Of a stretch of 41,162 bases of DNA, positions 1-41,162 are shown in pieces. The notes beneath the pieces were generated by a model. It searched no databases and had not been told where the DNA came from. It saw only the letters and a program-made list of their open reading frames with translations. Position 1 is the first letter of the stretch; every line of letters begins with the position of its first letter. Both the position numbers and the translations under genes were made by a program. The stretch spans positions 1 to 41,162 of IMG/VR virus record IMGVR_UViG_3300045999_012357; one strand, 5' to 3'. The stretch comes from a virus.

Positions 1-167
1 TTGATTAAACCATATTCTGTTTCTGTAATATCTGAATCTTCATTTGAAATTAAACCTAAAACTGGAGTTACTCCAATATTATTTTTCCATACTTTTGACA
101 CTAGAGGCCAAAAGTCTAAATATAATGGATTATCGTCTGATCCAACTACCGCATAGTTTATATTCAT
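1..167 (-). CDS. Partial conserved hypothetical protein, N-terminus only
   Basis: The gene runs off the left edge, so only the first 55 residues are visible, starting MNINYAVVGSDDNPLYLDFW. Its ATG overlaps the TGA of the downstream-lying GDP-mannose dehydratase gene (ATGA), so it is the last visible member of the leftward sugar operon. The opening segment (a VVGSDDNPLYLDFWP stretch, then a VWK helix and a PVLGLI strand) resembles a family of small uncharacterised proteins found next to glycosyltransferases in viruses and marine bacteria. From context it could be a glycosyltransferase-like protein, but no catalytic motif is visible. The reading frame is convincing; the function is not known. 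Confidence 0.7.
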   Translation of the reverse strand, partial: MNINYAVVGSDDNPLYLDFWPLVSKVWKNNIGVTPVLGLISNEDSDITETEYGLI

Positions 168-1306
168 CAAGAATTTTCTAAATCAAATTCGATCATCTTT
201 TTTACAAGTTGATCAAATGAGATTTTGGGTTTCCAACCTAAGTCATTTCTGGCTCTTTCAGAATTACCACATAAAAGTTCTACTTCTGCTGGTCTATAAA
301 ATTTTGGATTGACTTGCATTAAAACTTTATTATTTTTAGAAACATACATCGCATGTTCATTTTCTCCTATCCAATTTCCCTCTATTCCAGCGAAAGAGAA
401 AGCTTTTTCTACAAACTCTTTTATTGTATGAGTTTCATTTGAAGAAAATACATAGTCTGTAGGAATCCCATTATAGTTTTTATTATATCTATCTTGATTT
501 AGCATCATCCAAACGCCTTCGATAAAATCTTCTGCGTCGCTCCAATCTCTTTTTGCTTCAATATTTCCTAACTCCAAAGGTTTAAAATCTTCATTGTTTT
601 TAATTGATTTACATATTCTAGCAACATTTTTCGTAATCTTTCTTGTAACAAATTCTTCACCTCGCCTAGTTCCTTCGTGATTAAATAGCCAACCTTGAAT
701 TGCATAAAGATTATACGATTCTCTATAAACTTTTATAAGTTGTCTGGAAGCGCATTTTGAAGCTCCATAAGGACTTCTTGGCCTCAATGGATGTTTTTCA
801 TCTTGTGGTGTATAGACTACATTTCCAAATTCTTCGCTTGATCCCGCTTGATATAATCTACAAGATGGATTATATAATCTAATAGCTTCTAATATATCCA
901 ATATTGCAGTACAATTCGTCTCCCATGTTTGTCTTGCAAAATCCCAACTACTTGCTACAAAACTTTGAGCTGCAAAATTAATAAAATAATCTGGTTTTAT
1001 TTTTTCTATAGTCCTACTGATTGAATGTGCGTCTGTTAGATCAAAGTTAATTAAATAGAATCTGTCGCTATTTATATGTTTTATGTTTTCGTGATTATAA
1101 ACGCTTAATCTTCTAACTCCTCCAAAGATTAAAAAATCAGTATTCTTTAAAAGATATTCAACCATTAAACTTCCGTCTTGACCAGTAACGCCAGTTACAA
1201 TACAAGTTTTTCTACCATTAATAAGTTTAGCCGCATCTTGAATGTTTAAGATATTAGCTGTATCTATCTTTTTGCCATAATAAGTTTCTTTAAAATTTTG
1301 GCTCAT
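167..1306 (-). CDS. gmd: GDP-mannose 4,6-dehydratase
   Basis: This short-chain dehydratase would convert GDP-D-mannose to GDP-4-keto-6-deoxy-D-mannose with NADP as bound cofactor, in the cytoplasm of the infected cell. The Rossmann glycine motif GVTGQDG is at residues 39-45. SSEEFG (156-161) and the catalytic YGASK pair (Tyr180, Lys184) match the GMD subfamily, as do FNHEGTRRGEEFVTRKI and the later RDW segment. At 379 residues it has the usual length with a roughly 30-residue N-terminal extension. It overlaps the next gene upstream by one base (stop/start at 1306), so the two nucleotide-sugar genes are translationally coupled. The family assignment is near certain; the final sugar depends on the partner enzymes, because no GDP-fucose synthase is in the window. 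Confidence 0.95.
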   Translation of the reverse strand: MSQNFKETYYGKKIDTANILNIQDAAKLINGRKTCIVTGVTGQDGSLMVEYLLKNTDFLIFGGVRRLSVYNHENIKHINSDRFYLINFDLTDAHSISRTIEKIKPDYFINFAAQSFVASSWDFARQTWETNCTAILDILEAIRLYNPSCRLYQAGSSEEFGNVVYTPQDEKHPLRPRSPYGASKCASRQLIKVYRESYNLYAIQGWLFNHEGTRRGEEFVTRKITKNVARICKSIKNNEDFKPLELGNIEAKRDWSDAEDFIEGVWMMLNQDRYNKNYNGIPTDYVFSSNETHTIKEFVEKAFSFAGIEGNWIGENEHAMYVSKNNKVLMQVNPKFYRPAEVELLCGNSERARNDLGWKPKISFDQLVKKMIEFDLENS

Positions 1307-2274
1307 TATTGATTTACTTGGTTTTTAATCCATTGAAATGTTTTCTCTATTCCTTCTTTTAAAGGCGCAGATGGAGCCCAAGATAGCTTTTCTTTAATTA
1401 ATTTATTATCTGAATTTCTTCCTCTTACTCCTAATGGTCCTGGAATATTTTTTATTTTAATATTTTTGCCACTTAAGTTGATAATCATCCGAGCAAAATC
1501 ATTTATTGAAATCATCTCTTCTGAACCTATATTTACTGGTCCTTCAAAATCTGATCTTAACAACTTAATTGTACCTTCTACGCATTCATCAATATATAAG
1601 AAAGATCTTGTTTGCTTGCCATCTCCCCAAATTTCTATCTCTCCATTTTCTGGGGCTTCTATAACTTTTCTACACAAAGCGGCTGGAGCTTTTTCTTTTC
1701 CACCTTTATATGTTCCTTCTGGACCAAAAATATTATGATATCTTGCTATATGAACATCTAGTCCAAAATTCCTTTTATATGCTAGATAAAGTCTTTCGCT
1801 AAAAAGTTTTTCCCAACCATATTCACTATCTGGAGCGGCTGGATAAGCAGACTCTTCTGAACATTTTGGATTATTTGGATCTAATTGATTATATTCTGGA
1901 TAAGCGCAAGCCGATGAACTATAGAATAGTTTTTTTGCTCTTTTTTCTATTGCTAATTTTGCTATATTTAAATTTATCAGAGCAGAATTAGTCATTACAT
2001 TAGCATCATTTTCTCCTGTAAATATATATCCTGCTCCACCCATATCTGCGGCTAGTTGATATAATTCATCTACATCATCTGGTATTGCTATTTTAGCAAA
2101 AATTGGACAAGTTAAGTCTCCAATTTTAAAATCATCGGCTTCAGATTTGGAAAAAGTAGGATATTTTAAATCTATTCCTCTAACCCAATATCCCTCACTT
2201 TTTAATCTTTTAACTAGATGGGAGCCAATAAAACCTCCAGCACCACATACTACAGCCATTTTTTTAATATTCAT
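1306..2274 (-). CDS. GDP-mannose 3,5-epimerase (GME-type)
   Basis: An extended short-chain dehydrogenase/epimerase that matches plant-type GDP-mannose 3,5-epimerase along its whole length. It has GAGGFIGSH at 11-19, LAADMGGAGYIF at 74-85, SSSACAYP with the epimerase Cys123, the YGWEK pair Tyr152/Lys156, KGGKEKAPAALC with Lys195 (counterpart of the catalytic Lys in the plant enzyme), the QTRSFLYIDECVEG block, and GVRGRNSDN near the C-terminus. Family members make GDP-L-galactose and GDP-L-gulose from GDP-mannose. Beside gmd, where one would expect GDP-fucose synthase, it could instead act on the 4-keto-6-deoxy product; that is inference. All three catalytic-type residues are present, so it should be active. 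Fcl (GDP-fucose synthase) is the main alternative but fits less well. Confidence 0.9.
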   Translation of the reverse strand: MNIKKMAVVCGAGGFIGSHLVKRLKSEGYWVRGIDLKYPTFSKSEADDFKIGDLTCPIFAKIAIPDDVDELYQLAADMGGAGYIFTGENDANVMTNSALINLNIAKLAIEKRAKKLFYSSSACAYPEYNQLDPNNPKCSEESAYPAAPDSEYGWEKLFSERLYLAYKRNFGLDVHIARYHNIFGPEGTYKGGKEKAPAALCRKVIEAPENGEIEIWGDGKQTRSFLYIDECVEGTIKLLRSDFEGPVNIGSEEMISINDFARMIINLSGKNIKIKNIPGPLGVRGRNSDNKLIKEKLSWAPSAPLKEGIEKTFQWIKNQVNQ

Positions 2275-2320
2275 AATAAATTATAATAATAAAAAATAAA
2301 ATAGACAATATTTTTTTAGA

Positions 2321-2475
2321 TTATATTTTAATAAAGTGATAGTCTGCGTCTGGCCCATTAGAAGAAAATCTTGGAGTAGCTAGTTTAAATCCCATTTTTT
2401 CAATAATAGGTATGGATTCATCTACTAATTTTGCCCCAATATTATATTGAATATGCCCTTTTAAGTTCAAAAAAA
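2321..2475 (-). other. Possible frameshifted C-terminal tail of the 2442-3221 glycosyltransferase
   Basis: Downstream of a run of seven T on the coding strand (2475-2469) another frame stays open to 2321 and encodes a protein-like tail (GHIQYNIGAKLVDESIPIIEKMGF, in two parts: GHIQYNIGAK then LVDESIPIIEKMGF) ending in DADYHFIKI. The glycosyltransferase frame stops soon after the same run. Deleting one T, or a +1 slip there, would join the two into a protein of about 300 residues. It may be a sequencing indel, a real truncation or programmed frameshifting. The frame upstream of the T run is only a shadow of the glycosyltransferase, so a separate gene starting at 2551 is unlikely. Confidence 0.45.
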
Positions 2476-3221
2476 TGATTATACTTTGGACTACCATAAT
2501 TCCACCCATTATCATGCACGAAATATGGAATATTGCCATTTGATTTATCAATTAGTTGATTTTTTTCATTTTTATAAAATTCATCCGTGCTTCTTGTATA
2601 TGTATTCACTACTAGTTTATTTTCTGTGTCTAATTTTATCTCTGGTTTTATATTATTGTTATAATAATATGTATAAACTCCTTGATCGTTTTTAAATGTA
2701 TTGATATTAAGTGGAAATATATTTTTAATAATATTTTCTAGCATTTTTATAAAAAGATCTTTCCTGGCTAAAATAAAACCAGAATTAAGAAAAATCCTTC
2801 TATTTTTTTCTAATTCAGAATAACCTTTATAATTATGCCAATTAGTTTTTTCAGATTCAGATGGCATCATATTTTTTTCATGACCCATAATAACAAAATT
2901 ATTTAAATCAAATAGTTCTAGAATTCCATCTAAAGGTTTTAAACATGTCATATCATTTGCATCTGCAAACAATAAATATTTTGAATCTATACATTTAATT
3001 TCTTCTAATAAGAAATATATCTTATAGAGGAGATACTCGCCTTCAATGCCATATTTTTTATAATTATATTCTAATTCTTTATAATTATTTTTATTATAGT
3101 GAAAATATATAAAATCTATATTTGGATTAAATTTTTTAAAAGATTTAAATAGAAAAGTTTTTTCTATAGGAAAAATATCTTCATTATTCCAAGTTGTAGT
3201 TATTAATGTTAATTTATCCAT
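2442..3221 (-). CDS. GT-A glycosyltransferase, PLOD/procollagen-galactosyltransferase-like
   Basis: The N-terminus MDKLTLITTTWNNED is a first beta strand of a GT-A fold. The central KYLLFADANDM segment (about residue 100) holds the DxD-like acidic metal site, and FLNSGFILARKDLF (about 165-178) is the acceptor-side signature seen in PLOD and collagen galactosyltransferase-type enzymes and their giant-virus relatives. NDQGVYTYYY follows, a typical xDQ catalytic region. It would transfer a hexose from a nucleotide sugar; donor and acceptor cannot be read. It lies in the leftward operon and overlaps the next upstream gene by 8 bp. Its C-terminus may be truncated by an indel in a seven-T run (see 2321-2475). 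Confidence 0.75.
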   Translation of the reverse strand: MDKLTLITTTWNNEDIFPIEKTFLFKSFKKFNPNIDFIYFHYNKNNYKELEYNYKKYGIEGEYLLYKIYFLLEEIKCIDSKYLLFADANDMTCLKPLDGILELFDLNNFVIMGHEKNMMPSESEKTNWHNYKGYSELEKNRRIFLNSGFILARKDLFIKMLENIIKNIFPLNINTFKNDQGVYTYYYNNNIKPEIKLDTENKLVVNTYTRSTDEFYKNEKNQLIDKSNGNIPYFVHDNGWNYGSPKYNHFFELKRAYSI

Positions 3222-4071
3222 ATGTTAATTTTATAAAATCATGATAAAAATTCTCATTTATTTTATGTTTATATTTAATACCTAATTTTGATACTTGAAT
3301 TGCGTGATAACCATTTGTCATTTTGCATTTTTCAATTGTAGGATCTGGAAATATTTTATTCCAACTATCCCAAAATTTTAATACATATGGAGGTTTTTTA
3401 AGCAATAGATCTTTCAAATTAGGGTTTGAAGATAGCATAAATTGTGTATTTTGATCTGGATGGCCTAGAATGCAACTTTGTCCATATGCTTCTCCATCTA
3501 TATATGGCACTTTTAGCCATAAATATTTAAAAAACAAATCGTTATGAAATAATTGTTTAAAATTATTATCTAGCCAAAAATAATTACGATTTTTATCTTT
3601 ACGATTATTTTGCCAATATATATCGCAAGATTCTTTTAATTTTTTAATAATATAATTCTGATTATCAGAAATTAAAAACCACATGCATGGACCATAACTG
3701 CCAAGTTCATTCGCAAGACCAGCTCCAAATGCATGATAGGTCCAAAATCCGTATGGATCCACTAATTCTTCAAACCAAAAATCAAGAGACTGCATACACA
3801 ATAAAGTAGAGTCAGCCCAAACTCCACCATATTTATTTAATAAATTTATTCTTATAATATCTGATTTAGATTGCATTGATATATTATTATTTTTATCGTA
3901 TAAGTAGTCTACTTCGGGCAAATATTTTTTTATATTTTTTTCATCTAATAACTCTATATTCCAATTTGGATTATTAATTTTCCATGATTCTGCGGCTTGT
4001 TTTTGTAACCATGGAGCATTTTTCCATCCTTGAGCCCAAAACAAATATATTGTTTTATTAAAATTACTCAT
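3214..4071 (-). CDS. Capsular polysaccharide synthesis-type glycosyltransferase (GT32-like)
   Basis: The N-terminal YLFWAQGWKNAPWLQKQAAE and SWKINNPNWNIELLDEKNI fit the capsular polysaccharide synthesis family (Caps_synth, GT32-like, OCH1-related). The signature SKSDIIRINLLNKYGGVWAD (about residues 88-107) supplies the metal-binding acidic residue in the YGGVWADST motif. About 285 residues is normal for the family. It overlaps both neighbours by a few bases (3214/3221 and 4064/4071), showing coupled translation in the sugar operon. The family is recognised for adding hexoses to surface polysaccharides; the specific linkage cannot be inferred. Confidence 0.85.
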   Translation of the reverse strand: MSNFNKTIYLFWAQGWKNAPWLQKQAAESWKINNPNWNIELLDEKNIKKYLPEVDYLYDKNNNISMQSKSDIIRINLLNKYGGVWADSTLLCMQSLDFWFEELVDPYGFWTYHAFGAGLANELGSYGPCMWFLISDNQNYIIKKLKESCDIYWQNNRKDKNRNYFWLDNNFKQLFHNDLFFKYLWLKVPYIDGEAYGQSCILGHPDQNTQFMLSSNPNLKDLLLKKPPYVLKFWDSWNKIFPDPTIEKCKMTNGYHAIQVSKLGIKYKHKINENFYHDFIKLTYG

Positions 4072-4867
4072 ATACTTTATATTTTAAATAACTTTTAAGA
4101 TCTATATCATTTATCTTACAGTCTTTTGTAAATTTCCGTCCAAACAAACAGGGAGAATCTAATAAAAGATTAAGTTCTTTTTCTGATATTTCTGAATAAG
4201 TTTTTATACCATTTTTTAGTTTAAATTCATTTGGATAATGCATATCATGCCAATTAGTAAAAGTAGATGCTCCTTCTGCAAGATTTGGTGTGCAAATTAA
4301 ATCTTGATGTGAACCTTTATTCTTTGCAATACTTATAAAGTAGTGCTCTTCGGGTGCATATATATTTTCAAAGAAATTTAAATATTCATTACTGCTCAAT
4401 GCTAATTCCGAGTATTTTTTATTTAAAATAAACCATTGTGATGATTTAAAAATTTTATTTTTTTCTAAAAATTTTAATACATTATTGCATCTAGGAAAAC
4501 ATTGATAATCTGGCGATTGATTAAACACTGCGTAATTATTATATGTTAATTGATTATATATATAATTAAAATTTTTTAAAGGTATACAAGATTGACTCAA
4601 ATTAATAAATTTATAATTACTTTTATCTCTTAAGGCTTCCGATAATAATAAATTATGAGCTTTTACTAAAGATATATCTCCATATTTTGTTTCAATTGCT
4701 TGTTTTAATTTAAAATTATTAAAAAATTTAAGTGGTTTATTGTTTTTATAATGTATATATATAGAATATTTATTTATATCTATATTTTTAAAAAATTCAT
4801 GCCAAAGTTCCTCTTGAAGAATCTCATCATAAATTAAAAATAAAAATGCAAGTTTTTTAATTTCCAT
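4064..4867 (-). CDS. Core-2/I-branching N-acetylglucosaminyltransferase family protein (GT14-like)
   Basis: Matches the Core-2/I-branching beta-1,6-GlcNAc-transferase family (GT14). Visible are LAFLFLIYDEILQEELW at the N-terminus (the family's 'lifetimes of H-to-W' region), FINLSQSCIPLKNF (about 88-101, the FLSGxCIPL motif), SSQWFILNKKYSE (about 142-154), the acidic APEEHYF (about 170-176) and ASTFTNW. Bacterial and viral members are about 270-300 residues without the animal transmembrane anchor, as here. It may create branch points in the glycan. It overlaps the large multi-domain glycosyltransferase gene by 11 bp. Confidence 0.82.
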   Translation of the reverse strand: MEIKKLAFLFLIYDEILQEELWHEFFKNIDINKYSIYIHYKNNKPLKFFNNFKLKQAIETKYGDISLVKAHNLLLSEALRDKSNYKFINLSQSCIPLKNFNYIYNQLTYNNYAVFNQSPDYQCFPRCNNVLKFLEKNKIFKSSQWFILNKKYSELALSSNEYLNFFENIYAPEEHYFISIAKNKGSHQDLICTPNLAEGASTFTNWHDMHYPNEFKLKNGIKTYSEISEKELNLLLDSPCLFGRKFTKDCKINDIDLKSYLKYKVYE

Positions 4868-7103
4868 ATTTCTCCAATATTATTTTATTTAATTCCTGAC
4901 TTCTATTATATTGATGAATAATATATATAATTTCATTTTTTGAATTTCTAATTATATTATCAGAATCTATAAACGGTTCTTTATTTAAGAGATGTTCTTT
5001 TATATTTGGTGTGACTAAATCAGATTTAATAACGTTCAGATTTGTTGACCATCCATCATCTAAAGAAGTAAATAAAGTATCTTTACTTAAATCTTTTCTT
5101 ATAATAAAATTATACGCTGGTTGATCTGGTATATCAAATTTATGATCTAAATTTATAGTTGAATCATATATCTCTTTAGAAATACTCAAGATGGAATCTA
5201 CTTTTCCGGCTAATACTCCACAGTTTAAGGCTTCATAATCATCAAATTCTTCAACTATATCCATATTGTAAATTCTTTCCAATGCCATTCTATTCCACCA
5301 TTCATGTTTAAATTTTATCGCTTCTCCAGAAGCTATAATTTTTTTATCTTTTATATTATTTTTAATCCACTCTTCTGGATTTTTTTGAAAAATAACGTCT
5401 GCGACATCGGTAGTAATAACATATTCATAGTTTGATCCAAAATAATTAAGGAAATTTTCTATGTGCTTAAATCTTTGAATATTAGGTTTCCTATGGAGAT
5501 TTGTTACTCTAAAACATTTTACTCCAGAATTATTTATTTTATTAACTAAATCGTCGCTAATATCTGCTCCTATTAAAACTTTATCTCCTTTAAACCCACA
5601 AGAATTTAAAGAATTTATCCAAGGCTTAAGTTTATCAAAATTATAATTTTGAAAGAATCCAATAACAAGTGATGGCTTTTTTATTTCAACGGCATCTTTA
5701 ATTTTATTCATTAAATTTAAAATATCGGCTTTTTTATTTTTTGCATGAAAACTTATTTGTTCTGATAATTTATTTTTTTCATTAAATAAACTTTTATTAT
5801 CTATTCCAGCATGAAAATGAAATCTTTTATCATGTATTAAATTTATACCAGAGTTTTTAAAATTTAAACTTAAGCTTAAATCATCAAATGGCGTGTTATG
5901 TTTTTGAATATTAAGATTATCTAAATCTTTAGAACTAAAAAGAATTCCTGCGCCACCATCAAACCATCTTGTGGATTTATCAAAATCTAGAGTGTTACAT
6001 AAATAATTTTCTTTATCTTTAAAACAATCCCAAACAAATCCAAAAGCCTGTTTTATTGATTTATTATTTTCTTTTATTATTTGTCTTAAGGAGTTTAAAT
6101 TTACATAAGTATCATCATCGCAGAAAAATATCCATCTATATTTATTTCTTAAGATTTTATTACTTTTAAGATAATTAAAGATTGCAATAGTTTTATCTTC
6201 TAATTCTACATATTCTTTTTTATCAGTTACTTTAATTATTTTTTTAGATTCATTTTCATGATCTGAGAAAACGATATAATTATCATTATCTTTTAACCAA
6301 GTAGATCTAATAGCATCTATTCTTGATTCGTATTTCTCACAACTTTTTATTACAAATAAAACGCTATCTGGATCTACATGATAATATTTTTTTAAGCAAT
6401 TATCCATAGGTTTTTCCCAACCAATTGGTTCTAAAGGTTTAATCTTGGGGTTATTTTTACCATATAGATAGATTAAATTTGTTAAGATTGTTTGATCGTG
6501 CCTATTATCTTTAAACTCTGGAAGATTTGGCAATCCGCATTTATTAGGTAGGTCTGTTATTATCTCTTTTTCATGAAAGCACCATTTTAGCCAATCCATT
6601 AAGATTTTTTTAGGCAATTCTGCTTTCTCCCAAAAACTCCAAGTCGCGCTTAATTGGTTTAGATCCCAACATGCTTTTTCATCACAACCCATATAATAAA
6701 ATGCATCTCTTTTACAAAATTCTTTATGTTTAAATGGGCCTTTTGCAACTCCTATTCCAGCGTAATTTTCTTTAATGTCTTTAACTAGAGGGTGAATTTC
6801 ATAATTAATATCAAAATTATAACAGCTTCTACCAACATCATGATAGAGTATGAAATCTCCATCATTTACCTTTTTCATACTATCATATATAATTAGAGGT
6901 TTCCACGCCCAATACCCGTATCCCCTTCTATGTTTTTGAAAAAAATCTTTATATAACCACTCAAATTCATCTGGTAAACATTCGTCAGTATAAAGAAAAA
7001 CGTCTTTTATACCTATTTTTTTATAATTATTTAAGAAACTATATAGGTTTTTTTGATAATCTTTATCTTTTGATGTATAGAATAGAGTAGCGTATACATT
7101 CAT
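4857..7103 (-). CDS. Three-domain glycosyltransferase fusion with central GT31/Fringe-like domain
   Basis: A 748-residue protein that reads as three catalytic units. Residues 1-240 form a domain common in viral sugar loci (HRRGYGYWAWKPLIIYDSM, then DGDFILYHDVG, and a late RHDQTILTNLIY). Residues about 245-440 match the GT31 galactosyl/Fringe family: LFVIKSCEKYESRIDAIRST, the metal motif CDDDTYVN at about 328-335, GGAGILFS at 383-390 and PFDDLSLS at about 405. Residues about 478-748 form another GT-A unit (LVIGFFQNYNFDKLKPWINS, YVITTDVADVIFQ with a DxxD metal site, ALNCGVLAG, DQPAYNFI). It could add several sugars in sequence. Start and stop overlap both neighbours by a few bases. Domain identities are confident; donor and acceptor are unknown. 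Confidence 0.85.
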   Translation of the reverse strand: MNVYATLFYTSKDKDYQKNLYSFLNNYKKIGIKDVFLYTDECLPDEFEWLYKDFFQKHRRGYGYWAWKPLIIYDSMKKVNDGDFILYHDVGRSCYNFDINYEIHPLVKDIKENYAGIGVAKGPFKHKEFCKRDAFYYMGCDEKACWDLNQLSATWSFWEKAELPKKILMDWLKWCFHEKEIITDLPNKCGLPNLPEFKDNRHDQTILTNLIYLYGKNNPKIKPLEPIGWEKPMDNCLKKYYHVDPDSVLFVIKSCEKYESRIDAIRSTWLKDNDNYIVFSDHENESKKIIKVTDKKEYVELEDKTIAIFNYLKSNKILRNKYRWIFFCDDDTYVNLNSLRQIIKENNKSIKQAFGFVWDCFKDKENYLCNTLDFDKSTRWFDGGAGILFSSKDLDNLNIQKHNTPFDDLSLSLNFKNSGINLIHDKRFHFHAGIDNKSLFNEKNKLSEQISFHAKNKKADILNLMNKIKDAVEIKKPSLVIGFFQNYNFDKLKPWINSLNSCGFKGDKVLIGADISDDLVNKINNSGVKCFRVTNLHRKPNIQRFKHIENFLNYFGSNYEYVITTDVADVIFQKNPEEWIKNNIKDKKIIASGEAIKFKHEWWNRMALERIYNMDIVEEFDDYEALNCGVLAGKVDSILSISKEIYDSTINLDHKFDIPDQPAYNFIIRKDLSKDTLFTSLDDGWSTNLNVIKSDLVTPNIKEHLLNKEPFIDSDNIIRNSKNEIIYIIHQYNRSQELNKIILEKYGN

Positions 7104-7756
7104 TTATTTAAGTACTGAATCAAAGCACTCTTTCCAGTTTCATCTTGATTGTCGTTTTCGTCAAAAATTGCACCAACAAATTGATTATTTACTCTCATTG
7201 TGGGAAATGGTTTTTTATCAAAGAACTCATCGTGAATTAAACTGTCTTGTTTTATCTTTGGGTAAAGATTACTATTAAAAAAATTATAATCTGTGCCATA
7301 GGCATTTTGAAAATGAAATTCATTGATTGAATTATTTAAAATTTCAAATCCATTTTTCTTTGCTCCAAACATTCCTCCTAAAATAGAGAATCCATGATAA
7401 GGATGATCTCTCATAACATGAAAATTTTTATCACTATTTATCCATTGATCTACTGCTAATTTTTCTCTACTATTAATTCTTGAGTCTGTATCTCTAGATA
7501 TAAAAAGTTCAATATCTTTATCTTTAGCTGGAAGATATCTCCACATCATGCCTTCCCAACTTGGATTTTGTTCCATTATAACTATTTGAGAGTTTAGATC
7601 TTTAATTTGATTTATATATTTTTGATCTACATCTTTATGTATATAAAACCTTGAGATCCAATTTGGATATATTATGTTTGTAAGTTCAGCATTTTTAATT
7701 GCACCAACGCAATATTTTGGATTATTTCCCCAAAGAGAAAATGATATTATTTTCAT
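7100..7756 (-). CDS. Glycosyltransferase-like protein with DxD motif
   Basis: The start MKIISFSLWGNNPKYCVGAI and the LFISRDTDSRINSREKLAVD block (about residues 83-101, with an Asp-x-Asp pair) match a small family often labelled glycosyltransferase in cyanophages and giant viruses. HVMRDHPYHG and LGGMFGAKK follow, the latter typical of the acceptor side of GT-A folds. It is 218 residues, compact, with no signal peptide or membrane segment. It touches the upstream gene at a single base (7756) and overlaps the next by 4 bp. It probably transfers a sugar in the same pathway; specificity is not visible. Confidence 0.7.
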   Translation of the reverse strand: MKIISFSLWGNNPKYCVGAIKNAELTNIIYPNWISRFYIHKDVDQKYINQIKDLNSQIVIMEQNPSWEGMMWRYLPAKDKDIELFISRDTDSRINSREKLAVDQWINSDKNFHVMRDHPYHGFSILGGMFGAKKNGFEILNNSINEFHFQNAYGTDYNFFNSNLYPKIKQDSLIHDEFFDKKPFPTMRVNNQFVGAIFDENDNQDETGKSALIQYLNK

Positions 7757-8493
7757 TAATTTATATATCCTTTGTACATTAAATATTTACTTCTCATATT
7801 GTGAACTTCATTTATGGCTTCTTTTAATTTCTCTTGTTTTGTTGAATTGCCTTCTGGATTCAAATAGTATAATCCAACTGGATGATTAACCATTTTAATC
7901 TTTGCGCCACCAACACATGCTTTAAGCCACATATCACCATCTGCAGAAACAGGATATTTTTCATCAAAATAACCAAATTTATCATGAAGAGATTTTTTCC
8001 AAAGAGGCATACAATGAGGTGAATTATTTTTTATTAAATTCTCAAAAGAATGAGATAAAAATGGATAAAGTTCAGTAAAATCATTGTCCATATATTTTTC
8101 ATTTGCTATTCTAGATATATAAGTTTGACCATAAACAAGATCTAAATCTGGATTTCTCTCAAATTCTTTATACAATATTTCAAAGCTATTAATAGATTTT
8201 CTATCGTCCGCATTCCAATTGCCGATCATATCTGAGGTACATAGATTTTCAATAGCATAATTCCAACAATTATATAAACCTAAGTCTTTTTCTAATCTAT
8301 GATACTTAATGTTTTTATGCGTTTTAGTTAATGGAAGAATATATTGTTTTTCATTTTCTGGTGAGGCGCAATCTAAAAATATAAATTCTATATCTTTAAA
8401 TATAGATTGCTCTAACATATTGTCTATATATCCTTTAATATATTTTTCTGCTTTAAAGAAGGAACAAAATGAGGATATTTTATAGTGTAACAT
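7756..8493 (-). CDS. Family 2 glycosyltransferase, first gene of the leftward sugar operon
   Basis: An inverting GT2-type enzyme: ISSFCSFFKAEKYIKGYIDN and IEFIFLDCASPENE form the nucleotide-binding half, NWNADDRKS (about residue 93-101) carries the DD metal site in place of DxD, and SADGDMWLKAC supplies the acceptor-side acidic residues. At 245 residues it is a minimal soluble GT2 with no membrane helices. It is first in the leftward operon reaching the left window edge. A TATAAT box lies six bases before its ATG, predicting a transcript starting at the start codon; no good -35 is visible there. Confidence 0.82.
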   Translation of the reverse strand: MLHYKISSFCSFFKAEKYIKGYIDNMLEQSIFKDIEFIFLDCASPENEKQYILPLTKTHKNIKYHRLEKDLGLYNCWNYAIENLCTSDMIGNWNADDRKSINSFEILYKEFERNPDLDLVYGQTYISRIANEKYMDNDFTELYPFLSHSFENLIKNNSPHCMPLWKKSLHDKFGYFDEKYPVSADGDMWLKACVGGAKIKMVNHPVGLYYLNPEGNSTKQEKLKEAINEVHNMRSKYLMYKGYIN

Positions 8494-8497
8494 TAAT

Positions 8498-8514
8498 ACA
8501 TTATATGATAATGT
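8498..8514. promoter_or_regulatory. Inverted repeat overlapping divergent -10 boxes (candidate operator)
   Basis: ACATTATATGATAATGT is a perfect inverted repeat with 7-base arms around a 3-base centre. It contains the leftward TATAAT box (8505-8500) that ends six bases before the ATG at 8493. A rightward TATAAT ends six bases before the ATG at 8538. Neither has a recognisable TTGACA at 17 bp. A repressor or activator dimer bound here would control the leftward sugar operon and could affect the rightward gene. Confidence 0.4.
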
Positions 8515-8537
8515 AAGTAAATTTATATAATATAATT

Positions 8538-9896
8538 ATGGCTAATTTTTTTCCTCCACAAGGTACCTTTTTAGATTGGAATTATGTTACTTACTTTGGG
8601 GATGGAATACCTTTATTATTTTGGGTATTTGCTTATCCTTATGATCCTTGTACATATTCAAATGAATATAGATGGACAATATTTAATCCAAATACTAGCA
8701 TAGGGACAAAATTTAGTTATGCAAATACTTTGGCTGGTACACAAAATAGTTTTTTAAAATTTCCAAATAATAGTAATTATACTAGTAATGTTCTATATAA
8801 TTTAACTACGCAAAATACAACTATACGCCAAAGCAATGGTAGAAAAGCTGTTATTGTTGTAGATAGCCCTTGGGCAAGATCATGTATTAGTCGAGAAACC
8901 GCTCCATCATCAAAAACAAATGAAAATTATGCTGTCGGACTAAGCATTGAAATGGGTACGAGAATCGCTCAAACATATCCTAATTGGTCTCAGTGGTGGA
9001 ATAACATTTGTTCAAGTTGTGGTTGCCAAGGCACGGAATCTTTATCTTTATTGCCTGGATATTTAAAATCTGCACTTACTCAAGCGGCTGGAAATGGGCA
9101 TCCATATGGTGGTATAGACTCTGTAGATATTTTAATGTTTAATCCAAATTTTAATAATACATATAGTCCTTCTGAGGAACAACCTGGACTTCTACTTCCA
9201 GAAATTGTTCTTCCAAGTCCCGTAGCAAAAATTATAGGGACACAATGTAGTACGGATACATACCATTGGCCTGTTAATCCATTTGGTAAAGCTTTTTTAG
9301 GAGCTTTCGTAGCGATATATAAAGATCATACTCAATATGATGTTGCTGTAGTAAATAATCTACTGATTGATGTTCCATGGAGTGGAGTTTTAACTGGAGT
9401 TAAACAATATAAAATGAACGCTACTCTACCATCTCCTCAATGTAGTTTATCTTGTCCTTCTCATATTTATTTTGATTCTACTGCACAGGTTGCACTTTGC
9501 GATAATTCTATAACTCTTAATGATTATCTTTGGCAAGATGCATACGGCGCTCCGCATTCTTTCCCTAGAGTTGGTTGTGCTGGAAGAGGTGGATTTGATC
9601 CGTGTTTTGGTGGTGGACCAGGAACAATAATAGATCCAATTTGGCAATCTACACCAGCAGGTGGATTTCAAGTAAATGCTGGAGATGGATTAGGTATAAA
9701 TAGTTGTAATTATCCTTCTTACTATATTGGAGATAATCCAGATTCTCCACTATATTATGATTTTAGAGAAGTACAAGATCCACAAATTTTACCATTTTTA
9801 GGGCCTTGGGCGGTAGCATATTCACCTATAGCAAGTAGACTTTATGCTGCTGGTGGAGGATGTCAAGATGCAGCTTTTCAACCTTGGGATCTTTAA
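8538..9896 (+). CDS. Unidentified Cys-containing, Asn/Gly/Pro-rich protein, candidate virion surface protein
   Basis: A 452-residue protein that I do not recognise. It has no signal peptide or membrane helix, and begins MANFFPPQGTFLDWNYVTYF. It is rich in aromatic residues, Asn, Gly and Pro and has scattered cysteines, including SSCGCQG (about 155) and paired Cys near 300-350, which would suit an extracellular disulfide-stabilised beta protein. Several N-x-S/T sequons occur in the first third. It stands between the sugar operon and a fucosyltransferase-like gene, so a glycosylated fibre, adhesin or capsid decoration is plausible. The ATG is supported by TATAAT six bases upstream, implying a leaderless or nearly leaderless mRNA. 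Confidence 0.65.
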   Translation: MANFFPPQGTFLDWNYVTYFGDGIPLLFWVFAYPYDPCTYSNEYRWTIFNPNTSIGTKFSYANTLAGTQNSFLKFPNNSNYTSNVLYNLTTQNTTIRQSNGRKAVIVVDSPWARSCISRETAPSSKTNENYAVGLSIEMGTRIAQTYPNWSQWWNNICSSCGCQGTESLSLLPGYLKSALTQAAGNGHPYGGIDSVDILMFNPNFNNTYSPSEEQPGLLLPEIVLPSPVAKIIGTQCSTDTYHWPVNPFGKAFLGAFVAIYKDHTQYDVAVVNNLLIDVPWSGVLTGVKQYKMNATLPSPQCSLSCPSHIYFDSTAQVALCDNSITLNDYLWQDAYGAPHSFPRVGCAGRGGFDPCFGGGPGTIIDPIWQSTPAGGFQVNAGDGLGINSCNYPSYYIGDNPDSPLYYDFREVQDPQILPFLGPWAVAYSPIASRLYAAGGGCQDAAFQPWDL

Positions 9897-9935
9897 TTTT
9901 TTTGATATTTTTATTTTTAAAAAATATAATTAACT

Positions 9936-10892
9936 ATGCTCGATAAGAAAGTATTAATCTTATGCCATTGGAATGGTAGGTTTGGTAATAGATTACATCA
10001 ATATATATATGGATATTATTATCAAAAAATAAATGGTCACGAGTTTTATTTACCTAGTAATTGGGAAGGTACAAGATTATTTAAAAATCAATATCATAAA
10101 GTTATTGATAATAACTTATTAAGATTACAATTAAATCAAACTCAAAAAGTATTAGATAATATACATTTTAGAACTTATGCACTAAAACAATTTTCTAATA
10201 AATTCGAAAGAATTATTGCTGATGATAGAATGCCTAAAGATGAACCATATAAAGCAAGTTCTGATCATATGTTTTTCGACAATGTTTGCGCTTATAATCC
10301 AAAGATATTTTATCCAATGTCTTTAACTGAAATTAAAAAAGTATTTGAATTTAGTGAAGAAATAAAATCATTAGATGTATATAAATATAACGAAGATCGT
10401 CAAGGAACATATGATATCGCTCATTTAAGACGAGATGATATTTCTAATCCAAGTTATAATAAAACTAATCACCAAGGTTATTCTGTAATATCTAAAGATT
10501 CTTATTATAAGGCTTTTGAAAAATTTGGCTTTGATCCAGAAAAAATAGAATGGGTTTCAGATGATTATACTGGAGTTTGGCATAAAAATAGACCAAAAGC
10601 ATTTCGCGCTGGTTGGAAATATCCCGTTGGCTCCGAGTTTTTGGATAAACTAGGTTTTGATTGGTTAGATGATTTCTTAAAATTATATTTTGCTAGAAAT
10701 ATTTTTAGAGCGAATTCTTCATTTAGTTGGTGGGCTTCGTGTCTATCGCCTATAGCAAAAACTTATAGCCCAATAATAGATAAACAGCTTATTTATGGTG
10801 TTGATGCTTTAAAAGAAATAGAAGTTGATTTCGTGGAAGGAAATCATCCTCATTGGATGTATGATTGTAAAGATATAATCTTAAAAGATTAA
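9936..10892 (+). CDS. Fucosyltransferase-like (GT11/O-FucT superfamily) glycosyltransferase
   Basis: The N-terminal GRFGNRLHQYIYGYYYQK resembles the GxGNxxFQY loop of alpha-1,2-fucosyltransferases. HLRRDDI (about 160-166) is the HxRRxD-type motif that binds the GDP-sugar, and FRANSSFSWWASCLSP (about 255-270) is the C-terminal N-SSFSWWxxxL motif of the same superfamily. It should use a GDP-linked deoxyhexose or galactose, so it pairs logically with the gmd and GDP-mannose epimerase genes in the leftward operon. At 318 residues it is of normal length. TATAAT lies five bases before the ATG. The product is likely a fucosyl- or L-galactosyl-type transfer; exact donor unknown. Confidence 0.75.
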   Translation: MLDKKVLILCHWNGRFGNRLHQYIYGYYYQKINGHEFYLPSNWEGTRLFKNQYHKVIDNNLLRLQLNQTQKVLDNIHFRTYALKQFSNKFERIIADDRMPKDEPYKASSDHMFFDNVCAYNPKIFYPMSLTEIKKVFEFSEEIKSLDVYKYNEDRQGTYDIAHLRRDDISNPSYNKTNHQGYSVISKDSYYKAFEKFGFDPEKIEWVSDDYTGVWHKNRPKAFRAGWKYPVGSEFLDKLGFDWLDDFLKLYFARNIFRANSSFSWWASCLSPIAKTYSPIIDKQLIYGVDALKEIEVDFVEGNHPHWMYDCKDIILKD

Positions 10893-11389
10893 GATAAATT
10901 ATGTTCTTTTTTAGTTGACTCTGGAATTGCCGCTACAAATTCTGGACCTTTACTTTTGACTTTATTATATAATTTTTTGATAAAAGCGTCATAAGTCATA
11001 TTACTTTTCATGCGACCAAAATTGCTAATTGCGTCCCTTACGTCTTGTGGGCTAACGATTGGAAAACTACGAGTTTCTGGAAAAAGAAAATCGCTATCTT
11101 TTAGTTCGCTTCTTTTTTTGCCTTTGTATGTTTTTTGATAAGCTTCTGTTTCTGTAATATCTAATTCTATTACTTGTGCCTTTTCTACTCTAAATTGGAT
11201 ATCTAAACCTTCTTGATTATTAATATCTAATTCTATCTCTGCTTTAGCTTTCTTTTGTGGTCCACGATAAGTATTTAAACAAATTGCGACTTTTTGTTTT
11301 TGTGGATATTTTTCATCTTTCATGAATTCCATACAACGACCCATATAATCGCCTTCTTTTTCATTCTTTCTTTTCTGTGGAATAGGCAT
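10889..11389 (-). CDS. Virion morphogenesis-type protein, small conserved modules
   Basis: The N-terminus (MPIPQKRKNEKEGDYMGRCM, followed by KQKVAICLNTY) is a short module often found at the start of phage prohead/portal-associated proteins. The C-terminal half, with LKDSDFLFPETRSFPI and QDVRDAISNFGRMKS ending in YNKVKSKG, resembles the segment fused to phage capsid-maturation or protease proteins that carries the D-F-x-P-E-x-R signature. Length is 166 residues. It is probably a structural or maturation factor, exact role unknown. Its 3' end overlaps the convergent gene at 10892 by 4 bp. Upstream it has GTGTATATACT close to the ATG, a variant of the candidate late motif. Confidence 0.6.
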   Translation of the reverse strand: MPIPQKRKNEKEGDYMGRCMEFMKDEKYPQKQKVAICLNTYRGPQKKAKAEIELDINNQEGLDIQFRVEKAQVIELDITETEAYQKTYKGKKRSELKDSDFLFPETRSFPIVSPQDVRDAISNFGRMKSNMTYDAFIKKLYNKVKSKGPEFVAAIPESTKKEHNLS

Positions 11390-11394
11390 ATATA

Positions 11395-11405
11395 AGTATA
11401 TACAC
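11395..11405 (-). promoter_or_regulatory. Candidate promoter variant GTGTAT / TATACT before 11389
   Basis: On the minus strand GTGTATATACT lies so that TATACT (11400-11395) ends five bases before the ATG. It combines the AGTG start of the candidate late element with a normal-looking -10, and no TTGACA is found at 17 bp. The transcript would begin at or next to the start codon. Confidence 0.35.
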
Positions 11406-11472
11406 TTTTAATTAATTTAATATTTAAAAAATATTATTATATTATGATAAATATCTTATAATATAAGATATA

Positions 11473-12318
11473 ATGAAATTCTATTATAGCTATTTTACTC
11501 CAAAAGAAAGCGATAAAAATAAACAGATACCAAGAAATAGTCAATTAATGGAGTTATTATTAAACAAATCATTTCATAAACTTAAAAAACATTACAATGA
11601 AATACATTTTATAACTGATGACCTTGGAAAAGAAAAATTTAAAAATCTAGGATGGTCTTCAATAACTACTGAGCTTGAAGGGGCTATACCAGAATCTTAC
11701 AGTAATATATGGTCTCTTGGTAAATTAATAAGTTATAATATAGCCTCTAAAAAGGGAGATCCTTTCATTCATTTAGATTGTGATTCTTTTTTACTAAAAC
11801 CTTTTTCTCAAAAGATATTAGACTCAGATATTTTAGTCGAAAATATAGAAACGATTTATGGGCATTCATATTTTTATGAAAAATTTATGAAAAATTGTCC
11901 AGAAATTGGTATAGCTAGAAATCTTGAAACTGGTATAGGATATAATTGTGGTATATTTGGTGGAAGGAATTTAGATTTTATACAAAGATATTCACAAGGA
12001 GTTTTAGATTTAATCTTTAATGAAAAGAATAAAAATTTTTTTTCTGATAGATCTCATAGTGATCCATTAAAAGTTTTAGAGAGTTTTTCTTACGCTGGGA
12101 TACTAGAGCAATATTATTTATCTTTATATTTAAATTTTTACCAGCTTAGACCAATTGTTTTTTATAGAGAAATGTTACCAAAAGAATTTGAAAAAGATGA
12201 CCTATTTGAATATGATCCAAACAATATTAATTATTTAAATAATACTGGATATATTCATTTATATGGAAAAAATAAAATTGGGTTTTTAATTAATAGTTCT
12301 CTACTTCTTGATAATTAA
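11473..12318 (+). CDS. Glycosyltransferase-like protein (DUF6734/GT32-like)
   Basis: The protein starts MKFYYSYFTPKESDKNKQIP, has a helix of local acceptor type, then FIHLDCDSFLLKPF (about 95-108) with the DxD metal motif, and GYNCGIFGGRNLDF (about 157-170), the acceptor-side NCGIFGG signature. ILEQYYLSLYLN is typical of the following catalytic helix. At 281 residues it matches bacterial glycosyltransferase-like proteins of the DUF6734 kind. It sits among virion-type genes rather than in the main sugar operon, so it could modify a late product. TATAAG ends five bases before the ATG. Function beyond sugar transfer is not readable. Confidence 0.7.
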   Translation: MKFYYSYFTPKESDKNKQIPRNSQLMELLLNKSFHKLKKHYNEIHFITDDLGKEKFKNLGWSSITTELEGAIPESYSNIWSLGKLISYNIASKKGDPFIHLDCDSFLLKPFSQKILDSDILVENIETIYGHSYFYEKFMKNCPEIGIARNLETGIGYNCGIFGGRNLDFIQRYSQGVLDLIFNEKNKNFFSDRSHSDPLKVLESFSYAGILEQYYLSLYLNFYQLRPIVFYREMLPKEFEKDDLFEYDPNNINYLNNTGYIHLYGKNKIGFLINSSLLLDN

Positions 12319-12341
12319 AGCAATAATAATATTAACATGAA

Positions 12342-12347
12342 GTGTAA
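12342..12347 (+). promoter_or_regulatory. Candidate late-promoter element (AGTGTAA) before 12357
   Basis: AGTGTAACACTTTTAT leads directly into the ATG of a 24-residue membrane peptide. The same string with two changes (AGTGTAACTCTTTTGT) precedes the minus-strand virion-type gene at 16677, with the same 9-base gap to the start codon. That identity at an intergenic site on opposite strands is unlikely to be chance. Confidence 0.5.
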
Positions 12348-12356
12348 CACTTTTAT

Positions 12357-12431
12357 ATGACTATATCTAGTGGATTAATTTGCGCGGCTATATTTATTTA
12401 TATATTCTATTTAATAGAGAGAATTAAATAA
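12357..12431 (+). CDS. Tiny single-pass membrane peptide (24 residues)
   Basis: MTISSGLICAAIFIYIFYLI then ERIK: a hydrophobic helix of about 18 residues with a short positively charged tail, which predicts a single-pass inner-membrane peptide. It lies alone in the 130-bp gap between a glycosyltransferase and a methyltransferase and is preceded by the AGTGTAA element nine bases before the ATG. The regulatory match is the main reason to treat it as real. It could be a lysis-timing or membrane-modifying peptide; no family is recognised. Confidence 0.5.
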   Translation: MTISSGLICAAIFIYIFYLIERIK

Positions 12432-12448
12432 TACCATTAATAAATAAA

Positions 12449-13120
12449 ATGTCATTTGGCACAGACAAATCAAGATTAGAGAAAATAGAATATATTGAGA
12501 ATGTATTAAATACTCATCCCAATAAAAATGGTCTTGATAAAATAAAAGACGCTCTTATTCTAATTACTAATTCAGTAAGATTTATGCCTTATTGGGACCC
12601 AACTAATTCATATCATATTATTGGACTAATAGAAATGATGAATTACATAAATAGTATAAATCCAAATGAAAAAATTATGATTGAAATTGGTACTTTTTTA
12701 GGTGAATCTACTGCTATATTTTTGGCTTATGAAAATATAAAAAAAATATTTTGTATTGATGGCTATTATGGTGGAAGTGAAAAAATTAAATACCTTTGCA
12801 AGAAAAGATTACAAGAATTTATTGATACAGAGCGTTGTTCTTTGATAGAAAAAAATTCTAAAGAATGTTTCCATGAGTTTCCAGAAAATTATATAGACCT
12901 AACTTACATAGATGGAGATCATAGATATGAAGGAGTATATATTGATATAGAAAATTCATACAAAATAATAAAACCAAAAGGTTTTGTTTGTGGACATGAT
13001 TGGGTCTATTATACAGATGATATAAAAAATGCAGTTAATGATTTTATGTTTAAAAATAAAATTCCCAGCGAAAGTTTAAAAATATTTAGAGATGGAAGTT
13101 GGTGTTTTCAAAAAATATAG
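12449..13120 (+). CDS. Class I SAM-dependent methyltransferase
   Basis: A Rossmann methyltransferase of the TylF/Methyltransf_24 type. Motif I is MIEIGTFLGESTAIFLA (about residues 73-89), binding S-adenosylmethionine; IFCIDGYYGG is the acidic strand-2 motif; IDLTYIDGDHRYEGVYIDIE (about 150-169) is the hallmark D-G-D-H-x-Y segment; and KPKGFVCGHDW follows. Such enzymes often O-methylate sugars, so in this phage it could cap or decorate the glycan. It is 223 residues with no membrane segment. The first roughly 60 residues before the SAM domain are family-typical helical padding. The substrate is inferred from context only. Confidence 0.82.
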   Translation: MSFGTDKSRLEKIEYIENVLNTHPNKNGLDKIKDALILITNSVRFMPYWDPTNSYHIIGLIEMMNYINSINPNEKIMIEIGTFLGESTAIFLAYENIKKIFCIDGYYGGSEKIKYLCKKRLQEFIDTERCSLIEKNSKECFHEFPENYIDLTYIDGDHRYEGVYIDIENSYKIIKPKGFVCGHDWVYYTDDIKNAVNDFMFKNKIPSESLKIFRDGSWCFQKI

Positions 13121-13139
13121 ATTTATATATTATATAGCT

Positions 13140-13406
13140 TTAATTATCAAGATAATCTTTAATATCTTTTATTAATTGTTTTCTTTTCCGGCGTTCTAAA
13201 ACAGTAATAAAAAGAGCTAAAGAGATCGGAAAAAAGATTCTAAGAAAAAATCCCAAATGGTGCTCTTTAGTAAGAAGATCAAAATGATTAAGGTAAAGAT
13301 CGCTGAGTCCGTAAATTGTAAACAAAATAGCTGGAATAAAAACAATAAAAAAGAATTTCTCGTAATGTTCAAGACTATTCCACCAATTTATAGCTTTGGA
13401 TATCAT
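13140..13406 (-). CDS. Small two-helix membrane protein
   Basis: 88 residues with two predicted transmembrane helices (about 17-36 FFFIVFIPAILFTIYGLS region, and about 50-68 LGFFLRIFFPISLALFI) and a Lys/Arg-rich C-terminus, RRKRKQLIKDIKD, that would be cytoplasmic. It is the last gene of the leftward envelope block. The minus-strand GTGTAA element lies eight bases upstream of the ATG in an otherwise 15-bp gap, so it may be transcribed separately. No family is recognised; a holin-like role is possible but unsupported. Confidence 0.6.
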   Translation of the reverse strand: MISKAINWWNSLEHYEKFFFIVFIPAILFTIYGLSDLYLNHFDLLTKEHHLGFFLRIFFPISLALFITVLERRKRKQLIKDIKDYLDN

Positions 13407-13414
13407 ACATAAGC

Positions 13415-13420
13415 TTACAC
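13415..13420 (-). promoter_or_regulatory. Candidate late-promoter element (GTGTAA) before 13406
   Basis: GGTGTAAGCTTATGT precedes the ATG at 13406 with an 8-base gap. It fills the short space between two genes of the envelope block, and it matches the elements found before 12357, 16677, 21274 and 33026. Confidence 0.42.
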
Positions 13421-13421
13421 C

Positions 13422-13754
13422 CTAATATGGTGTTGCTAGAGGTGGATTAGGATTAATTCTATTAGAAACTGGTGGTATTTGAGAATCTACGCTGGATTGT
13501 TCAGTTCCACTCGCTGTATCTAGATCATCGACTTTAACATCCATAGCTTCATCTAAATTTATTTCATTATCTCCAACATTGAATGTCGTAGATTTACCAT
13601 TCATCTCTACAATTACTGGTGATGTATGACCTTTAACATTTAATAAAATTTCGCCTCGGTTGTTTCTATTTATACTAATTTTAATTTGATTTTCTGTATA
13701 AGAATAAGTCGTTAAGGTTATCGCTACTAATATGATAATAAATATATTTTTCAT
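13422..13754 (-). CDS. Exported small protein with signal peptide
   Basis: The N-terminus MKNIFIIILVAITLTTYSYT is a clear signal sequence with a Lys start and hydrophobic core; cleavage is plausible around residues 19-21. The mature part is a small beta-like domain (IKISINRNNRGEILLNVKGH, then IVEMNGKSTTFNVGDNEINL) followed by a Ser/Pro/Asn-rich tail (IPPVSNRINPNPPLATPY). It would sit in the periplasm. It overlaps the upstream membrane-protein gene by 4 bp. No family recognised. It belongs to the same exported-protein block as the PEP-CTERM protein. Confidence 0.6.
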   Translation of the reverse strand: MKNIFIIILVAITLTTYSYTENQIKISINRNNRGEILLNVKGHTSPVIVEMNGKSTTFNVGDNEINLDEAMDVKVDDLDTASGTEQSSVDSQIPPVSNRINPNPPLATPY

Positions 13755-13990
13755 TTTTTAAATTCTCCAGATGAGGTTTGTATATCTAATTTATTATTAG
13801 TTTCTTTTAAAACTATAGAAAATCCACAAACTGTTGCAATTGCTAATACTAGAATAGCAAGAAAATTAGTCTTTTTTTCGGCTTGTTTTTTACTTCTATA
13901 TTGATGAAAATCTTTTATAAAATTTTCAGTTTGTTCTGAGGTTGGTTGATAATAATTCTTTTTTAATAAAATTCTCAAATTATCATCCAT
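13751..13990 (-). CDS. Single-pass membrane protein
   Basis: 79 residues with a charged, cytoplasmic-looking N-terminal half (a QTENFIKDFHQYRSKKQAEK segment) followed by one transmembrane helix, FLAILVLAIATVCGFSIVL (about 43-61), and a short exported tail. The predicted topology is N-in. It overlaps both neighbours (4 bp and 8 bp), so it is co-translated with the PEP-CTERM gene and the exported protein. AAAGGG before the ATG can serve as ribosome binding site. No family recognised. Confidence 0.6.
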   Translation of the reverse strand: MDDNLRILLKKNYYQPTSEQTENFIKDFHQYRSKKQAEKKTNFLAILVLAIATVCGFSIVLKETNNKLDIQTSSGEFKK

Positions 13991-14843
13991 TTCCCTTTAA
14001 TCTCCTAAGTGCAATTAAAGATCCACAACCGATTAAAATTAAAGACCAAGATGATGGTTCTGGAATTGCAACAGCATCAAATGTTGCAAGACTAAAAGGA
14101 GCAATGCTTTGTGTTCCATCTAATTGCCATACGGATACTGTGAATGTTTCGTTGGCTAGTGCATCAATTTCGAATACTGCCATATCTGGAGTCCCATCTC
14201 TAGTTAAAAGACTAGAATAAACTGTGCCAGTATTACCACTATAAACACCAACATAATCTGGAGCATATAATCCATTAGCGGCTGTATCTACAGCTAAACC
14301 AAATCTAAATTTAGTTGGTGCACTTATTGTAAAATTAAAAGCTACTCCAAAGTAACCATTATTAGATCCAGAAGGTGTGTTATATATTCCATTATTAACA
14401 GATACAGATAAAGCACCTTGTCTATACAAAGACGAACCATCTGGCCCTCTAAATATAGGGTATCCACCAAAATTAACAAAAGAACCTGCACCACCAGAAA
14501 TTGAACTGACAAAAGAAGGCGTTAAGCTTAATGATGGATTAGAGCCTAAGTCTGTACCAAGTAAATTACCAGATGATACAGATTCATATATACTAGCAGA
14601 ACCTGGGTCCCAAGGCATTGGGCGAATTTGATAATATCCAGATGAACCGTAAACATCGCCTCCTGTATCGAAAGCTTTTACTACGCTACTGTTAGACCAA
14701 TTTTGTACCGAGAAGTTCGATCCAGCATTTCCTTGTTCTACTCCTAAAAACGTTACTGAAGCTTGCGCTCCAGAGCATAAAAAAACCGCAATCAAAGTTG
14801 CGGCGATCTTTTTTCCTAACCCTTTTAATAGGTTCATTTTCAT
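13983..14843 (-). CDS. PEP-CTERM sorting-domain protein
   Basis: A 286-residue exported protein with a signal peptide (KKIAATLIAVFLCSGAQAS, cleavage near residue 29) and a Gly/Ser/Asn-rich beta domain. The C-terminus has the full PEP-CTERM signal: the IPEPSSW motif at about residue 260, a hydrophobic helix (SLILIGCGSLIAL), and the basic end RRLKGNG. In bacteria such proteins are cut and processed by an exosortase and placed on the envelope or in exopolysaccharide. A phage copy is most likely host-derived. The start may be the second ATG at 14837. SD-like GGAG lies about 13 bases upstream of 14843. No exosortase gene is in the window, so sorting would need the host. Confidence 0.88.
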   Translation of the reverse strand: MKMNLLKGLGKKIAATLIAVFLCSGAQASVTFLGVEQGNAGSNFSVQNWSNSSVVKAFDTGGDVYGSSGYYQIRPMPWDPGSASIYESVSSGNLLGTDLGSNPSLSLTPSFVSSISGGAGSFVNFGGYPIFRGPDGSSLYRQGALSVSVNNGIYNTPSGSNNGYFGVAFNFTISAPTKFRFGLAVDTAANGLYAPDYVGVYSGNTGTVYSSLLTRDGTPDMAVFEIDALANETFTVSVWQLDGTQSIAPFSLATFDAVAIPEPSSWSLILIGCGSLIALRRLKGNG

Positions 14844-14852
14844 AATATTAGT

Positions 14853-15419
14853 TTACTCCTTTTTTTCTTCATCTAAATATATAGACACTTCTTTTTTGGG
14901 TTCGTTCATTCTTTTTTCCTTAAGCCTTTGAACATATATCCAATCATCTGCAAAGAAGTCCTCTTTAACTATTATACCGTAAGTTTTTGTAATATACAAT
15001 TTAATTTTTTCTTGATACTCTTCTCTATTTCCAGTTGATGCAACTGGCATTGTACCCCAGTTTGAATCATACATCCATAATGAATCGCCATATTCAAAAA
15101 CTGTAACAGCATGACCAATTAAAGCTTCTGGATCGTCTTTATAGTGATAAACAAAACAATATATACTATTCCAAGTATCTGTATGAGTTTTAAGATAAAA
15201 ATTACATTTAGATGCCCAAATTAAAGAATCAACAAAACAAGAATTTGGTATATTAGTTACAGATGTATAATATTTAAAATTAACTCCCCATTTAAAAAAG
15301 AACCACCAAGATATTATTACTACGATTCCAACTAATATTAGTTTAGATTTTTTAAAAAGCTTCTTAATTATTTTTCTTATAGTCTTCAAGGCAGGACTTG
15401 AATTTAGTTTTATCATCAC
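14853..15419 (-). CDS. Membrane-anchored protein with papain-like Cys/His/Asp arrangement
   Basis: 188 residues. A Lys-rich start is followed by a transmembrane helix (about 26-42, KLILVGIVVIISWWFFF), so the bulk faces the periplasm. The outer domain has Cys61 in PNSCFVDSL, His103 in IGHAVTVFEY and Asp118/Asn120 in WMYDSNWGT: the order and spacing of a papain/transglutaminase-like cysteine enzyme, as seen in bacterial transglutaminase-like cysteine proteinases. Catalysis is inferred from this layout only. The 5' end overlaps the preceding gene by 56 bp; a start inside the overlap is possible but no later ATG precedes the helix. It lies directly beside the PEP-CTERM gene, so a processing role is conceivable. 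Confidence 0.6.
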   Translation of the reverse strand: MMIKLNSSPALKTIRKIIKKLFKKSKLILVGIVVIISWWFFFKWGVNFKYYTSVTNIPNSCFVDSLIWASKCNFYLKTHTDTWNSIYCFVYHYKDDPEALIGHAVTVFEYGDSLWMYDSNWGTMPVASTGNREEYQEKIKLYITKTYGIIVKEDFFADDWIYVQRLKEKRMNEPKKEVSIYLDEEKKE

Positions 15420-16677
15420 CTTGTTTTGTGGTGATACATTGCTTCAAGAATTCATTAAATTTTTGGCCTTCAGTAACCATCATGGTTTTATATTCTTCAT
15501 CTTCTTCCATATCGTATTCTTCATCCTCTTTTTCGTCTTCTTCCATTTCATCTTCGGATGCTTTACTCTTGCAATGTTGTTTTTGACTAAAACCTTTTGG
15601 ATTATTACAATCTATGCTTCTTTTATATTTCATGCTCCATTCTGCTTCAATTTTTTCTAATTGGATTTCTGTTTTACCGAGCATGTCGCCTTTTTTCCAA
15701 CTAACACCATCATTAGTAGCTTCATAGATGACTGCATAACCCATATCTTCTGGAAGTTCACGTATTTCTTTAACTATTCCTTCGCTACCATAATGTTTGC
15801 ATTTGGCATTAATATTCTTTACCTTATCTCCAACTTTGAACATTATAGATGATTCTACTTCTTCCATTTCCATTTTTTCTGGTTCTTCGTTTTCTTTATT
15901 AAACATTACATAATTATGAATTGTAATCATATAGTCTTCTGCTAGGATTGCCATTTGTTGCAAGAATGGTTCGGTGAGATTTTCTTTAACCATAGGATCA
16001 TTTAGTTTATCTATTACATTTTTTGAATGTTGATAAATAGAATTAATTGAACCAACTATCATTCCATAAAAATCTTCTTTATAATCTTCAAATTCATCTT
16101 CAACATCTTCCATTTCTTCTACTTGGGCTAATGTTTTATCTTCTAGAAATATAATTTGATCAAACTCTGTTTCGCCATCCCATTCGTATTCTTCGTTTAA
16201 ATAATCACTAGCTTGAGCTTTTTTAAGAGCTTCTTGGGTTGGACGATCTTTGGAGCCTTCTGGTGCTGGACGATAATTTTTGCCCATTCTTTTCTTTTTT
16301 TGTTGAATATTATACCAAAGACCTTTGCCTTTAGCTTGAATTTCTGCTTCTAAAGTAATCTCTTCTTCACTACCTTTTGTATAATCTGTTACTGATTTCT
16401 TAGCTTCCCACATTCTGCAACTCCAATATCTTGCTTTCCATTTTGGGCCAGGATTATCATCACAAGAATGGCGAGAGCGAAATGCTTTACGACGAGCTGG
16501 ATTATCTCTTTTAATAGACATATTTGGATCACCAAATTTGACCATTACAATATTGCCTTTATCGTTTTTTACATAAACACCAAATTTTTTTCTATTACCT
16601 TTTGGAAGGCGAAATGGTTTATTTAAAGGAGCTTTCTTTTTTTGGGCTAATATTTTATCTGTAAAGTCAATTTCCAT
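15364..16677 (-). CDS. Modular virion or prohead-type protein
   Basis: A 437-residue protein built from short phage modules. Near the N-terminus is RRKAFRSRHSC..NPGPKWKARYWSCRMW (about 63-94), a Cys/Trp motif usual in phage scaffold- or portal-associated proteins. About residue 127 is a KRMGKNYRPAPEGSKDRPTQ segment. The middle is acidic and helical. An SH3-like stretch (VGDKVKNINAKCKHYGSEGI and the following beta strands, about 280-340) is followed by SIDCNNPKGFSQKQHC (about 357-372), then a long Glu/Asp coil and a Lys-rich end. It is probably a scaffold or internal virion protein. AGTGTAACTC precedes its ATG by nine bases. Confidence 0.6.
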   Translation of the reverse strand: MEIDFTDKILAQKKKAPLNKPFRLPKGNRKKFGVYVKNDKGNIVMVKFGDPNMSIKRDNPARRKAFRSRHSCDDNPGPKWKARYWSCRMWEAKKSVTDYTKGSEEEITLEAEIQAKGKGLWYNIQQKKKRMGKNYRPAPEGSKDRPTQEALKKAQASDYLNEEYEWDGETEFDQIIFLEDKTLAQVEEMEDVEDEFEDYKEDFYGMIVGSINSIYQHSKNVIDKLNDPMVKENLTEPFLQQMAILAEDYMITIHNYVMFNKENEEPEKMEMEEVESSIMFKVGDKVKNINAKCKHYGSEGIVKEIRELPEDMGYAVIYEATNDGVSWKKGDMLGKTEIQLEKIEAEWSMKYKRSIDCNNPKGFSQKQHCKSKASEDEMEEDEKEDEEYDMEEDEEYKTMMVTEGQKFNEFLKQCITTKQGDDKTKFKSCLEDYKKNN

Positions 16678-16686
16678 ACAAAAGAG

Positions 16687-16692
16687 TTACAC
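16687..16692 (-). promoter_or_regulatory. Candidate late-promoter element (AGTGTAA) before 16677
   Basis: Minus-strand AGTGTAACTCTTTTGT runs into the ATG of the modular virion-type protein. The gap from GTGTAA to the ATG is nine bases, and the 16-base string differs from that before 12357 at only two positions. No TTGACA is positioned for a sigma70 promoter. Confidence 0.5.
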
Positions 16693-16697
16693 TTAAA

Positions 16698-17441
16698 TTA
16701 AGAAGATATTGGCTTAAAATGGATTATTTGATTTGACTTATTTATTATAACTCTACATTTTCCCCATCCATTCTGTTTATTTGCTATGAGTATATTATTA
16801 GCAATATTATGTCTACTTATCTCTGTATTCTTCTCTCTCATCTCAAACCAATCTTTCTCTAGGTATCTATTCTTTGCATATAAATTATTAGCGATAACAT
16901 CGGTATAAACAGGATCTAATATATAATTTAGATTGATCGCTTTTGCTCGATTAATCAAATCTGTATCTTGATGTGAATGAGGTAATAATTCTTCATCATA
17001 TCCACCTAATTTGTAAAAATTATCTCTTGTTAAGGCTATTCTACCGAATGATCCACCAAGCATTTCTGTGTGCATATGTAAAATAGTATTTTTATCTTTT
17101 GTAAAGTATTTATCTATTTTATCTCTCATATTTATCAAAAGATTATCTACATCTAAATTGACTAATATTTGGCCTTCTCCGAATCTATGAGCGATATTTT
17201 TTGCTTTTGGGCAATGAAATTTATGTACATCTAAAACTTTAATAAATTTTAATTTATTTTCTTCTATGTATTTTGTAAAAAATTTTGTACCTAATACAAA
17301 TATAGATGTATCATCTGGACTATTATAATCAACTAAAATTAATTCCTCATCGTCTCTTAAATTCTCTAAATTATCTCTGAGAGTAAAAGCTAACTGCCAT
17401 AATCTGCCATAGCATACTGTGCAATAAGAAACCTTTTTCAC
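16698..17441 (-). CDS. Family 2 glycosyltransferase with GTG start
   Basis: A GT2/galactosyltransferase C-terminal-type enzyme. LVDYNSPDDTSIF (about 37-49) is the nucleotide-binding acidic strand; ILVNLDVDNLL (about 91-101) holds the DxD metal site; and GGSFGRIALTRDNFYKLGGY followed by HSHQDTDLINRA (about 129-168) is the acceptor-side signature. It is 247 residues with no transmembrane helix. The start is GTG (17441-17439); TTGTCA-N17-TATAAT precedes it with predicted +1 one base away, so a leaderless GTG-initiated mRNA is predicted. It is divergent from the structured RNA. Confidence 0.8.
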   Translation of the reverse strand: MKKVSYCTVCYGRLWQLAFTLRDNLENLRDDEELILVDYNSPDDTSIFVLGTKFFTKYIEENKLKFIKVLDVHKFHCPKAKNIAHRFGEGQILVNLDVDNLLINMRDKIDKYFTKDKNTILHMHTEMLGGSFGRIALTRDNFYKLGGYDEELLPHSHQDTDLINRAKAINLNYILDPVYTDVIANNLYAKNRYLEKDWFEMREKNTEISRHNIANNILIANKQNGWGKCRVIINKSNQIIHFKPISS

Positions 17442-17448
17442 TATAAAT

Positions 17449-17499
17449 ATTATAATCTAAATAAATTTATTTGACAAATCTTAAAATAAAGTATACTAT
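17449..17499. promoter_or_regulatory. Back-to-back sigma70 promoters sharing one -35 core
   Basis: Rightward: TTGACA (17471-17476), 17 bp, TACTAT (17494-17499), with TATACT as an overlapping alternative; it drives the structured RNA with +1 near 17504-17506. Leftward: TTGTCA (17477-17472), 17 bp, TATAAT (17454-17449), with +1 at 17442, next to the GTG of the glycosyltransferase. The two -35 boxes use the same TTTGTCAA/TTGACAAA bases, so the two directions should compete for polymerase. The dNMP kinase / dCMP deaminase promoter pair shows the same design. Confidence 0.7.
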
Positions 17500-17503
17500 A
17501 TTA

Positions 17504-17795
17504 GAACATACCGCCCAATTAGCGGATAAGGTTTGTCGTACTCCGCAAAACGATAAGTCTTATTAGTTCGAACGTGGGCAACGCTAACGGAGCTTGCGAC
17601 CCAGATAACCACTAGTAATAGTGGGAGTGTAGGTGTAAGGGCTAACACGCGAATGACAGTCCTACCGGTGTCTGATAAGTGTTAGGAGCCGAAAGGCTTT
17701 GGACTCAATTGGGAAGTTGAACTAATAGGCTTTTGCTAACTTTGTATAAAATACAGGGAAAGCTCCGCTTTGAGGATCTCATTGGGAAGTTATAA
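17504..17795 (+). ncRNA. Structured noncoding RNA of unassigned family, about 290 nt
   Basis: No long reading frame is present and base composition is clearly more GC-rich than around it. Paired elements I can see: CCGC/GCGG (17511-17514 / 17522-17525) with a 7-base loop; CCACTA-GTAA-TAGTGG (17609-17624) and AGCC-GAAA-GGCT (17687-17698), both closed by GNRA tetraloops; CTAACAC/GTGTTAG (17642-17648 / 17679-17685); AGTCC/GGACT (17658-17662 / 17701-17705); AAAGC/GCTTT (17759-17771). The first loop CCAATT (17515-17520) is complementary to AATTGG (17707-17712), a pseudoknot. ATTGGGAAGTT is repeated at 17708-17718 and 17781-17791, so the loop could pair with either copy. It is transcribed from the TTGACA promoter. 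It is not tmRNA, RNase P RNA or a cobalamin riboswitch as far as I can match. The 3' end is estimated. Confidence 0.75.
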
Positions 17796-17832
17796 TATTA
17801 AAGTATTTGATACACTCTTTATTTATATTTTC

Positions 17833-17860
17833 ATAAATGTTAATAAGATTTATTTTTTTT
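17833..17860 (+). terminator. Weak possible Rho-independent terminator
   Basis: ATAAAT (17833-17838) and ATTTAT (17848-17853) can pair around a 9-base loop, followed by a T-rich run to 17860. The stem is only A/T pairs, so it is weak. It lies downstream of the structured RNA and before nrdA, where a terminator or attenuator would make sense. The rest of 17796-17923 shows nothing else that I can support, apart from the nrdA ribosome binding site AGAAAGG at 17904-17910. Confidence 0.25.
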
Positions 17861-17923
17861 CTTTTTTAAAAGTTAAAAAGGTTGTAACATAAGTATCTTA
17901 AGAAGAAAGGTTTTTAATTAGAA

Positions 17924-20176
17924 ATGATACATGTAAAGAAAAGAAATGGTTCAAGCGAAAAATTTAATATAGAAAAAATTCATAAAGTAATAAATTGGGC
18001 AGTAAAAGATTTATCCAATGTAAGCTTAACAGAGATAGAGATAAATGCTAAAATTAATATTCACGATGGAGTAACTACTGAAGAAATACATAAACTTCTA
18101 ATTGAATCTGCTGCAAATTTAATTTCTGTAGAAAAACCAAACTATCAATATGTCGCTGGAAGACTTTTAAATTATCAATTAAGAAAAGATGTATGGAAGG
18201 GAAAACATGCTCCACGTTTACTAGAATTTCTCAATCAAGGACTAAAGAATAAAATATATGACCCTATTATCTTAGAAAAGTATACTGAAGATGAAATTAA
18301 TAAGATTGGAGAATTTATTGATCATGAAAGAGATTATAATTTCACTTATGCAGGAATCAAACAGCTTTGCGATAAGTATTTGATAAAAGATAGAGTTACA
18401 GGAAAAATATATGAAACCCCGCAGTTCGCTTACATACTAATAAGCACTTATGCTTTTATTAATTACCCAAAGCAAACAAGATTGAATTATGTTCGTAAAT
18501 TTTATGATTCTATAAGTAAACATAAAATTAATCTTCCAACACCAGTAATGGCTGGAGTAAGGACACCAAGTAAAAATTATGCTAGTTGTTGTTTAATTGG
18601 AGTTGATGATAGTAGAGAGAGTATTACAGCTAGTGCTACTGCAGTAAGTATGGCTACAGCTAGTAGATGTGGAATAGGTATAGATGTATCGAAAATAAGA
18701 GCTATTGGATCACCCATTAAAAATGGAGAAGTTGTTCATACTGGATTAATACCATTTCTTAAAATCTATGAAAGTAGCGTTAAAGCATGGCAACAAAATG
18801 GTCTTCGTGGTGGTAGTGCTACTTGTAATATTCAATGGTGGCATTATGAAATAGAAGATATTGTAGTATTAAAAAATAATGCTGGAACAGATGATAATCG
18901 TGTTCGTAAACTAGATTATACAGTTGGAATGAGTAAATTATTTTACGATAGAGTTCTTAAGGATGAAGAAATCACTCTATTTAATACAGCTGAAGTTCCA
19001 GAGTTATATCAAGCTTGGGGAACTAAAGATTTTGATAAAATTTATAAAGAATGTGAAACTAAAAAATTAAAAATTAAAAAGAAAGTTTCTGCTCGTAAAT
19101 TATTCTCTTTAATAATTAAAGAACGAGTTGAAACGGGTAGAATTTATATCCTTAATGTAGATCATGCTAATAATCATGGAGCTTGGCTAGATAAGGTAAC
19201 AATGAGCAATCTTTGCACCGAAGTTATTCACCCTACTATTCCACTTAATGATTATCACGATAAAAATGGTGAAATTGGCATGTGTATTCTTTCGGCAGTC
19301 AATATGCTAGAAATTAAAAACTGGCAAGATCTTGAAAAGACTTGCGATCTTATCGTAAGATTTCTTGATGAAATCATTGATATTCAAGATTACTTCAATA
19401 TTGCTGCTGAAAATTTTGCAAAAAAACGTCGTAGCCTTGGCATAGGTATAACTAATTTGGCAGCTTATCTTGCTAAAAATGAATTAAAATACACATCAGA
19501 TAAGACACTTCCTGTTCTTGATGAGTGGATGGAGCATTTTCAATACTATCTTTTAAAATCAAGTTTAGAACTTGCCAAAGAAAAAGGAAAATGCGAAAAA
19601 TTTGATAGGACTAAATATTCGAAAGGTATTCTTCCTATTGATACTTATAAAGATAAAGTAGATGAATTATGTAAAAGGAAATTATCTCTTGATTGGGAGA
19701 AGTTGAGAAAAGAAATAAAAGAATTTGGACTAAGACATTCTACATTATCATCTTGTATGCCATGCGAAAGTAGTTCTGTAATTCAATCTTCAACCAATGG
19801 CGTAGAACCAATTCGTAGTTTAATTACTTATAAGATGAGTAAGATGGGTAAGTTGCCAGTGCTAGTTCCTGGAGTTGGTAAATATGATGATAATTATGAA
19901 TTAGCTTATGATTTCAAAGATAATTCTGGTTTATTAAAAATAAACGCTATCATTCAAAAATACATTGACATGGCTATATCAACTAATGTATACTACAATT
20001 ATTCTCATTATGAAAATAATGTTCTTCCAGACGCTAAAGTAATGAAAGAAATTATGCAAGCTTATTCATTAGGTTTAATTAGTCTTTACTATAATAATAC
20101 AGATGATGGCGATAAAGAACAACTAATGAACCAAAAAGAAGATCGCGATTGTTCTTCTGGCGCGTGTAAATTATAA
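17924..20176 (+). CDS. nrdA: Class Ia ribonucleoside-diphosphate reductase, alpha subunit
   Basis: Reduces all four NDPs to dNDPs with NrdB's radical. An ATP-cone (residues 1-90, starting MIHVKKRNGSSEKFNIEKI) provides allosteric control. The catalytic set is complete: Cys222 in ASCCLIG, the thiyl-radical Cys431 with Asn429 and Glu433 in NLCTEV, Cys454 in MCILSAVN, the radical-transfer Tyr722-Tyr723 in LYYNNTDDG, and the C-terminal redox pair CSSGAC (Cys743/Cys748), which ends the protein as CKL. 750 residues is the normal length. It is followed three bases later by nrdB. A purine-rich AGAAAGG lies about 13 bases before the ATG. Identity is certain. Confidence 0.97.
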   Translation: MIHVKKRNGSSEKFNIEKIHKVINWAVKDLSNVSLTEIEINAKINIHDGVTTEEIHKLLIESAANLISVEKPNYQYVAGRLLNYQLRKDVWKGKHAPRLLEFLNQGLKNKIYDPIILEKYTEDEINKIGEFIDHERDYNFTYAGIKQLCDKYLIKDRVTGKIYETPQFAYILISTYAFINYPKQTRLNYVRKFYDSISKHKINLPTPVMAGVRTPSKNYASCCLIGVDDSRESITASATAVSMATASRCGIGIDVSKIRAIGSPIKNGEVVHTGLIPFLKIYESSVKAWQQNGLRGGSATCNIQWWHYEIEDIVVLKNNAGTDDNRVRKLDYTVGMSKLFYDRVLKDEEITLFNTAEVPELYQAWGTKDFDKIYKECETKKLKIKKKVSARKLFSLIIKERVETGRIYILNVDHANNHGAWLDKVTMSNLCTEVIHPTIPLNDYHDKNGEIGMCILSAVNMLEIKNWQDLEKTCDLIVRFLDEIIDIQDYFNIAAENFAKKRRSLGIGITNLAAYLAKNELKYTSDKTLPVLDEWMEHFQYYLLKSSLELAKEKGKCEKFDRTKYSKGILPIDTYKDKVDELCKRKLSLDWEKLRKEIKEFGLRHSTLSSCMPCESSSVIQSSTNGVEPIRSLITYKMSKMGKLPVLVPGVGKYDDNYELAYDFKDNSGLLKINAIIQKYIDMAISTNVYYNYSHYENNVLPDAKVMKEIMQAYSLGLISLYYNNTDDGDKEQLMNQKEDRDCSSGACKL

Positions 20177-20179
20177 CCT

Positions 20180-21244
20180 ATGAAAAGCGTTTTAAATTTA
20201 AAAAATATAGATTATACAAAACAACCATTGTTTTTTGGTGAAGATCTTAATCTTCAAAGGTATGATCGTTTTAAATATCCTATCTTTTTTGAGTTATTCA
20301 AGAAACAAGAGGAATTCTTTTGGTGGCCTCATGAGATTGCTCTAAATAAAGATCGCAGTGATTATAAGGAATTAGCTGGTCAAGAAAGATTTGTTTTTGA
20401 TACTAATCTAAAATTCCAAACTCTTGGAGATAGTATGCTTTCAAGAAGTATCCATTCCTTAAAAGATTATGTAAGCAATCCAGAACTTGAGATATGCATG
20501 AATACTTGGCAAAGATTTGAAGGTATACACAGTTATTCTTATTCTTACCTTCTCAATAATGTTCATCCAGACGCAAGTAAATTTTTTGATAGTATTATGG
20601 AAGATAAAGAAATTGTATCTCGTGCCGAACTTATTAGGAATAACTTTGATAAAATTCTTGGTGATGATGATAAAAAAGATCTAAAGCAAAAAATATTTGA
20701 TTGTATTCTTTCTGTTAATGTAATGGAAGGACTTGTATTTTATGTCTCATTTGCTTGTTCTTTCTATTTTGGATATCGTGGTAAAATGGAAGGCAACGCT
20801 AAAATTATTAAATTTATTCAAAGAGATGAAGCTCTTCATTTTGCTACAACTCAAAATTTACTTAAAATTCTTAAAGAAGAAGATAAAGAAGGTTTCACTT
20901 CTATAGCTAAAAAAAGTGAAGATAAAGTATATGCATTCTATGAACAAGCCGCTAAAAATGAAATTGAATGGGCTGAGTATCTATTCAGCAAGGGTTCTTT
21001 ATTAGGTTTAAATGCAGAAGTTCTAGGTGGTTATTCTAAATGGCTTTGTGACGCTCGTTTACGATCATTAGGATATAAGAAAATCTTTAATCAAAAGGAT
21101 AATCCTATAGCTGGTTGGCTAGATAGTTATCTTGATAGTAGTAAAGTTCAAGTAGCCCCACAAGAAACAGAGATTTCTACCTATAAAATAGGTGCTAGAA
21201 AAACTGATATCTCTGATGATGATTTTGGTGATTTTAAACTATAA
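20180..21244 (+). CDS. nrdB: Class Ia ribonucleoside-diphosphate reductase, beta subunit
   Basis: The radical-generating ferritin-like subunit. The diiron ligands are all readable: Asp84, Glu114, His117, Glu183, Glu217 and His220 (LGDS, FEGIHSYSY, NVMEGLVF, RDEALH), and the radical tyrosine is Tyr121 in HSYSY, as in the E. coli-type enzyme. The 354-residue length and the acidic C-terminal tail (SDDDFGDFKL), which docks on NrdA, are typical. It starts three bases after nrdA. Upstream GTGTAA (20164-20169), inside the last codons of nrdA, resembles the candidate late element but may be chance. Function is certain. Confidence 0.97.
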   Translation: MKSVLNLKNIDYTKQPLFFGEDLNLQRYDRFKYPIFFELFKKQEEFFWWPHEIALNKDRSDYKELAGQERFVFDTNLKFQTLGDSMLSRSIHSLKDYVSNPELEICMNTWQRFEGIHSYSYSYLLNNVHPDASKFFDSIMEDKEIVSRAELIRNNFDKILGDDDKKDLKQKIFDCILSVNVMEGLVFYVSFACSFYFGYRGKMEGNAKIIKFIQRDEALHFATTQNLLKILKEEDKEGFTSIAKKSEDKVYAFYEQAAKNEIEWAEYLFSKGSLLGLNAEVLGGYSKWLCDARLRSLGYKKIFNQKDNPIAGWLDSYLDSSKVQVAPQETEISTYKIGARKTDISDDDFGDFKL

Positions 21245-21259
21245 TATTTGATATTTAAA

Positions 21260-21265
21260 GTGTAA
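21260..21265 (+). promoter_or_regulatory. Candidate late-promoter element (AGTGTAA) before 21274
   Basis: AAAGTGTAAATATATGT runs into the GTG start at 21274, with a gap of eight bases after GTGTAA. It lies in the 29-bp space after nrdB and could let the following two genes be transcribed separately. Confidence 0.4.
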
Positions 21266-21273
21266 ATATATGT

Positions 21274-21606
21274 GTGAATTTAGATATCACAACAGTATTT
21301 AATCTTGTTATAGGAGCATTATCATTCCTTGGTGGATGGCTTTTTACTAGAGTATTCTCTATATCTGATCGCCAAGAGAAGTTAATTAAAGATTTAAATG
21401 ATAAAACATTTAGTGATTTTATAGCTTTAAGAAAAGAAGTAGAATTAGAGAGCCGTAAACATCAACAAGAAATAGCCGATTTAGCTTTAAAAGTAAGTAC
21501 TACTTATGTAACCAAAGAGTCTTTTGAAGCCTATTTTGATAGAATAGAAGCAAAATTAGACCGTAATTTTGAAGTGATACAACAATATTTAATGAATAAA
21601 AAATAA
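21274..21606 (+). CDS. Membrane-anchored coiled-coil protein
   Basis: 110 residues starting at GTG: the upstream ATG at 21270 is in another frame and stops quickly. One N-terminal transmembrane helix (about 9-27, FNLVIGALSFLGGWLFTRV) is followed by a long charged coiled coil (QEKLIKDLNDKTF through the EAKLDRNFEVIQQY end). This topology resembles small phage proteins located near lysis or tail genes, such as spanin-like or DUF2730-type proteins, but no clear family is recognised. The AGTGTAA element lies eight bases upstream of the GTG. Confidence 0.65.
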   Translation: MNLDITTVFNLVIGALSFLGGWLFTRVFSISDRQEKLIKDLNDKTFSDFIALRKEVELESRKHQQEIADLALKVSTTYVTKESFEAYFDRIEAKLDRNFEVIQQYLMNKK

Positions 21607-21627
21607 AAATTAACTGTAATAGTTAAT

Positions 21628-22143
21628 GTGAGGGTTTCAGAAAGAGATATTGATTTTTTTGCTAATAAATTAGGTTTATCACCAGAAAAGACTTTCCTGT
21701 TACTTCAAGATCCAGATTGTTTACCAGAGATTTTAAATAAAGTTTCAGAAGATGATATTAATGGAATCGTAGATATAAGCTTTCCTGTATTCGCCGAATT
21801 AACAATAATTAAATATAGCAAAGATTTAGATTATTCTTTTGAAGAGAAGGAATACATATCTGAAGCTGTAGGATCAAAGTTTGACGATCTTATAGAATAT
21901 CCTTTACAAAATAAATATACTTTTAATTTAGAACATAATGAAGATACGGCTAAATCAGTTCTTGTATTTTTAGGATTTTTTTATAAAAGTCTACAAAAGA
22001 CTAGAAGATGTTATCCTTCAGAAAATGTATATTATTGGATAGCTAGAAATGGATTCGAAAATTCAGAGAAAGAAGAGATATCATATCATCTTAAAGACTG
22101 GATAAAAGTATTAAGAATAATAAATAATGAAGTTTGGTTTTAA
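21628..22143 (+). CDS. Hypothetical soluble protein, GTG start
   Basis: 171 residues with GTG start. Acidic and helical: an opening SERDIDFFANKLGLSPEKTF, then EEKEYISEAVGSKFDDLIEY and a C-terminal IARNGFENSEKEEISYHLKD. No membrane segment, signal peptide or Cys cluster. Only 21 bp follow the membrane coiled-coil gene, so the two are likely co-transcribed. The 3' end overlaps the convergent FmdB-like gene by 4 bp. I do not recognise the family and propose no function. Confidence 0.6.
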   Translation: MRVSERDIDFFANKLGLSPEKTFLLLQDPDCLPEILNKVSEDDINGIVDISFPVFAELTIIKYSKDLDYSFEEKEYISEAVGSKFDDLIEYPLQNKYTFNLEHNEDTAKSVLVFLGFFYKSLQKTRRCYPSENVYYWIARNGFENSEKEEISYHLKDWIKVLRIINNEVWF

Positions 22144-22487
22144 CTTCTATCTAGCGGATGCTTTTTACCTTTACGTTTTTTACTCCAAGATTTAAAATAT
22201 TTTTCTTTTATTGGATCTTTACCATATATCTTCTCTCTTTTTTCTGAAAGCTCTTTACTCGCATCCCATAGATCTCCTACTGTACCTTTTCTTTTACCAG
22301 TATATTCTGCAAACTCTTTTGATGAAGAATTAGCTTTAAGTTTAGGCTCTGTATTTAATTGAGGAGCCGTAAAAACTCTATCCCATTTCGTACCATTCTC
22401 ATCAATATATTCATGCTTATCATGAATACTTTGAATTAAAGATATTACTTTTTTATTTTTAGGATGTTGATATAAATACTCAGGCAT
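22140..22487 (-). CDS. FmdB-like small phage protein lacking zinc cysteines
   Basis: The opening MPEYLYQHPKNKKVISLIQS, then a WDRVFTAPQL segment, resembles the FmdB-type zinc-ribbon regulators that are common in cyanophages (MPxYxxxC... type). Here all ribbon cysteines are absent, so zinc binding is not expected. The C-terminal half is Lys-rich (SKEFAEYTGKRKGTVGDLWD, then a KGKKHPLDRS end). 115 residues. It overlaps the GT4 gene by 8 bp. A role in binding nucleic acid or protein is possible; none is shown. Confidence 0.6.
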   Translation of the reverse strand: MPEYLYQHPKNKKVISLIQSIHDKHEYIDENGTKWDRVFTAPQLNTEPKLKANSSSKEFAEYTGKRKGTVGDLWDASKELSEKREKIYGKDPIKEKYFKSWSKKRKGKKHPLDRS

Positions 22488-23562
22488 ATACTTTTAATAT
22501 ATTGTCTACAAATTTATCAACTGTAAATCTATTTTGTAATTCAAGACCTTTTTTATTTAATTTACTAGATTCTACTTTTTTTATAGCTTTTTCACAACCA
22601 TTTAAAAATGCTTCATCATCAAAAGTAAATATGTTACCTTGGTTAAATTTCTGTCCTTTATTAAAGAAAAGATTATCATAAGCTTCTATTTTAGAAGATG
22701 GCTCTACTAAAATTGAATTTTCTTCATTAGCCCAATCTTTATATGCATGAGCATTTAAAATAACAGAATGTTTTCCGAGAGCCACAGAATGAAATTCTGG
22801 AAGACCCCATCCTTCTCCACCGCTCATTCCAATGATAATATCAGCACTATTTAAATAGTCATTATAAAGTAAATTATTTTCCATGAAATTTAAAAATGAT
22901 ATATTAAAATAATCTTTTCCTTCTAGAATTGATCCGATTAAATTTTGTTGATCTTGTGGTTTTATAAAAGGGTTATAAATAGCGCATTGTAGAAAATACT
23001 TTCTATTATTACCATATTTTTTAAGCCAAGATTGTATAACTTTCTTATGATTCTTTCTTTTTTCTAATTTACCAACTAGATTAAATGTAATTCTATCTTC
23101 AATATACTTCTTATTTGTATTAGAAAAATTATACTTATCAAAAGCTAATGGAAGATATTGGACATTAGAACATCCAGCTTTCTCAAAGACATCACAAGTA
23201 TATTTAGAAGAAAAAAGTATTTTATAATTATTTTTTGCTATATTTAGCTCAGTTGGAGTTGGAGAATCTAATTCATAGAATGAAAATAGAATTTGCTCTT
23301 TAGCAAGAGATTCTAAACTACCATTTAGATGCCAAAGTTTAAATACTCTCTGGTCTCTAGAATATCTAGAGTCATTATCTTTTAGTGATAAATTTAACCA
23401 GTCTAAAAAGTCTTTATCTACTCTTTGAGTTGATAAATCTATTTGATTTCCTATTGGAAATAAGGTAACCTCTTTTTTTCTTTCAAAGAGGTTCCTTAAA
23501 ACTAAAGTAGATATTTGTCCAAAAGATACAGAATTAACTGGTAAATTTAGACATAAACTCAC
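22480..23562 (-). CDS. Family 4-type glycosyltransferase (GT-B)
   Basis: A retaining GT-B enzyme of 360 residues. The C-terminal domain is clear: FNLVGKLEKRKNHKKVIQSW (about 170-189) begins the donor half, and GGEGWGLPEFHSVALGKHSV (about 245-264) contains the EGWGLPEFHS sequence of the E-x7-E family motif that binds the nucleotide sugar. ILFSFYELDSPTPTEL belongs to the N-terminal acceptor half. It sits away from the main sugar operon, next to a DUF736-like gene, overlapping it by 4 bp. It transfers a sugar to an unknown acceptor. Confidence 0.85.
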   Translation of the reverse strand: MSLCLNLPVNSVSFGQISTLVLRNLFERKKEVTLFPIGNQIDLSTQRVDKDFLDWLNLSLKDNDSRYSRDQRVFKLWHLNGSLESLAKEQILFSFYELDSPTPTELNIAKNNYKILFSSKYTCDVFEKAGCSNVQYLPLAFDKYNFSNTNKKYIEDRITFNLVGKLEKRKNHKKVIQSWLKKYGNNRKYFLQCAIYNPFIKPQDQQNLIGSILEGKDYFNISFLNFMENNLLYNDYLNSADIIIGMSGGEGWGLPEFHSVALGKHSVILNAHAYKDWANEENSILVEPSSKIEAYDNLFFNKGQKFNQGNIFTFDDEAFLNGCEKAIKKVESSKLNKKGLELQNRFTVDKFVDNILKVYA

Positions 23563-23864
23563 AACAAATCTTCTTCCTCTTCTACTTCAACTTTCTTTGT
23601 TTCAGCCTTGACTACTTTTGTAGCTGTAATTTTAGCTTGTGTCTTTGGTTCAGTTTTATCTGATTTTGTAGACAGATATACTCTATAGTCTGGAGCCTTT
23701 GGGTTATCTTTCTTATATTTATTTGAGAAAATAACGATTTCTACTTGTTCACCAAGTTCATCCTTGAAATAACCAGATAGATATTTTTCTGTTTTTCCTT
23801 CTCTTTTCCAAAGAGCACCAATGTCTCTTTTTTGCCAATCACTTTGTTGTTTATTTTTTTCCAT
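23559..23864 (-). CDS. DUF736-like protein, strongly expressed
   Basis: The 101-residue protein contains DWQKRDIGALWKREGKTEKY and then an APDYRVYLS strand, the core of DUF736-type small beta proteins common in phages and plasmids. The C-terminus is Lys/Thr-rich and then acidic (VEVEEEEDLL), like the tails of single-stranded DNA-binding proteins. Its promoter is perfect, TTGACA-N17-TATAAT, with a 14-nt leader holding AGGAG six bases before the ATG. It is thus the leadered exception to the leaderless pattern, consistent with high expression. A DNA-binding role is inferred. Confidence 0.6.
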   Translation of the reverse strand: MEKNKQQSDWQKRDIGALWKREGKTEKYLSGYFKDELGEQVEIVIFSNKYKKDNPKAPDYRVYLSTKSDKTEPKTQAKITATKVVKAETKKVEVEEEEDLL

Positions 23865-23869
23865 ATATT

Positions 23870-23913
23870 CTCCTATTATTTTAAATTATATCAGAGTTGT
23901 TTACGCTTGTCAA
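23870..23913 (-). promoter_or_regulatory. Consensus sigma70 promoter plus Shine-Dalgarno
   Basis: TTGACA (23913-23908), 17 bp, TATAAT (23890-23885), predicted +1 at 23878, and AGGAG (23874-23870) before the ATG at 23864. It lies partly inside the end of the upstream sigma-like gene (stop near 23881). It is the only perfect TTGACA-17-TATAAT in the window that has both a leader and a strong Shine-Dalgarno. Confidence 0.85.
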
Positions 23914-24486
23914 TTTATTTTTTAATAAAAGTTTACCTTTATTATGTAAATTAATAATAGTTTGCGTACTTAAATTCATTTTTCTACCTATATCAGCCCA
24001 AGACATTAATTTTTTATTATTAAAATATCTTAATTTAAATATCTTTTTAATTCTTTCGTCTTTTAATCGATCTAAAATAGAGAATATCATATCATTCTTT
24101 TCTTTAAAAGATAAGTTTTGGTTGTCTATTTTTAATTGATTCTTTTCTATAATATTTTTTATAGCCTCATCTTCCATTGTTATTAATTGATTATTCTTAT
24201 TTATAGTGTTTAAACAATGGTAACGCATTTGATTACCTAACCAAGTGGAAAACTTTACATTTTTATCTGGATTAAAATTCATTATAGATTTATATATAAC
24301 ATAAGCTTTTTCTGAAATTACGTCTTCTGGATCAATACCAGACTGCTTCATATTATGATAGTATTTTTTTATCATCTTATGACATATACCACTATGTCTA
24401 AGTTCAAGCTCTTTGAATGATATGCTATCATTTTCTTTTAATACATTTTGTATTAGATCATTGTCATTTGTTATTTTTATATTCAT
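23881..24486 (-). CDS. Sigma70-family-like RNA polymerase sigma factor
   Basis: A 201-residue protein with the two-domain layout of a small sigma factor. A region-2-like helix set (DPEDVISEKAYVIYKS, then FNPDKNVKFSTWLGNQMRYH, about 52-92) would contact core polymerase and the -10 region. A C-terminal region-4-like HTH (SWADIGRKMNLSTQTIINLH, about 162-181) would contact promoter DNA. The linker is short and charged, and region 1.1 is absent. It could redirect host polymerase to later phage genes, and the AGTGTAA element is the candidate target (inference). It starts four bases after the dNMP kinase stop, so the kinase is co-transcribed ahead of it. Confidence 0.78.
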   Translation of the reverse strand: MNIKITNDNDLIQNVLKENDSISFKELELRHSGICHKMIKKYYHNMKQSGIDPEDVISEKAYVIYKSIMNFNPDKNVKFSTWLGNQMRYHCLNTINKNNQLITMEDEAIKNIIEKNQLKIDNQNLSFKEKNDMIFSILDRLKDERIKKIFKLRYFNNKKLMSWADIGRKMNLSTQTIINLHNKGKLLLKNKLTSVNNSDII

Positions 24487-24490
24487 AAAT

Positions 24491-25072
24491 TTATATAGAT
24501 ATTTTTTCTGATATATTCTTCAAATTCTTTTGAACAAGTTCATATAGGACATTTGTATCTTGGCATGTATCCCAAGATATACAAAAATCAGCGACAGCTT
24601 TTAGTTTATTATCGTTTGATTTTTCTTCTATATTGGCTGGAGGCACAACAGATCCATCTTCTAGTTTTCTTGATATATGTATTAGAATACCATTATGGTT
24701 TTTTAACCAAGCATATTCGTCTTCTTTGTATTCTATATATCTAATATCAGTAATAATTGGCAAAATTTTATTTTTTTGTAACTCTTTAACTTTAGTATCA
24801 ACTAAAGATGTCCAATATTTTCCTTCTGTTTGGACTCTCCTACATTTACCATAAGCAACCATTAATGGTCTTATTAATTCTTTATCCTTGCCATCACATT
24901 TTTCTATATCAATTTTAAATTTATCTTTTACAAAGTCATATAGCTCTTTTTTTAATTTATCGGCTAAAGCTAATCTTTGAGACTTAATCTGTTTTTCTTC
25001 TAGATGTTTATTTAAAATGGAATAAAATGTATCTTTTCCAGATCTTGCAACGCCTGTTATACCAATAATCAT
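24491..25072 (-). CDS. Deoxynucleoside monophosphate kinase
   Basis: A P-loop kinase of 193 residues. Motif GVARSGKDT (7-15) binds ATP, LALADKLKKELYDF (about 38-51) is the substrate-lid region, and LPIITDIRYIEYKEDEYAW (about 103-121) carries the Walker-B-like strand with an Asp-x-Arg. This is the layout of phage dNMP kinases such as T4 gene 1. It phosphorylates dNMPs to dNDPs for DNA synthesis, feeding on products of RNR and of degraded host DNA. It is first in a leftward operon with the sigma factor. TTGACA-N17-TATCAT places +1 one base before the ATG, a leaderless start. Confidence 0.85.
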   Translation of the reverse strand: MIIGITGVARSGKDTFYSILNKHLEEKQIKSQRLALADKLKKELYDFVKDKFKIDIEKCDGKDKELIRPLMVAYGKCRRVQTEGKYWTSLVDTKVKELQKNKILPIITDIRYIEYKEDEYAWLKNHNGILIHISRKLEDGSVVPPANIEEKSNDNKLKAVADFCISWDTCQDTNVLYELVQKNLKNISEKISI

Positions 25073-25079
25073 TCTTGTA

Positions 25080-25130
25080 ATGATAAACTAAATAAAATAA
25101 CTTGTCAAGACCATAATTTAATGATAAGAT
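25080..25130. promoter_or_regulatory. Divergent leaderless promoters with overlapping -35 boxes
   Basis: Leftward: TTGACA (25108-25103), 17 bp, TATCAT (25085-25080), predicted +1 at 25073, next to the dNMP kinase ATG at 25072. Rightward: TTGTCA (25102-25107), 17 bp, TAAGAT (25125-25130), predicted +1 at 25137, exactly the A of the dCMP deaminase ATG. The -35 elements share the CTTGTCAAG core, so opposite-strand polymerases exclude each other. The rightward unit has no room for a Shine-Dalgarno. Confidence 0.75.
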
Positions 25131-25136
25131 TACTAG

Positions 25137-25556
25137 ATGTCTAGAATATCGTTCGATCAAATGGCTCTAAATATAGCCGTTCAAGCAGCAAAAAGATCAG
25201 AGGATATTTATAAAAAAGTAGGATGTTGCATATTAGACGATGAAGGAAGAATACTATCTACTGGCTATAATGGACTTATTCCAAAGTTTAATGTAAATGA
25301 TTCATTCTGGAATGATAGAGATAAAAGAAGGAAATATATGATTCATGCAGAAATAAACGCTTTATCTAGAATAAATAGAGATCAGAAGCCATATTCATTA
25401 GCTTGTACATTATTACCATGTTCAAGTTGTGCAAGTAATATAGCTTCTTATAATATAAAGAAAGTTATTTATAATGAAGATTATCATTTAGATGATGGGG
25501 CTAAAGATATCTTTAATTTTTATAATATTGAACTTATTAGACTTGACTTAGATTAA
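25137..25556 (+). CDS. dCMP deaminase
   Basis: A zinc deaminase of 139 residues. The catalytic HAEINA motif is at His70/Glu72 and the zinc ligands PCSSC at Cys95/Cys98. The order YMIHAEINAL then LLPCSSCASNI is that of phage and ComEB-type dCMP deaminases. It turns dCMP to dUMP, the precursor of dTMP, and so supplies T for an AT-rich genome. It uses a leaderless start: TTGTCA-N17-TAAGAT-N6-ATG. It is followed 21 bp later by the IMPDH-family gene, which has its own promoter. Confidence 0.9.
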   Translation: MSRISFDQMALNIAVQAAKRSEDIYKKVGCCILDDEGRILSTGYNGLIPKFNVNDSFWNDRDKRRKYMIHAEINALSRINRDQKPYSLACTLLPCSSCASNIASYNIKKVIYNEDYHLDDGAKDIFNFYNIELIRLDLD

Positions 25557-25571
25557 TATTCTAGATAATAT
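25543..25571 (+). promoter_or_regulatory. Leaderless promoter of the IMPDH/GMPR gene
   Basis: TTGACT (25543-25548), 17 bp, TAATAT (25566-25571), then six bases, then ATG at 25578. Predicted +1 is the A of the ATG. The -35 box lies inside the last codons of the dCMP deaminase. Confidence 0.75.
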
Positions 25572-25577
25572 ACATAT

Positions 25578-26687
25578 ATGCAACAAACATTTAAAGAAGC
25601 TCTTGGCTACGATGACATTTCTCTACTTCCAAATTTTTCAGATATCAACTCAAGAAAAGAGGTAAGCACTAAAACTAAAATATCAAGAAATTTCGAGATT
25701 AATATTCCAATTATTTTATCTCCAATGGATACAATTTCTTCAGTAAAATCATGTATTAAAATAAATAAATTAGGTGGCGCTGGAGTAATACATAGATTCA
25801 TGTCTATTGATGATCAAACCAGTAAAGCTAAACGCATCAAAGATGAAAGCAATTTTTGCGTAACAGCAATCGGATTAAAAGATGCAGATAATAGGATTAG
25901 GGCTACGAGTACGTATACAGATATTTACTTTTTAGATACAGCAAATGGTTTAGCTAAAAATGTAGAAGACTTTCTAAGATGGTATAAAACTGCTGGATTT
26001 AGACAAGATATTATAGTTGGAAATACTTTAACAAAACAAAGCGTTTACAGATTGGCAATTTTAAAAGCAGATGGATTTAGACATTTAATTGGTCCTGGAT
26101 CTATGTGTTTAACACAGGTAAAAACTGGAATAGGTTGTCCAAGTATTACTGGAAATTATTATGCATGGAAAGCCGTAAGAAATTGGGAGCTATCTCAAGT
26201 AGATTTATTCAGTTCAAATGAACCAGATCCATCTAATAGACCAAGCATTTTGACTGATGGTGGAATCAGATATCCAAAAGATTTAGTTAAAGCAATTGCA
26301 AGTGGATGTGATGCCGTTATTTGTGGTAGAATTTTCGCTGGTCTTGCAGACGTTATTGAGGATGAAGATATAGTAGAAAAAAACGGACAAAGATTCGCTA
26401 AGTATAGAGGTATGGCGAGCAAAGATGTAGTAGAAGATTATGAATTGCACGATGGAACAAAGAAGAATCTTTTCGTTGAAGGCGATAATACTTTGATTCC
26501 AATAGTAGAGAATAAAACCATCGAAGATGTAGTGTATGATTTCGCAAATGGCTTAAGAAGTTCAATGAGTTACTTAGGCTTTAGAGATCTAAAAGATATG
26601 CGTGGAGGACTATGGACTAATAAGATAGTTGCCGTAAGAACAACAACAAATAATATGTATGAAGGATTTTCTCACGGAAAGGTATAA
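25578..26687 (+). CDS. IMP dehydrogenase / GMP reductase family enzyme, no CBS domains
   Basis: A TIM-barrel purine oxidoreductase of 369 residues. The opening GYDDISLLPNFSDINSRKEV, the catalytic-Cys loop GPGSMCLTQVKTGIGCPS (about 173-190), ILTDGGIRYPKDLVKAI and GRIFAGLAD are family hallmarks, followed by YRGMAS and GLRSSMSYLG. The 120-residue CBS pair of most IMPDHs is absent, as in GMP reductase. The Arg of the IMPDH Arg-Tyr flap appears to be Asp here, and KTGIG recalls GMPR, but the C-terminal E..SHG recalls IMPDH. So GMP-to-IMP or IMP-to-XMP cannot be decided. The start is fixed by its leaderless promoter. Confidence 0.82.
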   Translation: MQQTFKEALGYDDISLLPNFSDINSRKEVSTKTKISRNFEINIPIILSPMDTISSVKSCIKINKLGGAGVIHRFMSIDDQTSKAKRIKDESNFCVTAIGLKDADNRIRATSTYTDIYFLDTANGLAKNVEDFLRWYKTAGFRQDIIVGNTLTKQSVYRLAILKADGFRHLIGPGSMCLTQVKTGIGCPSITGNYYAWKAVRNWELSQVDLFSSNEPDPSNRPSILTDGGIRYPKDLVKAIASGCDAVICGRIFAGLADVIEDEDIVEKNGQRFAKYRGMASKDVVEDYELHDGTKKNLFVEGDNTLIPIVENKTIEDVVYDFANGLRSSMSYLGFRDLKDMRGGLWTNKIVAVRTTTNNMYEGFSHGKV

Positions 26688-26690
26688 AAT

Positions 26691-27017
26691 ATGAAGTATA
26701 TAAAATACATCAGTTTAATTTTAATTGCATTTTGGGCTTTAAATAAAAGCCACGCTCAAGTTCATTATCAAAAAATGGACCCATCTACTAGATCAGTTGA
26801 ATTGCTAATCACTAAAGCTCAGATGCAATCAAATGATGAACAAATAAAATTCCTAAATGAAAAAAAGAAGAGCCTATCTTTAATGAACAAAGATGAATCT
26901 GTTCTTAGATCAAGATACCAAGGCATAATTTCGGCCAAAGAAAACGAAAATTTTAGATTAAATCACAAAGTATTTCTAATAAACAAAGCTAAAGAAACTC
27001 CATTGACAGTTAGGTAA
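26691..27017 (+). CDS. Exported coiled-coil protein with signal peptide
   Basis: Residues 1-23 (YISLILIAFWALNKSHAQ) form a typical signal peptide with AxA-like cleavage after SHA. The mature part is a Lys/Asn/Gln-rich helix (SVELLITKAQMQSNDEQIKF) of coiled-coil character with no Cys. 108 residues, periplasmic. It follows the IMPDH-family gene by 3 bp and has GGAAAGG eight bases before the ATG, so it is a leadered, SD-dependent gene inside an operon. No family recognised; a spanin- or envelope-related role is possible. Confidence 0.6.
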   Translation: MKYIKYISLILIAFWALNKSHAQVHYQKMDPSTRSVELLITKAQMQSNDEQIKFLNEKKKSLSLMNKDESVLRSRYQGIISAKENENFRLNHKVFLINKAKETPLTVR

Positions 27018-27031
27018 AAATAATATATAAT
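27003..27031 (+). promoter_or_regulatory. Perfect leaderless sigma70 promoter before 27038
   Basis: TTGACA (27003-27008), 17 bp, TATAAT (27026-27031), six bases, ATG at 27038. Both boxes are perfect consensus and the predicted +1 is the A of the ATG. This is the cleanest example of the leaderless design. Confidence 0.85.
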
Positions 27032-27037
27032 AATAAT

Positions 27038-27232
27038 ATGAAGAAAGAATCCACATTAAAATTCAATGTCTTGAAAAGAATGATCGGTAAAAAGGTTATA
27101 GTTATTACAGATCATGTAAAACTAACTCAATGGTTTGGTACAGTTGATTCCGTTGTAGATGAAATGCATCTAATGATCTTTGGACCAAACGGCTTGGAAA
27201 AAATTAATATTTTTGATGTAAGATCACCATGA
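27038..27232 (+). CDS. Small SH3-like protein, leaderless
   Basis: 64 residues: a basic start, then LKRMIGKKVIVITDHVKLTQ and WFGTVDSVVDEMHLMIFGPN in a pattern of short beta strands like a small SH3/Sm-type barrel. It ends with LEKINIFDVRSP. It is the first gene of a three-gene unit reaching purA, with the next start overlapping its TGA by 4 bp. No family is firmly recognised; RNA or nucleotide binding would be a guess. The perfect promoter at 27003 supports the start. Confidence 0.6.
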   Translation: MKKESTLKFNVLKRMIGKKVIVITDHVKLTQWFGTVDSVVDEMHLMIFGPNGLEKINIFDVRSP

Positions 27233-27459
27233 TTCAAAGCGGAGATGCACCTCTTTATGTAAGAGCAACTGATAGATCCCCAATCTATAGGTTAGCTCCA
27301 AAAGTCGGAAGAAATTCTATTTGTCCTTTTGAAAATAAGAAATTTAAAAATTGTTGTGGTAAAGATGGCAGTAATCATTGTAAAAAACTTCTTTCAGATT
27401 ATTTAGATAATTTACAAGATAAATCTATTAAATCTCAGACAGATGATAAAAACAGTTGA
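27229..27459 (+). CDS. SEC-C-like zinc-motif protein missing one Cys
   Basis: The central KVGRNSICPFENKKFKNCCG resembles the SEC-C motif (GRNDPCPCGSGKKYKKCCG), which binds zinc through C-x-C...CC. Here the second Cys is Phe (ICPF instead of CPC), leaving one Cys, the CC pair and a later HC (GSNHC). Either binding is altered or a different ligand (His or the later Cys) is used. 76 residues, Lys-rich C-terminus. It is coupled to both neighbours: its start overlaps the preceding TGA and its end overlaps the purA start by 17 bp. Role unknown; perhaps an adaptor. Confidence 0.65.
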   Translation: MIQSGDAPLYVRATDRSPIYRLAPKVGRNSICPFENKKFKNCCGKDGSNHCKKLLSDYLDNLQDKSIKSQTDDKNS

Positions 27460-28435
27460 TATTATTTTTGGTTTAGCTTGGGGTGATGAAGGTAAAGGAA
27501 AAATAAGCAATGCTATATCTAAAAATTATGATATTGTTTGTCGTTGGAATGGTGGCCCCAATGCAGGTCACACAGTTTATCTTAACGATAAAAAATATAA
27601 AACTCATATTATTCCTTGTGGAGTTTTCCAAAATAAACTTAGTATCATTGGTCCAAATTGCGTTATCAATGTTGATAAATTTTTTGATGAAATAGAGTAC
27701 TTACAAAAAGAAGGTTTCGATACTTCTTTAATTAAGGTAAGTCCTAAAGCTCATATAATTACTCAAAAGCATATTCAATATGATCTTCAAGTGCTTAAAG
27801 CTAAATTAGGCACTACTGGTCAAGGCATAGCTCCTGCTTATGGAGATAAAATGTTAAGGATAGGCAAACTTGCTAGAGATTATATTGATAAACAATATCT
27901 TTGGGATGGTGAACTATATGGAGACATTCTTTGTGAAGGAGCCCAAAGTTTTTGGCTTGATATAAATTATGGAGATTATCCATATGTTACAAGTAGTGAA
28001 ACTCTACCATACTCAGCATGTTCGTTAGGATTTTCTCCTAAAAAAGTGCGAGATATAATTGGAGTTGCTAAAATATATGATACAAAAAGTGGAGTAGATC
28101 CTTTATTTCCAGAAAGTCTATGGGAAGATCCAGAGTTAAATATGCTTATAGAGATTGGTCAAGAATTTGGTTCTACTACTGGCAGAAAAAGAATCGTAAA
28201 TTGGTTAAACTTGAATAAATTAATTGATGCGATAAAAATCTCTGGAGTTACAAAGCTTATTATTAATAAGTGTGATATTCTAGAAAAAATACATACATAT
28301 AAACTATTTCAAAATAATAACCTTTATAAATTCAATACAATACATGCTATGCAATCATTTATAAAGAATCAATTAAATCATATTTTAAATGAACCAATTG
28401 AAATAATCTTTTCTGGAAACAAAGAAACGATTTAA
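27443..28435 (+). CDS. purA: Adenylosuccinate synthetase
   Basis: Joins IMP and aspartate with GTP hydrolysis to give adenylosuccinate, the step toward AMP. Motif WGDEGKGK contains the catalytic Asp15, and GGPNAGHTVY the His43 pair. TTGQGIAPAYGDK binds IMP, and SSETLPYSACSLG and TGRKRIVNWLN follow. Length is 330 residues, about 100 shorter than cellular PurA and comparable to phage forms. Retention of Asp15 and the canonical P-loop argues for PurA rather than PurZ of the 2-aminoadenine pathway, which changes that residue. It overlaps the SEC-C-like gene. Adenylosuccinate lyase would come from the host. Confidence 0.9.
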   Translation: MIKTVDIIFGLAWGDEGKGKISNAISKNYDIVCRWNGGPNAGHTVYLNDKKYKTHIIPCGVFQNKLSIIGPNCVINVDKFFDEIEYLQKEGFDTSLIKVSPKAHIITQKHIQYDLQVLKAKLGTTGQGIAPAYGDKMLRIGKLARDYIDKQYLWDGELYGDILCEGAQSFWLDINYGDYPYVTSSETLPYSACSLGFSPKKVRDIIGVAKIYDTKSGVDPLFPESLWEDPELNMLIEIGQEFGSTTGRKRIVNWLNLNKLIDAIKISGVTKLIINKCDILEKIHTYKLFQNNNLYKFNTIHAMQSFIKNQLNHILNEPIEIIFSGNKETI

Positions 28436-28728
28436 ATCTGATCTTTATACTTTATAAGATGGTTTCTAACAAAAATTAAATTAATAAAAAATCCAGCAAA
28501 AGCACAAAGAATATTACTCAATATTGGATAGGTAAAATAATTTAAAGGATTAATAAGGAAAGATAATCCTAAAGAGATCCAAAAGCTACTACATTCATGA
28601 CAAAGTAAAGGTTTTCTAATATAAGGTATTCTTGCTATAAAATTTCTGAATGGTCTTGAAGCTTCTGTATCCGACCAACCGTAAGCTAAAGCTAAACAAA
28701 GAAATAAGTATATTAAAAATGGAGTCAT
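28432..28728 (-). CDS. Small membrane protein with CHECSSFW motif (DUF1360-like)
   Basis: 98 residues. Helix 1 (about 1-18, FLIYLFLCLALAYGW), a short basic loop, LLCHECSSFWISLGLSFL (about 41-58) where CHEC sits at the membrane face, and a C-terminal helix ILSNILCAFAGFFINLIF. The CHxC-SxFW segment resembles DUF1360-type small membrane proteins of phages and Bacillus. It overlaps its upstream neighbour by one base and purA by 4 bp. Metal or heme binding at CHEC cannot be shown. Confidence 0.65.
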   Translation of the reverse strand: MTPFLIYLFLCLALAYGWSDTEASRPFRNFIARIPYIRKPLLCHECSSFWISLGLSFLINPLNYFTYPILSNILCAFAGFFINLIFVRNHLIKYKDQI

Positions 28729-29168
28729 TACAAGAAGTAAACTTCTAGGTAATCACCTTTATCGAGTAAGGAAAATCCTCTAAATGGAATACCCTTTTCA
28801 TTAACGAATTTATGAAAATCTTCCCAAGCTTTTGGACCTTTTGGCACTTGATAGATATTGGATACGCTTGTATCTTTTGCAACCTCTTGCGCTTTTTCTT
28901 TATTTTTTTCTTCTATTTTCTTTAACATTTCATCGATTTTTGCTTTACCATCTTTAATCTCATCCATATTTAATAGAAAATCAATAAAATCCTTATCACC
29001 CTCTTGATATTTTTTATTTAAATGAGCTGCTACTCTACCTCTACATGAGCAAGTAGGATTAAATTTAGCACTTGTTAAATCGGCTAATATTTCTGGATAT
29101 TTATTTTTTAAAGCTTCAAAAATCTTTTCATTTCTGACTAGAACATCTAAGTATGGGCCTATATTCAT
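28728..29168 (-). CDS. Hypothetical phage protein with NPTCSCRGRVAAHLN motif
   Basis: 146 residues. Near the N-terminus is FNPTCSCRGRVAAHLNKKYQ (about 36-55), a Cys-x-Cys-Arg motif I have seen in uncharacterised phage proteins. The middle is Lys/Glu-rich (KIDEMLKKIEEKNKEKAQEV) and helical. The last third, WEDFHKFVNEKGIPFRGFSL, is a compact domain. TATAAT lies six bases before the ATG (29180-29175); the -35 is weak. It pairs with the membrane protein in a small leftward operon. No function proposed. Confidence 0.6.
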   Translation of the reverse strand: MNIGPYLDVLVRNEKIFEALKNKYPEILADLTSAKFNPTCSCRGRVAAHLNKKYQEGDKDFIDFLLNMDEIKDGKAKIDEMLKKIEEKNKEKAQEVAKDTSVSNIYQVPKGPKAWEDFHKFVNEKGIPFRGFSLLDKGDYLEVYFL

Positions 29169-29174
29169 ATCTGT

Positions 29175-29180
29175 ATTATA
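29175..29180 (-). promoter_or_regulatory. -10 box placed for leaderless start of 29168
   Basis: TATAAT (29180-29175) then six bases then ATG. The -35 at 17-18 bp is poor (TTAGAA/TAGAAA). A TTGACT is present only 4 bp before the -10, too close to serve. Confidence 0.45.
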
Positions 29181-29193
29181 TTAAGTCAAGTTT

Positions 29194-29748
29194 TTAATTT
29201 CTAATTTTTTTAATAAAATCCACCATCTTTTGTTTTGGAAAGTCATTTTTCATAACATTAACACAATAGCATACAAATTCAACATTACCTTTAACATAAC
29301 CTATATTTGGATCAACCCTATCAAGGCTTGCTTTTATTGGAGTCTTTTTAATATCTTCATCTCCACTAGTTCTACCTAATTCCATTTTTATTCCTGTATA
29401 TGGACAAATACCATTTTGTTTGTCCCAAACTTCTTCTTTTAAATATTTAGCAGTTATATCTGTTTGATAGCCTTTTTCTTTACTTCTTGATCTAGCTTTG
29501 TTAGCGTGATATTTAAATGGGCTATATTCGTCTAATCTATTAGATTCATAACCCTTTAATAAAGATATATTTCCTTTATTTTTTTCTAATTTTTGAGGAT
29601 TATTTTTATAATCAGCTTTTCCAGAACATTTTAGACTACAATAAAATTTATTTTGTCCAGCTTTAATTTTTCTTTTATAATCACTCAGTCTTATTTCGTG
29701 CTCTTTACTGCAATTTGCACAAATTATTTTTGTCTTTTTTATGTTCAT
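29194..29748 (-). CDS. HNH endonuclease
   Basis: 184 residues. The N-terminal zinc finger (IICANCSKEHEIRL...FYCSLKCSG) has four Cys. The HNH core is ICPYTGIKM (about 117-125) then KASLDRVDPNIGYVKGNVEF (about 142-161) with Asp/Asn in place of the first His, and CYCVNVMKNDFP. This layout is usual for phage HNH homing-type or packaging-associated nucleases. It lies 67 bp downstream of the tmRNA gene on the same strand and has its own leaderless promoter. It may be a free-standing homing nuclease; no intron or intein is visible. Confidence 0.85.
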   Translation of the reverse strand: MNIKKTKIICANCSKEHEIRLSDYKRKIKAGQNKFYCSLKCSGKADYKNNPQKLEKNKGNISLLKGYESNRLDEYSPFKYHANKARSRSKEKGYQTDITAKYLKEEVWDKQNGICPYTGIKMELGRTSGDEDIKKTPIKASLDRVDPNIGYVKGNVEFVCYCVNVMKNDFPKQKMVDFIKKIRN

Positions 29749-29754
29749 ATAAAG

Positions 29755-29783
29755 ATTATATATGATATAGATATTATTGTCTA
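29755..29783 (-). promoter_or_regulatory. Leaderless promoter of the HNH endonuclease gene
   Basis: TAGACA (29783-29778), 17 bp, TATAAT (29760-29755), six bases, ATG at 29748. The -35 has one mismatch, and the predicted +1 is the A of the ATG. It lies just past the 3' end of the tmRNA. Confidence 0.72.
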
Positions 29784-29815
29784 ATAAAAAATGCAGTCAG
29801 AGGGATTCGTTTGCT

Positions 29816-30203
29816 TGGACCCGAGAGGAGTTGAACCTCTGTCTTTTAAAAATTTAAATTAAAATACTACAAGTTTAGTTCTTTTTATTTTTAGCTTTGT
29901 ATAGAAAAAGAACAAACATACTCAGCGATTTTATTTTGAATACGATGACGATAAAGAATAAAAAAACTTTATAGGCAAAGACATCTAAATACGCAATTAT
30001 CCAATAGATGTGTCATGGTAATCACGCCGTAGAACTTAAGCTACAGAAACGGTCTCCTCGACTAGAGAAACTCTAGCAGAGATATGACCTTTGTATTTGG
30101 CTGTTTTGGCAGTTAATACTTTTAAGGCTTTTTAAAGAGACCCACCTAAACCTCTACCTGCATTTTAATTCCGATTCCTAAAATCGAAACCAATTACGGG
30201 CCC
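29816..30203 (-). ncRNA. ssrA: tmRNA (transfer-messenger RNA)
   Basis: Rescues stalled ribosomes and tags the nascent protein for degradation. The tRNA-like ends are complete: acceptor strands GGGCCCG (30203-30197) and CGGGTCC (29823-29817) form 7 pairs with one G-U, and the T arm is AGAGG-TTCAACT-CCTCT (29840-29824), as in all tmRNAs. The 5' part continues TAATTGGTTTCGATT. CCA is not encoded. The tag frame starts at resume codon GCC (30110-30108), after a TTAACT element as expected, and ends with TAA (30038-30036): 24 residues beginning AKTAKYKGHISA and ending ETVSVA. That is longer than the usual 8-15 and ends SVA rather than LAA. A gene this long without reading frame is otherwise unexplained. 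Confidence 0.93.
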
Positions 30204-30238
30204 AATATCAATGAACTATATCTATATTACAATAGATT

Positions 30239-30267
30239 TTGAATTTTAGCAAATATTTTAATATAAT
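30239..30267 (+). promoter_or_regulatory. Leaderless-type promoter of the 30273 gene
   Basis: TTGAAT (30239-30244), 17 bp, TATAAT (30262-30267), five bases, ATG at 30273. The predicted +1 is one base inside the start codon, within the error of such predictions. Confidence 0.6.
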
Positions 30268-30272
30268 TAAAT

Positions 30273-30431
30273 ATGGAAAAGATTTTAGATTTATTAAATC
30301 AAATTATAGATAAAAATATATGGGAAGATAACGTAAATAAAAAGCCTGAAGAAACGGGTGATAATTGGAATGTTCATCATTTAAAATTATTAAAAAAATT
30401 AATACAGGAGTATAAAAATGCCAAAAACTAA
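30273..30431 (+). CDS. Small acidic/basic helical protein, 52 residues
   Basis: MEKILDLLNQIIDKNIWEDN followed by a Lys/Glu-rich segment, a GDNWNVHHLKLL helix and an IQEYKNAKN end; short amphipathic helices without Cys or membrane segment. The last bases overlap the next start (30418) by 14 bp, and CAGGAG inside it supplies the next gene's ribosome binding site. The leaderless-type promoter supports the start. No family recognised. Confidence 0.55.
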   Translation: MEKILDLLNQIIDKNIWEDNVNKKPEETGDNWNVHHLKLLKKLIQEYKNAKN

Positions 30432-30579
30432 AAAGAAGAAATATTATGGAGTTTATTCAAAAGACAATTTTTTATATGGTGTTTTTCCTCATTCTAAAGA
30501 AGGATATAATTCAGCTAAAAAATACGCAAATAATTTGAGTCCAAAAAATAAAAAGATGTATTTTGTAAAAGAAAAATAA
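30418..30579 (+). CDS. Small basic protein, 53 residues
   Basis: MPKTKKKKYYGVYSKDNFLY and then a GVFPHSKEGYNSAKKYANNL segment: a Lys-rich start with Tyr and Asn, resembling small phage DNA- or ribosome-associated proteins. CAGGAG ends ten bases before the ATG (30406-30411), and its stop is immediately followed by the glycosyltransferase ATG at 30580. It is probably co-transcribed with 30273 and the two following GT genes. Family unknown. Confidence 0.6.
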   Translation: MPKTKKKKYYGVYSKDNFLYGVFPHSKEGYNSAKKYANNLSPKNKKMYFVKEK

Positions 30580-31782
30580 ATGAGATTTCATGTTCTAGGG
30601 TTGCCACATACAGTATCTAGTAAACTATTTAATGCGTGTGCTTATACGCAAAAAGTAGTAAAGTTTTGCAAAATGATGAAAGATCGTGGTCACTATATTA
30701 TTCATTATGGACATGAAGACTCTGATGTAATATGCGATGAGCATGTCACCGTTTTAACAAATAAGGATTTCGAAATCTCTTATGGTAGCCACGACTGGAA
30801 AAAGAACTTTTTTAAATTTAATACTGAAGATCATGCTTATAAGACTTTCTATAAAAATGCAATTATTGAAATATGGAGAAGAAAAGAAAAATTAGATTTT
30901 CTTTTACCTTTTTGGGGTTCTGGAGTAAGACCAGTATGTGACGCACATCAAGATATGATTATAGTAGAGCCAGGAATTGGATACGCTGGAGGCCATTGGG
31001 CTAGGTTTAAAATTTTTGAATCATATGCGATCTATCATGCTTATTACGGATTAGATGCAGTTGGAAGTTGTAAGCAAGATTGGTATGATACAGTTATCCC
31101 AAATTATTTTGATTTAGATGATTTTGAATACTCAGAAGAAAAAGAAGATTATTTTCTTTACTTAGGAAGAGTCTATTCTGGCAAAGGAGTTCACATAGCG
31201 CATCAAGTATGTGATTATTTAAAGCAGAAATTAGTTATAGCTGGTCAAGGATCGCTTGAAGAGATGAAGATAAAATCAGATTATATAGAGCATATAGGTT
31301 ATGCAGATTTAGAAAAAAGAAAAAAATTAATGTCAAAAGCCAAAGGATTATTTTTGCCATCGCAATACGTTGAGCCATTCGGAGGAGTTCAAATAGAAAG
31401 TTTATTAAGCGGTACTCCAACTATCACTACAGACTGGGGATCATTTACAGAGAATAATATACATGGATTAACTGGATATAGATGTAGATCTTTTGAAGAT
31501 TTTATTTTTGCAGCTCAAAATATAAAAAACATAAGCCCCAAAAACTGCAGAATATGGGGAGAAAATTTCTCTTTAGAAAAAGTTGCTATTATGTATGAAA
31601 AATATTTTGAAGACGTTTTGAACATATACCAAGGTAAAGGATGGTACGAGATCAAAAGTAATAAATTAAATGTATTAGAAAAAAAATATCCTAAAACTCA
31701 ACCAATTTTTGAAAATATAAAAAGAGAAGACATTTTAGAAAATAAAATTTTAAGCTTAAAAGAATTTTTAAATCAATTCTAA
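30580..31782 (+). CDS. Family 4-type glycosyltransferase (GT-B)
   Basis: A 400-residue GT-B enzyme. The acceptor half is unusual ([20 protein letters not shown] at the start and [20 protein letters not shown] near residue 127). The donor half is typical: [20 protein letters not shown] (about 194-213), [13 protein letters not shown], and [20 protein letters not shown] (about 267-286), the E-x7-E motif for the nucleotide-sugar. Start and stop touch both neighbours. Specificity is unknown; it may act with the GT25 that follows. Confidence 0.85.
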
Positions 31783-32421
31783 ATGAAAAATTATAATGTA
31801 ATAGTTCTTAATTTAAAACACAGAGAAGATAGAAGAAATAGAATATTAAATTTATTTAATAATTATTTTGATCAGTATTTTAAAATATTTATATTAGAAG
31901 CTTATTTAAATAAAAAAAATGGACACAAAGGATGTGCTTTTAGTCATTCTTTAGCTATAGAGTATGCTATACATAAAAAGATGGATAATCTTATTATAGT
32001 AGAAGATGATGTTTATTTTCCATATCCACTAGATAAACTTAAGGCAACGCTTCTAGAGTTAGAAAAGATAGAATGGGATTTGATTGCTTTAGGAAGCAAT
32101 TTTGATATAGAGAAAGATATTAGTGAAAATTTAACTAAACCTTCTAGAATGTGGCAAGCTACAATGCAAATAATAAATAAAAACTATTTTCAAAAATATT
32201 ATGAATTCTTATTTAAGAGTTTTAAAAATCAAGAAGAATACTTTAAACCTGGAGAAAATTTAAGTTGGAATGATCCATGGGTATTCGATCAAGTTTGGAA
32301 TAAAGAGTTGCTAGGTAAAGATAAAATTTATTGTACAAAAAATAGATTTGCATATCAAATAGCAAATATGTCGAATACAACAAACGTAATGATGGATGGC
32401 GTTAAAGAATTTATTCAGTAG
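31783..32421 (+). CDS. Family 25 glycosyltransferase (LPS-type)
   Basis: A 212-residue GT25 protein: VIVLNLKHREDRRNRILNLF at the N-terminus, GHKGCAFSHSLAIEYAI (about 47-63), and LIIVEDDVYFPYPLDKL (about 71-87) with the DD metal site. These are the three family motifs found in lipooligosaccharide galactosyl- and glucosyltransferases and in collagen galactosyltransferases. It starts right at the TAA of the preceding GT. The 3' end overlaps the convergent SET gene by 11 bp. It probably adds a galactose or glucose to the glycan; the acceptor is unknown. Confidence 0.88.
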   Translation: MKNYNVIVLNLKHREDRRNRILNLFNNYFDQYFKIFILEAYLNKKNGHKGCAFSHSLAIEYAIHKKMDNLIIVEDDVYFPYPLDKLKATLLELEKIEWDLIALGSNFDIEKDISENLTKPSRMWQATMQIINKNYFQKYYEFLFKSFKNQEEYFKPGENLSWNDPWVFDQVWNKELLGKDKIYCTKNRFAYQIANMSNTTNVMMDGVKEFIQ

Positions 32422-32950
32422 GAGTTAGAGGTATCTTAGACCAATCTACATTTTCTAGTGATATATTTTGATTTGTCTTTTGTTTAAATGCGTTCATGTT
32501 ATATCCATCGCCATAATATGTAAATATTTCTTCTCCTCGCTTGATATCTTTAATGGCTACTAAAAACCAAGCTCTATGCTTTGGAGAAACGAACCAAGTT
32601 CCATGGCAATCTTTTTGGCTATTGTATATAGAAGCATACCCTAATGCAATATAAAATGAATATCCATGAGTTTGACAATCATTACATTTACAATTCATAT
32701 TATGAGTAAATGCATATTGACGTATTCTTGGATCATGATGATAATTTGATCTCCAAGCTAATTGAAAAACTGGACTACATTCAATTAATTCATTTTTAGA
32801 AAAATTTCTTTTAGCAAAAACCCCTAAACTTTGCTGATCTTTAATATTATTAGAAGTTTGAACTTGTAAATCCTTTAATGATGAATATATTGGATTTTTT
32901 TCAAAATTTTCTATATATTTCTTCTGAAGATCTTGAAATTGTTGATCCAT
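32411..32950 (-). CDS. SET-domain lysine methyltransferase-like protein
   Basis: 179 residues. GVFAKRNFSKNELIECSPVF (about 43-62) is the SET N-terminal strand and VAIKDIKRGEEIFTYYGDGY (about 131-150) the C-terminal part with the catalytic-tyrosine TYYG. Between them IALGYASIYN (101-110) replaces the usual NHSxxPN, so the SAM-binding Asn-His pair is altered to Tyr-Asn-Ser. A Cys-x-Cys-x2-Cys cluster (87, 89, 92) is present. It would methylate a lysine in a protein; the target may be a host or virion protein. Activity is uncertain because of the changed motif. Confidence 0.75.
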   Translation of the reverse strand: MDQQFQDLQKKYIENFEKNPIYSSLKDLQVQTSNNIKDQQSLGVFAKRNFSKNELIECSPVFQLAWRSNYHHDPRIRQYAFTHNMNCKCNDCQTHGYSFYIALGYASIYNSQKDCHGTWFVSPKHRAWFLVAIKDIKRGEEIFTYYGDGYNMNAFKQKTNQNISLENVDWSKIPLTPTE

Positions 32951-33007
32951 GTTATATTATATATTAATATAAGGTTATATTTATTTCTAAATTATTATAA
33001 TAAAAGA

Positions 33008-33013
33008 GTGTAA
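33008..33013 (+). promoter_or_regulatory. Candidate late-promoter element (AGTGTAA) before 33026
   Basis: AGAGTGTAATCTAGTAAAATT runs into the ATG of the large Cys/Thr/Pro protein with a 12-base gap after GTGTAA. The gap is longer than in the other examples (8-9), but the AGTGTAA core and the placement match. Confidence 0.45.
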
Positions 33014-33025
33014 TCTAGTAAAATT

Positions 33026-35035
33026 ATGGCTTATTCAGAAAATAAAGATAAAGATTTGTTAAAATTAATATCTGAAATATTAGAATATACAGAAAACGCC
33101 ACGCCAACAAATACACCTCCTCCTACTACACCACCACCTTGTGCATGTAAAGCTGATGGTGGTAATTGTGGAGATGATACCTCTCTTTGTCCTCCAAAAC
33201 CAGATGGTACATATGATATAACAAGCTGCACTTGTCCAAATGGAAGCATGATTTTTTGTCCGAAATGCCCAGATCCATGTAAATGTAAAACGGATGGGGG
33301 TGGCTGCGGAGATGATACTTCTACTTGCGATCCAAAACCAGATGGGACATATGATACCGTGGATTGTTATGATTCAAGTGGGCTGACATGTAATGTATGT
33401 CCAAAGTGTCCTGTAATAACACCAACTCCTGTATGCTCTTGTGGTGATTGTGGTTTAGCATATTTTGATATTGGTAATTGCACGAAAACAACATGTGATT
33501 GCGGAATCGCCATGCCAAATGGAAATTGCTATGATTGTCCAGTAAATACTAATACCCCTACGCAAACATGCGGTCCGTGTTTTTGTGATTCTGGAACAAT
33601 TTGTGGTGCATGTATTCCAGGTTTAGAAAGATGTGTTAATCAAAAAATACAAACTTGTGCACCCGGATGCGCTATAACATGCGGAGAATGTGAACCTTAT
33701 CCAACAGATACTCCAACCCCAACAGCTACAGATACTATTCTTTGTTCATGTGATTGTGCCGATTTTAGCTCTGAAAGCGAATGCAAGGAATGGATAAGAG
33801 TAAATGCAGTTGGTGGCCCTTGGTATTGTAAAAGCAATCCTTGTTCTGCGGAAGATGGGGATGATTGTATGACAAATGCAAATTGTCGAGATCTATCAGA
33901 CGAACCGCCAGAAACAGAAACTCCAACTGGAACTTGCCCACCTCAAGATTGTTCTAAATGTAATAATGGGCCAACTTTTGGATATCCAAGCGGATCTAAT
34001 TGTAAGGGGTGTACTTTGGGTCCTGACGATATTTGCATCAAATGTTTTCAAGGAAATTGTAAAGCTCCTAATGGGTGTCCAAATTATGCTTGTGATTTTT
34101 GTTATCACCAAACGAGGGTATGCGGAAGTCAAGGAGGATATAGAACTAAAGAGGATTGTGATAATGCTTTAAAAAATATTCCAAACCTTACTGGTGAGGT
34201 ATTATCATGTGTTCCTGCTAATATAAAACATAATAGTTGCGTCCCACCTGTTATAGAAATATGTTGGCAGATACAAGCAGTTCCAACAATTACTCCAACA
34301 AATACAGTATGTGATTGTGCAGATTTTTCACAATTTGGATACGTTAATGTTGGTGCATGTCAAGAAAGAGGAGCTTTTGCTACAGATACTCTTTCATGTC
34401 CACTAGGTGGTACAATAGATTGCGATATATGCAATACGCCAACTCCAACTAATACTTGTAAATGCACAGATATTGTTACTGGAGGAATTGGAAATCCTGG
34501 AGCCTGTTTTAGTAGCGAGCCTTCTTGCACATCTTACAAAGAAACATTAGCGTCATCTTATGATTGCACTTGTTCGGAAAATACAACTGGATGCCCAGGA
34601 TCTACCTGTTATTGTGCAAATTGTACTCCAATTACTGTAACTCCTCAAACTATAACGCCTATTACACCAACACCAACATTCAGTTGCGTTCCACCACCTA
34701 ATTGCTGTGTGTCTCAATCCGCAGCTTTAGCATTAACAAATGGAAAATGCGCAGACTCAAGATGTTGCACGAAATCATCATTTATTAATTCAGTAAGCAA
34801 TCCAAATAATCCACCTGGTTGTCCAAAATATGATTGTTGGGGCGTTACTCTTGCAGGAAGTAATCTTATTACAGCGCCTATAGGCATGATAGTGAATGGT
34901 ATATGTTATACTACACAGAGATCAGCTTGTACATCTGCCACATCGCCTCTTTGTGGAACCCCACCAAGAGCAGTTTATGCAGAGGTTTATGGTGGTTATG
35001 CTCCAAATGATGGTGATTATTCAACATGCTCATAA
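33026..35035 (+). CDS. Cys-rich multi-module protein with Thr/Pro linkers, candidate glycosylated virion fibre
   Basis: A 669-residue protein. A short helical start (SENKDKDLLKLISEILEYTE) is followed by repeated Cys-rich modules joined by linkers of Thr and Pro: TPTNTPPPTTPPP (31-43), then VITPTPVC, NTNTPTQTC, TDTPTPTATDT, TETPTGTC, TITPTNTVC, NTPTPTNTC and ITPTPTFSC. The first two modules are near copies (ADGGNCGDDTSLCPPKPDGT and TDGGGCGDDTSTCDPKPDGT). There is no signal peptide. The cysteines suggest disulfide-stabilised outer domains, and the linkers resemble mucin- or cellulase-type O-glycosylated hinges. Likely a virion surface protein, perhaps the target of the many glycosyltransferases (inference). 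Confidence 0.7.
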   Translation: MAYSENKDKDLLKLISEILEYTENATPTNTPPPTTPPPCACKADGGNCGDDTSLCPPKPDGTYDITSCTCPNGSMIFCPKCPDPCKCKTDGGGCGDDTSTCDPKPDGTYDTVDCYDSSGLTCNVCPKCPVITPTPVCSCGDCGLAYFDIGNCTKTTCDCGIAMPNGNCYDCPVNTNTPTQTCGPCFCDSGTICGACIPGLERCVNQKIQTCAPGCAITCGECEPYPTDTPTPTATDTILCSCDCADFSSESECKEWIRVNAVGGPWYCKSNPCSAEDGDDCMTNANCRDLSDEPPETETPTGTCPPQDCSKCNNGPTFGYPSGSNCKGCTLGPDDICIKCFQGNCKAPNGCPNYACDFCYHQTRVCGSQGGYRTKEDCDNALKNIPNLTGEVLSCVPANIKHNSCVPPVIEICWQIQAVPTITPTNTVCDCADFSQFGYVNVGACQERGAFATDTLSCPLGGTIDCDICNTPTPTNTCKCTDIVTGGIGNPGACFSSEPSCTSYKETLASSYDCTCSENTTGCPGSTCYCANCTPITVTPQTITPITPTPTFSCVPPPNCCVSQSAALALTNGKCADSRCCTKSSFINSVSNPNNPPGCPKYDCWGVTLAGSNLITAPIGMIVNGICYTTQRSACTSATSPLCGTPPRAVYAEVYGGYAPNDGDYSTCS

Positions 35036-35040
35036 AGATA

Positions 35041-35274
35041 ATGAATAATGAAAATGAAGCATTAGCTATTTGCTCTGAATTCGCAGACGAATATGGCATA
35101 GATGTAGAAGATGGAGAAAGCCTTGTTGTTTATACAAAAAGCGAATATATTAATGAATTAAAAAATATGCTCTCTAAAAAAGGCTATAAATTAAAATCTT
35201 TTCAAGTTTACGGAGAAGAATCTTTAATTAATTTTATACCAAATAATAGAAAAGAAACTGACGATAATATATAA
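35041..35274 (+). CDS. Small acidic protein
   Basis: 77 residues from the ATG at 35041 (an in-frame ATG at 35026 would add MLIKI and overlap the preceding gene). Content: NEALAICSEFADEYGIDVED, then YTKSEYINELKNMLSKKGYK, a small alpha/beta-looking domain with one Cys, ending in an Asp/Asn tail. It follows the Cys/Thr/Pro protein directly and starts a run of overlapping small genes up to the flavin reductase. No family recognised. Confidence 0.55.
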   Translation: MNNENEALAICSEFADEYGIDVEDGESLVVYTKSEYINELKNMLSKKGYKLKSFQVYGEESLINFIPNNRKETDDNI

Positions 35275-35281
35275 TCTTATA

Positions 35282-35461
35282 ATGAGATATATTTTATCTT
35301 ATATATTATATATAATTGGTGATACTATAAGTCGGACAACTATGCGTTGTGGGCATGGCATAGGATACTCTTTATATAGTAAAATTATGAATTGGAGCGT
35401 TAATTTAGATACTGAACATAAGATTTGGAAACCTGTCAAATCAAGAAGGAAAAGAAAATGA
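35282..35461 (+). CDS. Small phage protein with N-terminal hydrophobic segment (59 residues)
   Basis: MRYILSYILYIIGDTISRTT then GIGYSLYSKIMNWSVNLDTE and a basic end (RRKRK). The IGD-I-SR...YxLYxKxMxWS-LD pattern matches a family of small uncharacterised proteins of cyanophages and other large myoviruses, where the first helix is thought to be membrane associated. The TGA overlaps the next ATG (ATGA at 35458), showing tight coupling. It begins 7 bp after the preceding gene. Confidence 0.7.
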   Translation: MRYILSYILYIIGDTISRTTMRCGHGIGYSLYSKIMNWSVNLDTEHKIWKPVKSRRKRK

Positions 35462-35661
35462 TAACTTTAAAAGATATATCAAATTTAAAATTAAGTAAAA
35501 AACAAAGAAAAAAACTTCTAGCAAAAGGAAAGCTAAGAGATCCTTTCGAAATATGGGTAGATCATCACAATCACAAATTAGAAATTATTAGAACTTGTAG
35601 TAGTTTAATTGGAGCAATCGTTTCCTCAATTGTTATGTTAAAAGTTTTTGGGGTTCTATGA
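35458..35661 (+). CDS. Small basic protein with C-terminal membrane helix
   Basis: 67 residues starting MITLKDISNLKLSKKQRKKL. An upstream in-frame ATG (35425) lies inside the previous gene, whereas the ATG at 35458 has AGAAGGAAAAG just before it, so the latter is preferred. The C-terminus IIRTCSSLIGAIVSSIVMLK is a transmembrane helix. The basic N-terminal half would be cytoplasmic. It overlaps both neighbours by four bases. Unknown role. Confidence 0.6.
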   Translation: MITLKDISNLKLSKKQRKKLLAKGKLRDPFEIWVDHHNHKLEIIRTCSSLIGAIVSSIVMLKVFGVL

Positions 35662-35951
35662 TCTTTAAAAAAATATTAAATTTTCTTGATAAAAGTGAAC
35701 AATTTTCTCCCAAATATGGAAGTTTATATAAACTAAGAAATGAACCGCTGCCATTTAGATACATATTTGTTTATGGAGACGATAAAAAGGGAATACATAG
35801 ATTCAAACATCATCAATTGAAAGAGTATGTATTCTATGATCTATCTGAAGTAGAAAGAGAAGCTAATCTAGAAGAAACAAGATTATATAACATAATAAAG
35901 GATTATATAAATGAAGTCGCCAGAAAAGAAAAAAACTCTTACTATAATTAA
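35658..35951 (+). CDS. Small hypothetical protein
   Basis: 97 residues: MIFKKILNFLDKSEQFSPKY, then PLPFRYIFVYGDDKKGIHRF and an acidic helix YVFYDLSEVEREANLEETRL. No Cys or membrane segment. The ATG overlaps the preceding TGA, and the last 41 bases overlap the flavin-reductase gene. The family is unknown; the central YIFVYGDDKKGIH segment looks like a nucleotide- or small-molecule-type beta fold, but this is not enough to name. Confidence 0.5.
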   Translation: MIFKKILNFLDKSEQFSPKYGSLYKLRNEPLPFRYIFVYGDDKKGIHRFKHHQLKEYVFYDLSEVEREANLEETRLYNIIKDYINEVARKEKNSYYN

Positions 35952-36525
35952 TGGTTCTATCGGTGGGAAGAATGGAAATACTGGATCTCTCATAAAGAAA
36001 ATAAGAAAAAAAATTAACAAGATTGATTCAAATATAGCGATTAAAATACTTCATCTTCATAAAGATTTTTACTGGCCTAAAGTTAGGCATATTATTAAAG
36101 AAAGTGATGCGTTAATTTTCTGCACAGGAACTTATTGGGACTCATGGGGTTCAAGTATGCAACAACTTTTTGAAAAAATGACAGAGATCGAAGGTAAAAA
36201 ACATCTTCTTGGGAAACCAGCAGGAGTAATTGTTACGATGCACTCGGTTGGTGGAAAAGAAGTAGCTTCTAGAATGCAAGGAGTTCTTTGCTCGATGGGA
36301 TGTGTTCTTCCGCCATTTTCTGCCTTTGCTTATAGTTATGCAGATCATGTCGCTCATCAATCACGATATCTTGGTAAAAAACTTTTAGATGATGTTTGGC
36401 ACATTGAAGATTTACAAGCATTTCTTTCTAATATTATTTCTTATACTAAAGGAGAGAAAGGTTGGAAAGTTTGGGATTATCTTGATACAGAAGCTTATAA
36501 TCCTACATCTGTTTGGCTTAAGTGA
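35911..36525 (+). CDS. NAD(P)H-dependent FMN reductase / flavodoxin-fold protein
   Basis: 204 residues with a flavodoxin-like fold. INGSIGGKNGNTGSLIKKIR (about 13-32) is the FMN-phosphate loop (GS-x4-GNT), DALIFCTGTYWDSWGSSMQQ (about 66-85) the isoalloxazine-binding region, and PAGVIVTMHSVGGKEV a third motif. It would reduce FMN or quinone-like acceptors with NAD(P)H; the physiological substrate is unknown. The ATG is inside the preceding gene, 41 bp before its end. It lies just 5' of the tRNA genes. Confidence 0.82.
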   Translation: MKSPEKKKTLTIINGSIGGKNGNTGSLIKKIRKKINKIDSNIAIKILHLHKDFYWPKVRHIIKESDALIFCTGTYWDSWGSSMQQLFEKMTEIEGKKHLLGKPAGVIVTMHSVGGKEVASRMQGVLCSMGCVLPPFSAFAYSYADHVAHQSRYLGKKLLDDVWHIEDLQAFLSNIISYTKGEKGWKVWDYLDTEAYNPTSVWLK

Positions 36526-36531
36526 GTTTAT

Positions 36532-36603
36532 TCCCAAATAGCTCAACGGTAGAGCACCTCGCTGTTAACGAGGCTGTTCTAGGTTCAAATCCTAGTTTGG
36601 GAG
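36532..36603 (+). tRNA. tRNA-Asn (anticodon GTT)
   Basis: A full cloverleaf: acceptor TCCCAAA / TTTGGGA (36532-36538 / 36596-36602), D arm GCTC-GAGC, anticodon arm CCTCG-CTGTTAA-CGAGG with GTT at 36564-36566, T arm CTAGG-TTCAAAT-CCTAG. Discriminator G; CCA is not encoded. It reads AAC and AAT, which are abundant in this AT-rich genome. It is six bp after the flavin-reductase stop. Confidence 0.95.
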
Positions 36604-36608
36604 ATTTT

Positions 36609-36696
36609 GGAACGATGGCTGAGTGGTCTAAAGCAGAAGTTTACTAAACTTCCGATGGTTTAATATCATCCGTAGGTTCGAATCCTACTCGTTCCG
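36609..36696 (+). tRNA. tRNA-Ser with unusual anticodon ACT
   Basis: A class II tRNA: acceptor GGAACGA/TCGTTCC (36609-36615 / 36689-36695), anticodon stem GAAGT/ACTTC (36636-36640 / 36648-36652), loop TTACTAA with anticodon ACT at 36643-36645, a long variable arm, and T arm GTAGG-TTCGAAT-CCTAC. Discriminator G and the long arm are serine hallmarks. Serine tRNAs for AGC/AGT normally carry GCT; A in the wobble place is rare in bacteria. CCA is not encoded. It lies five bases after tRNA-Asn. Confidence 0.88.
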
Positions 36697-36718
36697 ATTG
36701 ATTTACTAACACAAAAAT

Positions 36719-36862
36719 GCCAAATATATTGACAAATATATATTTTTATAATATCATATTTATGAACGAAAAAACTGCAAATAATAGCATATTTACGAAA
36801 CAGAAAAAGCCAAATATATGAATCAAAAAAGTCCAAATATGAATGATAATCGGCCAAATATA
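36719..36862 (+). repeat. Four-copy GCCAAATAT repeat in leader region
   Basis: GCCAAATATAT at 36719-36729 and 36809-36819, TCCAAATAT at 36832-36840 and GCCAAATATA at 36853-36862. The last three are evenly spaced (22-23 bases) and reach into the start of the 36818 gene. They could be protein-binding sites near the tandem promoters, or reflect duplicated coding sequence. The 36697-36817 gap otherwise holds a promoter and a 19-codon frame (36762-36821). Confidence 0.4.
36729..36757 (+). promoter_or_regulatory. Sigma70-type promoter upstream of 36818
   Basis: TTGACA (36729-36734), 17 bp, TATCAT (36752-36757), predicted +1 near 36764. A short frame (MNEKTANNSIFTKQKKPNI) begins at 36762, two bases before +1, and its TGA overlaps the 36818 ATG. 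The promoter fits the 36818 gene with a leader of about 54 bases, or a leaderless leader peptide if +1 is two bases upstream. Confidence 0.55.
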
Positions 36863-37015
36863 GGAGCTGGAAAAGGGGATAAACCAAGAAATTGTTTCTC
36901 TAATAGGTTTAAAGAAAACTATGATAGTATAAACTGGTTAGACGAAAAGGGTAAGTCGTTGCTTAAAAAAGAATTAAAAAACAAAGATGGTTCGGCTACA
37001 TATATTTACAAATAA
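36818..37015 (+). CDS. Small phage protein with GKGDKPRNCFS motif
   Basis: 65 residues: MNQKSPNMNDNRPNIGAGKG then DKPRNCFSNRFKENYDSINW. The GKGD-PRN-x-S..FR.NYD.INW segment is a recurring signature of small uncharacterised proteins in large myoviruses. The ATG overlaps the TGA of the 19-codon frame. The first codons contain two of the GCCAAATAT-type repeats. Family function unknown; the conserved motif suggests a real early gene. Confidence 0.62.
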   Translation: MNQKSPNMNDNRPNIGAGKGDKPRNCFSNRFKENYDSINWLDEKGKSLLKKELKNKDGSATYIYK

Positions 37016-37026
37016 TATATAGAGTA

Positions 37027-37055
37027 TTGACAGATTTGACAAAGAGTAATATACT
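37027..37055 (+). promoter_or_regulatory. Leaderless promoter of the uvsE gene
   Basis: TTGACA (37027-37032), 17 bp, TATACT (37050-37055), six bases, ATG at 37062. The predicted +1 is the A of the ATG. A second TTGACA at 37036-37041 has no matching -10. Confidence 0.78.
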
Positions 37056-37061
37056 CTTACT

Positions 37062-37961
37062 ATGAGAAAAGGAGTTTGTTGTATTGTATTAAGTTTAGCT
37101 GAACAAGATAATCCTATCAAGTTCAATGCTATGACTTATGCTCGTTTCTCCGCTATGGATAGAAAAGAAGCGTTATCTACGCTTTCTTCTAGAATATTAA
37201 ACAATATGACAACTACATATCAATACATAAAGTATTGTGCAGACCATAATCATACTTACAGAATTTCTTCTGATCTATTTCCTCTTATTACTTATGACAA
37301 AGCAAATGTCAAACTAGAAGATTTACCAGACTATCATAAAATATTAGTATCATTTGATAGTATCAAACATCTTATTCAATCTAGGAATGTAAGAGTATCT
37401 TGCCATCCCTCTGAATTTAATGTTCTTGCAAGTGACAACGAAAATGCAATAACTAAAACAATCAAAGAATTAAATCACTATGGTTGGTTTATGACACAAA
37501 TTGGTTGTCCACTAAACTATGATGCACCTATGAATATGCACATACATAATTCCAAGGGCAATTTAAATGATATAGTCAAAAAGTTTATGAGCAACTTTCA
37601 AAGACTATCAGACGATGTTAAGTCTAGATTAGTTATTGAGAATGATGATAAAGATACTTGTTGGTCAGTTAAGAAACTTATGAAGTATTTTCATTCTGTA
37701 TCTAACATTCCTATTACCTTTGATTATCTTCACCACAAATGCCATCCAGATAATCTATCAGAAGAACAAGCATTTCATCTTGCACGAATTACTTGGGGCA
37801 ATCATACTCCACTATTTCATTATTCAGAAAGTATTGATGGTCATAAGAATCCTAGAAAACACGCTGACTACGCAAAGTCCTTGCCAAATACTTATGGATA
37901 TGACAATATAGATGTTGATTTTGAATTAAAAATGAAAGAACAATCTTTCGCCAAACTATGA
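37062..37961 (+). CDS. uvsE: UV damage endonuclease (UvsE/UvdE)
   Basis: Cuts 5' of cyclobutane dimers, 6-4 photoproducts and some oxidised or abasic sites in a UvrABC-independent route. The 299-residue TIM-barrel has the family metal site: His65, CHPSEF (His115), RLVIENDD (Glu193), DYLHHKCHP (His224/His225) and FHYSES (His253), with RISSDLFPL (67-75) near the N-terminus. It would protect phage DNA from sunlight damage, fitting a surface-water habitat. It is leaderless with a TATACT promoter and is followed by three small overlapping genes. Confidence 0.9.
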   Translation: MRKGVCCIVLSLAEQDNPIKFNAMTYARFSAMDRKEALSTLSSRILNNMTTTYQYIKYCADHNHTYRISSDLFPLITYDKANVKLEDLPDYHKILVSFDSIKHLIQSRNVRVSCHPSEFNVLASDNENAITKTIKELNHYGWFMTQIGCPLNYDAPMNMHIHNSKGNLNDIVKKFMSNFQRLSDDVKSRLVIENDDKDTCWSVKKLMKYFHSVSNIPITFDYLHHKCHPDNLSEEQAFHLARITWGNHTPLFHYSESIDGHKNPRKHADYAKSLPNTYGYDNIDVDFELKMKEQSFAKL

Positions 37962-38185
37962 TGAAATCCTTCAAACAAGATTTAAGAGAATCTATCGAAA
38001 GAAGATATGAAAACAATTCTTGGATGAAATTTTGCAAAAAAACAAATCCAGAACTTTACAATAAAGAAATATCACGGATTTTAAAAAAAGAAAATAAAAA
38101 TTACTTTGTTCCTAAAAAGAAAAATAAATTTTTAGGTAAGAAAATAAAATCTAAAAATAGAGCAAATATATTTTACGGAAAATAA
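37958..38185 (+). CDS. Small Lys-rich protein
   Basis: 75 residues, almost all polar and basic: DLRESIERRYENNSWMKFCK and then KKKNKFLGKKIKSKNRANIF. The ATG overlaps the uvsE TGA (or a second ATG at 37961). No domain recognised. High Lys density suggests nucleic-acid contact. It is 3 bp from the next small gene and almost certainly co-transcribed with uvsE. Confidence 0.55.
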   Translation: MMKSFKQDLRESIERRYENNSWMKFCKKTNPELYNKEISRILKKENKNYFVPKKKNKFLGKKIKSKNRANIFYGK

Positions 38186-38188
38186 CTT

Positions 38189-38278
38189 ATGACACATAAA
38201 TTATACGAAATGTTCATAGTTATCCTTGGTGTAATTGCTAATATAGTGCTTATAATTAATGCAATACATCATTGGTAA
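38189..38278 (+). CDS. Single-pass membrane peptide (29 residues)
   Basis: MTHKLYEMFIVILGVIANIV then LIINAIHHW: one clean transmembrane helix (about 9-25) with a short cytoplasmic N-terminus. Its TAA shares a base with the ATG of the metallophosphoesterase (TAATG), so translation is coupled. It occupies the 92-bp space between two genes. The reading frame, coupling and hydrophobic pattern favour a real gene; no function is known. Confidence 0.55.
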   Translation: MTHKLYEMFIVILGVIANIVLIINAIHHW

Positions 38279-38940
38279 TGAATAAATATTTAATAGTATC
38301 AGACATTCATCTCGGAGATAAACATTCCAGAGCAGATTTAGTTTTAAAAGTATTAAAAGAAAACAAAGCAAAAACAATTATAATTGCTGGTGATCTTTTT
38401 GACCACCATAATTTGCATAGATTATGTAAGACTCATTGGAAAGTATTATCTAAATTACGCAAACTTTCTAAAAAATGCAAGATAATTTATTTGATTGGCA
38501 ATCATTGTTTTCTTAAAGCAGAGTTTATGAGTATTCTTCTTGGATTTAATTGCAAAGACGAACATATCATAGAATTAAAAGATGAAAAGATATTAGTAGT
38601 CCACGGAGATATATTTGATATTTACTTTACAAAATATAAATGGATTACTAATTTTATTATTAAGATATATTACCTCATTAGACACTATACGCCATTCGCA
38701 GAAGATTTCTTTAAATTATTTAAACACCATACAAATGATTTTGTAGAGAAAAGCTCCGATATTAAACAAAATGCCTTGAATTATATTGATATGAATGGAT
38801 ATGATAGGATAATTTGCGGTCATACTCATCTTCCAGAAAATACTGATAAATATATAAATACTGGTAGTTTTTGTGAAAGGGAATGTGGTTATGTTATTAT
38901 AGATAAAAAAGATAAGATAACATTGACAAAAATTAAATAA
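38278..38940 (+). CDS. Calcineurin-like metallophosphoesterase
   Basis: 220 residues from the ATG at 38278 (a TTG two codons earlier lies inside the preceding gene). The metal motifs are SDIHLGDKHS (about 7-16), AGDLFDHH (about 37-44), GNHC (about 77-80) where Cys replaces the common Asp/Glu, VHGDIFD (about 108-114) and CGHTHLPE (about 181-188). This order is that of LpxH/UDP-diacylglucosamine hydrolases and phage Mre11-like phosphoesterases. It may act on nucleotides or glycolipids; not decided. It is coupled to the preceding membrane peptide. Confidence 0.82.
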   Translation: MNKYLIVSDIHLGDKHSRADLVLKVLKENKAKTIIIAGDLFDHHNLHRLCKTHWKVLSKLRKLSKKCKIIYLIGNHCFLKAEFMSILLGFNCKDEHIIELKDEKILVVHGDIFDIYFTKYKWITNFIIKIYYLIRHYTPFAEDFFKLFKHHTNDFVEKSSDIKQNALNYIDMNGYDRIICGHTHLPENTDKYINTGSFCERECGYVIIDKKDKITLTKIK

Positions 38941-38951
38941 AAGATAATATA
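38923..38951 (+). promoter_or_regulatory. Leaderless promoter of the 38958 gene
   Basis: TTGACA (38923-38928), 16-17 bp, TAATAT/AATATA (38945-38951), then ATG at 38958. Depending on spacing, +1 is at 38957 or 38958. The -35 box is inside the last codons of the metallophosphoesterase. Confidence 0.65.
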
Positions 38952-38957
38952 TAGTAT

Positions 38958-39605
38958 ATGGGAATGTTTAATTATATTAAAGTCGAGCAAGATTTACCTC
39001 TTAATGATGAGTTAAAGGCTCTTAACATTGATTTCAAGAAGGAAGAATTTCAAACAAAAGAGTTAGAAGATAATGTAATGGCTACTTATATTATCCGTGA
39101 TTATAGGTTGTTTGAATTAAAAATAACTAGCCATTGGGAAGATAATCCAGATTATGTAAAAGATGGTAGCAGATTTGGTGAATTTTTTAATAAGAATAAA
39201 TTGGTAGAAGATAGTAGAGAAGAAATTTTTAGGGATGATTATACTGGAACATTTACTTTTGGAACTTATGTTCTTGGTCAAAGCAAAGAAAGTTATGATT
39301 ATTTTCCAGACTGGAAATGTGTTGTAGTTAAAGGTTTATTAACAGAAATATCCTTAATTAAGCCCATAGAAAAAAATTCATCTGGAACAAGAATAGAATT
39401 AGACGAACAATTTAAAAAACAATTAGACGATCACGAAAGAAAAATGAAGTGTCCAGTTTATAGTTTTTACTTTAAATATTATGTTAAGACTATGAATCTA
39501 GTTGAATGGAAACTTTCCAAAGGTATTAATATTATTATAAAATTCTTGAATTGGTTACAATGGAAGGGTATTAGAAAAGCAATAAAGATTTTAACTCCAA
39601 GATGA
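38958..39605 (+). CDS. Conserved phage protein of unknown function (MGMFxxI type)
   Basis: 215 residues: MGMFNYIKVEQDLPLNDELK, then EEFQTKELEDNVMATYIIRD. This N-terminal MGMF-x-V/I...FQTK-L signature belongs to a recurring family of phage proteins of unknown function. The middle has FTFGTYVLGQ and the C-terminus is basic and Trp-rich (NIIIKFLNWLQWKGIRKAIK), possibly membrane-facing. The start is supported by the leaderless promoter. The ATG of the AbrB-like gene overlaps its TGA. Confidence 0.65.
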   Translation: MGMFNYIKVEQDLPLNDELKALNIDFKKEEFQTKELEDNVMATYIIRDYRLFELKITSHWEDNPDYVKDGSRFGEFFNKNKLVEDSREEIFRDDYTGTFTFGTYVLGQSKESYDYFPDWKCVVVKGLLTEISLIKPIEKNSSGTRIELDEQFKKQLDDHERKMKCPVYSFYFKYYVKTMNLVEWKLSKGINIIIKFLNWLQWKGIRKAIKILTPR

Positions 39606-39787
39606 AATATAATATTCCAGTCCAAAAATCAGAAGATGGACATTTATATTTAGAATTTCCAGATAAATTAATGGAAAAGATGAGATGGAAAATCGGTGAT
39701 ACGATTGATTGGCATTACAATAAGGATGGAACTTTTTCTTTAATCAAAGTCGCAAAGCCTTCCAAATCAAAAAGAAACAAAGTTTGA
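39602..39787 (+). CDS. AbrB/SpoVT-type DNA-binding protein
   Basis: 61 residues: MKYNIPVQKSEDGHLYLEFP then DKLMEKMRWKIGDTIDWHYN, which matches the swapped-hairpin AbrB fold (PxKLLxxLGxKxGDxxxW). Such proteins bind DNA as dimers and act as antitoxins or transition regulators; in phages they are often early regulators. It overlaps the preceding gene by 4 bp. Its last codons (39784-39789) contain the -35 box of the DNA ligase promoter. No toxin partner is beside it. Confidence 0.72.
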   Translation: MKYNIPVQKSEDGHLYLEFPDKLMEKMRWKIGDTIDWHYNKDGTFSLIKVAKPSKSKRNKV

Positions 39788-39812
39788 CGAGTTGGTTAGT
39801 CCAGTATATACT
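39784..39812 (+). promoter_or_regulatory. Leaderless promoter of the DNA ligase gene
   Basis: TTGACG (39784-39789), 17 bp, TATACT (39807-39812), six bases, ATG at 39819. The predicted +1 is the A of the ATG. This favours the ATG over an in-frame TTG at 39792. Confidence 0.75.
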
Positions 39813-39818
39813 GGAAGT

Positions 39819-40931
39819 ATGAAGCTACCTACAATTTATAAAAAGACAAAAACTGGTAAAGTCCAAGAATGGACTATCGAAGTCAAAGGAAATCAATACC
39901 GCACAATTTCTGGTCATACTGATGGCGAAAAGATTATTAATGAGTGGACAGATTGCGATGTAAAGAACGCTGGTCGCTCCAACTCTACTACTCCAGAAGA
40001 ACAAGCAATTAAAGAAGCAGAAGCAAAACGCAAGAAGAAATTAGAATCTGGCTACTTTGAATCTATCAAAGATATTAATAAGGTTCAATACTTTGAGCCA
40101 ATGCTTGCACAAAAGTATGAAGATCACGAAATTAATTATCCAGTTTATAGCCAACCCAAACTTGATGGTATTCGTTGCATTGTAACGAAAGATGGAATGT
40201 TTAGCAGAAACGGCAAGAAGATTATTTCTGCTCCTCATATTCGTCAGAATCTAGATTTATTCTTTAAAGATTATCCTAATGCAATTCTTGATGGTGAGTT
40301 ATATTGTGATAAGTTTGCAAACGACTTTAACAAGATTTGTTCTCTTGTAAAAAGAACTAAACCTACTGATAAGGAATTAGAAGAAAGTGCAGATAGTATC
40401 CAATATTGGGTTTATGATGCACCTAAAATTGGTTTGTTAAATGAGAAAGATTTATTCTATGAGAGATACGAAGCAGTTTCAAATGCTCTTACTAAAAGAA
40501 AATATATTAGCATCGTTGTTGTAACTACTCTCAAAGTCAGTAAAGAAGAAGAACTTACGCAAGCATACGAAATGTATATGGAAAATGGTTACGAAGGTCA
40601 AATGGTTAGACTTAATAGACCTTATGAGAACAAGCGTAGTAAGTTTCTTCTTAAAAGAAAAGAGTTTATGGATGAGGAATTTAATATCGTGGATGTTGTT
40701 GAAGGCGAAGGCAATAGAAAAGGAACTGCTGGATATATGACTTTTAAAAATAAAGCTGGCAGAGCATTTAAAAGTAATATCAAAGGTGATTTTGAATACC
40801 TAGCTAAACTTCTTAAAGATAAGAATAAGATCATTGGCAAGAAAGCCACCATTAAATTCTTTAATTATACTCCAGATGAAGTGCCAAGATTTCCTTATGT
40901 TGTTGCTATTGATAGAGATAGCTACGAATAA
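39819..40931 (+). CDS. ATP-dependent DNA ligase
   Basis: 370 residues from the ATG chosen by its promoter. Residues 1-95 form a WGR-like N-terminal domain (VQEWTIEVKGNQYRTISGHT). The adenylation domain follows: motif I PKLDGIRC with the catalytic Lys114, motif III AILDGELYCD, motif IV EGQMVRLN, and motif V KFLLKRKEF. The C-terminal OB part has TAGYMTFKNKAGRAFKSNIK. It seals nicks using ATP during phage replication and repair. The WGR addition is seen in some phage ligases. An in-frame TTG would add nine residues. Confidence 0.9.
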   Translation: MKLPTIYKKTKTGKVQEWTIEVKGNQYRTISGHTDGEKIINEWTDCDVKNAGRSNSTTPEEQAIKEAEAKRKKKLESGYFESIKDINKVQYFEPMLAQKYEDHEINYPVYSQPKLDGIRCIVTKDGMFSRNGKKIISAPHIRQNLDLFFKDYPNAILDGELYCDKFANDFNKICSLVKRTKPTDKELEESADSIQYWVYDAPKIGLLNEKDLFYERYEAVSNALTKRKYISIVVVTTLKVSKEEELTQAYEMYMENGYEGQMVRLNRPYENKRSKFLLKRKEFMDEEFNIVDVVEGEGNRKGTAGYMTFKNKAGRAFKSNIKGDFEYLAKLLKDKNKIIGKKATIKFFNYTPDEVPRFPYVVAIDRDSYE

Positions 40932-40939
40932 AATATCAT

Positions 40940-40968
40940 TTGACTTCATTTTAAATTTAATTTAAATT
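40940..40968 (+). promoter_or_regulatory. Leaderless promoter of the rIIA-like gene
   Basis: TTGACT (40940-40945), 17 bp, TAAATT (40963-40968), six bases, ATG at 40975. The predicted +1 is the A of the ATG. Confidence 0.65.
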
Positions 40969-40974
40969 CAATAT

Positions 40975-41162
40975 ATGAAATTAATCGAAAAACCCATCAA
41001 TGTAGTCGAGTCCGATAGTTTTGAGTCCGTAAGTTTCGGAATCAAGCAATCTGGACTTCCTTATATCTTTAACATCCTTCGCAATCAGTTGTATTCCAAC
41101 AAACCTCTCGCAGTATTGCGTGAGATCGCTTGTAATGCACAAGACGCTAATATCGAAGCAAA
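40975..41162 (+). CDS. rIIA-like GHKL ATPase, partial
   Basis: Only the first 62 residues are visible, cut by the right edge. VSFGIKQSGLPYIFNILRNQ then LYSNKPLAVLREIACNAQDA matches the N-terminus of T4 rIIA-type proteins; LREIACNAQDAN is the GHKL N-box that binds ATP with Mg. In T4, rIIA and rIIB affect membrane integrity and exclusion by lambda. The codons here are less AT-rich than in neighbours. The leaderless promoter supports the start. Confidence 0.8.
   Translation, partial: MKLIEKPINVVESDSFESVSFGIKQSGLPYIFNILRNQLYSNKPLAVLREIACNAQDANIEA

Follow-up and report, generated by a model that had tools for sequence, protein, structure and literature searches.

A predicted free-standing structured RNA family of uncultured T4-like phages, with two pseudoknots and a duplicated motif that changes in step

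Upstream of nrdA in a viral contig (IMG/VR record IMGVR_UViG_3300045999_012357, 41,162 bases, analysed over its whole length and hereafter called the window) lies an RNA locus whose relatives in other uncultured freshwater phages share an elaborate fold and two identical copies of a short unpaired motif. Comparison of these relatives establishes the existence of the RNA, its fold, its own promoter, its independence of nrdA and the mirrored evolution of its motif. We propose, with a probability of about 0.58, that it belongs to a new family of free-standing structured RNAs that are encoded by phages, act in trans and would present two equivalent docking sites to one partner.

The locus sits between a minus-strand gene (17441 to 16698) and nrdA, which begins at 17924, and no open reading frame of 60 or more amino acids was found within 17441-17924. 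The GC content of the 292-base RNA stretch is 44.9%, compared with 29.2% for the window, and is the highest among 2044 sliding 292-base windows; the folding free energy has a z of -2.76, and none of 200 dinucleotide shuffles folds as well. Directly upstream is a sigma70-type promoter (Table 1). A perfect TTGACA and a TAT.AT-like -10 element recur upstream of the RNA in members of lineages A, B and C, in which the adjoining genes differ; our automatic start finder missed some members, and in those the TTGACA...TAT.AT string is visible upstream. An earlier note on this DNA had described a GC-richer island, free of reading frames and preceded by a consensus promoter, and each of these points is borne out. 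The extent given for the RNA is an estimate based on alignments of lineages A, B and C, in which conservation falls off at both flanks.

Table 1. Positions in the window of the promoter, the RNA and its predicted structural elements.
Feature	Position	Strand	Description
Promoter	17471-17499	+	sigma70-type, TTGACA-N17-TACTAT, from sequence; just upstream of RNA 5' end
RNA	17506-17791	+	estimated at 286 nt, from first conserved base through second motif copy
Hairpin h1	17511-17525	+	CCGC-CCAATTA-GCGG; many complementary stem versions
Hairpin h2	17530-17559	+	complementary arms GGTTTGTCGT / ACGATAAGTC, read from alignments
Long-range helix h3	about 17560-17569 with 17719-17727	+	
Hairpin d	17575-17603	+	TGGG/CCCA and CGC/GCG
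Long-range pseudoknot	17588-17594 with 17761-17767	+	5' strand in loop of hairpin d
Hairpin e	17609-17624	+	pairing in 94.8% of cells; two-sided changes in 4 of 5 pairs
Core pseudoknot	17629-17633 with 17661-17665	+	GTAGG with CCTAC; 3' strand in loop of hairpin c
Helix b	17642-17685	+	CTAACAC/GTGTTAG; 6 of 7 pairs with changes on both sides
Hairpin c	17655-17658 with 17669-17672	+	enclosed by helix b; two-sided changes in all 4 pairs
Hairpin f	17687-17698	+	AGCC-GAAA-GGCT, GAAA tetraloop; many compensatory stem versions
Motif copy 1	17702-17718	+	GACTCA-ATTGGGAAGTT; directly before 3' strand of h3
Hairpin g	17740-17758	+	stem varies with compensation in all lineages
Motif copy 2	17775-17791	+	GATCTC-ATTGGGAAGTT; 3' end of conserved RNA

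Relatives were gathered with nrdA as bait, which yielded 80 viral loci, 17 of them carrying the RNA at 77-89% identity; diverged forms were added by profile searches, and further ones by DNA patterns independent of nrdA. The family now comprises about 70 distinct sequences, all in T4-like viral contigs, and falls into at least four sequence lineages: A (the window type), B, C with its subgroup C2, and L016, a singleton. When a covariance model is trained on lineages B and C only, it recovers both the window (E = 3.4e-8) and L016 (E = 2.3e-4), and the lineages are therefore homologous; the master alignment across them was built through a covariance model, R1. The RNA occurs at most once per phage record among those searched, with one copy in 24 of the 47 records searched whole by covariance model (one coding false positive was set aside). 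Among isolates, the nearest nrdA genes (53% identity) belong to the marine phages HTVC008M and Mosig; the model found the RNA in neither of them, nor in a 157-kb relative, and blastn searches of phage isolates with lineages A, B, C and L016 each returned chance matches only. Scanning the relatives that lack the RNA for a divergent version with paired motifs likewise yielded none. The sole match in a genome collection, in a MAG (L113), was judged from its sequence to be coding and a chance match, and three pattern matches (L244-L246) and one model match (G032) were rejected because their sequence reads as coding.

In Rfam 15, none of the lineages scored above the gathering threshold of any family: lineage A, represented by the window and searched at E values up to 10, and lineages B, C, C2 and L016 all gave only chance-level matches (E of about 0.4 or higher). 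A tmRNA identity was rejected, as the earlier note had also concluded, since ARAGORN and Rfam place the tmRNA solely at 29815-30203 as a separate gene; that minus-strand tmRNA carries an unusual tag, AKTAKYKGHISARVSLVEETVSVA, which does not end in the common ALAA. Our literature search found no paper describing this RNA family. The broad genre, that of large structured phage RNAs of obscure function, is already known, whereas this family and its signature are not. The proposal of an unassigned, highly structured phage RNA has thus held up under both analyses suggested for it, the Rfam search giving no confident match in any lineage and the stems of the homologues showing strong covariation.

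Across 62 distinct core sequences, 95.3% of the cells in the predicted helices are standard pairs, 21 of the 30 pairs show changes on both sides, and double-change cells number 369, as against 107 in shuffles. The structure and the model alignment are not wholly independent of each other; this was addressed by the cross-lineage model match described above and by controls in which the partners were slid by 1-3 columns, whereupon pairing falls to 28-46%. Hairpin h1 illustrates the pattern, its stem being CCGC/GCGG, TCGC/GCGA, GTGC/GCAC, GCGA/TCGC, GCTT/AAGC, GTCC/GGAC or GCCT/AGGC in different members. Helix h3, an exact 9-nt inverted repeat in the window, closes a multibranch domain, and its own duplexes average -14.8 kcal/mol, compared with -8.4 when the strands are swapped between members. 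A GNRA hairpin is often part of the fold. The outer stem of hairpin d is 100% paired, with three of its four pairs changed on both sides. Two GNRA hairpins had been proposed; hairpin f is real and recurs, and in lineages A, C2 and L016 its loop reads GAAA or GCAA, but the GCAA near 17578 is part of an internal loop in a conserved hairpin rather than a tetraloop.

The fold is compact and is held together by two pseudoknots. In the core pseudoknot, 93.8% of cells are paired, and its strands read GTAGG/CCTAC, GTAGCT/AGCTAC or GTGGCT/AGCCAC across the lineages. In the long-range pseudoknot, the loop of hairpin d, which occurs as AGCTCCG, AGCTTTG, AGCTCTG, AGCTTCG, AGCTTGC, AGCCTTC, AGCCTAT, AGCCCTT and AGTCTTC, pairs with a strand near the 3' end, and 6-7 contiguous pairs form in 13 of the 14 distinct combinations; the outlying combination, from L065, reflects a faulty extraction, and the true partner there, AGCTCCG, is complementary. 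The several long-range pairs noticed earlier are accordingly supported by the relatives.

The most distinctive property of the family is the duplicated motif. In the window, the 11-nt sequence ATTGGGAAGTT recurs exactly, as a direct repeat, at 17708-17718 and 17781-17791, 73 nt apart; across the family there are two unpaired copies of a motif of 10-14 nt, 65-75 nt apart, with copy 1 preceded by one extra A (G in L024 and L089). The duplication, already recognized in the window, is retained throughout: in all 69 members the two copies agree at each of 10 nt, without a mismatch in 690 comparisons. The motif itself varies, with the versions ATTGGGAAGT, ATTGGGAAAT, ATTGGAAAGT, ACTGGGAAGT, ATTGGGAATT, ATTGGGAAGA, AAAGAAAAGT and AGGGAAAAAG; at least six changes are required on the core tree without L016 and at least seven with it, each mirrored in both copies, and three further changes in the preceding C/T are all mirrored as well. 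To locate the repeat we took the longest match whose copies are spaced 50-109 apart; because this match always lies at the homologous site, the identity of the copies is not accounted for by selection bias. Identity kept through such repeated change suggests that both copies answer to one thing.

We could find no such counterpart within the RNA or the phage. No segment anywhere in the RNA is a consistent complement of the motif, no exact complement is shared elsewhere in the phage DNA, and complements of 8-10 nt show no clear excess in eight phage contigs and the window. This speaks against a small RNA that base-pairs with phage mRNAs over 8 nt or more, although shorter pairing may still occur. 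Complements lean high in the contig of L016 and in G001 (fraction 0.03-0.07), as is expected of purine-rich strings in AT-rich DNA. Pairing of the motif with the phage tmRNA is no better than with shuffled sequences. The complement of the B and C motif resembles a promoter-like box, TTTTCTTT; this candidate was discarded because lineage A has the same box and a different motif. With neither a partner in cis nor a phage-encoded complement, the most fitting reading is a trans partner, which may be a host RNA or a protein, and the drift of the motif between close relatives, always in both copies, leads us to favour slightly a nucleic-acid partner over a protein.

A partner in cis had in fact been suggested by the earlier note, in which the CCAATT loop of h1 pairs alternately with AATTGG in either motif copy as a switch. 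The complementarity is present in the window and several close relatives, but it is no family feature: about two dozen lineage-C members keep the loop CCAATTA together with the motif AAAGAAAAGTT, which has no AATTGG, and in at least five lineage-A members (L011, L046, L032, L068 and L070) the pairing is broken without compensation. The switch, which depends on this pairing, is therefore refuted as a mechanism of the family; the option of two equivalent interactions, offered alongside it, survives, though not with the CCAATT loop as the partner. A different, weak pairing could join the 5' hairpin loop, CCTAA in B and CCAA in C, to TTAGG or TTGG directly before motif copy 2, and it breaks in A and C2. 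The motifs could also be strands of internal tertiary contacts that have to match each other's geometry. That the RNA is instead a cis-acting leader or riboswitch controlling nrdA is strongly disfavoured. In lineages A and B the two do share a strand, with the RNA a short distance before nrdA (130 nt in the window), the arrangement that the earlier note had proposed looking for in relatives, but in lineage C the RNA is encoded on the other strand and follows nrdA downstream by a few kilobases, and in L010 and L028 its end is only a few bases away from a convergent gene, while in L012 a glycosyltransferase family 25 gene (L012:2778-3893) separates the two. Moreover, relatives with no RNA upstream of nrdA retain a similar promoter-like element before that gene. 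Its own promoter and its shifting location thus mark the RNA as free-standing rather than as an nrdA leader.

There are two further rival readings. Exact direct repeats flanking a conserved segment at the 3' end, in an ornate fold compatible with catalysis, might be paired cleavage or ligation sites through which a self-processing RNA releases or circularises the 65-75 nt between them; we consider this improbable, as the RNA holds no internal guide that is complementary to the motif and varies with it, and the Rfam ribozyme and intron models show no similarity. A group I intron or other ribozyme was rejected on the same grounds. Somewhat less improbable, yet still unlikely, is an RNA-only assembly, a homo-oligomer in which the repeated motif makes intermolecular tertiary contacts. 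GOLLD, ROOL and OLE form homo-oligomers, and GOLLD and ROOL are phage-encoded (PMC12286853); the elaborate pseudoknotted fold, the phage origin and the tmRNA nearby in lineage C agree with this reading. Against it, the RNA has roughly half as many nucleotides as ROOL and one third as many as GOLLD, none of lineages A, B, C, C2 and L016 matches the GOLLD, ROOL or OLE covariance models, and the RNA carries no motif complement for strand exchange.

The comparison in style with large ornate RNAs made in the earlier note is apt to the extent that GOLLD and ROOL are the nearest in style; size and the Rfam tests argue against membership. Like ROOL, which is phage-encoded, large, rich in pseudoknots and of obscure function, and like GOLLD, phage-encoded, lake-derived by name, often near tRNAs and equally obscure (PMC12286853), the window RNA is ornate, but it has only about 290 nt, compared with about 600 nt or more for ROOL and often more than 800 nt for GOLLD. 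Its architecture is also unlike that of GOLLD. To our knowledge, ROOL has no duplicated co-varying motif. In working, an analogy may be drawn with sponge RNAs of the CsrB/RsmZ type, in which repeated identical short motifs titrate one partner; those motifs are GGA in hairpin loops and present in many copies, whereas the window RNA has two copies in unpaired strands, and the GGA preceding them is not invariant. The packaging pRNA of phi29 is another phage-encoded structured RNA that serves as a scaffold, although it is shorter and belongs to another phage group; the window RNA shows no Rfam match to it.

Several observations concern the neighbourhood of the RNA. Before nrdA, the window holds at 17845-17895 a pyrimidine-rich box, TTTTTTTTCTTTTTT, followed by TTGTAACATA, and similar TTTTTTCTTT ... 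TGTAATATA elements precede nrdA in relatives; this is perhaps a phage middle promoter. In L010, L019, L028 and L059 the RNA lies near related tmRNAs. Glycosyltransferase genes, one of which is inserted between the RNA and nrdA in L012, are frequent in the window as well. The window also encodes, on the plus strand at 27443-28435 and 25578-26687, a protein that matches the 2-aminoadenylosuccinate synthetase PHROG (E 5e-66), close to a gene of the IMP dehydrogenase/GMP reductase type, a possible link to modified purines in phage DNA.

Returning to a trans-acting RNA with two docking sites, we envisage that host RNA polymerase would transcribe it early from its own promoter as a stable RNA, and that the pseudoknotted fold would set a fixed distance between the two motifs. 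Judging from the identity of the copies, both may dock the same partner bivalently, whether this is a host RNA pairing with the motif or a motif-binding protein, probably dimeric, so that the RNA could act as a decoy or scaffold during takeover. A fuller version, to which we give rather less than even odds, is that of an early phage RNA whose rigid pseudoknotted scaffold holds two interchangeable motifs for the bivalent capture of a host RNA or protein, the motif being re-specified jointly in both copies as the partner evolves.

With this family, a large group of uncultured T4-like phages gains an RNA whose structure, including two pseudoknots, is near-complete and supported by covariation. 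The mirrored evolution of its motif offers a direct approach to function: one would expect the partner to match the ATTGGGAAGTT, AAAGAAAAGTT or AGGGAAAAAGTTT of each lineage, which would make the target searchable once the hosts are known. If base-pairing is the true mode of interaction, host RNAs would carry AACTTCCCAAT, AACTTTTCTTT and AAACTTTTTCCCT, matched by lineage.
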